Source of the DNA: Clostridia bacterium
Lineage (GTDB): Bacteria > Bacillota > Clostridia > UBA1381
Length of the DNA: 50,318 nt
Direction of reading: 5' to 3'
Assembly: GCA_017415105.1 (NCBI GenBank)
Contig: JAFQJD010000016.1
Span: forward strand, 1-50,318
The notes under the pieces were generated by a model. That model did not search any database. It had not been told where the DNA came from and worked only from the letters and a program-made list of their open reading frames with translations. The position numbers were made by a program, and so were the translations under genes. Below are positions 1 through 50,318 of this stretch, piece by piece (the first letter of the stretch is position 1; the number at the start of each line of letters is the position of its first letter).

Positions 1-1
1 A

Positions 2-61
2 TTTGAAAAAGCTTGCAAAATGGAAATGGAAGAGGAACAATACCCCTTCCAAATTATTTGA
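2..61 (+). CDS. C-terminal end of an unidentified protein (partial)
   Basis: An open frame enters from the left edge and stops with TGA at 59-61. It reads as 19 residues ending MEMEEEQYPFQII. Two hairpins follow the stop at once, the second with a T-run on the plus strand, which is what one expects after a real gene. The fragment is too short to assign to a family, and it could be a chance frame. Confidence 0.35.
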   Translation, partial: FEKACKMEMEEEQYPFQII

Positions 62-88
62 TTTTGTCGAATTTTTAATAAAAACGAA

Positions 89-128
89 GAAGAACCCGAT
101 TTTTGCTTGATGCAAAGTCGGGTTCTTC
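89..128 (-). terminator. Hairpin terminator downstream of the ydcF-like gene
   Basis: An 11-bp perfect stem pairs 89-99 (GAAGAACCCGA) with 118-128, with a nested TTTGC/GCAAA stem inside. On the minus strand it is followed by a T-rich stretch, so it probably ends the gene at 168-920. It may also act in the plus direction. Confidence 0.65.
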
Positions 129-137
129 GACAGTCTG

Positions 138-167
138 AAACGGACTTTGAAATGAAAGTCCGTTTTT
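138..167 (+). terminator. Rho-independent terminator for the gene left of the window
   Basis: AAACGGACTTT (138-148) pairs with 155-165 across a 6-nt loop, followed by a T-run at 163-167 on the plus strand. It ends right at the stop codon of the convergent gene. Confidence 0.7.
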
Positions 168-920
168 CTATTTATTGAATACAAACATCTGAATAAGTGC
201 AAGGTTTTCTCTTAAATACGAAGGTATCACATTGTACCACGGCGTTTGTGCACTTAGATGGTTTATTGAAAGCCCTTGCAGTTTTGCAAGCGAGTTTGCA
301 CGGTATATGTGGAAATCGTTCGTTATAAATACAGCGGATTTGTTCTGCAAATCGCCGTTTGTAAGTCTGTTGGAAAACTCAAAATTTTCCGTGGTTGATG
401 TTGAATTATGCTCCTGCAGTATGCGGTCTATACTTATACCGTTATCGACAAGATATTTATGCATTGCCTCAGCCTCTGTGATATCCTCGCCCTGTCCCAT
501 ACCGCCGGTAACAATTATTTTTGCGGTTGTGTTGCGATTGGCGTATCCCACTGCTTTCTCAAGCCGTTTTACGAGCGTCTCTGACGGTTCTGTACCTTGA
601 AGCCCGCATCCGAGAACAACAAGATAGTCCTCCTTGTATGTGGCAGTATCTGCCTTTCCGTAAATGAAAAGGAATGTTGAACTGATAAGACACACTACTA
701 AACCAAAGCATAACACTGTTGAGAGAAGCTTGAACAGCGGATAAATAAATAACCTTTTTATAAGCTTCATAAAAAATGCAATTATTATAAGTATAATTCC
801 CAGAAAAACAGTAAGGTACGTACCGATATTGTGGGCATTGTTTGCAATAAGTGCAATGCCGTTTGTTAATATCGGGATACCAAAAACCGCAGAAATAACA
901 GACAGAATACCTGTAAGCAT
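168..920 (-). CDS. YdcF/SanA-like DUF218 membrane protein
   Basis: About 250 residues. The N-terminal part has several hydrophobic segments, followed by a DUF218 domain seen as VVLGCGL, TGGMGQGEDITEAEAM, a serine/threonine-rich STSTTENF motif and TNDFHIYRA. Family members such as YdcF and SanA are linked to envelope integrity or small-ligand binding, but their reaction is not settled. The start is placed at 920 because AAGGAGGG lies 7 nt upstream (928-935); a longer frame to 974 would run through a consensus promoter. It is a single-gene unit that converges on the gene entering from the left. The family call is good; no function is claimed. Confidence 0.8.
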   Translation of the reverse strand: MLTGILSVISAVFGIPILTNGIALIANNAHNIGTYLTVFLGIILIIIAFFMKLIKRLFIYPLFKLLSTVLCFGLVVCLISSTFLFIYGKADTATYKEDYLVVLGCGLQGTEPSETLVKRLEKAVGYANRNTTAKIIVTGGMGQGEDITEAEAMHKYLVDNGISIDRILQEHNSTSTTENFEFSNRLTNGDLQNKSAVFITNDFHIYRANSLAKLQGLSINHLSAQTPWYNVIPSYLRENLALIQMFVFNK

Positions 921-945
921 ATCATCACCCTCCTTATGTAAATAC

Positions 946-974
946 ATTATATAAAAAGTTTTGCGATTAGTCAA
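946..974 (-). promoter_or_regulatory. SigA-type promoter of the ydcF-like gene
   Basis: On the minus strand, TTGACT (969-974) and TATAAT (946-951) are separated by 17 nt. This supports the internal start at 920. Confidence 0.75.
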
Positions 975-1028
975 TACAGGGACTTTAAAATAAACAATTT
1001 GTTTACATTTAAATTCTGAGTTTTAACA

Positions 1029-1053
1029 AAAACCCCGGAATATCCGGGGTTTT
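1029..1053 (-). terminator. Terminator of the dehydrogenase/aldolase operon
   Basis: AAAACCCCGGA (1029-1039) pairs perfectly with 1043-1053 over a 3-nt loop. The minus-strand reading continues into TTTTTG, a classic intrinsic terminator 15 nt past the stop codon. Confidence 0.85.
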
Positions 1054-1067
1054 AGTTATACGAATTA

Positions 1068-2306
1068 TTAAAAATTTGCCAAGAAATATTTCTCTGCTTC
1101 GGTGCACCACAAGCCATTGTTTGATTTAACAAGTTCGTCGAGGCCCTTGAATCTTGAATCAGTCTTGCTAAGTTTTTCAAAGTCTGAAAGGGCGGTGAGA
1201 GGAAGCTCAATGTGTGTATAAATCAATTTCTTTCCGCCGGGGATGTTGGGGAGATTTACTGTAGTATCAATTGCCGCATCAATACCTCCTATGTGAGTTA
1301 TCATAACAGAGGGGGTAAGGCGGTTTTCGCTGATAAGCTTTACGATATCTCTCATATCTTCAGGGGTACTTCCGCTTGTGCCGGTCACGTGATGCTGAGC
1401 ATAATGAACATTGTAGAAATTAAAATCAGCACTGAAATTCTTATCAAGAGGACCTGCGAAGAAATTAAGAGAGCCGTCAAAACCTAAAATGGCATCTCCA
1501 AGCTCAACTACCGTAGGAACGGGGGCATATACAAACACATCGTCAAAGCCCGTGCCGCCCGAAATTTTTAAAAGTTCGTCCTTATCGGCTGTTGCGGCAA
1601 ACACAAGTTCGATTCCGTCCTCTTTTGCTTTTTCGGGGGAGAATATAGCTGCGGCACGCTCAAGACGTGCTTTGTCAAGGTCTGTTACCACCACCATAGA
1701 GGGCTTTACATTCCCATGAAGAGCAATATCAATCGCAACAAGGCCCATAGGGCCGCATCCGGCAAGAATAGCGACTTTTCCGTTCTCTTTTATACCTATG
1801 ACATGGTCATAGTTTTTGTCAAGATGAAAACTTGCTTTATACCCCCTGATAACACATGATGCAGGTTCGATGAGAGATCCGTTAAAATAAGAATCGCTTT
1901 CTAATTTGATTAAAAAATTGTTATCAAGGATGTGCTCATAAACGATAGAATATGTAGAAACACCGCCAATGTCTTCAAAGGAATATCCTACTGTTTCAGG
2001 ACCGCCCAGATATGCAAGAACAGGCGGCATAACAACCTTGTCGCCAATAGAAAATTCATTTTTCCATTTGTCGCCGACTTCAACAACTTCTGCACAAAAT
2101 TCGTGCCCAAGCATAATTGGGTGTTCTGCTACATTATCGGGAACACGTAAATGATTTTCGCCTTGCATAATTGTTTTATGTGTTGACATACATACACTGT
2201 CGGAAATGATTTTAATTAATATCTCGCCTGAGGTTATAGGACGAAGTTCGAATTCTTCTAATCTTGCATCATTTGCTCCGTAAAGACGGGCTGCTCTTGT
2301 TTTCAT
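1068..2306 (-). CDS. Zinc-dependent medium-chain dehydrogenase, sorbitol/sorbose-phosphate reductase-like
   Basis: 412 residues of the medium-chain dehydrogenase/reductase superfamily. Visible are a catalytic-zinc cysteine region (SVCMSTHK), GHEFCAEVVEVG near residue 70, and a Rossmann motif GCGPMG near residue 185. The four-cysteine structural zinc loop is absent. Length, the missing loop and the partners (class II aldolase, SorC-type regulator) recall L-sorbose-1-phosphate reductase, which interconverts a ketose phosphate and a polyol phosphate using NAD(P)H. That specificity is inferred. It is second in the operon, 9 nt after the aldolase, with AAGGTG as ribosome site. No sugar transporter or kinase lies next to it. 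Confidence 0.75.
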   Translation of the reverse strand: MKTRAARLYGANDARLEEFELRPITSGEILIKIISDSVCMSTHKTIMQGENHLRVPDNVAEHPIMLGHEFCAEVVEVGDKWKNEFSIGDKVVMPPVLAYLGGPETVGYSFEDIGGVSTYSIVYEHILDNNFLIKLESDSYFNGSLIEPASCVIRGYKASFHLDKNYDHVIGIKENGKVAILAGCGPMGLVAIDIALHGNVKPSMVVVTDLDKARLERAAAIFSPEKAKEDGIELVFAATADKDELLKISGGTGFDDVFVYAPVPTVVELGDAILGFDGSLNFFAGPLDKNFSADFNFYNVHYAQHHVTGTSGSTPEDMRDIVKLISENRLTPSVMITHIGGIDAAIDTTVNLPNIPGGKKLIYTHIELPLTALSDFEKLSKTDSRFKGLDELVKSNNGLWCTEAEKYFLANF

Positions 2307-2315
2307 TTAATCACC

Positions 2316-3185
2316 TTATATCCTTTCTGCACTGCCGAATGTTCTGAGCTTTTCACGTACAACTTCCTTCATCATCTTAATTGCGTCTTCGTACACCAGA
2401 AATGGCCATGTTGAAGGATTTGCCATGTTGTTGAGATAGTTCTTAAGCCCCTGATTGAGAGCAAAAAGAACATCTGAATAAATGTTTATTTTTGTAATAC
2501 CGTGGTGAATTGCATTTTGCATCTGGTCATCGGGCGTTCCGCTTCCGCCGTGAAGAACAAGCGGTCTGTCACATACAGCCGTTATTTCATCAAGTCTGTC
2601 GATTCTGAGCTCAGGAGTCTTTTGATATACACCGTGAGATGTACCAATAGCAACAGCTAGTGCATCAACATCGGTAATTTTTACAAATTTTGCAACCTCA
2701 TCCGGCACTGTAAGGCTTTCTCCGGGGTCGGAGTCTGTTCCCGTTTCGCTGATACTTCCAACGCTTGCGTTACCCACATGTCCGAGCTCCGCTTCAACTG
2801 TAATACCTTTTTTGTGGGCATATTCTGTTACAATAGCAGTATTTTTTGCATTTTCTTCAAACGGAAGAACTGAGCCGTCATACATAACAGAACTGTATCC
2901 GTTGTCGCATCCGAATTTTATAAAATCAATATCGGTGGCGTGATCCATATGAAGACAAATCGGAATTTTAAAATGTTCAGAAGCACCTTTAATCATAGAG
3001 GAAATAAGCTGAAGGTTTCTTCCTTGCGTATCCACACCCAAAGTCATAAGAAGGGCGGGCGATTTCTCTTCTTCGCAGGTTTCCAGAACGGCTTTCATCA
3101 TTTCGTAATTGCTTACATCGAATGCAGGAATAGCATAATGATTTTTCTTTGCATCTGCAAGCATTTCTTGCATAGTAACTAACAT
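2316..3185 (-). CDS. Class II (zinc) ketose-bisphosphate aldolase
   Basis: 289 residues, the usual length for FbaA/GatY/KbaY proteins. Zinc and phosphate motifs are clear: HMDHATD, VEAELGHVG, and HGGSGTPDDQ followed by KINIYSDV. The family cleaves a ketose 1,6-bisphosphate into dihydroxyacetone phosphate plus an aldehyde; sequence alone does not settle fructose versus tagatose. The start at 3185 is chosen because AAAAGGAGATGTTAAC precedes it; a longer frame to 3251 runs through the operator and promoter. It is first in a two-gene operon with the zinc dehydrogenase and divergent from the SorC-type regulator, so it is probably induced by a phosphorylated sugar. Confidence 0.88.
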   Translation of the reverse strand: MLVTMQEMLADAKKNHYAIPAFDVSNYEMMKAVLETCEEEKSPALLMTLGVDTQGRNLQLISSMIKGASEHFKIPICLHMDHATDIDFIKFGCDNGYSSVMYDGSVLPFEENAKNTAIVTEYAHKKGITVEAELGHVGNASVGSISETGTDSDPGESLTVPDEVAKFVKITDVDALAVAIGTSHGVYQKTPELRIDRLDEITAVCDRPLVLHGGSGTPDDQMQNAIHHGITKINIYSDVLFALNQGLKNYLNNMANPSTWPFLVYEDAIKMMKEVVREKLRTFGSAERI

Positions 3186-3216
3186 GTTAACATCTCCTTT
3201 TTTAAAAACTACGATG

Positions 3217-3245
3217 ATTATAACACGCCTCTTAACATTTGTCAA
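3217..3245 (-). promoter_or_regulatory. Promoter of the aldolase/dehydrogenase operon
   Basis: Minus-strand TTGACA (3240-3245) and TATAAT (3217-3222), both perfect consensus, 17-nt spacer. The -35 lies inside the 3228-3262 inverted repeat, so a bound regulator would cover it. Confidence 0.85.
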
Positions 3246-3262
3246 GTACAAATGTTAAGAGG
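3228..3262. promoter_or_regulatory. Operator: perfect 15-bp inverted repeat between divergent promoters
   Basis: CCTCTTAACATTTGT (3228-3242) and its exact reverse complement (3248-3262) flank a 5-nt spacer. It overlaps the -35 of the aldolase promoter and abuts the -35 of the regulator promoter, which starts at 3263. The obvious ligand is the SorC-type protein encoded at 3322. The match is seen directly; the binding partner is inferred. Confidence 0.8.
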
Positions 3263-3291
3263 TTGACAAAGACGGGGAAGTTTGATATAAT
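3263..3291 (+). promoter_or_regulatory. Promoter of the SorC-type regulator
   Basis: TTGACA (3263-3268) and TATAAT (3286-3291), both perfect, 17-nt spacer. It is directly adjacent to the operator, which suggests autoregulation. Confidence 0.85.
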
Positions 3292-3321
3292 AAATAAAAC
3301 AAGTGCAAAAGGTGATAGAGT

Positions 3322-4257
3322 ATGAATATTCAGAAAAAACAAATGCAGGAAGCGGCAATTTTGTATTATGAAAAAAAATACACCCAGAATGAAATTGCAA
3401 GCGTTATGAATTTGTCCCGCCAAACTGTTTCGAAGATATTAAATGATGCAATGAAAGAAAATATTGTAGAAATAAAAATTCACAATCCCGAAATAACCTG
3501 TAAAGAGCTTGAACAGGAAATTTGCGACAAGTTTGGAATTAAAACTGCGGTTGTATGCGGCGTTAGCAATGCAGACGAATCGCTTTGTTTATTGATGACA
3601 GTAAAAAAAGCTGCTGACTACATCTATTCTCTCATTGAAAGCGGAAATAAAAAAATCGCTATTTCATGGGGACGTACTGTCGAAATGCTTATATCTGAAT
3701 TTTCAAAAAGTATTACCGTGGGGAATACGGTTTTTCCGCTTTTCGGTGCAACAGATCAGGAGCAATCTTGTTTTCTGTCAAATGAACTGGCACGGAGTTT
3801 TGCAGATAAGATAGGTGCTAAGGTAAAGTATGCATGGTTCCCTTATCGTCCTGATAGTGTCGATGATTGGAAGCTTTTCAAAAAAACCTCCTATTATAAA
3901 AAGCTGAATGACTTATGGACCGATATTGATGTTGCAATTGTCGGAATAGGAAACAAAGAAATTATACAGACATTTGGGGGAATTTTCGGGTATAACGAAA
4001 AATGTATTTCTGCAATCGGAGACATTTCCACACACTTTTTCGATGAAGACGGAAACATTTTAGACTTGTACGAAAATACGTTATGTGCAGAAAGAGATAA
4101 TCTGAAAAATGCTAAAGAAACAATAGCGGTTGCCTGTGGAAAAGATAAAACTGAAGCAATCGTAGGTGCATTGCGTACACAAATGATAGATACCCTTATT
4201 ACTGATGAATATACCGCAAAAAAAATATTATCGGCTATGGAAAAGAAGAATAAATAA
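3322..4257 (+). CDS. SorC/DeoR-type sugar-binding transcriptional regulator
   Basis: 311 residues. An N-terminal helix-turn-helix (about 19-40: YTQNEIASVMNLSRQTVSKI) is followed by a sugar-isomerase-like effector domain typical of the SorC/CggR family (for example ISWGRTVEMLI and DVAIVGIG). Such regulators bind phosphorylated sugars and control the adjacent catabolic operon. It is divergent from the aldolase and dehydrogenase genes with a palindromic operator between them, so it most likely controls both transcripts. Whether it activates or represses cannot be read from sequence, but an operator over a -35 favours repression. Confidence 0.85.
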   Translation: MNIQKKQMQEAAILYYEKKYTQNEIASVMNLSRQTVSKILNDAMKENIVEIKIHNPEITCKELEQEICDKFGIKTAVVCGVSNADESLCLLMTVKKAADYIYSLIESGNKKIAISWGRTVEMLISEFSKSITVGNTVFPLFGATDQEQSCFLSNELARSFADKIGAKVKYAWFPYRPDSVDDWKLFKKTSYYKKLNDLWTDIDVAIVGIGNKEIIQTFGGIFGYNEKCISAIGDISTHFFDEDGNILDLYENTLCAERDNLKNAKETIAVACGKDKTEAIVGALRTQMIDTLITDEYTAKKILSAMEKKNK

Positions 4258-4300
4258 TAACCCTGACTTGACACAAGAATTTTAAAAAGGAGGTACGGCT

Positions 4301-4552
4301 GTGGATTATAATTATGTGCGTATGCGTGATGCACTTAAAAGCGGAGACCTTGCAAAAGCTGAGGAGTACAAGCTTTTATATGAGGCAGGAAAAATTAAGA
4401 GAAAATCGTTTTCGGTTCTTGACTATGCTATTGTTATATTGTTGTCTGTAACCGTGCTTCTTGGTATATATATTCTTCATTCAGAATCACAGCTTGCCGG
4501 ATATCAGAATATAGATGACGGTGCTGTCGTAACAAGTGAGGTGCCCGGATGA
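4301..4552 (+). CDS. Small single-pass membrane protein of unknown function
   Basis: 83 residues starting at GTG 4301, with AAAGGAGG at 4286-4293. The N-terminal ~37 residues are charged and probably cytosolic, one transmembrane helix spans about 38-59, and a short polar tail follows. Its stop overlaps the phosphatase start as ATGA (4549-4552), so the two are translationally coupled. Coupling suggests it anchors or partners the PP2C protein; that is inference. No family is recognised. Confidence 0.65.
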   Translation: MDYNYVRMRDALKSGDLAKAEEYKLLYEAGKIKRKSFSVLDYAIVILLSVTVLLGIYILHSESQLAGYQNIDDGAVVTSEVPG

Positions 4553-5262
4553 TAATTACATGGATAAGCAAAGAGGGCGGTCGTGAGATCAACGAGGATG
4601 CTGTAGGAAAAACACGCAAAAAGGGTATTGTATGCGTAGTGGTTGCCGACGGACTTGGCGGACACAGCGGCGGAGAGATGGCATCAACACTTGCCGTAAA
4701 TTCAATTCTTAATGCGTTTGAGCAAAACCCCGGCTTTTCAAAGGAACATATAGAGGAATATATACGCACCGCAAATGATGCGATCGTGACACGGGCAATG
4801 AATGATCCGGAGCTTTTGTATATGTCAAGTACTGTTGCGGTACTTCTTAAAAAAGGCAGAAAAGCCATATGGGCAAACGTGGGAGACAGCCGTATATATA
4901 AATTCTGCGACGGAATGATAACGGATGTGTCTGAGGACCATTCGGTTGCGTTTCTGAATTTTGTAAAGGGAGATATTGAGTACGGCGACATACGAAAAAG
5001 CCCTGACCAGAATAAGCTTACAAGTGCTTTAGGGGTTGCTATGGACGGAATAAATATATCCGAAATCGCAACGGTAAATGCATCAACGAGCTTCCTTTTA
5101 TGCACAGACGGCTGGTGGGAGTATGTGACCGAAGATGATGCAGAAAAAACTCTTAAAAGCTCTGCTGATGCAGAAACGTGGCTTAAGAGTATGCTTGAAA
5201 TAAGGGAACAAAAAGCTCCGTCAGACAGCGACAACTTTACTGCCGCTGTAGTTATGATATAA
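4549..5262 (+). CDS. PP2C-family serine/threonine protein phosphatase
   Basis: 237 residues, close to PrpC/Stp size. Metal-binding aspartates are in place: D17 (INEDAVG), D34 (ADGLGGHSGGE), D187 (CTDGWWEY) and D228 (DSDNFTAAV). WANVGDSRIYKF is the usual core motif. The enzyme would dephosphorylate Ser/Thr-phosphorylated proteins using Mn/Mg. In many Firmicutes the gene sits beside a PASTA kinase; here no kinase is adjacent, and the partners are the small membrane protein upstream and a LonB-like ATPase downstream. No signal peptide is seen, so it acts in the cytosol. Confidence 0.9.
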   Translation: MIITWISKEGGREINEDAVGKTRKKGIVCVVVADGLGGHSGGEMASTLAVNSILNAFEQNPGFSKEHIEEYIRTANDAIVTRAMNDPELLYMSSTVAVLLKKGRKAIWANVGDSRIYKFCDGMITDVSEDHSVAFLNFVKGDIEYGDIRKSPDQNKLTSALGVAMDGINISEIATVNASTSFLLCTDGWWEYVTEDDAEKTLKSSADAETWLKSMLEIREQKAPSDSDNFTAAVVMI

Positions 5263-5263
5263 T
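5236..5263 (+). promoter_or_regulatory. Possible promoter for the LonB-like gene, upstream of its leader hairpin
   Basis: TTTACT (5236-5241), 16-nt spacer, TATAAT (5258-5263), overlapping the end of the phosphatase gene. If real, its transcript would meet the 5314-5351 hairpin before the next start codon. Confidence 0.35.
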
Positions 5264-5313
5264 ACATAAAAAATCAGATAATGCAAATAATAGGCAGGTA
5301 ATTTGATTGCTGT

Positions 5314-5351
5314 GCCGCATATTGCTGATTTACAGCGATATGCGGCTTTTT
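5314..5351 (+). terminator. Terminator or attenuator hairpin before the LonB-like gene
   Basis: GCCGCATAT (5314-5322) pairs with 5338-5346 and an inner GCTG/CAGC extends the stem, followed by T5 at 5347-5351. Only 21 nt separate the T-run from the ATG at 5373, too little for a promoter, so read-through must be conditional or partial. Confidence 0.7.
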
Positions 5352-5372
5352 ATATTGAAAGGGAAATGAAAA

Positions 5373-6455
5373 ATGGGAGAATTTACAGCATTTGTTCAGC
5401 TTATTGTTACGGTTATCGCCGGTATGTATTTTTTTACGCGGCTCAAAAGCGAGGGAGAGAGTGAAAAGCAGTTCAAGGCAGAATACAAAAAGGAAGCGGA
5501 AAGCCTAAATAGGATGAGACACATAAAACTGACAGAGCCTATGACGGAGACGGTGCGGCCGGGAAGCTGTGATGAAATTCTCGGACAGGAGGACGGAGTT
5601 CGTGCCCTGCGTGCGGCACTGTGGGGTAAAAATCCGCAACACGTTATAATCTACGGCCCGCCGGGTGTAGGTAAAACTGCGGCGGCACGCGTGATACTTG
5701 ATGAGATTAAAAGAAGTCCCGACACGCCGTTTTCAAAGGATGCACCGTTTATAGAGGCAGATGCGGCAATAATGCGTTGTGATGAGCATGGGTTTACAGA
5801 CCCACTTATCGGCTCGGTGCACGATCCGATATATCAGGGCTCGGGTGCGTTTGGTCAGAACGGCATCCCACAGCCAATGCCGGGTGCTGTAACACGTGCA
5901 CACGGCGGAGTGCTGTTCCTTGACGAAATAGGTGAGCTTCCGAATGAACAGCTTAATAAATTGTTGAAAGTTCTTGAGGACAGACGCGTCCTTCTTGAAA
6001 GCTCGTATTATAATTCATCTAACAGAAAGATTCCTGTATATATCCGTGATGTGTTTGAAAACGGATTGCCTGCTGATTTCAGACTCATAGGTGCAACGAC
6101 GGCTGAACCTGAAAAGATACCTGAGGCTGTACGTTCGAGGTGTGTGGAGGTTTATTTCAATCCGCTTAAAAGACGTGATGTTGTCGGAATAATAATGGGT
6201 GCGGCAATGCGTACGGGGACAATTCTTGACAACGGAGTAAAGGAAAAAATAGCCGATTATGCACCAAACGGCAGGGATGCAGTGAAAATCCTTCAGTCAG
6301 CAACAAATCTTGCGAAAATGGAGGGACGCAGAAAAGTTACGCTTTCGGATGCCGAATGGGTGATTGCGTCAGGTCGTTACAAAAAACGGAATGAACCGTA
6401 TATAAATGACAGTGAAAAAATAATTGATATATCAATAATTAAACCTCATAATTAA
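5373..6455 (+). CDS. LonB-like AAA+ ATPase lacking the protease domain
   Basis: 360 residues. An N-terminal transmembrane helix (about 6-22) and a charged linker lead into an AAA+ domain with Walker A GPPGVGKT (95-102), Walker B LFLDE (181-185) and sensor-region ATTAEPEKIP. It resembles Bacillus LonB over the whole N-terminal and ATPase part, including SVHDPIYQGSGA and the RSRCVEV arginine finger. Bacillus LonB is about 550 residues with a Ser-Lys protease domain; this protein ends just after the ATPase lid, and the next 145 bases hold a promoter rather than a protease remnant. It may be a membrane-bound unfoldase or adaptor without proteolysis. A separate complete Lon lies at 13706. Confidence 0.8.
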   Translation: MGEFTAFVQLIVTVIAGMYFFTRLKSEGESEKQFKAEYKKEAESLNRMRHIKLTEPMTETVRPGSCDEILGQEDGVRALRAALWGKNPQHVIIYGPPGVGKTAAARVILDEIKRSPDTPFSKDAPFIEADAAIMRCDEHGFTDPLIGSVHDPIYQGSGAFGQNGIPQPMPGAVTRAHGGVLFLDEIGELPNEQLNKLLKVLEDRRVLLESSYYNSSNRKIPVYIRDVFENGLPADFRLIGATTAEPEKIPEAVRSRCVEVYFNPLKRRDVVGIIMGAAMRTGTILDNGVKEKIADYAPNGRDAVKILQSATNLAKMEGRRKVTLSDAEWVIASGRYKKRNEPYINDSEKIIDISIIKPHN

Positions 6456-6494
6456 GAATATCCAAAAAAATTTGGTATATTTGCAAAAAAATAC

Positions 6495-6523
6495 TTGAAA
6501 AATTAATTTAAATGTAGTATAAT
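6495..6523 (+). promoter_or_regulatory. Promoter of the CdaR/PucR-like regulator
   Basis: TTGAAA (6495-6500), 17-nt spacer, TATAAT (6518-6523). The leader of about 70 nt contains a GGAGG at 6589-6593. Confidence 0.75.
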
Positions 6524-6601
6524 ATACTGTGTGTAATTAAAAATTGTTTTTTCTTTTATACATTAAAGATAAATGGCATATAAAAGTCGGAGGTTAATAT
6601 A

Positions 6602-7687
6602 ATGATTAGTAAAGCATTCCAAAACATTGTAGCACAGATGTCGGAAGTGTTCCCGAAAAAGTTCGGTATTGCCGATTCACACGGTCTTGTTCTTGCATAT
6701 AACGGGGCAGAGCCGAGTGACGAGGTTATCGAATCACTTGTAAGTGCGGCGTCAAATAATGACAAGCTTCTTTTCAAGGACGGTTACACAATCCGTTCAA
6801 TGTCGAACAAGCCGTATGCTGAATACGTGGTATACGTTGAGGGTACGGATGAAACGGCAAAATACTGCTGTAATGCGGTAGCGGTTGCTGCAAACAATGT
6901 CCGTCATTACTACGATGAGAAGTATGACAAGACAAACTTTATGCAGAATATCATTTTTGATAACCTTATTTCGTTTGACCTTCATCAGAAGGCACGTGAG
7001 CTTCACGTTGACTGTGATGTTCCCAGAGCTGTGTTCTATATAAAGGTAACAGGTACGGGCGAGAGCGGTATATACGAGGTTATACGTAATATGTACCCCG
7101 ACAAGGAACACGATTTTGTTATCAATGTTGACTCAAACAATATCGTGCTTATAAAAGAGCTTAAAGAGGTTGCAAAGACAGAGGAGCTTGAGGTTATAGC
7201 AAGACAGATTCTTGATACTGCAAGCTCGGAGATAATGTATCCGTTGTCAATCGGTTTGTCAACCGTTGCATCAAACATTGACGAGCTCAATAACTCATAC
7301 AAGGAAGCACAGATTGCAATAGAGGTAGGTAAGGTATTTGAGGAAGAGAAGAATATCTTAAGCTACGATAACCTCGGAATCGGCAGACTTATCTATCAGC
7401 TTCCGATTAAGCTTTGCGAGTTGTTCTTAAAAGAAGTATTCAAGAAGGGCAACATCACATCACTTGACGATGAAACAATACTTACAATAAACAAATTCTT
7501 TGAAAATGACCTTAACGTCAGCGAAACTTCAAGACAGCTGTTTGTTCACAGAAACACACTCGTGTACAGACTTGAGAAGATTTACAAGCTGACAGGTCTT
7601 GACCTTAGAAAGTTCGATCAGGCAATAGTGTTCAAGGTAGCGATGATGGTACACAAGTATCTTATGTCAAATCCTATGAAAATCTGA
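6602..7687 (+). CDS. CdaR/PucR-family transcriptional regulator
   Basis: 361 residues. The last ~60 residues form the PucR/CdaR helix-turn-helix (NVSETSRQLFVHRNTLVYRL and the following KLTGLDLRKF), which places it in the family of sugar-diacid and purine-catabolism regulators. The middle part resembles the divergent GGDEF-like fold found in that family (LSIGLSTVASNIDELNNSYK). The N-terminal ~120 residues look like a sensor domain of no recognised type. It is preceded by its own promoter and followed by a strong terminator. No sugar-diacid genes are adjacent, so its ligand is unknown. Confidence 0.8.
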   Translation: MISKAFQNIVAQMSEVFPKKFGIADSHGLVLAYNGAEPSDEVIESLVSAASNNDKLLFKDGYTIRSMSNKPYAEYVVYVEGTDETAKYCCNAVAVAANNVRHYYDEKYDKTNFMQNIIFDNLISFDLHQKARELHVDCDVPRAVFYIKVTGTGESGIYEVIRNMYPDKEHDFVINVDSNNIVLIKELKEVAKTEELEVIARQILDTASSEIMYPLSIGLSTVASNIDELNNSYKEAQIAIEVGKVFEEEKNILSYDNLGIGRLIYQLPIKLCELFLKEVFKKGNITSLDDETILTINKFFENDLNVSETSRQLFVHRNTLVYRLEKIYKLTGLDLRKFDQAIVFKVAMMVHKYLMSNPMKI

Positions 7688-7711
7688 TTGAGCAGAAAAT
7701 CTGAACAGTAG

Positions 7712-7752
7712 AGGCTGTCGCAAGACATTAACGGTTTTGAGACAGCCTTTTT
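7712..7752 (+). terminator. Terminator after the CdaR-like gene, 16 nt before ctpA
   Basis: AGGCTGTC (7712-7719) pairs with GACAGCCT (7741-7748), helped by CAA/TTG inside, and T5 follows. The next start codon (TTG 7769) is only 16 nt beyond, so the protease gene either depends on read-through or this is a regulated attenuator. Confidence 0.75.
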
Positions 7753-7768
7753 AATACGAGGTGCGAAT

Positions 7769-8980
7769 TTGAAATCATTTATTAAGACAGCAATCGCTGT
7801 TGCTGTAACAGCAACGGTTACATTCAGTGCGACATCAATATATTATGCAACAAAAAATATGGGACTTACGGGCTCGGGTTCAAACACGCAGGCTTTAAAA
7901 CTGAAGCTTGATACGATAAACACATATATAGATAATAATTATCTCTATGACAATGTCGATTTTGACAAGGCGAATACAGCAGCAATAAAGGCATATGTCG
8001 AATCCCTTGAAGAACCGTATACCCACTATTATTCAGAGGAAGAGTTTGAAAGCTACATCTCAAATGTTGAAGAAAGCTATGTGGGTATAGGTGTCATAAT
8101 ATCAGCAGATACCGAAACCGATAAAATTGTCGTAGTATCTCCGCTGAAGGATTCGCCGGCATACGAAGCGGGTATAAAACCGGGCGATTTCATAATCGCA
8201 GTTGAGGATGAAACCTTTGATGCAAGCGGTATGGATGCGTGCGTTTCTGCGATAAAAAGCGGTAAAGAGGGCACGAAGGTAAATATCACAGTTGAGCGTA
8301 ACGGGAAAACAAAGGAATATACAGTTGAACGCAGAGAGATTGTTGAAAATTCAGTCAGCTATGAAATGCTTGATAGCAAAATCGGATACATCGCAATATC
8401 GAGATTCAATACCAACCGTGACGGTTCAGAGGAAACAACCTATACAGAGTTTGTTGATGCAATAGAGAAGCTTGATGCTGACGGAATGGAAAAGCTCATA
8501 ATTGATGTACGTGATAATCCGGGCGGCGTGCTTGGAGTCGTGTGTGATATAGCAGATTACATTCTTCCGGAGGGAATTATCACCTATACCGAAACACGTG
8601 CAGGGGTACGCACAGAATATAAATCTGATAAAAACGAATTTGATATACCTATGGCGGTTCTCATAAACGGCTCAAGTGCAAGTGCATCGGAAATTCTTGC
8701 AGGAGCATTGAAGGACTATGACCGTGCGGAGATTATCGGTAAAACGAGCTTCGGAAAGGGTATTGTACAGAATGTTTTCCCGTTTTCGGACGGCTCGGGA
8801 ATGTCAATGACCATTTCAAAGTATTATACGCCCAACGGAATATCAATTCACGAGATAGGTGTTGAGCCTGATATTGAAGTGGAAATGCCGGAGGAGTACA
8901 AGGACCAGTATGCATCGGATGTTCCGCGTGAGAAAGATACACAGCTTAAAAAAGCGATTGAAATTTTAGAGAATAAGTAA
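7769..8980 (+). CDS. ctpA: C-terminal processing peptidase (S41 family, CtpA/CtpB-like)
   Basis: 403 residues starting at TTG 7769 with GAGGTG upstream; the next ATG would remove the membrane anchor. An N-terminal hydrophobic segment (about 5-25) is followed by a PDZ domain (about 100-180: GIGVIIS, GIKPGDFIIAV) and the S41 protease core. The catalytic pair is S305 (in GSSASASEIL) and K330 (SFGKGIVQ), with the 25-residue spacing of the family. It should act outside the membrane, trimming C-termini of envelope or signalling proteins. It stands 23 nt before an anchored SGNH-like gene and is probably cotranscribed with it. Confidence 0.92.
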   Translation: MKSFIKTAIAVAVTATVTFSATSIYYATKNMGLTGSGSNTQALKLKLDTINTYIDNNYLYDNVDFDKANTAAIKAYVESLEEPYTHYYSEEEFESYISNVEESYVGIGVIISADTETDKIVVVSPLKDSPAYEAGIKPGDFIIAVEDETFDASGMDACVSAIKSGKEGTKVNITVERNGKTKEYTVERREIVENSVSYEMLDSKIGYIAISRFNTNRDGSEETTYTEFVDAIEKLDADGMEKLIIDVRDNPGGVLGVVCDIADYILPEGIITYTETRAGVRTEYKSDKNEFDIPMAVLINGSSASASEILAGALKDYDRAEIIGKTSFGKGIVQNVFPFSDGSGMSMTISKYYTPNGISIHEIGVEPDIEVEMPEEYKDQYASDVPREKDTQLKKAIEILENK

Positions 8981-9002
8981 TACACGAAAGGGGAAATGCG
9001 TT

Positions 9003-9992
9003 ATGACAGTGTCACAACGTATGTGGAAACGGGAGCAGGAACGCAGACGACGCGAACGTATCAGGCGTGCAAGACGTCGCCGTAACTGTGCAATAGCAGT
9101 GCTCCTGCTTGCGATAGTAACAGTAATTGTAATCGTGACGGCAGGCAAGGACAATGATAGCCCAAAAAATGAAGAGCCAACGGCACAGCCTGTTAATGTT
9201 GTGTCCGACACAAAAGCCGTTACGGACCCGTACACAACAACCCGTGATGCGGAGGATATTAAAGCTTCGTTTTTCAAGGAAAGTGCATTCGCAGGTAATG
9301 CACTCGCACAGACCGTAGGTATGTACGGAATACTGCCGGAAACTGATTTCTATGCAGGTGTAAATGTGAATCTTGAGAATGTATATACAATAACGACATC
9401 AGGCAGTACCACATCGGTGTCAGAGCAGTTTAAGAGCAGACGTTTTAGCAAGGTATTTCTGTCATTCGGTGAGAATGAACTCAGAACTATGACGTCAAGC
9501 GAATTCAAAACGAAATACAAAGAACTGATAGACAAAATTGTTGATTATCAGCCGAAAGCGAGAATATACCTTATAGGAATACCGCCTGTAACCGCAGAGG
9601 TTTCAAGCGAGGACGATAAACTGACAGCTAAACGGATAAACGAATTCAACAAGAGAATAATGTCTCTTGCAGTTGATGAAGAACTCTATTATGTAGATTC
9701 AGTTGATGCGTTGGGCGATAACAAGGGATTTCTGCCAAAGGGTGTATCGGGAGATGGCATAAACCTTAATAAGGCAGCAGCTATTGATTTACTTTACTAC
9801 ATTTCAAAGGAAGCCTATATACCCGATGCACAGGACGTAGCAGAGCTTGGTGCTGATGAGGACGACGAGGATGACGAGGATGACGAGGATGAAGCAGAAA
9901 CAGCAGAGCCTCAAAAAGCTTCAACCCCGACTCCGGCACCGACAGTAAACGTGCTTAAGGATTCGGCAATCAATAAGAAGAGAGAGGAGTAA
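9003..9992 (+). CDS. Membrane-anchored SGNH-hydrolase-like protein, possibly inactive
   Basis: 329 residues. A very basic N-terminus (arginine-rich, 6-27) precedes one transmembrane helix (29-47), which puts the rest outside. The domain at about 88-280 has an SGNH/GDSL look: a serine in KESAFAGNAL (S94), SFGENEL in place of the usual GxND block, YLIGIPPVT, and GDGINLN where DGxHLN is usual. The aspartate-histidine pair of the last block therefore lacks its histidine, which argues against ordinary esterase activity. An acidic tail built from GAC-GAG-GAT repeats (about 9858-9892) follows. It is 6 nt upstream of a DUF4358 lipoprotein gene. The assignment is tentative. Confidence 0.55.
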   Translation: MTVSQRMWKREQERRRRERIRRARRRRNCAIAVLLLAIVTVIVIVTAGKDNDSPKNEEPTAQPVNVVSDTKAVTDPYTTTRDAEDIKASFFKESAFAGNALAQTVGMYGILPETDFYAGVNVNLENVYTITTSGSTTSVSEQFKSRRFSKVFLSFGENELRTMTSSEFKTKYKELIDKIVDYQPKARIYLIGIPPVTAEVSSEDDKLTAKRINEFNKRIMSLAVDEELYYVDSVDALGDNKGFLPKGVSGDGINLNKAAAIDLLYYISKEAYIPDAQDVAELGADEDDEDDEDDEDEAETAEPQKASTPTPAPTVNVLKDSAINKKREE

Positions 9993-9998
9993 TCGGAT

Positions 9999-10451
9999 AT
10001 GAAAAAATATTTCAGGATTATTCCTGTCATTGCGTTATTGATAATACTTGCGGGATGCGGTAAAATAGAAGAAATTGTAATCAGCGAGCTTGGAGATGTT
10101 CTTGGCACATCCGTTGCATTTTCAGAACAGCTTACACAGATAGATACCGCAAACATAGAAAAAAGATACTTATTAAACTCAAAAGACTATTCGGAAATAA
10201 CCGCATTTGTCGGAACTGCAGCAGTATGTGATGAATATGTAATAGTTAAAACCGATGCAACAGAGGCAATGGCAGAAAAGCTTGGCAGGTATATCGAGGA
10301 AAAACGCAAAACATACAAAAAATACCGTCCTGACGAGGTCGGAAAGCTCGATAATGCAATAATTGAAACCTATGAAAATGCAGTTGTTATGATAGTAACT
10401 GCCGACAGTGAAAATGCACTTGATGTATATAAGGAATATTTAAAAAAGTAA
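9999..10451 (+). CDS. DUF4358-type lipoprotein
   Basis: 150 residues with a lipoprotein signal peptide: MKKYFR, a hydrophobic stretch, then the lipobox ILAGC, so cysteine 20 would be lipidated and membrane-anchored. The rest (a mixed alpha/beta domain ending ENALDVYKEYLKK) matches the pattern of DUF4358 lipoproteins of clostridia as I know them. From general knowledge, these often neighbour SGNH or MBOAT acyl-transfer genes; here the SGNH-like gene is 6 nt upstream and no MBOAT gene is in view. Role unknown, possibly linked to surface-polymer decoration. Confidence 0.65.
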   Translation: MKKYFRIIPVIALLIILAGCGKIEEIVISELGDVLGTSVAFSEQLTQIDTANIEKRYLLNSKDYSEITAFVGTAAVCDEYVIVKTDATEAMAEKLGRYIEEKRKTYKKYRPDEVGKLDNAIIETYENAVVMIVTADSENALDVYKEYLKK

Positions 10452-10473
10452 CGGATATTCCGTTGCTTTTTTT
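10450..10473 (+). terminator. Terminator overlapping the stop of the lipoprotein gene
   Basis: AACGGA (10450-10455) pairs with TCCGTT (10459-10464) over a 3-nt loop, then GC and T7 (10467-10473). The stem starts inside the TAA stop. The next start codon follows after only 14 nt. Confidence 0.7.
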
Positions 10474-10487
10474 AGGGAGGAAACAGT

Positions 10488-10664
10488 ATGTACGTATCTT
10501 ACTGTAAAAAATGTAATCATTTTTTCTATAAAAGCCGTATCAGCAATTACTGCAAGGAATGTCAGTCACCGCTCATACGTGTACCAATGGAAAAGGAAGA
10601 GTTTTTCAAGCTTTCTGCAAATGAGCGGTACAGACTTGCTTACAAGCTTACAAATAATAAGTAG
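10488..10664 (+). CDS. 58-residue zinc-ribbon protein
   Basis: ATG 10488 to TAG 10664, with GGGAGG 6-12 nt upstream. The product MYVSYCKKCNHFFYK... has paired cysteines C6/C9 and C22/C25, a small zinc ribbon, followed by a basic, helical tail (KLSANERYRLAYKL). It may bind nucleic acid or a protein partner; no family is recognised. It sits between a terminator and the leuC promoter, so it is a separate small unit or depends on read-through. Confidence 0.6.
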   Translation: MYVSYCKKCNHFFYKSRISNYCKECQSPLIRVPMEKEEFFKLSANERYRLAYKLTNNK

Positions 10665-10682
10665 AAAAATATCAAAAAGGTA

Positions 10683-10711
10683 TTTACTATTTGACGAAAA
10701 TGTGTTATAAT
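10683..10711 (+). promoter_or_regulatory. Promoter of the leu operon
   Basis: TTTACT (10683-10688), 17-nt spacer, TATAAT (10706-10711). The leader to leuC is about 40 nt and too short for a T-box or leucine attenuator. Confidence 0.6.
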
Positions 10712-10757
10712 GTCAAAATGTATAAGAATTTTTAGAAACGAGAGGACTGATTTTAAC

Positions 10758-12020
10758 ATGGGTATGACAATGACTCAGAAAATCCTTGCAAAAGCTGCAG
10801 GGTTGGATTCGGTTAAGGCAGGCGACCTTATAATGGCTAACCTTAATCTTGTGCTTGGTAACGATATAACAGCACCTGTTGCAATCCGTGAATTTGATAA
10901 GCTTGGCGTGGATGATGTATTCGACAAGAAAAAGGTAGCACTTGTACCTGACCACTTTACACCCAATAAGGATATCAAATCTGCAGAGCAGGCAAAGGTT
11001 GTAAGAACATTTGCACACGAGTTTGATATAGAGAACTATTTCGAGGTCGGCGAGGTTGGTATTGAGCACGCACTGCTTCCTGAAAAGGGACTTGTAGTTG
11101 CAGGTGATGTTGTAATCGGTGCTGACTCACACACCTGTACATACGGTGCACTTGGTGCATTCTCAACAGGCGTAGGCTCAACCGATATGGCGGCAGGTAT
11201 GGCAACGGGTAAGGCGTGGTTTAAAGTACCTGAGGCTATTAAGTTCAACCTTACAGGCAAGCTTAATAAGTATGTAAGCGGAAAGGACCTTATTTTACAT
11301 ATAATCGGTATGATAGGTGTTGACGGTGCACTTTATAAGTCAATGGAGTTTACTGGCGAGGGTATGCACACACTTTCAATGGACGACCGTTTCACAGTTG
11401 CGAATATGGCAATCGAAGCCGGTGCAAAGAACGGTGTGTTTGAGGTTGATGATCTCACACGTGAGTATATGAAAGAACATTCGGTTCGTGAATTTGTTGA
11501 ATTTACAGCTGATAGCGATGCAGAATACAGCGAGGTAATAGACATTGACCTTGCAACAGTACCGCACACTGTTGCATTCCCGCATCTTCCGGAGAATGCA
11601 AGAACACCCGAAAACTGGGGCGATGTAGCAATTGATCAGGTAGTAATCGGCTCTTGTACAAACGGACGATTGACAGACCTTGAGCATGCGGCAGAAATCT
11701 TAAAGGGTAAAAAGGTTAAAAAGGGCATAAGAGCAATCGTATTCCCTGCGACACAGAAGATATATCTTGACGCATTAAAGAACGGCACACTTTCAACACT
11801 TGTTGAGGCAGGCTGTGTAATATCAGCACCTACGTGCGGACCGTGTCTTGGCGGTCATATGGGCATTCTTGCCGCAGGCGAGAGATGCGTATCAACAACT
11901 AACCGTAACTTCCTTGGCCGTATGGGTCACGTTGAGAGTGAAGTTTATCTTGCAAGCCCGGAGGTTGCTGCAGCAAGTGCGATTACGGGAAAAATAACCG
12001 CTCCTGAGGAGGTAATGTAA
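10758..12020 (+). CDS. leuC: 3-isopropylmalate dehydratase large subunit
   Basis: 420 residues from the start [15 protein letters not shown], the usual N-terminus of clostridial LeuC, with AGAGGA upstream; a longer frame from 10710 would begin inside the -10 box. With LeuD it isomerises 2-isopropylmalate to 3-isopropylmalate in leucine synthesis. The 4Fe-4S ligands are visible in GSCTNGR and CGPCLGG. It is first in leuCDB with a 2-nt gap to leuD. leuA is not in this window. Confidence 0.95.
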
Positions 12021-12022
12021 CT

Positions 12023-12514
12023 ATGAATGCAAAAGGTACAGTAATTAAATACGGTGACAATATAGATACAGACGTAATAATTCCGGCACGTTATCTTAAC
12101 ACATCATTGCCGGAGGAGCTTGCAAAGCACTGTATGGAGGATATTGATACAGAGTTTGTAAACAAGGTAAAGGCTGGCGACATTATGGTTGGCGGTGCAA
12201 ACTTCGGCTGCGGCTCATCACGTGAGCATGCTCCGATTGCAATCAAGGCAAGCGGTATTTCGTGCGTAATAGCAGAGAGTTTTGCAAGAATTTTCTTCAG
12301 AAACTCACTTAACATCGGTCTTCCGATACTTGAGTGTCCTGAGGCTGCAAAGGCGATTGCTGACGGTGACACTGTTTCTGTTAATTTTGATACAGGTGTT
12401 ATCACTAACGAAACAAATGGCACTGAGTATCAGGCAACTGCATTCCCGCAGTTTATGCAGGAGCTGATAAATGCGGGCGGATTAGTGAAATATATAGAAC
12501 AAGGTAAAATGTAA
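12023..12514 (+). CDS. leuD: 3-isopropylmalate dehydratase small subunit
   Basis: 163 residues, the standard short form. The swivel-domain motif [14 protein letters not shown] is intact, as is the N-terminal [16 protein letters not shown]. It completes the LeuCD isomerase. It is followed by a 109-nt gap that carries a large stem-loop before leuB, unusual inside an otherwise tight operon. Confidence 0.95.
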
Positions 12515-12519
12515 CCAAA

Positions 12520-12597
12520 TTACTCGCCAGAAGATGTTTGCTCCGAATGCTGAAACTTAGAGAAATGCATTCTCCGCAAACACCTTTTGGCGAGTAA
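12520..12597 (+). repeat. Structured intergenic element, copy 1 (leuD-leuB)
   Basis: A long imperfect hairpin. TTACTCGCCA (12520-12529) pairs with 12588-12597 and the helix continues to TGTTTGC/GCAAACA (12535-12541 with 12576-12582) with one mismatch and one G-U. A TCC/TCC internal loop, a GAATGC/GCATTC helix (12545-12550 with 12567-12572) and a 16-nt terminal loop follow. There is no T-run, so it is not a standard terminator. The same architecture recurs at 19951-20025 with compensatory base changes. Confidence 0.75.
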
Positions 12598-12623
12598 AAG
12601 TATATAGAAAGAGGAATTGAAAA

Positions 12624-13688
12624 ATGGCAGATTTTAAAATAGCTTTAATCAAGGGTGACGGAATAGGTCCGGAAATAGTAAACGGTGCAGTAACGGTGCT
12701 TGATGCTGTTGCAAAGAAGTATAACCATACATTTACATACACAGACGTACTTATGGGCGGTTGTGCAATTGATGCAACAGGTGTACCGCTTCCGCAGGAA
12801 ACAATAGACATCTGTAAGGCATCAGACAGTGTTCTTTTGGGTGCTGTTGGCGGTCCGAAGTGGGATAACTGCAAGGAAAGGCCGGAAAAAGGTCTTCTTG
12901 GCATAAGAAAGGCATTGGGACTTTATTCAAATCTCCGTCCGTCAATCTTAAAACCGCAGTTAAAGGATGCATCACCGCTCAAAGACGAAAAGCTTGAAAA
13001 GGGACTTAACGTAATGGTTGTGCGTGAGCTTACAGGCGGTATATATTTCGGTGAGCGAAAGAACGCTGAGGACGGCTCGTGGGCAAGCGATGAGGAAAAA
13101 TACAGTGTAGAAGAAGTTACACGTATAGCAAAAATCGCTTTTGAAACAGCAATGCTTCGTGATAAGCGTGTGGTATCGGTTGACAAGGCAAATGTTCTTG
13201 ATTCATCAAAACTTTGGCGTCGCACAGTAGAAGAGGTTGCAAAGGATTATCCTGAGGTTGAGCTTTCACATATGTACGTTGATAATGCCGCAATGCAGCT
13301 TGCAATAAATCCGGCACAGTTTGACGTTATCGTGACATCAAACATTTTCGGTGATATTCTATCAGACCTTTCATCAGCAATTGCAGGTTCAATCGGTATG
13401 CTTCCCTCAGCATCACTCGGTGCTACAAAGTGCGGAATGTACGAGCCTATCCACGGCTCAGCACCCGACATTGCAGGACAGGATAAGGCAAACCCGATTG
13501 CTACAATCGTATCTGCCGCAATGATGCTTGAAATGTCATTCGGGCTTATAGACGAGGCAAAGGCTATAAACGATGCAGTAGATGCAGTGCTTGATATGGA
13601 CTACAGAACACCTGATATTTACAGTGACGGAATGAAGAAGGTCGGCTGTAAGGAAATGGCACAGCTCATCGCATCGCAAATTGCATAA
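12624..13688 (+). CDS. leuB: 3-isopropylmalate dehydrogenase
   Basis: 354 residues, full length. It oxidises and decarboxylates 3-isopropylmalate to 2-oxoisocaproate with NAD. Visible are GDGIGPEIV at the N-terminus, the substrate-binding arginines in the LRPS region, [11 protein letters not shown], the metal-site stretch [11 protein letters not shown], and the NAD-binding [24 protein letters not shown] precedes the ATG. It is downstream of leuD after the structured element and 17 nt upstream of lon. Confidence 0.95.
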
Positions 13689-13705
13689 TAATTGGAGTGA
13701 ATAAC

Positions 13706-16027
13706 TTGGAAAACAAAATACATACATTACCGGCCGTTGCTATGCGCGGTCTGGTTATGTTTCCGTATATGCAGCTTAATTTTGATGTTGCACGCCCCGC
13801 TTCCATAAAAGCGATAGAGGCGGCATCGCAGGGCGATTCGAGAATATTTCTTGTAACACAGAAAAAAGCTGAAATAGAAAATCCCGTAGAGGATGATATA
13901 TACCGTGTCGGAACGATTGCACAGATAAAACAGATAATGCATCTTCCGGGTAATGTGACGCGTCTTATTGTTAAAGGCTTATCACGTGGTATTGTATGCG
14001 AATATGAAAGTAACGAACCGTATATAAAATGCAGAGTTGAGGAAATAAATGAGCTGTATTCAGGCGTTACAGAAACGGATGAGGCATACTGCAGAGCATT
14101 AAAGTCAAAGATTGAGGAGTATTTTGCCGTAAATCCGAGGCTTCAGGCTGATAAATTTGTGAGCATTATGGAAATAAGACATCTCGGTCAGCTTTGCGAC
14201 ACAATCTGTTCGATGGTGGATTTTGAAACTGATGAAAAACAGACATTGCTTAATGAGCTTGACCATCAGTCACGTGCACAGGAGCTTTTATACAGACTTG
14301 AGCACATAATAAAAGTAACAGAGCTTGAGAATAAAATAATCCGTAAAACACACGAGCGGATAAATGAAAATCAGCACGAGTATTTCTTGCGTGAACAGCT
14401 TCATGTAATAGAGGACGAGCTTGGTGACAAGGACGGAATCGGAGCAGAGGTTGAGGAGTTCAGACAGAAAATAGAAAGTCTTGACATAAAAGACGAGCAC
14501 AAGGAAAAACTACTTAAGGATGTCGGCAGATTTTCAAAGCTTCCTTCTGCAAGTGCAGACAGCGGAGTTATAAGGGCGTATCTTGAAACTGTACTTGATT
14601 TACCGTGGAATGGATCAGATAAAGAAGAGTTTGATATTAAAACAGTTGAAAAAATACTTGACGAGGACCATTACGGACTCACGAAGGTGAAGGAAAGAAT
14701 CCTTGAGTTTCTTGCTGTAAGAAACCTTACAAAAGGTAAGAACACTACTGTTTTGTGCCTTGAAGGACCTCCGGGTGTTGGTAAAACCTCAGTTGCAAAA
14801 TCAATTGCAAGGGCACTTGGCAGAAAGTATGTAAGAGTGTCTTTGGGCGGCATCCATGACGAGGCAGATATCCGTGGTCACAGAAAGACATATATTGGTG
14901 CTATGGAAGGCAGAATAATGGCAGCAATGCGTGAGGCAAAGGTTAAAAACCCTGTTATGCTGCTTGATGAAATTGATAAAATGGGCAGGGACTTTAAGGG
15001 TGATCCGTCTGCGGCACTTCTTGAAGTGCTTGATAATGAGCAGAACAACGAGTTCCGTGACCATTATATTGAGGTGCCGTTTGATTTGTCAGAGGTGCTG
15101 TTCATAACAACGGCAAACACTCTTGAAACAATTTCACAGCCACTGCTTGACAGAATGGAAATAATAAATCTTTCAGGCTATACAGCAAAAGAAAAGTTCT
15201 ATATAGCACGTGACTATCTTGTGAAAAAAGCACTCGATAAAACGGGTATGAGCAAAAGTAATTTTTCTATAACCGATGCGGCAATAGAAAAGATTATTGA
15301 CAGCTATACACGAGAAGCCGGAGTAAGAAAGCTTGAGCAGACAATAGAAAGCCTTTTAAGAAAGGCGGCAAAGGAAATACTTGATAAGGACTGTAAAAAA
15401 GTATCCGTTACGGTACGTAATATTGCAGATTATCTCGGCAAGGAAAAGTACCGCTTTGATATGATGAATAAATCCGATGAGGTAGGCGTTGCACGTGGTC
15501 TTGCGTGGACGAGCGTTGGCGGTGATACACTGTCAATCGAGGTCAATGTAATGGACGGCACCGGCAAGGTTGAGCTTACAGGTAAGCTTGGCGATGTTAT
15601 GAAAGAAAGTGCGATGGCGGCAATAAGTTATATCCGTTCAAAGTCAGGCGAGTTTGAGATAGACCCCGACTTTTATAAAACGAAGGATATACATATTCAC
15701 GTGCCGGAGGGTGCAGTGCCCAAGGACGGTCCGTCTGCAGGAATAACAATGGCAACTGCCGTTGTATCCTCGCTTTCAAATACGCCCGTAAGACGTGATG
15801 TTGCAATGACAGGCGAAATAACCCTGCGTGGCAGAGTTTTGCCTATAGGCGGACTTAAGGAAAAGTCAATGGCGGCATACCGTGCAGGAATAAAAACAGT
15901 TATTATTCCTGCCGAGAACGAGCGTGATATCGAGGAAATTCCAACAGAGGTACGTGACGGATTGAGTTTCATTTCTGTGTCAGATATGGGCGATGTTCTT
16001 CATAACGCACTAAGAAAGGATAGTTAA
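13706..16027 (+). CDS. lon: ATP-dependent protease Lon (LonA type)
   Basis: 773 residues. The N-terminal substrate-binding domain is followed by AAA+ with Walker [10 protein letters not shown] and Walker [10 protein letters not shown], and a C-terminal protease domain with the catalytic serine in KDGPSAGI and lysine in [10 protein letters not shown]. It degrades misfolded and regulatory proteins in the cytosol. I place the start at TTG 13706 because GGAG (13694-13697) is well spaced for it; a GTG at 13697 overlaps that ribosome site. engB follows after 1 nt, the same lon-engB order as in Bacillus. Confidence 0.95.
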
Positions 16028-16028
16028 A

Positions 16029-16655
16029 ATGATTACAGGCATCAATTTTCAGAACGCCGAGTTTGAGAAATCAGCAGTAGCAAAGGAGCAGTATCCGAAA
16101 TCGGATATGCTTGAGTTTGCGTTTGCGGGCAGGTCAAACGTCGGCAAATCGTCAATGATAAATAAGGTCTTAAACCGTAAATCACTTGCACGTGTGTCGG
16201 GAACTCCGGGAAAAACCATAACAATTAACTTCTATAATATAGATAAGAAGATTTACCTTGTTGACCTTCCGGGTTATGGCTATGCAAAGCGTTCAAAGGA
16301 AGAGGTCGCAAAGTGGGGAGATATGATGGAGGACTATCTTGCAAACCGTGAGCAGCTTGTACAGACTATGCTTTTGGTAGACAGCCGTCATACACCGACA
16401 GCACAGGACATACAGATGGCAGAGTGGATACGTCACTATCATGACCGTCTTGTTGTAATCGCAACAAAAATGGATAAACTCAAAAAGAGTGAGATTGACG
16501 ACAGACTCAATGATATTGCAGATGCTCTTGAGCTTACAGAGGAGGATATTTTAATTCCGTTCTCAACTAATTCAGATGAGGGCAAGGAGCTTGTAATAGA
16601 CCTTCTGCACCTTATGCGTGAGGGAATACTTCTGCCGTACGATGAGGAAGAATAA
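16029..16655 (+). CDS. engB: Ribosome biogenesis GTPase EngB/YsxC
   Basis: 208 residues. G-motifs are in order: GRSNVGKSS (G1), the switch GTPGKTITINFY (G2), DLPGYGYAKRSKEE (G3) and TKMDKL (G4). The family assists assembly of the 50S ribosomal subunit. It lies 1 nt after lon, as in Bacillus, so it is cotranscribed and probably coupled. A terminator follows. Confidence 0.95.
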   Translation: MITGINFQNAEFEKSAVAKEQYPKSDMLEFAFAGRSNVGKSSMINKVLNRKSLARVSGTPGKTITINFYNIDKKIYLVDLPGYGYAKRSKEEVAKWGDMMEDYLANREQLVQTMLLVDSRHTPTAQDIQMAEWIRHYHDRLVVIATKMDKLKKSEIDDRLNDIADALELTEEDILIPFSTNSDEGKELVIDLLHLMREGILLPYDEEE

Positions 16656-16662
16656 TTATTAA

Positions 16663-16693
16663 AGTCGGGATATGACAGGTATTCCGGCTTTTT
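16663..16693 (+). terminator. Terminator of the leu-lon-engB unit
   Basis: AGTCGGGATA (16663-16672) pairs with TATTCCGGCT (16680-16689) with G-U wobbles, then a T-run to 16693. Confidence 0.7.
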
Positions 16694-16734
16694 GTTAAGT
16701 TTTGTTACATTTGTATTAAAAATTGAAAAAACTA

Positions 16735-16763
16735 TTGATTTTTTGTGAATAATGTATTAAAAT
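16735..16763 (+). promoter_or_regulatory. Promoter of the purine permease gene
   Basis: TTGATT (16735-16740), 17-nt spacer, TAAAAT (16758-16763). The leader is only about 30 nt, so a purine riboswitch cannot fit downstream of it. Confidence 0.55.
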
Positions 16764-16797
16764 GTAGATACCAATAAAATACAAAGGAGAACGTATT

Positions 16798-18159
16798 ATG
16801 GAAAAATTGTTCAAATTAAAAGAGAACAACACAAACGTAAAAACCGAGATTATTGCCGGTATTACAACATTCCTTGCAATGTCGTACATATTGGCTGTAA
16901 ATCCGGGCTATCTCGGAGGACTTCCGGGTGCATCAAGTGCCGCTGTGTTTATGGCAACAGCACTTTCAGCAGCAATCGCAACATTGTGTATGGCATTCTT
17001 TGCTAACTATCCTGTTGCTTTGGCATCAGGTATGGGACTTAACGCATTCTTCGCATTCACAGTATGCGGCTCAATGGGTTATTCATACGAGGTTGCACTT
17101 ACTGCAATACTTATTGAAGGTATCATATTTATGCTTCTTTCACTGTTTAAGTTCCGTGAGGCACTTGTAAACAAGATTCCTGCAAACCTTAAGTTCGGTA
17201 TCACTGCAGGTATCGGTCTGTTTATCACTATTATAGCACTTATCAATGCTAAAATAGTAGTAGCAGACCCGGCTACAACTGTTGCATTGGGTAACCTTGC
17301 ATCAGCTCCGGTTGTTCTTGCACTTGTAGGACTTCTTATCATCGGTGTATTCCAGCACTTCAAGGTTCCGGGCGGTATTCTTCTTGGTATCATCGTAACA
17401 TGGGTGCTTGGTATCGCGGCAGAGCTTATCGGCTGGTATGTTCCCGACCCGGCAAATGGTGTTTATTCAGTAATTCCAAGCCTTACATGGGATTCAATCA
17501 AGGCTAACTTCGCAGCACCTGCTTTGTTTAAGTTTGATTTTGCGTTCATCGGTAAGAATATTGCAGGTTTTGCTCTTGTTGTATTTACATTCCTTTACAC
17601 TGATATTTTCGATACAGTTGGTACACTTATCGGTGTTGCTGAAAAGGGAAATCTTCTTGATGAAAACGGCGAGCTTCCCAAAGCAAAGGGTGCTCTTATG
17701 GCAGACGCTGTAGGTACAGTTGTTGGTGCATGTCTTGGTACATCAACAGTTACAAGCTATGTTGAGTCAAGTGCGGGTGTAGCAGCAGGCGGCAGAACAG
17801 GTCTTACTGCAGTTGTAACAGCAGTTATGTTCCTTATAGCAATCGTATTTGCTCCTATATTCCTTGCAATCCCGGGCTTTGCAACAACACCGGCTATGCT
17901 TTATGTTGGACTTCTTATGCTTTCATCAATAAAGAAGGTTGATTTCGGTGGTGACGCCGCAGATACAATCGGTGCATTCCTTGCAATCATTATGATGCCT
18001 TTGACATATTCAATTGCAAACGGTATCATGTTCGGTATGCTTGCATGGGTTATCTTAAAGCTTGTTACAGGCAAGGCTAAGGATATCAGTGCAGTTATGT
18101 GGGTATCAGTTGTACTGTTTGCAATATACATTGGCTTAAAGGCAGCAGGACTTGCATAA
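16798..18159 (+). CDS. NCS2-family purine permease (guanine/hypoxanthine, PbuG/AzgA type)
   Basis: 453 residues with about 12 to 14 hydrophobic segments. The N-terminus has the AzgA-type pattern (EIIAGITTFLAMSYILAVNP) and the motif ALASGMGLNAFFAF; the later TDIFDTVGTLIGVA and SAGVAAGGRTGLTAV are characteristic of the hypoxanthine/guanine branch. It should import purine bases by proton symport. It is a monocistronic unit with its own promoter and terminator. Exact base preference cannot be read. Confidence 0.88.
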   Translation: MEKLFKLKENNTNVKTEIIAGITTFLAMSYILAVNPGYLGGLPGASSAAVFMATALSAAIATLCMAFFANYPVALASGMGLNAFFAFTVCGSMGYSYEVALTAILIEGIIFMLLSLFKFREALVNKIPANLKFGITAGIGLFITIIALINAKIVVADPATTVALGNLASAPVVLALVGLLIIGVFQHFKVPGGILLGIIVTWVLGIAAELIGWYVPDPANGVYSVIPSLTWDSIKANFAAPALFKFDFAFIGKNIAGFALVVFTFLYTDIFDTVGTLIGVAEKGNLLDENGELPKAKGALMADAVGTVVGACLGTSTVTSYVESSAGVAAGGRTGLTAVVTAVMFLIAIVFAPIFLAIPGFATTPAMLYVGLLMLSSIKKVDFGGDAADTIGAFLAIIMMPLTYSIANGIMFGMLAWVILKLVTGKAKDISAVMWVSVVLFAIYIGLKAAGLA

Positions 18160-18175
18160 TTCAATCTAAAACTTT

Positions 18176-18201
18176 AAGGACCTCTTTTAGGGGTCCTTTT
18201 T
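18176..18201 (+). terminator. Terminator of the purine permease gene
   Basis: AAGGACC (18176-18182) pairs with GGTCCTT (18192-18198), ending in a T5 run. Confidence 0.8.
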
Positions 18202-18239
18202 CTATTTATGAATAAAATATTAAAATTGGTATAAAATAC

Positions 18240-18268
18240 TTGACAAAATAAGATAAAAGTGGTATCTT
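18240..18268 (+). promoter_or_regulatory. Promoter of the hrcA heat-shock operon
   Basis: TTGACA (18240-18245), 17-nt spacer, TATCTT (18263-18268), just upstream of the CIRCE element. Confidence 0.8.
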
Positions 18269-18279
18269 ATATATGGTTA

Positions 18280-18306
18280 TTAGCACTCAACTCTTTTGAG
18301 TGCTAA
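18280..18306. promoter_or_regulatory. CIRCE operator (HrcA binding site)
   Basis: TTAGCACTC (18280-18288), 9-nt spacer, GAGTGCTAA (18298-18306): an exact match to the canonical CIRCE inverted repeat. HrcA bound here represses the operon until heat titrates the chaperones. It lies in the transcribed leader, so it can also form an mRNA hairpin. Confidence 0.97.
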
Positions 18307-18356
18307 TAAAGGGGAGAAAAGGTCTTACGCCGTTTATGAAAAGGAGGCGGTGGAGA

Positions 18357-19394
18357 ATGGAGTTAAACGACAGAAAAAAACTGATATTGCAGGCGATTAT
18401 TGATGAATATATTGTATCTGCAGAGCCGGTCGGCTCACGTGCGATTTCAAAAAAGAATGAGCTTGGTCTTTCAAGTGCCACCATCCGTAATGAAATGGCA
18501 GACCTTGAAGAAATGGGCTATCTTATTCAGCCACACACATCTGCCGGAAGAATTCCGTCTGATGTCGGTTATCGCTTTTATGTAAATTCTTTAATGCACC
18601 GTTACAAAATCGGAGTTGAGGCGATTGAGGAGCTTCAGCGTGAGCTTGCAGGCAGGATAACACGTCTTGATAGAGCAATATTGCGTGCAGGATACCTCGC
18701 AGCGGCTATGACCGATTATACTACGGTTATAACAACACCTGTCGGGGAAAAGACAGAAATCAAAAAGATAGACCTTGTGCCTGTTGCAGAAGACTCTGTG
18801 ATGCTCATTATTGTAACACGTACTGTAAAGAGCAGAGTTATAAAAACAACGCTTACTGGTGATGAATGTATATCGGTTGCACAGGTTTTAAATGCGGTTC
18901 TAACAAACAAGACGGCAGATGAAATAAGCTATGATGTGATACAGGAGATAGAAAACATCTGTTGCGGTAAACTTGGAATTGAGCCAAAGGTGATAATAAA
19001 CGTACTAAATTTTGTATATGAAAGTATATCTGAGCTTGACGATGGCGAGATATACGTGGAGAATGCAAAGTCAATTTTGAAATATCCCGAATACAGGGAC
19101 GTTGACAAGGCACGTGAAATATTCAGCTTTTTAGAGGATAAGAACAATCTTAAAAAGCTCATTGCACAAACCGATAACGACGGTGTGCGTGCTACAATCG
19201 GAACAGAAAACGAGCCTGAAATCTTAAAGGATTGTTCGCTTGTAACAGTTAATTATTCACTTGACGGTAAGGCGGTAGGTAAGCTTGGCGTTATAGGCCC
19301 GAAGCGAATGAACTATTCGCAGGTGTTTGCAAGTCTTGACCTTATTTCAAATGAAATTGATAAACTCATCGGATATATTTCCAATGACGAATAA
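18357..19394 (+). CDS. hrcA: Heat-inducible transcription repressor HrcA
   Basis: 345 residues from MELNDRKKLILQ, with AAGGAGG well placed at 18341-18347; an in-frame extension to 18300 would overlap CIRCE. The N-terminal winged helix (VGSRAISKKNELGLSSATIR, then NEMADLEEMGYL and HTSAGRIPSDVGYRFYV) is diagnostic. It binds the CIRCE site just upstream and represses hrcA-grpE-dnaK. First gene of the operon; grpE follows after 23 nt. Confidence 0.97.
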   Translation: MELNDRKKLILQAIIDEYIVSAEPVGSRAISKKNELGLSSATIRNEMADLEEMGYLIQPHTSAGRIPSDVGYRFYVNSLMHRYKIGVEAIEELQRELAGRITRLDRAILRAGYLAAAMTDYTTVITTPVGEKTEIKKIDLVPVAEDSVMLIIVTRTVKSRVIKTTLTGDECISVAQVLNAVLTNKTADEISYDVIQEIENICCGKLGIEPKVIINVLNFVYESISELDDGEIYVENAKSILKYPEYRDVDKAREIFSFLEDKNNLKKLIAQTDNDGVRATIGTENEPEILKDCSLVTVNYSLDGKAVGKLGVIGPKRMNYSQVFASLDLISNEIDKLIGYISNDE

Positions 19395-19417
19395 CTATAC
19401 TGAAAGGAGGAGGAATA

Positions 19418-19942
19418 ATGTCCGAGAAAAAAGAAGAACTCAATGAGGTTACAGAGCCTGAAATTGAGGAGAATGAGGAGGTTGTTGAGCCTACTGCTGA
19501 AGAAAAACTTCAGAAGGAGCTTGATGAGCTTAATGACAAGTACTTAAGGCTTATGTCGGAGTATGCAAACTACCAGAACAGAACAACAAAGGAAAAAGCC
19601 GCACGTTATGCTGATGCAATAGTAGATGCAGTTGCAGAGCTTTTGCCGGTTGGAGATAATCTGGAAAGAGCGTTGAAAACCGAGGTAACGTCTGAGGATG
19701 CACTAAAATTCAAAGAGGGTATTGAAATGGTGATGAAGCAGTTTAACGACTGCCTCGAAAAGCTTAACGTGAAGCCGATACAGGCTGTGGGTGAGCAATT
19801 TGACCCGAACTTCCATAATGCAGTAATGCATATAGAGGATGAGTCGGTTGACGATAATACCGTCGTTGAGGAGTTTATGAAGGGTTATATCTACAAAGAC
19901 GAAAGAGTAGTAAGGCATAGCATGGTAAAAGTTGCTAATTAA
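19418..19942 (+). CDS. grpE: Nucleotide exchange factor GrpE
   Basis: 174 residues. An acidic, disordered N-terminus (about 1-35) is followed by the long dimerising helix (KLQKELDELNDKYLRLMSEY) and the beta domain with NLERAL, VGEQFDPNFHNAVM and the C-terminal GYIYKDERVVRHSMVKV. It releases ADP from DnaK. GAAAGGAGG precedes the start. A 169-nt gap with two stem-loops separates it from dnaK. Confidence 0.97.
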   Translation: MSEKKEELNEVTEPEIEENEEVVEPTAEEKLQKELDELNDKYLRLMSEYANYQNRTTKEKAARYADAIVDAVAELLPVGDNLERALKTEVTSEDALKFKEGIEMVMKQFNDCLEKLNVKPIQAVGEQFDPNFHNAVMHIEDESVDDNTVVEEFMKGYIYKDERVVRHSMVKVAN

Positions 19943-19950
19943 AATTACAG

Positions 19951-20025
19951 ACTCGAACAAAAACATCTGCTCAAAACGCTAACACTAAAGAAAATGCGTT
20001 TTTTCGCAGACATTTTTGCCCGAGT
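19951..20025 (+). repeat. Structured intergenic element, copy 2 (grpE-dnaK)
   Basis: ACTCG (19951-19955) pairs with CGAGT (20021-20025), CAAAAA (19958-19963) with 20013-20018, TCTGC (19966-19970) with GCAGA (20006-20010), and AAACGC (19974-19979) with GCGTTT (19996-20001). The terminal loop is 16 nt (19980-19995). Helix order, internal-loop position and loop length match the copy at 12520-12597, while the paired bases differ in a compensatory way. Confidence 0.75.
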
Positions 20026-20039
20026 ATCTATTACAAAAC

Positions 20040-20073
20040 GCTCGTGCTAAGAGGGATGCACCCTTAAACGAGC
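20040..20073 (+). other. Second hairpin upstream of dnaK
   Basis: GCTCGT (20040-20045) pairs with ACGAGC (20068-20073), with an inner AGGG/CCCT stem. No T-run follows. It lies 14 nt after the larger element and about 40 nt before the dnaK start, and no promoter is visible between them. Confidence 0.5.
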
Positions 20074-20090
20074 ACAAAGTAGAAATATAA

Positions 20091-21950
<1,860 letters not shown>

Positions 21951-21965
21951 TTTTAAAGATAATAA

Positions 21966-21992
21966 GGGCGGGATGACAATTTTGTTCCGCCC
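21966..21992 (+). terminator. Hairpin after dnaK, probable terminator
   Basis: GGGCGGGA (21966-21973) pairs with TTCCGCCC (21985-21992) over an 11-nt loop. The tract after it is T-rich but interrupted. dnaJ has its own promoter just downstream, consistent with termination or partial read-through here. Confidence 0.55.
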
Positions 21993-22021
21993 GTTGTTGC
22001 TATTTTTAAACAACATTACTA

Positions 22022-22050
22022 TTTACAAAAAGAGCGACATACTGTATAAT
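22022..22050 (+). promoter_or_regulatory. Promoter of the dnaJ-hisD-like-sigma unit
   Basis: TTTACA (22022-22027), 17-nt spacer, TATAAT (22045-22050), 24 nt before the dnaJ start. No CIRCE copy is present, so this promoter is not under HrcA control. Confidence 0.7.
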
Positions 22051-22074
22051 GGATACTATGGAAGGTGATGAATT

Positions 22075-23205
22075 TTGGCGGAAAAACGAGACTACTATGA
22101 TGTCCTGGGCGTCAATAAAGGTGCTACAGGTGACGAAATCAAAAAAGCATTCCGTAAAATGAGTAAAAAATACCACCCTGACCTGCATCCTGACGACAAG
22201 GTAGCAGAGGAAAAGTTCAAAGAAGTAAACGAAGCTTACCAGGTGCTTTCAGATGATGAGAAAAGACAGCGATATGACCAGTTCGGCCACGCAGGCGTTG
22301 ACGGCAATGCCGGCTTTGGCGGTGGCGGCTTCGGTGGCTTCGATATGGGTGATTTAGGCGATATATTTGGTGATATGTTCGGAGGTTTCGGCGGTTTTGG
22401 CGGCGGACGTTCAAGACGTAACGGACCAAGACGTGGCAGTGACCTTACGGAGTATATCACACTTACATTTATGGAGGCGGCATTCGGCTGCAAGAAAAAA
22501 ATAAACATAACAAAAACAGAAAAATGTGACGAATGCGGCGGAAGTGGTGCTAAAAAGGGTACACAGCCCGTTACCTGTTCACACTGTAACGGTACGGGAC
22601 AGATTCAGCAGAGGCGTCAGACAATGTTCGGCTTCTCAAATGTTATTACAGAGTGTCCGACATGTCACGGTAAGGGTAAGATTATTCAGGAACCATGTTC
22701 AGCGTGCCGTGGCTCGGGAAGTGTAAGAAAGAACAAGACCATAGAGGTTGATATCCCGGCAGGTATTGATACTGACCAGGTAATGCGGATAGGCGGTGCA
22801 GGCAATGCCGGAACAAACGGCGGACCGAGCGGTGATTTGCAGCTTGTAATACGTGTTAAGGCTGATGAGATATTCAAGCGTGACGGATTTAATGTCAATG
22901 TCACATTCCCGGTATCGTTCCCGCAGGCAGCACTTGGTGCAACTCTCAAGGTACCGACAATTCACGGTATGGTAGAGTACGACATACCCGAGGGAACACA
23001 GACCAATACAAGGTTCAAGCTCAGAGGTAAGGGAATCCCTGTACTTAACGGACGAGGTAACGGTGATCAGTATGTTACAGTGGTTGTCGAAGTGCCGAAA
23101 AACCTCAGCGAGCGTCAGAAGGAAATTCTGCGTGAGCTTGATACTGATACAAACTATGACAGAAAACAAAGCTTTATGGATAAAGTGAAAAATATATTCA
23201 AATAA
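22075..23205 (+). CDS. dnaJ: Chaperone protein DnaJ (Hsp40)
   Basis: 376 residues starting at TTG 22075 after GAAGGTG. The J domain carries the HPD motif ([11 protein letters not shown]), followed by a Gly/Phe-rich stretch (about 80-125), four CxxCxGxG zinc repeats ([32 protein letters not shown]) and the substrate-binding C-terminus. It delivers clients to DnaK. It heads a directon of closely spaced genes that continues to the sigma factor at 28149, starting with a HisD-like gene 18 nt downstream. Confidence 0.97.
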
Positions 23206-23223
23206 CGAAAGGAACAGAAAACT

Positions 23224-24522
23224 ATGACACCGAATATTTACGAGCTTTCAAAAATGACAAAGGAAGAGTACGATTTAATAATGAAACGTGCTGAGCAGGA
23301 TATAACCGAGCAGATGAAAATCGCAAAGGAAGTATCAGATGATATTCGTGACCGTGGTGATGAGGCAGTTCTTGAATATACTGCAAAGTTTGACAAGGTA
23401 CAGCTTACAGCCGATACAATGAAGGTCACAGAGGAAGAAATTGAGGCAGGCTATGCACGTCTTGATGCAGAAACACGTGAAGCAATAGAATATGCTTATA
23501 AGAACATATATGACTTCCACGAAAAACAGCTTCCGGAAGAAATGTGGTTCACAATGGTCGATAACGGTCTTATGGTAGGCGAGAAGACAACACCTATCGT
23601 TGACGTATGTCTTTATGTACCGCACGGAAAGGGTTCGTTCCCGTCAGTGCTTTGCATGCTCGGTATTCCGGCGGTGGTTGCAAAGGTTCCGAGAATTGTC
23701 GTTGTGACGCCTCCTAATGAAAAGGGCGAGGTTGATGATGCAATCCTTTGTGCGGCAAAGATTATCGGTATAAAGGAAATATATAAGGTTGGTGGTATTC
23801 AGGCGGTTGCGGCTGTTGCATACGGAACAGAAACAATCCCGAAATGCCACAAGATTATAGGACCGGGTAACAGCTATGCCACAGCGGCAAAGCGAGTGCT
23901 TGCAAACCACATTGATGCAGGTCTTCCTGCAGGTCCGTCAGAGATTATCGTTCTTGCGGATGAAAAAGCAGACCCCGAAAAGGTTGCACGTGACTGGATG
24001 ATTGAAGCAGAGCACGGCCCCGACAGTGCGGCACTTCTTGTTACACATTCAAAGGCACTTGTTGACAAGGTTATTCCGATAATGAATGAACAGCTCAAAA
24101 AGCTTTCAGACCGTCGCCGTGACTGGATCGAAACAAACTTCACACGCTATGGCGGTGTAATCCTTACAAACTCACTTGAGGAATCAATCGACTTTGTAAA
24201 TGACTACGCCCCCGAGCATATGGAGGTAATGACAGAGAAACCGTTTGATGTTCTTCCGCTTATAAAGAACGCAGGCGAGATTTTGCTTGGTGAGTACACA
24301 CCGGTTACACTTTGTAACTTTGTCCTTGGCCCGAACGCAATCCTGCCCACAGGCGGATTTGCAAAGACATACTCATCAGTGTCAGTTATGGACTTTTTGA
24401 AGCGTTCATCAGTTGGATATGCTTCAAAGGAAGGATTTGAGAATGTAAGAGGCCATGCATACCGTTTTGCTACGGTTGAGGGCTTTGAAACACACGCATT
24501 GGCTGTAAAGGAGCGTGATTAA
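23224..24522 (+). CDS. HisD-family (histidinol dehydrogenase-like) dehydrogenase
   Basis: 432 residues, full family length. The NAD region (VGGIQAVAAVAYGT, IIGPGNSYATAAKR) and the core PAGPSEIIVLAD and EAEHGPDSA are clear, and the catalytic Glu-His pair is E331-H332 (YAPEHMEV). By my alignment with E. coli HisD, the zinc ligand Gln259 is E261, Asp360 is N365 and substrate-contacting His367 is A372, while H264 and H424 are kept. HisD oxidises histidinol to histidine; these changes suggest a paralogue with another alcohol substrate. No other canonical his genes are adjacent. It is followed after 3 nt by a divergent HisB-like gene. Confidence 0.75.
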   Translation: MTPNIYELSKMTKEEYDLIMKRAEQDITEQMKIAKEVSDDIRDRGDEAVLEYTAKFDKVQLTADTMKVTEEEIEAGYARLDAETREAIEYAYKNIYDFHEKQLPEEMWFTMVDNGLMVGEKTTPIVDVCLYVPHGKGSFPSVLCMLGIPAVVAKVPRIVVVTPPNEKGEVDDAILCAAKIIGIKEIYKVGGIQAVAAVAYGTETIPKCHKIIGPGNSYATAAKRVLANHIDAGLPAGPSEIIVLADEKADPEKVARDWMIEAEHGPDSAALLVTHSKALVDKVIPIMNEQLKKLSDRRRDWIETNFTRYGGVILTNSLEESIDFVNDYAPEHMEVMTEKPFDVLPLIKNAGEILLGEYTPVTLCNFVLGPNAILPTGGFAKTYSSVSVMDFLKRSSVGYASKEGFENVRGHAYRFATVEGFETHALAVKERD

Positions 24523-24525
24523 ATA

Positions 24526-25146
24526 ATGCGTACAATAAAAGCAGTAAGAAAAACTACAGAATCTGTAATGGGTATTATCCTTGATTTTTCACCGTTAGCA
24601 CCTAACTATCGGGAGAAAATATGTACTCCCATTCCGTTTTTAAACCATATGATAGAGCACATTGCATACCGTGCAGGGTTCAATATCAAAACTACAACAG
24701 AGCTTACAGATTTCACTCTTACCCACCTTATTACAGAGGATTTGGGCATGGCTTTAGGTAAGGCTGTTAAGGAGTACATAGACACAACTGACGGTGCTAT
24801 GGGCTTCGGCGATGCTGTAGGTATGATTGACGAGGCAAGAGCTTCGGCTGCTATAAGCTTTGAATCAAGAGCATATATTGATATTGACTATCACGGAAAT
24901 ACTATCCCTGCAGAAACAGAGGGAATGTTGAGTGAGGACCTTGAAACCTTCCTTGAGGGTTTTGTTCAGGGAGCTATGTGTACACTTCACATTGACCTTT
25001 ACAAGGGCCACAACGGTCACCATATCTGGGAGGCTATCTGCCGTGCATTGGGTTCTGCACTTAACCGTGCGACTGCAGTGTCTGAGGAACGCAAGGGCAA
25101 GACATCGGGTGTAGCAGGAAAAATAGAATGGACAATTGAAGGATGA
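24526..25146 (+). CDS. HisB-like (imidazoleglycerol-phosphate dehydratase family) protein, divergent
   Basis: 206 residues. The fold signature is present: FLNHMIEHI (H41), the first metal motif THLITED, TLHIDLYKG (H155) and NGHHIWEAICRAL (H165, H166, E169). The family normally has a His-His pair in the first motif (HHxxE); here it is H67-L68, and the second motif ends CR instead of FK. A dehydratase on a phosphorylated polyol remains plausible, but authentic histidine synthesis is doubtful. Its stop overlaps the HAD gene start (25143-25146). Confidence 0.65.
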   Translation: MRTIKAVRKTTESVMGIILDFSPLAPNYREKICTPIPFLNHMIEHIAYRAGFNIKTTTELTDFTLTHLITEDLGMALGKAVKEYIDTTDGAMGFGDAVGMIDEARASAAISFESRAYIDIDYHGNTIPAETEGMLSEDLETFLEGFVQGAMCTLHIDLYKGHNGHHIWEAICRALGSALNRATAVSEERKGKTSGVAGKIEWTIEG

Positions 25147-26162
25147 TAGAGTTTCTTGATAAATATGACACACTGATATTTGATATGGACGGTGTCATAA
25201 CAAGTGAGAGTGCGTACTGGGATGCGGCAGCACTTACAGTGCGTGAATTTCTTACGGACAAGCAGTTTTTCGGCAATCGCGATATAGATGTTAAATCTAT
25301 GACAGAAACCGTTAAAACTATCCGAAAAGAGATTTTTCTCGACGACAGGCTTATAGCATTTTTCAAAGGTATGGGAGTGAACTCGAACTGGGATTTAGGA
25401 TACATCACAGTTCTTGTTTCGCTTGTTATCGGAACGTCTGATGCAGAAAAGATATATGAATATGCACAGACAATAGAGGGAACAGCACTTGAAGCATACG
25501 ATACTCTTGCAGAGCTTGCATCGCAAAAAACAGGTGCAGATTTTGAAGACTATCGTCGCAACGGTAAGCTGTGGCGTGATATGTGCGATGCTTTTCAGTC
25601 GTGGTATCTTGGCGATGTGCTTTTTGAGGAAACTTATGGCAGAGCACCGCATAAAGCCGGAAAAACAGGGCTTTATAAAAATGAAAAGCCTGTTATAGCA
25701 CTTGATAAACTAAAAAGCCTGCTTTTGGAGCTTTCAAAAACAAAGCGTCTATGCATAGCAACCGGCAGACTTTATAATGAAATTGTCCCGTTGCTTGAAA
25801 TGTGGGGAGTGGCAGATTTCTTTGATAAAAACGGCATCTGTAACTATAATCACGTAATCGAGGCAGACCGTGAACTTGGTAAGCAGTTTACAAAACCGCA
25901 TCCGTATATGTTCTTAAAAGCATTGTACGGACTTGATTATCCGAATAAAAAGCTTGACTGCGGTGATTATGATAAATCAAAAATCAAAACAGCTCTTGTA
26001 GTAGGCGATGCAGGTGCAGATTTATTTGCTGCACGTGCAATGGGTGCAGATTTCTGTGCAGTGCTTACGGGTGTTGCAGGAGAGAGTGGCAGAGCATATT
26101 TTGAGGAGCAGAAAGCAGAGTATATACTCCATAACGTAGGAGATATGAGTAATGGAAATTAA
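25143..26162 (+). CDS. HAD-superfamily phosphatase-like hydrolase
   Basis: 339 residues. Motif I is FDMDGVITSES (nucleophile Asp), motif II ATGRLYNEI, motif III lysine probably in FTKPHPYMF, and motif IV VVGDAGADLFAARAMG. The large insertion between motifs I and II makes it longer than common phosphoglycolate-phosphatase types. It probably dephosphorylates a small metabolite, perhaps the product of the two upstream enzymes. Start and stop both overlap the neighbours, the mark of a translationally coupled cassette. Confidence 0.75.
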   Translation: MIEFLDKYDTLIFDMDGVITSESAYWDAAALTVREFLTDKQFFGNRDIDVKSMTETVKTIRKEIFLDDRLIAFFKGMGVNSNWDLGYITVLVSLVIGTSDAEKIYEYAQTIEGTALEAYDTLAELASQKTGADFEDYRRNGKLWRDMCDAFQSWYLGDVLFEETYGRAPHKAGKTGLYKNEKPVIALDKLKSLLLELSKTKRLCIATGRLYNEIVPLLEMWGVADFFDKNGICNYNHVIEADRELGKQFTKPHPYMFLKALYGLDYPNKKLDCGDYDKSKIKTALVVGDAGADLFAARAMGADFCAVLTGVAGESGRAYFEEQKAEYILHNVGDMSNGN

Positions 26163-26700
26163 AATAAATGCACCAATATCAAAAGATGTTGCAGGCTCAT
26201 TAAAGGCCGGTGACAGTGTGCTTATCTCAGGTGTTATATATACAGCACGTGATGCAGCACACGAACGGATGACCCGTCTTTATAAGGACGGTATTGATTA
26301 TCCGATTGATATTAAAAATCAGATAATTTACTATGCAGGTCCGTGTCCGGCAAAGCCGGGAGAGGTTATAGGTTCGTGCGGACCGACAACTGCCGGCAGA
26401 ATGGACGCCTATACCCCGGAGCTTCTGGATAACGGACTCGGTGCTATGATAGGCAAGGGCGTGCGGTCAAAGGAAGTAATTGATGCAATAAAACGCAATA
26501 AATGCGTGTATTTTGGTGCTATCGGCGGTGCAGGTGCACTCATTGCAGAATGTATCAAAAGAGCTGAGGTTGTAGCATATGATGATTTGGGGACAGAGGC
26601 GATACGCCGTCTTGAAGTAGAGGATTTTCCGGCTGTCGTTCTTGTAGATTGCGACGGAAATGACCTTTACGAAATTGGTCAGGCACAATACAGGGGATAA
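26152..26700 (+). CDS. Class I fumarase / L-tartrate dehydratase beta-subunit-like protein
   Basis: 182 residues. It has the C-terminal hydro-lyase domain: VLISGVIYTARDAAHERM, IIYYAGPCPAKPG, the signature CGPTTAGRMDAYTPELL and IGKG. In two-subunit Fe-S fumarases and tartrate dehydratases this beta chain works with an alpha chain that holds the 4Fe-4S cluster. No alpha gene is adjacent, so it either pairs with a distant alpha or has been recruited by the upstream cassette. The start lies inside the HAD gene with GGAG upstream. Confidence 0.8.
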   Translation: MEIKINAPISKDVAGSLKAGDSVLISGVIYTARDAAHERMTRLYKDGIDYPIDIKNQIIYYAGPCPAKPGEVIGSCGPTTAGRMDAYTPELLDNGLGAMIGKGVRSKEVIDAIKRNKCVYFGAIGGAGALIAECIKRAEVVAYDDLGTEAIRRLEVEDFPAVVLVDCDGNDLYEIGQAQYRG

Positions 26701-26723
26701 AAAATACCCGGAGGTGGAACAAA

Positions 26724-27389
26724 ATGGCTGAGGTCTACGGTGAAAAACCGAAAATTTTTACAAAAGAATGGTGGCCGTATTTTTGGCTTTATTATAAGTG
26801 GCATACAGTGGCATTTCTCTTTGTTGCGGTGCTTGTAGCAATGGGTATTTCCGACTGTATGAAGCGGGAGGATTATGACTTGCGTATTACCGCTTTAGGC
26901 GGGGTTTATTTTGACAGTGTAGCATTGGACAAGATTGAAAGTGCACTTGAAGAGGAAATAAACGATATAGACGAAAACGAAGAAAAGAACGTAAATATTA
27001 TGTCCCTGACATTCGTGGATGATAAAGAGTATGCTGAGCAGAACTATGCGGCATATATAAAACACGATGCTGAGTTTTCTGACCCCATTATGCAGGTTTT
27101 TATATACGACAGAGCGGAGCTTGAGAAGAAAGAACAGGAAGGACTCTTGCAAATTGCCTTCTGCAAAACTGATGACTGGCTGGAGAGAGATGTCAGTGAT
27201 GATATGATATTTTACGGTGAGGACGGCAAAGCTTATGCAGTGTCACTGAAGAACAGCTCAATCTTAAAGGATGCAGGGATAAACGGTGAGGATTTGTTTG
27301 TGCTGGTAAAAAATGATGCGGAATCACACGAGAAAAATCCGAAAGCCAATGAAAATGCAAAAATTGCAGCAAATAAATTGATAAAGTGA
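26724..27389 (+). CDS. Single-pass membrane protein of unknown function
   Basis: 221 residues. A short N-terminus rich in aromatic residues (FTKEWWPYFWLYYKWHT, about 12-28) leads into one transmembrane helix (about 28-44), followed by an acidic soluble domain that would face outside. The WW-YFW-YYKWHT pattern recurs, to my recollection, in uncharacterised clostridial membrane proteins. GGAGGTGG is the ribosome site. The stop is 1 nt before the sigma-factor frame, suggesting coupling and possibly a regulatory link; it does not look like a known anti-sigma factor. Confidence 0.6.
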   Translation: MAEVYGEKPKIFTKEWWPYFWLYYKWHTVAFLFVAVLVAMGISDCMKREDYDLRITALGGVYFDSVALDKIESALEEEINDIDENEEKNVNIMSLTFVDDKEYAEQNYAAYIKHDAEFSDPIMQVFIYDRAELEKKEQEGLLQIAFCKTDDWLERDVSDDMIFYGEDGKAYAVSLKNSSILKDAGINGEDLFVLVKNDAESHEKNPKANENAKIAANKLIK

Positions 27390-27390
27390 G

Positions 27391-28149
27391 GTGGTGCAGG
27401 TGGTGGCACCGTCTTTTGCGGATGAAAGGGAGATGTTTCTCGCTTTCAGAGACACACGTGACAGGAAGTTGCGTGAAACAATAATTGAAAAATATGTTTA
27501 TATTGCGGAGATAATATCCAAAAAGTTTACAAAGAACAACCGTCTTTACAATAACGGTATGGAATATGAGGACATATACCAGGTTGCGTGTCTTGGGCTT
27601 TTGTATGCAGTAGAACGCTTTGATCCTGACAAGGGTGTTAAATTTGCATCATTTGCAACACCTACAATAATAGGTGAGGTACGCAGGTATTTCCGTGACA
27701 AGGGCTTTTTCATAAAGGTACCGAGCCGTCTTTATGAGATTTTCAGAAAAGCTGAACGTATCAAACGTACTGAGGGTGAATCCTCTGTGCAGGATATGGC
27801 AAGAATTCTTGGCGTAAGCGAGGAAGTAGTAAGAGAGGCATACAAAACCGGTGATGCGGCATTTGTGCAGTCGATAGAGAGTGAGTTTCTTGGTGACGAG
27901 GACGGAATTGCTCTTATTGACACTCTTGGCAAGGAGGATAAAAGCTTTCTCGTAATAGAAAACAGTGATTTTATAGACTACTGTGCAAGGCGGCTTGAGG
28001 AAGAGGAACGTGAATTCGTTAAACTTCGTTACTATGACGAGCTTAATCAGCGACAGATAGGTGAGAGGATGAATATGAGCCAGATGCAGGTGTCAAGGTT
28101 TGAGAAGAAGGTTCTTAAAAAACTTCGCAATATATATTTTGGAGATTAA
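27391..28149 (+). CDS. SigB/SigF/SigG-type RNA polymerase sigma factor
   Basis: About 250 residues. Region 2 is clear (YEDIYQVACLGLLYAVERFD, then GVKFASFATPTIIGEVRRYF), region 3 follows the FIKVPSRLYE segment, and region 4.2 is the helix-turn-helix LNQRQIGERMNMSQMQVSRFE. The family covers general-stress and forespore sigma factors; no spoIIAA/spoIIAB or rsb genes are adjacent, so its regulator is unknown. GTG codons at 27391, 27394, 27400 and 27403 are in frame; GAGGTG at 27388-27393 favours 27400 or 27403. It is last in the dnaJ directon. Confidence 0.85.
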   Translation: MVQVVAPSFADEREMFLAFRDTRDRKLRETIIEKYVYIAEIISKKFTKNNRLYNNGMEYEDIYQVACLGLLYAVERFDPDKGVKFASFATPTIIGEVRRYFRDKGFFIKVPSRLYEIFRKAERIKRTEGESSVQDMARILGVSEEVVREAYKTGDAAFVQSIESEFLGDEDGIALIDTLGKEDKSFLVIENSDFIDYCARRLEEEEREFVKLRYYDELNQRQIGERMNMSQMQVSRFEKKVLKKLRNIYFGD

Positions 28150-28180
28150 AAACCGTGCAGAAATTTTCTGCACGGTTTTT
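28148..28180. terminator. Bidirectional terminator between the sigma-factor and SLH genes
   Basis: A 14-bp perfect stem (28148-28161 with 28167-28180, core ACCGTGCAGA) has A/T runs on both sides. It serves the plus-strand sigma gene and the convergent SLH gene. Confidence 0.85.
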
Positions 28181-28186
28181 GGTTGA

Positions 28187-29278
28187 TTAAAATTCTTCGT
28201 CAATCGGGTTATACTCTGTTCCAGGATACGGCTGGAATTCTTCTGTAGTCTGATCCTTGTCAGCTTCGGGAATTTCGCCCATCTGTGCTTGTGTATCAAC
28301 AACTGTTCCTGTTGCATCACTAGCTGCAGCCTCGTCCTTTTCAGGCTCAACCTCGATAGGCTTCTCGTCTGCCACAGCCTCGCCTGCATCCTTAAGACCT
28401 TCAGCCTCAAGTGCCTCTACAAGCTTGATTGTAGTTGCTACTGCGTAGCAAGCATCAGCTCTTGTAAGTTCAGCCGTGGGGTTGATGTTACCGTTCTCAT
28501 CTGCACGAAGATAGCCAACTGATGTGTTTGCGTTTACAGCTGCCTTTGCCCAGTCACTTACACTGCCTATGTCTGCATAGTCAGCAGCAACATCTGTGAT
28601 TGAGATGTTCTTAACCTTTCCAAGATATGCGTGAAGCATCTTTGCAGCCTGCTCTCTTGTGATTGAATCATCAGGACCGAAAGCATCCTCGCTGTAACCG
28701 TCCATAATACCTTCCTGTGTAGCCCATGCTATGTATGAAGCATAGTAAGCATCAGCCTTAACATCCTTGAAAGTAAGTGTTACGTTTGTAAGGTCAGCCT
28801 TCTGAATTCTTCCGAATACTGTTGCAAACATTCCTCTTGTCATTGTAACGTCAGGAGCAAACTCTGTGTCTGTCATACCGTTAAAGAGACCTCTTTCATA
28901 GCAGAAAGCAACTGCGTCTGCGTAATATGCATCAGCAGGAACGTCTGTAAATGTACCGTCCGTTTCAGACTCAACATCATCCTTTTTGTCAGCTGTGATG
29001 TCGATAACCGGCACACCTGTTACTGAATTATCGATTTCCACATCCGGAGCATAATCGGGTGCGTATGATTCGTCAGATTCAATTCCGAGATCAGCATCAA
29101 GATAATCGTCATAGTAATCTTCCGGGTTTTCCGGGAAATACGGCTCTTCTTCGGGCTCTACATAAGTATCCTCATAGTATTCGTCTGTGACAGTTTCATC
29201 AACCACAGTATCGTCTGCGAAAGCAACTGTGCTTGTCAGCATCGTTGCAGCACAAAGCATTGCAATAAATTTTGACAT
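28187..29278 (-). CDS. Secreted protein with three SLH domains
   Basis: 363 residues. A signal peptide ends about residue 21 (TSTVAFA). A very acidic, tyrosine-rich stretch (22-75) comes next. Three S-layer homology repeats follow at about 108-160, 168-220 and 230-290, with FTDVPADAYY, GLFNGMTDTEFAPD, FKDVKADAYY and GIMDGYSEDAFGPD as landmarks, and an acidic tail ends the protein. SLH domains hold proteins on pyruvylated wall polymers. There is no enzyme domain, so it is a structural surface protein or adaptor. It has its own promoter and a TGGAGG ribosome site. Confidence 0.88.
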   Translation of the reverse strand: MSKFIAMLCAATMLTSTVAFADDTVVDETVTDEYYEDTYVEPEEEPYFPENPEDYYDDYLDADLGIESDESYAPDYAPDVEIDNSVTGVPVIDITADKKDDVESETDGTFTDVPADAYYADAVAFCYERGLFNGMTDTEFAPDVTMTRGMFATVFGRIQKADLTNVTLTFKDVKADAYYASYIAWATQEGIMDGYSEDAFGPDDSITREQAAKMLHAYLGKVKNISITDVAADYADIGSVSDWAKAAVNANTSVGYLRADENGNINPTAELTRADACYAVATTIKLVEALEAEGLKDAGEAVADEKPIEVEPEKDEAAASDATGTVVDTQAQMGEIPEADKDQTTEEFQPYPGTEYNPIDEEF

Positions 29279-29316
29279 AATTATATACCTCCATATATGT
29301 TTTCATTGCTCCTTAT

Positions 29317-29345
29317 ATTTTATCATAAATATATCGGTTTTTCAA
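29317..29345 (-). promoter_or_regulatory. Promoter of the SLH protein gene
   Basis: Minus-strand TTGAAA (29340-29345), 17-nt spacer, TAAAAT (29317-29322). Confidence 0.7.
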
Positions 29346-29423
29346 TTAAACATATGATGAAATTTGCGATTTCTGCACATTAACCAAAAAGAACAGTTAC
29401 AAAATGGCAATGTTGCCTAAAAA

Positions 29424-30266
29424 TCACTGCTTTTTCGACTTGAGAATAATAACTGTGATTTCAGGGCGGTTAAAAAGACGCGGGATAATCATTGGATTGC
29501 CGATTCCACGGCTTACTATCATATCCATATCGCAGTGTGTGTAATGACCGCCGAAATATTTGGGGAACAGCATAGGTGAACCGCTGCCCCATGAGGATTT
29601 TGGGGCACAAACTCCACGCCCGTTTGGCAGACGTACCTGACCGCCGTGCATATGCCCGGAAATTACGAGGTCAAAACCGTTACCGCAAAGCATATCAATA
29701 TGGTTAGCTCTGTGGAAAAGCACTATATGGTAATTATCCGTTTTTTTGATTCTGTCTATGGACCGTTCTATATTGTGTGATATTGTTTTCCCATCCTCTG
29801 AAAACGGATCCTCAATACCGCTTAAGGTTATTTGGGCACCATTTCTTTCAATCGTGACAGAGCTGTCGTGAAGTGTTACGGTTCCCGTTCTGTCAAGCTC
29901 GCTCTGGAACTTTTTATAGTCTGTACGTTTTAAATCGTGGTTGCCTGTAACAAAATAAACATCGCTTATAAGTGAAAGCTTTCTTGCAAGTATTGTTCCG
30001 GGTTCAAACGAGCCTTTGTCGTGAACAAGGTCGCCTGTAAGGACGATGATATCAGGACTTTCGCCCTTTACTTCTGCTATAAGTCCCGGCACAGCACTTG
30101 CGTGCAGGTCTGAAATCTGTACAATTCTGAACCCGTCAAATTCAGCGGGGATTTTATCGGAGGTTATTGTATAGTGCGTGGTTTCAAGTCTGTCATCAAG
30201 ACCTTTTGCAACAAGCAGAGCTCCGCCTGCTACCGCCGCACCTTTGAAAAATTTTGAAAGCTTCAT
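29424..30266 (-). CDS. Membrane-anchored metallophosphoesterase (YkuE/YaeI-like)
   Basis: 280 residues with a hydrophobic N-terminus (about 8-20). Metal motifs in order: ISDLHAS, LTGDLVHDKG, VTGNHDLKR, LFHRANH, and SGHMHGGQVRLP. The calcineurin-like family cleaves phosphoesters, and YaeI-type members act on lipid A-like or UDP-lipid substrates at the membrane; the substrate here is unknown. AAGGAG lies upstream of the start. Only a weak hairpin (29404-29418) marks its 3' end. Confidence 0.85.
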   Translation of the reverse strand: MKLSKFFKGAAVAGGALLVAKGLDDRLETTHYTITSDKIPAEFDGFRIVQISDLHASAVPGLIAEVKGESPDIIVLTGDLVHDKGSFEPGTILARKLSLISDVYFVTGNHDLKRTDYKKFQSELDRTGTVTLHDSSVTIERNGAQITLSGIEDPFSEDGKTISHNIERSIDRIKKTDNYHIVLFHRANHIDMLCGNGFDLVISGHMHGGQVRLPNGRGVCAPKSSWGSGSPMLFPKYFGGHYTHCDMDMIVSRGIGNPMIIPRLFNRPEITVIILKSKKQ

Positions 30267-30303
30267 AATAAAACTCCTTGAAAATACAATAATTACTTAA
30301 TAT

Positions 30304-30332
30304 AGTATACCACAAAAAACAAATAAATACAA
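30304..30332 (-). promoter_or_regulatory. Promoter of the metallophosphoesterase gene
   Basis: Minus-strand TTGTAT (30327-30332), 17-nt spacer, TATACT (30304-30309). Confidence 0.5.
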
Positions 30333-30360
30333 TTATTTTTAACAAATCGCTGTACGACAC

Positions 30361-30389
30361 TTGAAATCTCGTTGAAAAAATGTTATAAT
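30361..30389 (+). promoter_or_regulatory. Promoter of the miaB-mutSL-miaA operon
   Basis: TTGAAA (30361-30366), 17-nt spacer, TATAAT (30384-30389), about 50 nt before miaB. Confidence 0.75.
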
Positions 30390-30442
30390 ATTATTAGCTT
30401 TTTGTGCCGTTTATAACGGCGGAATGGAGATTATAAAATTAT

Positions 30443-31861
30443 ATGGCAACGACTATAATAACAAAAGAGCAATGGGCAGAATCGGAGAAGTTCATTACGA
30501 AGCTCAAAGAGGTCAATATAAGGTTTGCACAGCAAAACGGTCGTATGCGTCTTGCACATACCGAAACCTACGGATGTCAGCAGAATGTCAATGACACCGA
30601 GCGTATCCGCGGTATGCTTGATAAGGCAGGATTCGGATTTACGGACGATGCGAAGGAGGCTGACCTTGTTATATATAACACCTGTGCTGTACGTGAAAAC
30701 GCAGAGCAGAGAGTTTTCGGCAGACTTGGTATCTTAAAGCATATAAAGGAAACAAAACCGGAACTGATTGTGGCTGTATGCGGTTGTATGGTACAGCAGG
30801 AGCATATATGTGAAAAAATCAAAAAGGTACACGACCACGTTGACCTGATTTTCGGCACGCACGCACTTTACCGTATGCCTGAGCTTCTATACCGCACAAT
30901 AACAGAAAACGAAACTGTTGTAGACATAACAAACTCTGACGGTGCAATATGCGAGGATGTACCGATACTGCGGGACAGGGCAGAAAAAGCATGGGTATCA
31001 ATTATGTACGGGTGCAACAATTTCTGCACATACTGCATTGTTCCGTATGTACGCGGCAGGGAACGGAGCCGTAAACCTGAGGATATACTAAACGAGATAA
31101 AAGGTCTTGTTGCTAACGGCACGACGGAGATATCGCTGCTTGGGCAGAACGTTAACTCCTACGGCAAGGACCTTGACACGGAGATAGATTTTGCAGACCT
31201 TTTACGGATGGTAAACGATATTGAGGGTGTGGAGCGTATACGGTTTATGACCTCACATCCAAAGGATTTGAGTGATAAGCTTATATATACAATACGTGAT
31301 TGTGATAAAATCTGTAAACAGTTACATCTGCCATTGCAGTCAGGCTCGGATAAAATTCTTAAAGATATGAACCGTCACTATACAAAAGAGCAATATCTTG
31401 CAATAGTAGAAAAGCTCAAAAAGGAAATTCCGGGCATAACACTCACAACCGATATAATTGTCGGTTTCCCGACAGAAACCACGCCGGATTTCAGGGAAAC
31501 ACTTGAGGTATTGAAAAGTGTGAGATATGACAATATTTTCTCGTTTATATACTCACGCCGTGAAGGTACGCCGGCAGCAAAGCTTGATTTTGCATTATCG
31601 GATGAGGAAATCCATAAAAACTTTGAGGAAATGCTTGAGGTGCAGAATCAGATTTGTCTTGAGAAGAATCTTGAATACAAAGACAAAATCGAAACAGTGT
31701 TGGTTGAGGATGTAAGCGATACCGAACCAACAATTCTTACAGGCCGTAACGATGGCGGAAAGCTCGTGACTTTTGCGGGCGATGCGTCACTTAAAGGTAA
31801 ATATGTAAAAGTAAAAATAACAAAACCAAAACAATGGAGTTTAGAAGGAGAATTACAATGA
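30443..31861 (+). CDS. miaB: tRNA methylthiotransferase MiaB
   Basis: 472 residues. The N-terminal methylthiotransferase domain has three cluster cysteines (ETYGCQQNVNDTER, YNTCAVREN, VCGCMVQQ); the radical-SAM centre has CNNFCTYC and YVRGRERSR; a TRAM domain closes the protein. It converts i6A37 of tRNA to ms2i6A37 using two 4Fe-4S clusters and SAM. It is first in an operon that also holds miaA, the enzyme making its substrate. The stop overlaps the ricA-like start (ATGA, 31858-31861). Confidence 0.96.
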   Translation: MATTIITKEQWAESEKFITKLKEVNIRFAQQNGRMRLAHTETYGCQQNVNDTERIRGMLDKAGFGFTDDAKEADLVIYNTCAVRENAEQRVFGRLGILKHIKETKPELIVAVCGCMVQQEHICEKIKKVHDHVDLIFGTHALYRMPELLYRTITENETVVDITNSDGAICEDVPILRDRAEKAWVSIMYGCNNFCTYCIVPYVRGRERSRKPEDILNEIKGLVANGTTEISLLGQNVNSYGKDLDTEIDFADLLRMVNDIEGVERIRFMTSHPKDLSDKLIYTIRDCDKICKQLHLPLQSGSDKILKDMNRHYTKEQYLAIVEKLKKEIPGITLTTDIIVGFPTETTPDFRETLEVLKSVRYDNIFSFIYSRREGTPAAKLDFALSDEEIHKNFEEMLEVQNQICLEKNLEYKDKIETVLVEDVSDTEPTILTGRNDGGKLVTFAGDASLKGKYVKVKITKPKQWSLEGELQ

Positions 31862-32235
31862 CTATTTTTGACAAAACAAGAGAACTCGGTGAGATGATCC
31901 AGAACAGCGAAGAAATGAAGGCATACAAGGAAGCAGAGGCTCGACAGAATGCAGACGCGGCTACGCAGGAGCATCTTAAGGAATTTAATATGAACCGTCT
32001 TAACCTTGCAAGGGATATGCAGAACGGCAAGCTTTCACGTGAAGAAGCAATCGAGAAGAATAACAAGGCTTTTGAAGAGCTTTGCGAAAAAGCACCGCTT
32101 GTACGTGCATACGTTGATGCAAAGTCAAAGTTTGACGGTGTTGTAAATCAGGTAAACTCAATTATCAATTTCTACATCACAGGCTCAACGGGTGATTGTA
32201 CACATGATTGCAGTTCTTGCTCAGGATGTCACTAA
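31858..32235 (+). CDS. ricA: YmcA/YlbF-family protein (RicA-like) with C-terminal cysteine cluster
   Basis: 125 residues from MTIFDKTRELG, with AAGGAG at 31845-31850. The body is helical with the family pattern (EEMKAYKEAEARQNAD, INFYITGS). The C-terminus carries C114-x3-C118-x2-C121-x2-C124. In Bacillus, RicA (YmcA) is encoded directly after miaB and forms a Fe-S complex with RicF and RicT that helps RNase Y mature operon mRNAs. The same position here and the cysteine tail support RicA over YlbF. The cluster-binding role is inferred. Confidence 0.75.
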   Translation: MTIFDKTRELGEMIQNSEEMKAYKEAEARQNADAATQEHLKEFNMNRLNLARDMQNGKLSREEAIEKNNKAFEELCEKAPLVRAYVDAKSKFDGVVNQVNSIINFYITGSTGDCTHDCSSCSGCH

Positions 32236-32262
32236 TTAACAAAAGAAAGGTACTACAGACAA

Positions 32263-34866
32263 ATGGCAGGTAAATTGTCGCCGATGATGGCGCATTATAT
32301 TCAGGTAAAAGAAGAATATTCGGATTGTATTGTGTTTTACCGTCTCGGTGACTTTTACGAGATGTTTTTTGACGATGCCGTTACTGCGTCACGTGAGCTT
32401 GAACTTACGCTTACGGGCCGTGACTGTGGAATGCCTGAGCGTGCACCGATGTGTGGTGTGCCGTTCCACAGTGCCGATACATACATATCAAAGCTCATCG
32501 CTGCCGGATACAAAGTGGCAATCTGTGAGCAGGTAAGCGACCCGAAAGAATCAAAGGGGATGGTTGAGCGTGATGTTATAAGAGTAATAACACCCGGAAC
32601 AACCGTGAGCGAAGCTATTTTGCAGGAGGGCAGAAACAACTATCTTGTTGTTCTGTATCAAAGTGAGCTTGGCTTCGGACTTGCTGCGGCAGAGACCTCA
32701 ACGGCTGAATTGCTTGCAACATCTTTTATGAATGAATCGCATATAATTGACGAGCTTGCGAGCTATTCACCTAAAGAAATTATAGTAAATGCAACGTTCA
32801 AAAAAGAACTTGCAGATGCAATAGAAAAAACGCTCAAGGTAAAGGTTGAATACCGTGATGAGATATTCTGTGACGATGCAGAGGGTGTGGTTGAAACGCA
32901 GTTTGGTAATACCATAACTGAACTTGGGCTTGAAACAAAACCGGATGCTGTCATGGCCGTTTCAGCGGCTTTAGCATACATTCTCTATGCAAGAAAGACA
33001 GAGATAGAATATATAAACAAGCTTTCTGTATATAACATTGAAAACTATATGGAGCTTGACTATGCCACACGCCGTAACCTTGAAATATCAGAAACCATGC
33101 GTGACAAAGCAAAAAAAGGTTCAATATTCTGGGTACTTGACAAGACAAAAACCGCAATGGGCAGACGCCGTCTTCAGAGATGGCTTGAAAGACCGCTTAT
33201 AAATCCGATTGATATAAACAAACGCCTTTTCGCAGTAAAAGAGCTTGTTTCGGATGCAATGCTTCGTGATGATTTAAGCGAAATACTTTCTAAAACATAT
33301 GATATATCAAGAATTATAAGCCGTGTTGCCCTAAAAACGGTAACACCAAAGGACCTTGTATCATTGAAATATACATTGAAGCAGTTGCCGGAGCTTGAGT
33401 ACAAGCTATCAGGTTTGAAATCTGCAATGTTTGCAGGACTTATAAAAGATTTTGATATACTCGAGGATATATATAAACTCATTGATGACGCCATTGATGA
33501 GGAAAAAGCAACATCAATAACCCGTGACGGCGGAATGATAAAAGAAGGATATAATGAAGAAGCAGACCGACTGCGTAATGCACGAAAAAACGGCAGCGGC
33601 TGGCTTATAGAGCTCGAAGCACAGGAACGCGAAAGAACGGGAATTCCCAAGCTCCGCACGGGCTACAACAGAGTTTTTGGATATTATATTGAGGTCACAA
33701 ACTCGTACAAAGATAAAGTGCCACAGGATTATATCCGTAAGCAGACACTTACTAATGCAGAGCGATATATAACTCCGCAGTTAAAGGAAATAGAAAACAC
33801 AATTCTCGGTGCATCAGAACGCCTTGTTGCACTTGAAATCGAACTATTTAACGAGGTCCGTGATATCGTTTTTGAGGCAACAGAGCGTATGAAGCGAGCA
33901 GCAACGGTTATATCTGTAACGGATGTTTTGTGTTCACTTGCGACTGTTGCGTATAGGAACAACTATGCAATGCCTGAGGTAACAACTGACGGTATTATTG
34001 ACATAAAAGACGGACGACATCCGGTGGTTGAAAAGATTTCAAATGATGTAATTTTCGTTCCCAATGATACGTATCTTAACACCGATGATTCGAGGATGCT
34101 TATAATTACCGGCCCGAATATGGCAGGTAAATCAACATATATGCGTCAGACGGCAGTTATCGCACTTATGGCACAGATAGGTAGCTTTGTTCCGGCAAAG
34201 TCGGCTAAAATAAGTGTGGTTGACCGTATCTTTACGCGTGTCGGTGCAAGTGATGATATTGCATCGGGGCAGAGTACGTTTATGGTGGAAATGAGTGAAG
34301 TCAGCAACATTTTAAAGAATGCTACAAAAAATTCACTTATCATACTTGACGAAATCGGCAGAGGCACAAGCACATATGACGGACTTTCAATTGCATGGGC
34401 GGTTGCGGAGCATATAAATAACAAACGTGCAATCGGCGCTAAAACTATGTTTGCAACACACTATCACGAAATGACCGAGCTTGAAGACCGTCTTGACGGC
34501 GTTAAAAACTACCGTATTGCTGTTAATAAGCAGGGCGATAAAATCACGTTCTTACGTCGTATAGTACGTGGCGGTGCAGACGAAAGCTACGGTATTGAGG
34601 TTGCGGCTTTGGCTGGCGTACCTGATGCGGTTATAAAACGTGCAAAAGAGATTCTCAAAGGTATAGTTGATAATGACGAAGCATTGCTTTATAAAAAACA
34701 GAACAAGCCGATTGAGATAGAAACTGACCAGATAGGATTTGAGGATATTGCAGGAAGAGAGATTTTAAATGAACTCAAAGACCTTGACGTCACAACTATG
34801 ACTGCAATAGATGCAATGAATAAATTGTATCAGTTATCGCTCAGAGCCAAAGAATCTGATGTTTAA
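32263..34866 (+). CDS. mutS: DNA mismatch repair protein MutS
   Basis: 867 residues, full length. The mismatch-reading Phe-x-Glu motif is GDFYEMFFDDA near residue 29-39. The lever and clamp regions follow, then the ATPase with Walker A GPNMAGKSTYMRQ, Walker B LIILDEIGRGTSTYDG and the ATHYHEM signature. It recognises mismatches and recruits MutL. It lies 27 nt after the ricA-like gene and 38 nt before mutL. Confidence 0.97.
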   Translation: MAGKLSPMMAHYIQVKEEYSDCIVFYRLGDFYEMFFDDAVTASRELELTLTGRDCGMPERAPMCGVPFHSADTYISKLIAAGYKVAICEQVSDPKESKGMVERDVIRVITPGTTVSEAILQEGRNNYLVVLYQSELGFGLAAAETSTAELLATSFMNESHIIDELASYSPKEIIVNATFKKELADAIEKTLKVKVEYRDEIFCDDAEGVVETQFGNTITELGLETKPDAVMAVSAALAYILYARKTEIEYINKLSVYNIENYMELDYATRRNLEISETMRDKAKKGSIFWVLDKTKTAMGRRRLQRWLERPLINPIDINKRLFAVKELVSDAMLRDDLSEILSKTYDISRIISRVALKTVTPKDLVSLKYTLKQLPELEYKLSGLKSAMFAGLIKDFDILEDIYKLIDDAIDEEKATSITRDGGMIKEGYNEEADRLRNARKNGSGWLIELEAQERERTGIPKLRTGYNRVFGYYIEVTNSYKDKVPQDYIRKQTLTNAERYITPQLKEIENTILGASERLVALEIELFNEVRDIVFEATERMKRAATVISVTDVLCSLATVAYRNNYAMPEVTTDGIIDIKDGRHPVVEKISNDVIFVPNDTYLNTDDSRMLIITGPNMAGKSTYMRQTAVIALMAQIGSFVPAKSAKISVVDRIFTRVGASDDIASGQSTFMVEMSEVSNILKNATKNSLIILDEIGRGTSTYDGLSIAWAVAEHINNKRAIGAKTMFATHYHEMTELEDRLDGVKNYRIAVNKQGDKITFLRRIVRGGADESYGIEVAALAGVPDAVIKRAKEILKGIVDNDEALLYKKQNKPIEIETDQIGFEDIAGREILNELKDLDVTTMTAIDAMNKLYQLSLRAKESDV

Positions 34867-34904
34867 TTGCAAAATGTGCGTATAACGCACAGAAAGGAAA
34901 AAAT

Positions 34905-36962
34905 ATGGGACTTATACATATTCTTGATACCGAAGTATCCAACAAGATTGCCGCAGGTGAAGTTGTTGAAAGACCTTTAAGCATTGTGAAAGAGCTGGTT
35001 GAAAACAGTATAGATGCCGGTGCAAATGTGATAACCGTAGAAATCAAAGACGGTGGTATATCGTATATCAGGGTAACCGATAACGGCTCGGGAATGAGCG
35101 AGGAGGACGCAAAAATTTGCTTTCTTCGTCATGCAACGAGTAAGATTAAAACCGGTGATGACCTTAATGCGATATATACGCTCGGTTTCCGTGGCGAAGC
35201 ACTTTCAAGTATCGGTGCTGTGGCAAAGGTTAAACTTTATACAAAAAAACGTGATATGGATATAGGGATATGTGTAAGCTGCGAGGGCGGTGAGATTTTA
35301 TCGTCTGTCCAGAGCGGTGTTCCTGACGGTACTGTTATTGAGGTATCGGATTTGTTCTATAACACACCTGCACGCAGGAAGTTTCTGAAAAAGGAAACAA
35401 CAGAGGGCGGATATATATCCGATATTCTTTCAAGGTATATTTTTGCACATCCTGAAATATCATTTAAGCTTATCCGTGACGGAAAAGAGACCATTTTTTC
35501 GTCGGGGGATAATAATCTCGTAAATGCTGTTTATTGTGTATACGGCAAGGACTATGCAAAAAATATGCTTGAGGTTGATTATGAATATAACGGAATACGC
35601 ATAACGGGACTTATAGGCAAGGGAACTCTTGCACGTGCAAACCGTAACTATGAAACTTTTCTTGTAAACAAAAGATATATAAAAAGCGGTATAATGATGC
35701 GTGCACTCGAAGAAGCGTATAAAAATCAGATTATGATTTCAAAGTTCCCGACGGCAATACTGGATATTGAAATTTCCGCAGAGAATGTGGATATAAACGT
35801 GCATCCCACAAAGCTTGAATGTAAGTTTTCCAATGAGCAGGAGATATATCAGGCTATATACCATGCGGTAAAATCCGCACTGTATGCAATCCCGGACGTT
35901 CCGCAGATAGAGCATAACACACCAAAGAGTGTTGAGACTGCAGAGCCGGTACGGCACGAGCAGAAATCACTTGAGGATTTATTCCGTGAGAAGCTTCGTG
36001 AAACGGAAATGCGTAAGCAGGCAGAAAGAGAAAATGTGGTTATACCGCAGGTGCCTGTGAAGAAAAATGAACCTGTAACACAGCCGTCAGTTAAAGATGA
36101 ACCGGTAAAGTTACACAGCCAAATCCCGCCGAAAGCACAGATGGCAGAAGAAATCAAGCCTGTACCCGAACCCGAAAAAAAGGTGCGAAAGCTTGACAGC
36201 TTTGCAATGCTTGATTTTGCACTTGAGCATTCACAGCATCAGCAGGAACAGATGAAGGTAAAATCAGATAGCAAGGATGGTCACGGCTTTGCTAAACCTA
36301 AACCTGAGGTGGAGGACTGGCGTTCATATCTTAAACGCTTGGAAGCAGAAACTGAACCGCAAAAGCAGGAAAAAAATGTTTTTTCTGATGGGTATTTCCG
36401 TGTTATAGGACAAGTGTTTGACACCTATATACTCGTAGAAAAGGATGAAAATCTGTTACTTATAGACCAGCATGCGGCTCACGAGCGGCTTAACTTTGAA
36501 GCACTTAAAGAGGAACTTGCAAATACGGGTATAATGTCACAGATGATAATGGAGCCGATAGAGATTAGGCTTGATCCTGCCGAAAGGGAAGTATATGAGG
36601 AGAACAAGGCTCAGCTACGTGAGTTTGGCTTTGAAGCATCACTTTCAGGTGATAATCTTGTACTTACTGCAATCCCGGGCGATATAAGCTGGAGTGACGG
36701 TGAAACCTTGGTTTTAGAGCTTCTCACACAGATGGCAGATATGAAAAATACCGTTATCAGTGAGAAAAAAGAACGGTTGCTGTATACTATATCCTGTAAG
36801 GCATCAATAAAAGCCAATATGAAAATTAGTGAAGTTGAAATGGAAAAGCTTGTAGGAAAGGTCTTTAAGCTTGAGAACATAAATACCTGTCCGCATGGCA
36901 GACCGATTGTTATTTCTATGTCCAAAAAACAAATAGAAAAGGATTTCAAGAGGATAGTATGA
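34905..36962 (+). CDS. mutL: DNA mismatch repair endonuclease MutL
   Basis: 685 residues. The GHKL ATPase (ELVENSIDAGA, DNGSGM, TLGFRGEALSSI) spans about 1-330, then comes a charged, proline-rich linker (about 330-480) and the C-terminal domain. The endonuclease motif DQHAAHERLNFE and the zinc-site CPHGRPIVI are intact, so this is the nicking type of MutL found in bacteria without MutH. The last codons overlap the miaA start (ATGA, 36959-36962). Confidence 0.96.
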   Translation: MGLIHILDTEVSNKIAAGEVVERPLSIVKELVENSIDAGANVITVEIKDGGISYIRVTDNGSGMSEEDAKICFLRHATSKIKTGDDLNAIYTLGFRGEALSSIGAVAKVKLYTKKRDMDIGICVSCEGGEILSSVQSGVPDGTVIEVSDLFYNTPARRKFLKKETTEGGYISDILSRYIFAHPEISFKLIRDGKETIFSSGDNNLVNAVYCVYGKDYAKNMLEVDYEYNGIRITGLIGKGTLARANRNYETFLVNKRYIKSGIMMRALEEAYKNQIMISKFPTAILDIEISAENVDINVHPTKLECKFSNEQEIYQAIYHAVKSALYAIPDVPQIEHNTPKSVETAEPVRHEQKSLEDLFREKLRETEMRKQAERENVVIPQVPVKKNEPVTQPSVKDEPVKLHSQIPPKAQMAEEIKPVPEPEKKVRKLDSFAMLDFALEHSQHQQEQMKVKSDSKDGHGFAKPKPEVEDWRSYLKRLEAETEPQKQEKNVFSDGYFRVIGQVFDTYILVEKDENLLLIDQHAAHERLNFEALKEELANTGIMSQMIMEPIEIRLDPAEREVYEENKAQLREFGFEASLSGDNLVLTAIPGDISWSDGETLVLELLTQMADMKNTVISEKKERLLYTISCKASIKANMKISEVEMEKLVGKVFKLENINTCPHGRPIVISMSKKQIEKDFKRIV

Positions 36963-37885
36963 AAAAAATACCTTTGATTGTTGTTGCAGGGCCTACGGCA
37001 TCGGGAAAAACGTCGCTTGCTATTGATATAGCAAAGGCTGTTGGCGGTGAGATTGTGTCAGCAGACAGTATGCAGATATATAAGTATATGGATATAGGCA
37101 CAGCCAAAGCGACTGATAAAGAAACAGCACAGTGTCCGCATCACTTAATAGATATAGTTGAACCGGACTGTGAGTTCTCTGTAGCAGATTATGCAAAGCT
37201 TGCACATAAAACCATAGCCGACATAACAGCACGGGGCAAAGTGCCCATTATGTGCGGAGGAACGGGACTTTATATAGACAGTGTTGTAAACGATGTGGAG
37301 TTTGGCGAGCTTTCAAACGACTACGGATTGCGTGAAGAATTAAGGGTACTTGCCGAAAAAGAGGGATCACAAAAGCTAATTGAAATGTTGCGTGAGTTTG
37401 ACCCGGTGAGTGCAAAGAGGTTGCATCCTAATAATCTCAAACGTGTAATCCGTGCAATCGAGTTCTATAAAACAAGCGGTGTTCCGATTTCTGAACATCA
37501 GGAAATGACAAAGCAGAAGGAAAGCCGGTATGATGCACTTATGTTTATGATAGACTATGACCGTGAGGTTTTGTATGAAAGAATAAACAAGCGTGTGGAT
37601 ATTATGCTTGGGGAAGGATTAGTTGATGAGGTCAGAGCCTTGCTTGAGCGTGGATATAGTTCAGAACTTAATTCAATGCAGGGAATAGGCTATAAAGAGC
37701 TAATCAGTCATTTTAATGGCGAAATTACGTTTAATGAGGCTGTGGATGCTATAAAGCAGAATTCACGTCGCTATGCAAAACGTCAGCTGACGTGGTTCAG
37801 GCGTAATGACCATATAAAACTGTTATCGCCATCAGTAGCTACAGAAATGGCTTTAGAAATAGTAAGAGAAACATTTAACGGGTGA
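36959..37885 (+). CDS. miaA: tRNA dimethylallyltransferase MiaA
   Basis: 308 residues. P-loop GPTASGKTSLAID, DSMQIYKYMDIGTAK, HHLIDIVEP and the later RYAKRQLTWFRR are all present. It adds the dimethylallyl group to A37 of tRNAs, the step before MiaB. It is last in the operon; its stop TGA (37883-37885) lies inside the terminator stem. Confidence 0.96.
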   Translation: MKKIPLIVVAGPTASGKTSLAIDIAKAVGGEIVSADSMQIYKYMDIGTAKATDKETAQCPHHLIDIVEPDCEFSVADYAKLAHKTIADITARGKVPIMCGGTGLYIDSVVNDVEFGELSNDYGLREELRVLAEKEGSQKLIEMLREFDPVSAKRLHPNNLKRVIRAIEFYKTSGVPISEHQEMTKQKESRYDALMFMIDYDREVLYERINKRVDIMLGEGLVDEVRALLERGYSSELNSMQGIGYKELISHFNGEITFNEAVDAIKQNSRRYAKRQLTWFRRNDHIKLLSPSVATEMALEIVRETFNG

Positions 37886-37905
37886 GGCTTTTCTCACCCG
37901 TTAAA
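37874..37905. terminator. Bidirectional terminator containing both convergent stop codons
   Basis: A 13-bp perfect stem (37874-37886 with 37893-37905, core AACGGGTGAG) has a 6-nt loop. The miaA stop (37883-37885) is in one arm and the stop of the convergent gene (37894-37896) in the other. Confidence 0.75.
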
Positions 37906-38139
37906 ATAATCGGAAAAGAAAATATACAAAAGAGCAAGAAGAAGCATCTTGTCATCACATTCGTTGAAGAGCAGAACAACAATTACAAGAAGCAGCACAA
38001 TGTCATCTGACTTTAAGGAAGAAAGGATGGCAGGCTCTTCTTTTTTTTCGGTTTTTTGTGTGATGATTTCGGGTTTTGTATCCTCGGGCACTGTGTTTAT
38101 CGGCTGGGGCATATTATTGAAGCTGTAAGAACGGTACAT
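37894..38139 (-). CDS. Small hydrophobic protein of unknown function
   Basis: 81 residues. A polar N-terminal half precedes two hydrophobic helices (IVLLLVIVVLLF and LLLALLYIFF) separated by NECDDK, a hairpin-like membrane insert. I recall similar leucine-rich short tails in uncharacterised clostridial proteins but can name no family. It is last of three small minus-strand genes, 6 nt after its neighbour. Confidence 0.6.
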   Translation of the reverse strand: MYRSYSFNNMPQPINTVPEDTKPEIITQKTEKKEEPAILSSLKSDDIVLLLVIVVLLFNECDDKMLLLALLYIFFSDYFNG

Positions 38140-38145
38140 AGTCTT

Positions 38146-38493
38146 TTATATTACCCCCTTAAAAAACTGCGACATCTGTGCAAGGTTAAGCATTCTCAGG
38201 GCACTGTCAATGCTTGTTTGTCTGGACTTTCGCATATATGGCTTAAGAGACATCAAAAGCCTTGACCTGTCATCGTCTTCTGCTGCAGAAAGCTTGCTCA
38301 TTATAGATTGTGCCGCCATAATCATTTCAGGTGTTATGGTTGGTGCATCAGTGCCGTCAGATACGGGATTTTGGGACTCCTGCGGTGTGCTTTCCTGTGC
38401 ACCGTCAGAGTTCAGAATTTTCATAATACCGCTGATTTTGTCCTCGGCATTATCGCCTAAAAGCCCTTTTAGGGTATCCATCATATCTGCCAT
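38146..38493 (-). CDS. Small protein of unknown function with a LLxxLKPYMxxxR segment
   Basis: 115 residues, soluble, with an acidic middle (SDGTDAPTITPEM) and a C-terminal helical part LLMSLKPYMRKSRQTSIDSA. The latter resembles a segment I recall from uncharacterised clostridial proteins, some of which sit near sporulation genes; this is weak. It is the middle gene of three small minus-strand genes. Confidence 0.6.
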   Translation of the reverse strand: MADMMDTLKGLLGDNAEDKISGIMKILNSDGAQESTPQESQNPVSDGTDAPTITPEMIMAAQSIMSKLSAAEDDDRSRLLMSLKPYMRKSRQTSIDSALRMLNLAQMSQFFKGVI

Positions 38494-38508
38494 AGTGAAA
38501 ATCCTCCG

Positions 38509-38724
38509 TTATTTTAATAGCTTTAAGATATCCTCTTTTGATAGTCCGTTTAGCTTGCTTTTTATTTTATCCGGGTCAAGCTGCATAAACTGTTTTAATA
38601 TATTTTCCTTGTCCTTTCCGCTCAGGTTTGCTGCCATATTCTTGCCCTGTGCGGAGTTTAAAAAATCATTTATCTGCTGTAGGTCACTTGAATTGAAATT
38701 TTTAAGAATGTCATTGATATTCAT
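38509..38724 (-). CDS. Small helical protein of unknown function
   Basis: 71 residues, charged and helical (NAQGKN-like turns, then KDKENILKQFMQLDP and LSKEDILKLLK). AAAGGAG precedes the ATG at 38724. It is first of three small genes with 6- to 15-nt gaps, so they form an operon. On the minus strand, CATAATATA (38758-38766) upstream fits the SigK -10 pattern CATAnnnTA, a weak hint of mother-cell expression. Confidence 0.6.
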   Translation of the reverse strand: MNINDILKNFNSSDLQQINDFLNSAQGKNMAANLSGKDKENILKQFMQLDPDKIKSKLNGLSKEDILKLLK

Positions 38725-38793
38725 CTGTTTTACTCCTTTATAAAAGTGTTACTATTCTATATTATGCGGTAAAGGATGAGAAGTGAACAAAAA

Positions 38794-38817
38794 AAGAACG
38801 TCACAAAGAACGTTCTT
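38794..38817 (-). terminator. Terminator of the zinc-ribbon/kinase/PqqD/folA operon
   Basis: AAGAACG (38794-38800) pairs with CGTTCTT (38811-38817). Read on the minus strand the stem is followed by a run of T, 6 nt past the folA stop. Confidence 0.75.
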
Positions 38818-38822
38818 ACTGG

Positions 38823-39308
38823 TTATTTCTTTTTATATGTCACAAATCTGAATGTATAGCCCTTTTCTTCAAGCTCTTCGCTTGTTTCTTCGATTTCCCA
38901 GTCAGAATGAGCATCAAGATTTACCATAAACGCATCAGCATCATTAACTGTTGCATCAACCTTTGTAACAAACGCCCTTTCGCAATATGGGAGTAAATCA
39001 CGGTAAAGTGACTCACCGCCGATGACGTAGATGTCACTATTATCCTCATTGTCGGCAAGGAAAGATTTAATGCTGTTATAGACTGTTACACCTTCAGGGT
39101 TATAGTCACTGTTCCGGGTAAGAACTATATTTTTTCGGTTAGGCAACGGATTTCCGCCCGGTAGTGATTCGAGTGTCTTTCTGCCCATAACAACAGTTTT
39201 ACCGCTCGTATGGGATTTAAAAAACTTCATATCCTGCGACAGATGAAAAAGAAGTGATTTGCCTTTTCCTATCGCCCAGTTTTCTGAAACATTAACTATT
39301 AAATTCAT
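38823..39308 (-). CDS. folA: Dihydrofolate reductase
   Basis: 161 residues, normal length. Visible are WAIGKGKSLLFHLSQDMKFF with the catalytic acid (D in SQDM), the NADPH-binding VVMGRKTLESLP, LPNRKNIVLTR and the YVIGGESLYRDLLP loop. It reduces dihydrofolate to tetrahydrofolate with NADPH. thyA, its usual partner, is not adjacent. It is last in an operon after a PqqD-like gene, 3 nt away. Confidence 0.93.
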   Translation of the reverse strand: MNLIVNVSENWAIGKGKSLLFHLSQDMKFFKSHTSGKTVVMGRKTLESLPGGNPLPNRKNIVLTRNSDYNPEGVTVYNSIKSFLADNEDNSDIYVIGGESLYRDLLPYCERAFVTKVDATVNDADAFMVNLDAHSDWEIEETSEELEEKGYTFRFVTYKKK

Positions 39309-39311
39309 AAA

Positions 39312-39581
39312 TCAATCCTCGTCTATGACATTTGCATTGCGTGCAGTTTCTAGAAATGCATCAATATCCTTGCGTGCGATATCCTCGCTGACATCATATT
39401 CACAAAGTAATGCTTTAAGCAATTCATCATATGTGCAACCCTTAGCAAGCTCTTTCCATAAAAACTCGCCCGTTTCGTTAAGGTTTATTATTCCGTTAAA
39501 ATCAACCGATGCCTGACCTATGGGCACAACGATACTTTTTCCTGCTACATTGCGTAGCATAAATCCTTTTTTTGTTTTCAT
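39312..39581 (-). CDS. PqqD-like protein (RiPP recognition element fold)
   Basis: 89 residues with the PqqD pattern: MLRNVAGKSIVVPIG, FNGIINLNETGEFLWKELA, and a C-terminal helix (DIARKDIDAFLETARNANVI). PqqD-type domains form a winged helix that binds leader peptides of ribosomal natural products and presents them to a modifying enzyme. Its direct partner here is the HPr-kinase-like gene 7 nt upstream. No precursor peptide or radical-SAM maturase of the SPASM type is seen in the operon. Confidence 0.8.
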   Translation of the reverse strand: MKTKKGFMLRNVAGKSIVVPIGQASVDFNGIINLNETGEFLWKELAKGCTYDELLKALLCEYDVSEDIARKDIDAFLETARNANVIDED

Positions 39582-39588
39582 ATCCTTT

Positions 39589-40284
39589 TTATCCTTTCAT
39601 TCCATTGTACGCAACCTCTGCCGCACTAAGTTCCATATTACACGAAAGTCTGTACACAGGTACATTGCTTACAACCTTGTCAAGTGTATCAAGCATTTTA
39701 TCCATTTCATCTTCCTTGGACGGGCGTACAGTCTGGTTCATTATGCTGAACAGTGCCTCGTCTGTCGGCAGTGTTTCTATTTTGTTTGTTTCACTGCGTT
39801 CTATAACGCAGATTCCACCGATAGGAACACCGGTATTTACATTAAGATCAGTTTTTCCTGAAAACGGCGTTCCGTAGGCATAAATCCCATTTTCAGTAAT
39901 ACGGATGGCGGGCTTGTCGTCATTTAAGATGTACGAACCGGGGAACCGTTTAAGCCAGAGCTGGGTATGTGTCGATTTACCCGTACCGCTCGGGGCGCTG
40001 AAAAGGTATGCCTTGCCGTCATACACAACGCAGGATGAATGAAGCATCATTCCGTTAAAATGAACGAGTGCGGTATAGTATTCTGCACCCAAAAACATAT
40101 ATTCAATAGTATCACAGTCAAGATGCGGAAAATCAATAAGTCTGCCCTTGAAAAACTGATCCTCAAACCGTATTTTTACGTTTGTTTTTCTGTCACCATC
40201 ATATTTATAATCTTCAATCTGTCGTTTCAGTCTTGGGTACTGAACATCAAAGTCTACAATAATATCGGCTATATTATATTTCAT
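39589..40284 (-). CDS. HPr-kinase-like P-loop protein
   Basis: 231 residues. It has a P-loop APSGTGKST (97-105), the following HTQLWL helix typical of HprK-like kinases, and NDDKPAI (121-127) as a Walker-B-like site. It lacks the HPr kinase N-terminal domain and full signature. Similar proteins (ScmC of the SynChlorMet cassette and lasso-peptide kinases) are found with PqqD-like partners, which matches the gene downstream. A role in peptide phosphorylation is therefore plausible but inferred. AAAGGATTAC is the ribosome site. Confidence 0.7.
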   Translation of the reverse strand: MKYNIADIIVDFDVQYPRLKRQIEDYKYDGDRKTNVKIRFEDQFFKGRLIDFPHLDCDTIEYMFLGAEYYTALVHFNGMMLHSSCVVYDGKAYLFSAPSGTGKSTHTQLWLKRFPGSYILNDDKPAIRITENGIYAYGTPFSGKTDLNVNTGVPIGGICVIERSETNKIETLPTDEALFSIMNQTVRPSKEDEMDKMLDTLDKVVSNVPVYRLSCNMELSAAEVAYNGMKG

Positions 40285-40299
40285 ATTTAAGTAATCCTT

Positions 40300-41118
40300 T
40301 TAGAATAATGAAAGATTGGACTGCATATATACTGCATAATCCATATATGTATCGTAATCATCAGCATTAAAGCCCATCTCAAAACCGCGAATCATACCGT
40401 TTGATAGATTGTAGTAGCAATAATTATACGTATATCCGTCCGATATGAGAACTGAACAGTAATCAGAACGTCGCTCGTCGAACACTACAGATGTGTGACG
40501 GTACGATGCTTTAAAGTTATCTGCAATCTTATTTACACCACGGCCGTTGTCGTTAATTGTGCCGCAGATATAGATTTTTCCACTGTCATCGTGTGATGCA
40601 AGCGAGTATCTTGTAAAGTCTGAAAGTGGTGAAATCTTATAAAAACCGTTAGGATAAGGACACGAGAATGAATAGTCGTAGTCTGTATATGTAGAATACG
40701 ACTGATTAGCCGTTGATGGCTTGTGCGTCTTTATCGGAAGCGGTGTCGGCTCCGGCTCACCGTACGGTGTAGGATTCGGCGGACGGGTAGGTTTTTCTGT
40801 TACTATTGGAGCTGTTGCAGTAGGTACAGGATTTCTGTCACTGTCCGGGAAAATCTTGTCCTTAAACAGCAGGAACATAACAAGGATTATACACAGCACA
40901 GCGGCAATTGACAAGCCTATAATCAGTGGGGTTGTGGAGTTATTCCGGCTTTCGGTTCTGAGCTTTTTTCCACATCCGGCACAGCAGATATTAGATGAGT
41001 GATTGGCTGTTCCGCAATGCTGGCAGGTTACAAATTCCGAATTTTCAACTTTCGTTCCGCAGTTGGGACAAAAACTTTCTCCCATACCGATAGGCGTTCC
41101 GCAATTTCTGCAATTCAT
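40300..41118 (-). CDS. Membrane-anchored protein with two N-terminal zinc ribbons
   Basis: 272 residues. Two zinc ribbons lie at the N-terminus (CRNCGTPIG..FCPNCG and CQHCGTA..CCAGCG, about 3-53), followed by one transmembrane helix (about 64-86), a proline/threonine-rich linker (95-140) and an extracytoplasmic domain of unknown fold. The zinc-ribbon plus TM layout is common in clostridia, but the outer domain is not one I recognise. It is first in the operon with the kinase, PqqD-like and folA genes (gap 15 nt). AAAGGAGA precedes the start. Confidence 0.75.
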   Translation of the reverse strand: MNCRNCGTPIGMGESFCPNCGTKVENSEFVTCQHCGTANHSSNICCAGCGKKLRTESRNNSTTPLIIGLSIAAVLCIILVMFLLFKDKIFPDSDRNPVPTATAPIVTEKPTRPPNPTPYGEPEPTPLPIKTHKPSTANQSYSTYTDYDYSFSCPYPNGFYKISPLSDFTRYSLASHDDSGKIYICGTINDNGRGVNKIADNFKASYRHTSVVFDERRSDYCSVLISDGYTYNYCYYNLSNGMIRGFEMGFNADDYDTYMDYAVYMQSNLSLF

Positions 41119-41159
41119 ACCAAGTATCTCCTTTTTTTATCAATTGTAGTATAACTAAT

Positions 41160-41188
41160 ATTATACACAATATAAGATAAAAAAGCAA
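41160..41188 (-). promoter_or_regulatory. Promoter of the zinc-ribbon/kinase/PqqD/folA operon
   Basis: Minus-strand TTGCTT (41183-41188), 17-nt spacer, TATAAT (41160-41165). Confidence 0.6.
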
Positions 41189-41226
41189 GGTATTTTAAGA
41201 ATATTCTGAAAAGAAAATGATAAAAA

Positions 41227-41265
41227 GCGGACAGAACCATTCTGAACCGCCGGTTATCTGTCCGC
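41227..41265 (-). terminator. Terminator of the glycyl-radical operon
   Basis: GCGGACAGA (41227-41235) pairs with TCTGTCCGC (41257-41265). On the minus strand the stem starts in the last codons of the activase gene and ends in a T5 run. Confidence 0.8.
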
Positions 41266-42123
41266 AAAGTGCATTTCTGCTATCCTGATTTCCTCGTCTG
41301 TGGGAAGTTGTTTGGGTAAATTATTTTCCATTTCAAGTGATTCATATTTTGAACCTGCATAATTGTGGTAGGGCAGAACACGAACCAATGTGAGATGTTC
41401 TAAATCCTTTGTAAATTTTGCGATTTTCTCAATCTCACCAGAATTGAAGCCCGGAACATAGGGGATACGGATTTCTGTTTTCTTACCGCAATCGTCTATG
41501 TATTTAAGATTTTCGAGTATAATTTTGTTTGACTGCCCCGTGCATTTTATATGAATATCCTCATCGAATGATTTCAAATCATAGAGGAATATATCTGTAT
41601 ACGGCATAACCTTGTCAATTGCAGCTTTTGATACGAAACCGCAGGTGTCAACGGCAGTGTGTACTCCGTTTGCTTTTAATTCCTTTAAAAGCTCTGCACA
41701 GAAATCTGCGTGCATAAGGCACTCACCGCCCGAGAGTGTCACACCGCCGCCGGAGTTTTCATAAAACTCCTTGTCCTCCAGAAGCAACGGTAACAGCTCG
41801 GAAACCGTCATTTCCCTGCCGTAGAAAATGAGTGCATCGCCAAGACATACATCTGTGCATTTTCCGCAACCGATACATTTTTCACGCTCAAAAACGTGCA
41901 TACCGTTTTCTATGCGGTGTGCGTTTTGTGGACACACTGTGACGCACTCGCCACAGCCTATGCACTTATTTTTATAATACGCAAGCTGTGGCGTAGACGG
42001 GATACCCTCGGGGTTGTGGCACCATACGCATTTTAAATGACAGCCTTTAAAGAACACAGTTGTGCGTATTCCGTCACCGTCATGAACGGCGAATCGCTTG
42101 ATTTCAAATATTCTTGCTTTCAT
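41254..42123 (-). CDS. Glycyl-radical enzyme activating protein (radical SAM)
   Basis: 289 residues from MKARIFEIKRFAVHDGDG, with AAAAGGAG upstream; a longer frame to 42180 runs into the upstream gene. The radical-SAM cluster is CHLKCVWC, followed by two ferredoxin-like 4Fe-4S sites (CIGCGECVTVCP and CIGCGKCTDVCL), the layout of dehydratase-type GRE activases rather than the short PflA. SGGECLMH and the later VPGFN segment fit the family. It would generate the glycyl radical on the enzyme encoded at 43906-46122. Last gene of the four-gene operon. Confidence 0.93.
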   Translation of the reverse strand: MKARIFEIKRFAVHDGDGIRTTVFFKGCHLKCVWCHNPEGIPSTPQLAYYKNKCIGCGECVTVCPQNAHRIENGMHVFEREKCIGCGKCTDVCLGDALIFYGREMTVSELLPLLLEDKEFYENSGGGVTLSGGECLMHADFCAELLKELKANGVHTAVDTCGFVSKAAIDKVMPYTDIFLYDLKSFDEDIHIKCTGQSNKIILENLKYIDDCGKKTEIRIPYVPGFNSGEIEKIAKFTKDLEHLTLVRVLPYHNYAGSKYESLEMENNLPKQLPTDEEIRIAEMHFADR

Positions 42124-42140
42124 GGTTTTTCTCCTTTTTG

Positions 42141-42989
42141 TTATCCGAAAATATACGGTTTTCTGCCGGATGTATTGCAATTTTTAATAAATGTACAACC
42201 TGCGTTGGTGTCACTGTCAAGGTCTGCACCATAGCTTGCTGTAACGACTGCGAGAATATCCATATCATCGCCGCAGAATGTACAGCTTGCAGGGATATTT
42301 GCACCGACAGGTATGTGGTCTATGATTTTCATTGTCGCCGTATCAATAACGGCAATATGTCCCTGCCCCCAACAGGCGGCAAAGATGTTGTCGTTTTTAT
42401 CAATAGTAAAGCCGTCAACACCGCAAACTTCAACCTGTCTGCCGGTAAAGGCGATATTTCCGCTTGCTTTGTCAAAGTCATATTCCTTTATGATGTTTGT
42501 ATCACTGTCGGTATGATAAAGACGTTTTTCATCCATAGACCAGTCAAGCCCGTTTGAAAGCTGGATATTATCAAGCAAAATTCTCACGTTACCGTTTTTG
42601 TCTATGCTGTAAAGCTTCCCGTCAATATCGTCCGAAACTCCGATACGCTTGCTGCTTTGAGTGCCAACGTAAATTCTTCCGTCAGGTCCGACCTTCATAT
42701 CATTTGCATATGAGATTTTGAACTTTTTTGTATCATATAATTCGTTTGTGGTGTTATCGTCATTCAATATAAAAACTCCGTCCTTGCGGGAAACGATAAT
42801 GCGGTTATTACGGTCAAAAGCGATTGCTGCAACTCCAACATCAAGCTTGCGTGCTGTAAGTGTGCCGGTATAAATATCAAGCATACAGATTTCAAAGCCC
42901 ATTCCGTTTGTGAGATACAGTTTTCGTTCATTTTCATTCCATATCGGGCCTTCGCCGATAATACAATGCTTATTGCTGATTAGCTTCAT
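42141..42989 (-). CDS. SMP-30/gluconolactonase-family beta-propeller protein
   Basis: 282 residues. Family metal-site signatures are present: GEGPIWNENERKLYLTN (Glu ligand), YANDMKVGPDGRIYVGT (Asn) and SNGLDWSMDEKRLYHTDS (Asn/Asp). Members hydrolyse sugar-acid or other lactones with a divalent metal. There is no signal peptide, so it is cytosolic. The start lies inside the end of the transporter gene (20-nt overlap), so it is translationally coupled. Its place in a glycyl-radical operon suggests the pathway passes through a lactone, but the substrate cannot be read. Confidence 0.82.
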   Translation of the reverse strand: MKLISNKHCIIGEGPIWNENERKLYLTNGMGFEICMLDIYTGTLTARKLDVGVAAIAFDRNNRIIVSRKDGVFILNDDNTTNELYDTKKFKISYANDMKVGPDGRIYVGTQSSKRIGVSDDIDGKLYSIDKNGNVRILLDNIQLSNGLDWSMDEKRLYHTDSDTNIIKEYDFDKASGNIAFTGRQVEVCGVDGFTIDKNDNIFAACWGQGHIAVIDTATMKIIDHIPVGANIPASCTFCGDDMDILAVVTASYGADLDSDTNAGCTFIKNCNTSGRKPYIFG

Positions 42990-43899
42990 TATCTGACCTC
43001 ACGCCTTTCTCCTTGTTGCCGATTATAATACCTGCACTGATAAGCACAAATGCTGCAAGATACTGCCATTTTAAAATGTTCTCACCAAGCAGGATTGCTC
43101 CGAAAATGCAGGCGAAAAGCGGTTCTGTGAACTTGATAATAAACAGCTTCGATAAACTGCTTGTGCGGAGGATGTATCCGTAAAGTGTATAAGCAACGGT
43201 TGATGCAGTGCAGATATAAAGAAACGCAAGCGTTGATTTTACATTGAAGTTAAGCATATCAGCTCCCATTATAACTGCTGCAAGAAGTAACACAATACCG
43301 CCGAAAAGCTGTGAGATACCGGTTGACCAGAACGGCGAGTTTTCTTTTACGGTTATCTGTGTTATTATGCCTGAAATAACTGTACAAACCGAGGCGAGGA
43401 TAATAAGGATGTCGCCTGTTGAAAACACAACACCGCCCGAACCGAGGTTTATTGCAATAATTCCCAGAAAGCCTGTAACTGCACCTGCAATTTTTAAGAT
43501 GCTGAACTTTTCACTGCGTACAAAGAGGAACGCAAAACATACATACAGAAGCTGACCGAGCTGTTTTAACAGTGCGGTTTTTGAACTGTCTGTAAGGCTC
43601 AGACCTATGTATGTAAAGGTGTAGTGCAGAATAATGGAAAACAGTCCTGCAAGCATTATAATAGAAATATTTTTCATTTTAGGGCTTGCAAGAGTTTCTT
43701 TGCGAGCGGTACTTATGACACACAAAACCGCACCGCAAACCATAAACCGCATTCCTGCAAACATAATAATGTCGGGTATAGATTCAGAGTTTATTCCAAA
43801 TGTGTTATAACCGATTTTTACAAAAGGGAACAGCGAGCCCCAGAGTGCCATTACGAGCAATGTAAGTAAAAGCGTTTTAATATTTGAAGACTTTTTCAT
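42970..43899 (-). CDS. EamA/DMT-family transporter
   Basis: 309 residues with about ten hydrophobic segments forming two EamA repeats (MALWGSLFPFVKIG near the start; FTEPLFACIFGAILLGE in the second). These carriers move small metabolites across the membrane, often outward. It lies 6 nt after the glycyl radical enzyme and overlaps the SMP-30 gene, so it probably imports the operon's substrate or exports its product. Direction is not known. Confidence 0.88.
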   Translation of the reverse strand: MKKSSNIKTLLLTLLVMALWGSLFPFVKIGYNTFGINSESIPDIIMFAGMRFMVCGAVLCVISTARKETLASPKMKNISIIMLAGLFSIILHYTFTYIGLSLTDSSKTALLKQLGQLLYVCFAFLFVRSEKFSILKIAGAVTGFLGIIAINLGSGGVVFSTGDILIILASVCTVISGIITQITVKENSPFWSTGISQLFGGIVLLLAAVIMGADMLNFNVKSTLAFLYICTASTVAYTLYGYILRTSSLSKLFIIKFTEPLFACIFGAILLGENILKWQYLAAFVLISAGIIIGNKEKGVRSDNEANQQ

Positions 43900-43905
43900 T
43901 TGCTA

Positions 43906-46122
43906 TTATACCAGACTTTCCGCCTGACGGATAAATCCGTCCTGCTCAACTTTATCTATGTTGTTCCACCGCACGTTCCAGCCACAGACACGTATCTGTA
44001 AATCCTGGTACTTATCGGGATTTTTCTGTGCATCACGCAAAGTATCTGCATCAAACACGTTTATGTGCATTGCATGACCGCCACGGTTTATAAATGTCAT
44101 AAGCAGTCCGTACATAGCCTCAAGTCCGTCATCGCCTTTTACAGCCGACGGCAAAAGACCGAGGTCGAGTGCAGCATCGCCTGTAAATTCCGATGCATCA
44201 ATTTTTGTTATAGAGAGAATTGCAGCAGTTGCACCTTCTCGGTTTTGACCCATTGATGAAGAACAGTTTTTGGAAAGCTCCTCACCACGTAAACGTCCGT
44301 TGGGCGATGCTGCGGTTAGCTCACCCTGGTCATATGACATTCTTGCAACGTGGAAACTGCAGTTCCATTTGCCGCCACGTTTCTTTGAATTCGGCCTTCC
44401 GCAGACGTAGGCGGCAATAAAGGAGGCGATATCCTTGGCGAAACTGTCGGGAAGCTCTTTGTTATTACCATATTTGTCACGGTCAGCGACAAGCTTTCTG
44501 CGGAACAGTTCATTGCCGTCGTAGTTGGCATCAAGCATTGCCACAAACTCGGATAAGGTAACCTCTTTTTTGTCATATACATACTTCTTAATCATTGCCA
44601 GTGAATCGGCTAAGTCACCGATAAAACCGGGAGCGAGACTTGAACCGTTTTTGGTTGCACCGCCGCCCAGTGCATCTATTCCTTTTTCGAGGCACGCCGG
44701 ATATGTAGCCGAAAGCATTGACTGCGGATTGATATATGCAAGATAATCTTCGTATGCGTTTACTGTTTCGATGGCAGTGTCTATGATGTAGCATAGCTGG
44801 TTTTTGTATTCTGCATAGAAATCCTCAAAGGTCGTATATTCGCTGATTTTTGGGCTCTTTCTGCCTGCAAATTCACCGGTAACACCGTCGCAGCCCTCGT
44901 GCAGTGCATATTCAAGGGGTTTTAGCAGATTGAGATAGTTCATACCGCAACTCATACTGCCCTGAATTGAATATTCATAACAGCCTTTGACATTACAAAG
45001 TCTTGCTTCTTCTTCTGTTGCACCGGCACGCACCAAGGCTTTACGCATTGTGGAATCGGAAACAAAAACAATACTGTTGTTTCCATGTCTTATCATATCA
45101 AGAGCTTTCAGGATAAAGTCTTTTGGCGTACTGTCTGCAACCTTAATCTGAATTTTTGGGTTATATATATTCATTTTGTCATACACATCAAGAAAAACAT
45201 ATGAAAGCTCATTTATTTCGGTTTCGTCGTTTTCCTTGCAGCCGCCAAGAAATACAGGCTGATTCCAGTAGTTACCGATAGCGGTAAACTGCAGGAAAAA
45301 ATATGCAAGGTCGGTACGAAGTTCGTCCTCTGTAATACCATTTTGGATGTCATTCTCATAGAACGGATAAAGCAGTCTGTCAAAGTTTGACAGCGAACGC
45401 ACCTGTAAACCCTCAATATGCTCACTCAGCATAAAATAGAGGTAGTCAACGAGCAATGCCTCATAGAATGTTTTTGGTGCATTGTGTGCGATGTTACCAA
45501 GTGCCTTTGCGAGCTTTTCGGAGCCGGCAGTGTTTTTTGCAAGCTCTGCCAGCCGTAAAACCAAATCAATTATTGCAGTATATGTAATTTTAATGCCCTC
45601 AAAGAACGCATCCTCATCATCAGTCAGAGGTCTCTTTTTACGTGCCTTTTCACTCTCATTTAAAAGACCGGAAAAACCAAGCTCGAATATTCTGTCCCAT
45701 ACGGGTACACTGTGGTCATAGTCAGGCCACATAGTTACAATTCCGGCATCTTCATAGTATGCACGTTTCTTTGCAACCTCCGGAATTATTTCAGTAAAGA
45801 CTTCGGAGCTCCACAAATCCGTAAGAGTGCCGTTAACCGGACGGTCAATGGAGTTTATTGCAGGGAACAGATCGAGCGGGGTGCAGGAAATGCGTGTATT
45901 TTTAAGCACAAACTCAAATGCTTTTGCCTTACGCACAGGATGCGGAAGATGCTCAAATTCCTTGTCACGGCGTAAAATTTCGCTTCTGATTAAATCGCCG
46001 TCCATACCTGTAGACGGATCAAAAATGTCATCTTTTCGTATCATACGGTTACCGTTTACGATTTTCGGGTCGTGATACTTTCTCATTATGTATTCATAAT
46101 CTTGCGGTTTAATGTATTCCAT
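43906..46122 (-). CDS. Glycyl radical enzyme of the PFL/dehydratase superfamily, uncharacterised
   Basis: 738 residues, slightly shorter than PFL (~760) and clearly shorter than choline TMA-lyase. The thiyl-radical cysteine is C381 in VKGCYEYS, followed two residues on by E383, the Cys-x-Glu arrangement of dehydratase/lyase members. The glycyl loop near the C-terminus is IRVCGWNVRW, with G714 as radical site; the residue after it is Trp, where RVxGY is usual. AGGAGG precedes the ATG at 46122. It is first in an operon with an EamA carrier, an SMP-30 protein and an activase. I do not recognise a known substrate class. Confidence 0.88.
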   Translation of the reverse strand: MEYIKPQDYEYIMRKYHDPKIVNGNRMIRKDDIFDPSTGMDGDLIRSEILRRDKEFEHLPHPVRKAKAFEFVLKNTRISCTPLDLFPAINSIDRPVNGTLTDLWSSEVFTEIIPEVAKKRAYYEDAGIVTMWPDYDHSVPVWDRIFELGFSGLLNESEKARKKRPLTDDEDAFFEGIKITYTAIIDLVLRLAELAKNTAGSEKLAKALGNIAHNAPKTFYEALLVDYLYFMLSEHIEGLQVRSLSNFDRLLYPFYENDIQNGITEDELRTDLAYFFLQFTAIGNYWNQPVFLGGCKENDETEINELSYVFLDVYDKMNIYNPKIQIKVADSTPKDFILKALDMIRHGNNSIVFVSDSTMRKALVRAGATEEEARLCNVKGCYEYSIQGSMSCGMNYLNLLKPLEYALHEGCDGVTGEFAGRKSPKISEYTTFEDFYAEYKNQLCYIIDTAIETVNAYEDYLAYINPQSMLSATYPACLEKGIDALGGGATKNGSSLAPGFIGDLADSLAMIKKYVYDKKEVTLSEFVAMLDANYDGNELFRRKLVADRDKYGNNKELPDSFAKDIASFIAAYVCGRPNSKKRGGKWNCSFHVARMSYDQGELTAASPNGRLRGEELSKNCSSSMGQNREGATAAILSITKIDASEFTGDAALDLGLLPSAVKGDDGLEAMYGLLMTFINRGGHAMHINVFDADTLRDAQKNPDKYQDLQIRVCGWNVRWNNIDKVEQDGFIRQAESLV

Positions 46123-46144
46123 AACGAAACCTCCTTTTGATAAT

Positions 46145-46173
46145 ATAATAGCTTAAACACACTTATTTGTAAA
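46145..46173 (-). promoter_or_regulatory. Promoter of the glycyl-radical operon
   Basis: Minus-strand TTTACA (46168-46173), 17-nt spacer, TATTAT (46145-46150). Confidence 0.6.
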
Positions 46174-46179
46174 TTGATA

Positions 46180-46211
46180 AAACAAAACACTTGACTATTC
46201 CGAAACAAAAC
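46180..46211. promoter_or_regulatory. Candidate AraC-type operator: direct repeat of AAACAAAAC
   Basis: AAACAAAAC occurs at 46180-46188 and 46203-46211, 23 bp apart. The pair flanks the -35 of the regulator promoter, and the second copy lies in its spacer. It sits between the two divergent promoters. The repeat is seen; its use by the AraC protein is inferred. Confidence 0.4.
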
Positions 46212-46219
46212 TATATAAT
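46191..46219 (+). promoter_or_regulatory. Promoter of the AraC-type regulator
   Basis: TTGACT (46191-46196), 17-nt spacer, TATAAT (46214-46219). The start codon follows 18 nt later, so the leader is very short. Confidence 0.75.
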
Positions 46220-46237
46220 GTTTATGAGGTGGTTTTT

Positions 46238-47011
46238 ATGAATAAATTTATGGAGTATGACTTTTGTATAAAAGAAATAGTTCTTGCGTGCTACGTAGGA
46301 AAAGGCGAGGGTTTGTCAAAACACAGAAACCGTGCATCACACGGTCTTGCTTTTATGCTTGACGGCAATAAGGACTACATATTTTCCTGTGGAAAAAGAA
46401 TCAACACCAAAAAGAACGATATAATATATCTCCCAAAACATTCGGATTACGATGTAAAAAGTATTGTGTCGGGGGACTGCTATGCAATTAACTTTGATAT
46501 TGATGAGGAAATTTCATTTGATGCGTTTGTAATGTCGGTAAAGAACAGTGCGAATGTGATGGAGCATTTTAAAACTGCACGAAAAATATGGACCGCAAAA
46601 AGATCGGGCTATGAGTTAAAATGTAAAGCCGAGCTTTATAACATTCTTTATCTGATGCAAAAAGAATATCTGGCGGAATATATTCCGCATAACAAATACG
46701 AAATTGTACGGCCTGCGGTTGATTACATACATAAGCATTATACGGATGAACTGCTCAATATTGAAGAACTTGCCGGACTGTGCGGTATAACGCCGGTATA
46801 TTTCAGAAAGCTGTTTGCCGGATTTTACGGCACATCACCCATCAAGTACATAAATAACCTCAAAATCACAAGAGCAAAGGAACTGCTCATATCACAGATG
46901 TATTCTATAAGCGAGGTTGCAATGCAGTCGGGGTACAGCGATATGAGCCACTTCAGCCGCGAATTTAAAAAAGCGACGGGCGTTTGCCCGTCGGAGTATA
47001 TTGGAGATTAA
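46238..47011 (+). CDS. AraC-family transcriptional regulator
   Basis: 257 residues from MNKFMEYDF, placed by GAGGTGG at 46226-46232; a GTG at 46229 overlaps that site. The N-terminal part looks like a cupin ligand domain (HRNRASHGLAFML, DIIYLPKHSDYDV). Two C-terminal helix-turn-helices are clear: LNIEELAGLCGITPVYFRKL and YSISEVAMQSGYSDMSHFSR, then KKATGVCPSEY. It is divergent from the glycyl-radical operon and presumably activates it in response to the substrate. Confidence 0.9.
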   Translation: MNKFMEYDFCIKEIVLACYVGKGEGLSKHRNRASHGLAFMLDGNKDYIFSCGKRINTKKNDIIYLPKHSDYDVKSIVSGDCYAINFDIDEEISFDAFVMSVKNSANVMEHFKTARKIWTAKRSGYELKCKAELYNILYLMQKEYLAEYIPHNKYEIVRPAVDYIHKHYTDELLNIEELAGLCGITPVYFRKLFAGFYGTSPIKYINNLKITRAKELLISQMYSISEVAMQSGYSDMSHFSREFKKATGVCPSEYIGD

Positions 47012-47058
47012 GTAAACACACCCTTAAATCCGGCTTTGGATTTAAGGGTGTGTTTACT
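47011..47058. terminator. Strong bidirectional terminator between the AraC and GH3 genes
   Basis: A perfect 21-bp stem (47011-47031 with 47038-47058, 6-nt loop) begins at the last base of the regulator stop codon and ends 14 nt before the stop of the convergent GH3 gene. Confidence 0.88.
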
Positions 47059-47072
47059 ATCTGTTTTATTGT

Positions 47073-49235
47073 TTATTTAAGCACCAGACTCTTTGTGAGA
47101 ATTAAATTATCCGCACAGCCTGTTGAAATTCTGAATTCGCCCGGCTCTGAAACAAACTGGCTTTCATTGTTCCAGAAACGAAGCATTTCTTCTTTAATGG
47201 TGAATTCAACGGCTTTTCTTTCGCCTGCTTCAAAATAAACCTTCTTAAAGTCAATAAGCTGCTGAATAGGACGAACGCATGATGCGAACATATCACGCAT
47301 AAATAGAAGTACAGTTTCTTTTCCGGCTCTGTCCGAGTCGTTGTGTATTGTAATCTTAACTGTTACCTCATCATCCTTTGTCATTTCGTTTCGGGAAAGC
47401 TCCAGACTTTCATAAACAAAATTACTGTATGAAAGTCCGTATCCGAACGGGAAAAGTGCCAGATTACCGCAGTCTATGTAATTTGAGTGGAACGGAAGAT
47501 ATGTATCCTCGTCCTCAATTGATTTCGGATGAGAAGTGTTTGTGCGGTTATAGTAAACCGGGCACTGACCTGTTGATTTCGGGAAGCTCATAGAAACTTT
47601 ACCTGACGGGTTAGCATCGCCAAAAAGCAGATTAGCTGCAGCCGTACCGCCCTCTGTGCCGGGGTACCACATATGAAGGATTGCTCTTGCATCGTCTGCT
47701 ACATCTGAAAGAACAATAGGTCTGCCTGCAAATGTTAAAAGAACGATATTTTTATTAACCTCTCTGATTTTTTTAATCAATTTCTCCTGAGCACCGGGCA
47801 TTTCAAGATGTGCTCTTGACTTACCTTCGCCGCTGTAATCCTGAGGCTCACCTACGCACATTATAACAACATCTGCATTTGTGGCTGCTTTGATTGCGTC
47901 CTCAAAGCCGTCTGTTGAGTTTTCGCCCCATATGTATGATGCACCCTTTGCAACCTCAATTTCTGCATTGGGAAGCAGCTTTTTTATACCTTCTTTTACT
48001 GTTACAGACTCTTCGGGCTTACCCATACAAGCCCAGAAACCGATAATTTCTTTGTTATCAGCCAAAGGCCCGATAAGTGCGATTTTCTTTGTGTCCTTAG
48101 AAAGCGGAAGAATTCCGTCATTCTTAAGAAGTACCGCACACTCTTCTGCCGCACGTCTTACAACAGCTCTGTTTTCCTCTGTTAAGAATTCGTCTGCGTC
48201 AATCTTGTCTGAGGCACCTCTGTAGGGGTCTTCAAAGAGTCCCAGTTTATCTTTAAGGTCAAGAACACGAAGAACTGCCTTGTCGATGTCTTCCTCCGTA
48301 AAAGTTCCGTCCAAAACCAATGACTTTAAGTTATTGAAAAACACTGTTGAGCACATTTCAATATCACAGCCGTTTTCAAATACTATCTTTGCATTTTCTT
48401 TTCTGTTATCTGTATAGCCGTGAGTTTCAAAATCATCTACTGCATGGTAGTCAGAAATCACAACTCCACTAAATCCCCATTCCTCTTTTAAAATCTTTTT
48501 CATCAGAAATTTGTTGGCAAGGGCAGGGACACCGTTAATTGTATTAAATGACGGCATAACCATTGTTGTGCCTGCATCAATGCACGCTTTATATGCCGGC
48601 AGATAGAATTCACGAAGTGCCTGCTCGGAAATATCAACTCTGCTGTAATCTCTTCCTGCTTCCGCACCGCCATATGCTGCAAAGTGCTTAACACAAGTTG
48701 CAATGTTTTCGGGGTTCTTTAAATCATCACCCTGAAATGCCTTAACCTGAGCCGCACCCATTCTGCTGTTTAAAAGAACATCTTCACCGCAGGTTTCCAT
48801 AACTCTGCCCCATCTTGCATCTCTTACATAGTCAACCATCGGTGTAAATGTCACATGAACACCGCCTGCACTTGCTTCTTTAGCTGCAACTCTTGAGCAG
48901 TCATACGCAAGCTCAGGGTCAAATGATGCACCAAGTCCCAAAGGTACAGGATAGATTGTTCTGTATCCATGAATTACGTCCATCATAAAAAGCATCGGGA
49001 TTTTATTTCTGTCATTTTCAAGATGCTTTTTCTGTGCCTCTCTCATCTCAACTGCATTTGCGAAGTTCAGAACACTTCCTATGCTGTCAACCTGGGCTTT
49101 TGTTAAGCCTAAATTTTCGTCAATACCGGTAATACCGGCAGTTGATTCTACAACCTCCTGAGTATTATACTGGCAAAGCTGTCCTATTTTTTCATCCAAT
49201 GTCATATCGGAAAGAATTTCTTTAATGTCAGCCAT
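47073..49235 (-). CDS. Glycoside hydrolase family 3 beta-glucosidase (BglX-like)
   Basis: 720 residues. The GH3 N-terminal barrel has DVIHGYRTIYPVPLGLGASF, KHFAAYG and the nucleophile aspartate in VVISDYHAVDD. The second domain carries the acid/base region DYSGEGKSRAHLEMPG, and a C-terminal fibronectin type III-like domain (about 600-715) closes the protein. No signal peptide is seen, so it should act on imported oligosaccharides, releasing terminal beta-linked sugars. AAGGAGG precedes the start. It has its own promoter and converges on the AraC gene; a metabolic link to the glycyl-radical cluster is not shown. Confidence 0.92.
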   Translation of the reverse strand: MADIKEILSDMTLDEKIGQLCQYNTQEVVESTAGITGIDENLGLTKAQVDSIGSVLNFANAVEMREAQKKHLENDRNKIPMLFMMDVIHGYRTIYPVPLGLGASFDPELAYDCSRVAAKEASAGGVHVTFTPMVDYVRDARWGRVMETCGEDVLLNSRMGAAQVKAFQGDDLKNPENIATCVKHFAAYGGAEAGRDYSRVDISEQALREFYLPAYKACIDAGTTMVMPSFNTINGVPALANKFLMKKILKEEWGFSGVVISDYHAVDDFETHGYTDNRKENAKIVFENGCDIEMCSTVFFNNLKSLVLDGTFTEEDIDKAVLRVLDLKDKLGLFEDPYRGASDKIDADEFLTEENRAVVRRAAEECAVLLKNDGILPLSKDTKKIALIGPLADNKEIIGFWACMGKPEESVTVKEGIKKLLPNAEIEVAKGASYIWGENSTDGFEDAIKAATNADVVIMCVGEPQDYSGEGKSRAHLEMPGAQEKLIKKIREVNKNIVLLTFAGRPIVLSDVADDARAILHMWYPGTEGGTAAANLLFGDANPSGKVSMSFPKSTGQCPVYYNRTNTSHPKSIEDEDTYLPFHSNYIDCGNLALFPFGYGLSYSNFVYESLELSRNEMTKDDEVTVKITIHNDSDRAGKETVLLFMRDMFASCVRPIQQLIDFKKVYFEAGERKAVEFTIKEEMLRFWNNESQFVSEPGEFRISTGCADNLILTKSLVLK

Positions 49236-49262
49236 TTCTTTACCTCCTTATATAGCAGAGTT

Positions 49263-49291
49263 ATCTTACCATATACTTCTGTTTATGTCAA
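49263..49291 (-). promoter_or_regulatory. Promoter of the GH3 gene
   Basis: Minus-strand TTGACA (49286-49291), 17-nt spacer, TAAGAT (49263-49268). The 303-nt gap 49236-49538 holds this promoter, the divergent one at 49399-49427 and the structured leader; nothing else is evident in it. Confidence 0.75.
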
Positions 49292-49398
49292 GGTTTTTGC
49301 ACTTAATACCTCGCTTTGAAATAGTGCTTTTTGTATAAAAAACCGCTTGTTTGCACAAAATACGCAACTAAAATAAACAAAGTTTCGGATTTTGACAA

Positions 49399-49427
49399 TT
49401 GAAACGCATAAACGGCAATGCTATAAT
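49399..49427 (+). promoter_or_regulatory. Promoter of the secreted repeat protein gene
   Basis: TTGAAA (49399-49404), 17-nt spacer, TATAAT (49422-49427). An overlapping TTGACA upstream would give a 24-nt spacer and is less likely. Confidence 0.7.
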
Positions 49428-49451
49428 ATAGTTACAACGTATGATTAGCTT

Positions 49452-49507
49452 CTTGCAACCTATATCTGGGTGCGTGCGGTATCACTCACGCAGTTGTGGG
49501 TTGCAAG
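49452..49507 (+). other. Structured 5' leader hairpin
   Basis: CTTGCAACC (49452-49460) pairs with GGTTGCAAG (49499-49507). An asymmetric internal loop (10 nt against 6 nt) separates it from an upper helix TGCGTG/CACGCA (49471-49476 with 49487-49492) with a 10-nt loop. It lies about 30 nt before the start codon and has no T-run. I do not recognise a riboswitch class in it. Confidence 0.55.
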
Positions 49508-49538
49508 GGCAAAAAAATCAAAAAAAGGAGAGAAAAAA

Positions 49539-50318
49539 ATGAAAAAGGTATTTAGTTTACTAATTACTTTGGCAATGCTTATCTCAACAGTTGCAGTTCC
49601 TATGTCAGCATCAGCTGCTACAACAGCATGGGACGGTACAACTCTTGATACAGAATGGGCAGGTTCGGGTACTGAGGCTGATCCGTACGAGATAAGCAGT
49701 GCAGAGGAACTTGCAGGTCTTGCAAGTAAGGTATTCCATTCGGTTAACAACAAAACAAAGACTGTTGATGAAACGATGACAGGTCTTGTTGTAGCACCAA
49801 GTGATAGTGGTACTAATCCGAACGGAGATTTTTACAATGTTTATTCGGGCAAATATTTTAAGCTTACATCAGACATTGACCTTAACAATCAGGAATGGAT
49901 TCCTATAGGCCGTGACGGTGCACGTTTTAACGGTAACTTTGACGGTGGACATCATGTTGTAAAGAACTTCAAGGTAACTAAGCTTTATGCAGGTATCGGC
50001 TTTTTCGGAGCAACCGGTACAGAGACAACGGTAAAAGATCTCGGAATTGAGAATATGAATGTCTCTGTTGCAGCCGGCAACTATGCAAACGGAAACGGTC
50101 TTGAGGACTATAAGACATATGGTGTATCAGGACATCTCACATACCTCTGGGGAACAGGTGCAATGGTAGGCCTTGTAGGCGGCGGCACATATTCTGATTG
50201 TTATGTAAAGGATATAACACTTAAAAACACAAGCGTAGGCTGTGGTGAGGCGGGTATCGGCGGTTTCTTCGGTAACTTCCGTGCAATTATTCAGCATGCC
50301 TCAATTACTGCTGAAAAC
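49539..50318 (+). CDS. Secreted surface protein with GLUG-like repeats (partial, runs off the window)
   Basis: The first 260 residues are open to the window end. AAAAGGAGAG precedes the ATG. A signal peptide ends about residue 27 (VPMSASAA). The mature part opens with WAGSGTEADPYEISSAEELAGLA, the entry segment of beta-helical surface proteins. FKLTSDIDLNNQEWIPIG, FNGNFDGGHHVVKNFKV and VGLVGGGTYSDCYV follow and resemble GLUG-type repeats. Such proteins are cell-surface or adhesin-like. The C-terminal anchor lies outside the window. Confidence 0.85.
   Translation, partial: MKKVFSLLITLAMLISTVAVPMSASAATTAWDGTTLDTEWAGSGTEADPYEISSAEELAGLASKVFHSVNNKTKTVDETMTGLVVAPSDSGTNPNGDFYNVYSGKYFKLTSDIDLNNQEWIPIGRDGARFNGNFDGGHHVVKNFKVTKLYAGIGFFGATGTETTVKDLGIENMNVSVAAGNYANGNGLEDYKTYGVSGHLTYLWGTGAMVGLVGGGTYSDCYVKDITLKNTSVGCGEAGIGGFFGNFRAIIQHASITAEN

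Follow-up and report, generated by a model that had tools for sequence, protein, structure and literature searches.

Results

Hairpins in the leuD-leuB and grpE-dnaK gaps

The stretch of DNA that we analyzed (the window, 50,318 nt) is contig C7 of genome G000 (1.80 Mb, 40 contigs; 93.87% complete). Hairpins lie in two of its intergenic gaps, leuD-leuB and grpE-dnaK (Table 1). The identities of LeuB and DnaK were confirmed with NCBIfam, and leuD and grpE were named from position and by eye. Both hairpins were found where the initial annotation had placed them, and both fold far better than shuffled sequence. The fold z of the leu copy was -8.56 on the plus strand and -8.34 on the minus strand, and that of the dnaK copy was -5.77 and -7.45, respectively (0/200 shuffles each). 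The helices, the 16-nt terminal loop and the loop end AAAT that had been described are present in the sequence.

At both places the minus strand is antisense to the operon (leuB or dnaK). On this strand the covariance model R2 (see below) scored the leu copy at 82.7 bits and the dnaK copy at 67.2 bits, compared with 35.8 and 20.4 bits on the plus strand. The RNA fold of the dnaK copy was -37.8 kcal/mol on the minus strand and -24.7 kcal/mol on the plus strand. Rfam 15 gave no match in the window at the gathering score, and none overlapped the elements at E up to 5 (3 loci). A further hairpin, GCTCGT...ACGAGC at 20039-20074, stands between the element and the dnaK ribosome-binding site. It was considered as a family member and rejected; by blastn it is a single copy in the genome.

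Table 1. Positions and parts of the two hairpins in the window
Feature	Position	Strand	Remarks
leuD-leuB gap hairpin	12521..12596	-	constrained strand minus; model match 12523-12594
leu copy, apical part	12542..12575	-	3x3 internal loop and upper helix
leu copy, 3x3 internal loop	12542-12544 + 12573-12575	-	GGA/GGA = G·A, G·G, A·G
leu copy, upper helix GAATGC/GCATTC	12545-12550 with 12567-12572	-	
leu copy, terminal loop, 16 nt	12551..12566	-	minus strand = ATTTCTCTAAGTTTCA; read from sequence and alignment A3
grpE-dnaK gap hairpin	19951..20025	-	constrained strand minus; model match 19952-20024
dnaK copy, terminal loop, 16 nt	19980..19995	-	minus strand = ATTTTCTTTAGTGTTA; read from sequence and alignment A3

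Copies in the genome and in its relatives

With the leu copy as query, blastn gave 24 matches in G000, the weakest of them chance. A first covariance model (19 copies) returned 39 rows, four of which were the opposite strand of listed hairpins, which leaves 35 distinct places. The second model, R2, describes the other strand and added a 36th place (C10:83009-83071). The two gaps therefore share a hairpin, as had been claimed, but they are not a private pair: both belong to a family of 36 places in G000, with a model length of 72 positions. Six copies (L056, L058, L021, L080, L081 and L083) have a smaller terminal loop and form a sub-family of only 63-64 nt. Some copies in this genome are paired, six times in inverted and once in direct orientation, and the spacers of paired copies vary (by eye). 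A scan of the window for hairpins alone, without sequence, gave far too many matches to be useful.

The check proposed in the initial annotation, a covariance-model search of this genome and its relatives, thus yielded many further copies, in five genomes of the genus, whose helices covary. Model R1 had matches in 6/61 genomes, all within the genus of the window; its match in G006 was weak (E 1e-4) and absent with R2. At E up to 1e-4, R2 found the element in 5/70 genomes of the family (G000, G015, G012, G009 and G001), that is, in 5/16 inside the genus and 0/54 outside. There were 14 R2 matches in G012 and four in G009. A class-wide search at E up to 1e-5 found it in 2/391 genomes, both of this genus, though absence elsewhere in the class is weak evidence because only 12 candidates per genome were scored, with strict filters. 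A strict pattern that covers some but not all of the known copies found 10 stretches over genome contigs (two in G009 and eight in scattered taxa, taken for chance) and none in viral contigs.

The G012 copies are more uniform, at 84-97% identity to one copy among the 13 best full matches besides the query, and are presumably recent. Two of them (L119 and L127) apparently sit in the loop of intrinsic-terminator-like hairpins (by eye), with the flanking sequences GCCGAGC...GCTCGGTTTT and ACCGCC...GGCGGTTTTT. In G001 the hairpin sits inside a repeat of ~0.5 kb with inverted ends of ~40 nt (L171, about 1088-1641; L061, L065, L172). Across the four copies of this repeat the stem is nearly invariant and the terminal loop is different in each. 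The larger repeat had matches in G001 but none in G000 or G012. Another recurrent operon-gap sequence, AAGCGTCGCA, was seen in L152 and L165 (G015) and L038 (G000). In the G015 gaps, GCAATTTGCTCGCTTCT or CAATTTGCTCGCTTCT comes after it. This sequence is possibly a second palindromic repeat family.

Covariation and shared shape

To quantify pairing we used two alignments. A2 holds 19 of 21 copies, two short-loop copies being omitted. A3 holds 47 copies from five genomes (28 of the 36 places in G000 and 19 copies from relatives). It omits the six short-loop copies, L082, C10:83009 and L071, as well as several G012, G009 and G001 copies and one G015 copy.

In the 19 copies from G000, 90.1% of pair cells were paired, compared with 70.0% after shuffling. 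Double-change cells numbered 106 against 31.3, and the covariation score was 0.594 against 0.202 (0/500 shuffles). In the 47 copies, read on the other strand, standard pairs rose to 95.0% (71.3% shuffled), double-change cells to 300 (82.0 shuffled) and the score to 0.744 (0.254 shuffled, 0/500). The shuffles ignore the relatedness of the copies. Slid controls, which do correct for it, left at most 45.3% of the cells paired, and in G000 the outer arms carry no sign of relatedness (see below). Change on both sides was seen at 23 of the 25 pairs, and RNAalifold, unaided, gave the same 25 pairs. The paired compensatory changes that had been noted between two copies are therefore borne out across the family. 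The case for selection acting on a folded single strand is strong.

The shape is conserved more than the letters. The base, described as ACTCG/CGAGT, is present in the window copies, but the outer helix is longer than this and its letters vary widely. Position preference there is weak: 9/13 pair columns keep one above the 99% shuffle level (28 G000 copies), and none of the outer-arm or middle-arm columns of A3 is invariant or nearly so. At columns 14-64 a nearly fixed pair reads G·U in 35 copies, with G-C in 7, U·G in 3 and A-U in 2 others. The loop starts with ATTTY (AUUUY) and ends in A. What had been called a small internal loop is indeed present, and is more specifically a tandem G·A motif on the stable strand (the minus strand in the window), with two or three G·A/A·G pairs in 39/47 copies. 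G·A/A·G pairs in this 3x3 loop numbered 88 against 66.9 shuffled (0/2000). Its variants include GGA/GGA, GUA/GUA, GAA/UGA and CGA/GAG, among others.

Strand of the structure

On the strand read in the initial annotation, arm mismatches are mostly A·C, which the opposite strand reads as G·U. On the element's own strand A3 has 113 G·U and 17 A·C, or 75:17 once the nearly fixed pair is set aside. A rougher tally of 54 copies, made on the opposite strand, gave 58 isolated A·C and C·A against 7 G·T and T·G outside the fixed position; in this count the short-loop rows and some rows with indels are out of register and some cells noisy. The 54 copies omit L082 (C1:67622, weak) and L063 (G006, weak, not refound by R2), and they include L071 although it is identical to L047.

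The stable strand had the lower energy in 28/28 copies of G000, with RNA and DNA parameters alike. The difference was -34.9 vs -26.0 kcal/mol with RNA parameters and -17.5 vs -14.5 with DNA parameters. Without the fixed pair, the G·U:A·C ratio was 33:9 for the 21 G000 copies with an anti-coding stable strand and 11:3 for the 7 with a coding one. By these counts the strand bias travels with the element and is independent of gene orientation. The excess of G·U over A·C and the covarying tandem G·A loop place the constrained structure on the minus strand in the window. The earlier claim of selection on RNA structure thus stands as selection on a folded single strand, but it had taken the plus strand, which was the wrong one.

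In DNA, too, G·T and G·A rank with the most stable mismatches, and RNA is therefore not proved by these pairs; the sequence data would fit RNA and single-stranded DNA forms alike. In one study, frequent G·T pairing in REP stems is taken as a sign of acting as RNA (PMC3733652), a reading that would favor RNA over DNA for the present element.

Genomic setting

Gene contexts cover 34 of the 36 places in G000. All 34 copies, in 28 gaps by simple ORF calls, lie between co-directional genes. As 34/42 junctions in the window are co-directional, 28/28 would arise by chance with p about 0.003. Among full-length single copies in the common orientation, 12/15 begin 4-18 nt after a stop codon and 11/15 end 20-50 nt before the next start. 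The stable strand is antisense to the genes in 18/21 single copies (two-sided p 0.0015); C10:83077, which has an inverted neighbor, was not counted as single. In G012 some copies lie between convergent genes (L072 and L074).

Twenty neighboring genes named by family searches have no common pathway. They include leuB, dnaK, hisA, a glmU-like gene, nfo, argS, an mrp-like gene, era, trpS and ybeY. Further downstream proteins are AMP-binding, NA37, AICARFT, ACT, deaminase, HIT, class II tRNA synthetase, DHH and LMWPc, and the gene for DnaA lies upstream of its element copy. In the flanks of 28 copies in G000, 12 positions on each side, no position carries more than 0.5 bit.

Presence and absence between relatives

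In R2 searches at E up to 1, no element was found in the leuD-leuB gap of 9/9 genus relatives compared, nor in the grpE-dnaK gap of 11/11. The element-free gaps are mostly short, and a few are longer with other sequence (G003 and G007 at dnaK).

We compared 19 gaps of G000 with those of its sister G015, which is 87% identical over one shared segment and 69% complete. Fourteen had no element in G015 (by eye, 7 tight and 7 with other sequence), three had a different copy or type, one of them in opposite orientation, and two had orthologous copies. With R2 on 16 of the G015 gap stretches, an element at E below 0.01 was found in two, argC-argB and metK-mrp, each with a short-type copy (some gene names were assigned by eye); one extra row at E 0.99 was taken for chance. 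Other gaps occupied in both sisters are glyA-argS (identical), rbfA-nrnA (an orthologous inverted pair) and glmM-glmU (rather different). G015 also has copies at gaps without any found in G000, for example tpiA-gpmI (by eye). The argC-argB gap holds copies of different type and opposite orientation in the two sisters (L154 in G015, L040 in G000), which suggests that this site was occupied independently.

Among the 34 copies of G000 and G015 that were compared, nearest copies are 67-79% identical, orthologous pairs apart, so no recent copying is visible in G000 itself. The orthologous pairs L029/L064 and L052/L075 are 88% and 75% identical, respectively. Changed pairs were still paired in 9/9 cases for L052/L075 and 3/5 for L029/L064, and in 8/12 for the same-gap pair L035/L077. 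The pairing kept in place in L052/L075 would also fit a local function.

Search for traces of movement

Pfam searches of G000 (93.87% complete) for Y1 transposases and reverse transcriptases were negative, so neither enzyme explains mobility there. The Y1 model PF01797 had matches in 4/16 genomes of the genus (G001, G003, G012 and G014) and none in G000, G015 or G009. Target-site duplication was not evident overall in the 28 G000 copies (mean 4.18 vs 4.03 shuffled, with 62/300 shuffles as high). Inspection by eye gave possible duplications at 2/7 tight empty sites, L053 (AAGAG) and the L054/L037 pair (AGCACA). The idea that the arms derive from the insertion site was rejected, as this was not seen at empty sites (by eye).

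To compare the histories of loop and stem, we used the 34 copies of G000 and G015. Loop identity did not follow outer-arm identity (Spearman -0.007) or upper-helix identity (0.017), and followed middle-helix identity weakly (0.13; pairs of copies are non-independent). In the 28 G000 copies, loops and upper helices each cluster beyond what independent columns give (1/1000 shuffles as clustered), a signal of shared ancestry in the loops, and the outer helix showed no clustering (332/1000). Three copy pairs have identical 16-nt loops with outer arms only 27-46% identical. This mismatch is odd for simple copying. Either the arms would be replaced on moving, or the loops would be limited to a few types while the outer stems are saturated.

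Discussion

We propose that the hairpin is a genus-restricted, non-autonomous, REP-like mobile palindromic repeat of ~72 nt that is read as a folded single strand, and give this a probability of roughly 0.6. Of the three functions offered in the initial annotation, the REP-like mobile repeat fits best, although not as a member of the REPs; a variant outside the defined REP superfamilies is favored. The element would move, and its folded single strand would be recognized as DNA exposed at replication or repair or, less likely, as an RNA intermediate. A putative enzyme that reads shape more than arm letters would let the arms change while still pairing, and only foldable copies would appear at new sites. 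The orientation bias would then reflect tolerance, with the mRNA carrying the weaker, A·C-mismatched form. A mobile folded-strand hairpin would account for the turnover and the inverted pairs, and for a structure that favors one strand whichever way the genes run. We hold it doubtful that the hairpin is recognized almost purely by shape and moved, with replacement of its arms, by an enzyme that is neither Y1 nor reverse transcriptase.

The likeness to REP, BIME and REPIN sequences is considerable. These are short, species-restricted intergenic palindromes, with some pairs in opposite orientation and often between unidirectional genes (PMC3733652, PMC8266576). The present element shares the intergenic siting, the imperfect palindrome with an irregular stem and the one preferred strand. 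Unlike REPs, it is 72 nt rather than 20-40 bp, has no GTAG/CGTC tag and no Y1 found in its genome, its arms vary widely yet covary, the spacers of its pairs differ (by eye), and the strand it prefers usually lies antisense to the genes.

Integron attC sites have variable arms and conserved boxes (R and L) at the stem base. The outer and middle arms of A3 hold no invariant or nearly invariant column, and the named neighbors are housekeeping genes rather than cassettes. Common to both is a hairpin folded from one strand: the attC site is a folded single-stranded hairpin with a strong preference for one strand (PMC6393395). A survey of stem-loops in 40 genomes describes 92 families, two thirds of them with a common structure and intergenic (PMC2267715), and like these the present repeats have a common predicted hairpin. 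Of its species considered here, the nearest are Clostridium perfringens and C. tetani, and the word compensatory does not occur in its main text. In the literature searched, which most subscription papers lie outside, no publication was recognized as describing this hairpin family.

Candidate structured RNA motifs and riboswitches show strong covariation over a conserved core, and so does the present element. It differs from them in that it was genus-only in our searches and had no match in Rfam 15, and from a riboswitch or regulon leader in its mostly antisense stable strand and functionally unrelated downstream genes.

A cis element of the polycistronic mRNA, used by the host for RNase processing, stabilization or translation insulation and setting expression of the downstream gene, seems unlikely to us. 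Siting between co-directional genes throughout the G000 copies examined, the usual distances from stop and start codons, and the 9/9 changed pairs kept by L052/L075 speak in its favor. The constrained strand, however, is not the mRNA strand in most single copies, its preference is equal in both orientations, and some G012 copies lie between convergent genes. The processing, stability or protein-binding site for the downstream gene proposed in the initial annotation is not supported on this ground, the constrained strand being antisense to leuB and dnaK and orientation-independent; an mRNA site is also hard to reconcile with leu and dnaK gaps of relatives and most sister gaps that lack it, and with neighbors of no common pathway. 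Slightly less probable again is that each copy encodes a small RNA, antisense or free, and that the copies form a separate family of structured RNAs. Covariation, G·U wobbles and tandem G·A pairs are typical of structured RNA, and the two strands differ more in folding with RNA than with DNA parameters, but the 28 G000 copies have no conserved flank able to hold a promoter or terminator, no Rfam match was found, the copies turn over between sisters, and the same mismatches are stable in DNA as well.

Inverted pairs, intergenic siting and a strand-specific irregular hairpin would also be expected of a true REP or REPIN that belongs to the GTAG or CGTC superfamilies and is left without its RAYT gene by loss or by a gap in the assembly, and recognition by TnpA-REP is strand-specific and uses stem irregularities (PMC8266576). 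We think this improbable. In the 12 nt that flank the stable strand on its 5' side, 1/28 copies have GTAG and 0/28 have CGTC, and 0/28 have CTAC in the 3' flank; the length is also wrong, and Y1_Tnp was not found in the copy-bearing genomes G000, G015 and G009 (G015 only 69% complete). The last point counts against GTAG REPs only, since CGTC REPs are described as having no dedicated transposase (PMC3733652). The paired changes in arms of little fixed sequence could also come from template-switch (quasi-palindrome) correction at replication, which would keep a neutral palindrome without selection. This predicts perfect palindromes on both strands, whereas the 3x3 loop and the G·U at 14-64 are preserved without matching and just one of the two strands is poor in A·C, and we regard this origin as very improbable.

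For work on other genomes, the mobile folded-strand reading urges caution: an intergenic hairpin with strong covariation need not be an mRNA element and can instead be a mobile repeat whose structured strand is antisense. The count of G·U against A·C is a cheap indicator of the constrained strand. RAYT transposases account for many of the palindromic repeats of bacteria, with a short tag for recognition, and the present family shows neither. Its near-complete covariation on one strand, without a detectable Y1 or tag, offers a direct way to ask what reads the folded strand.
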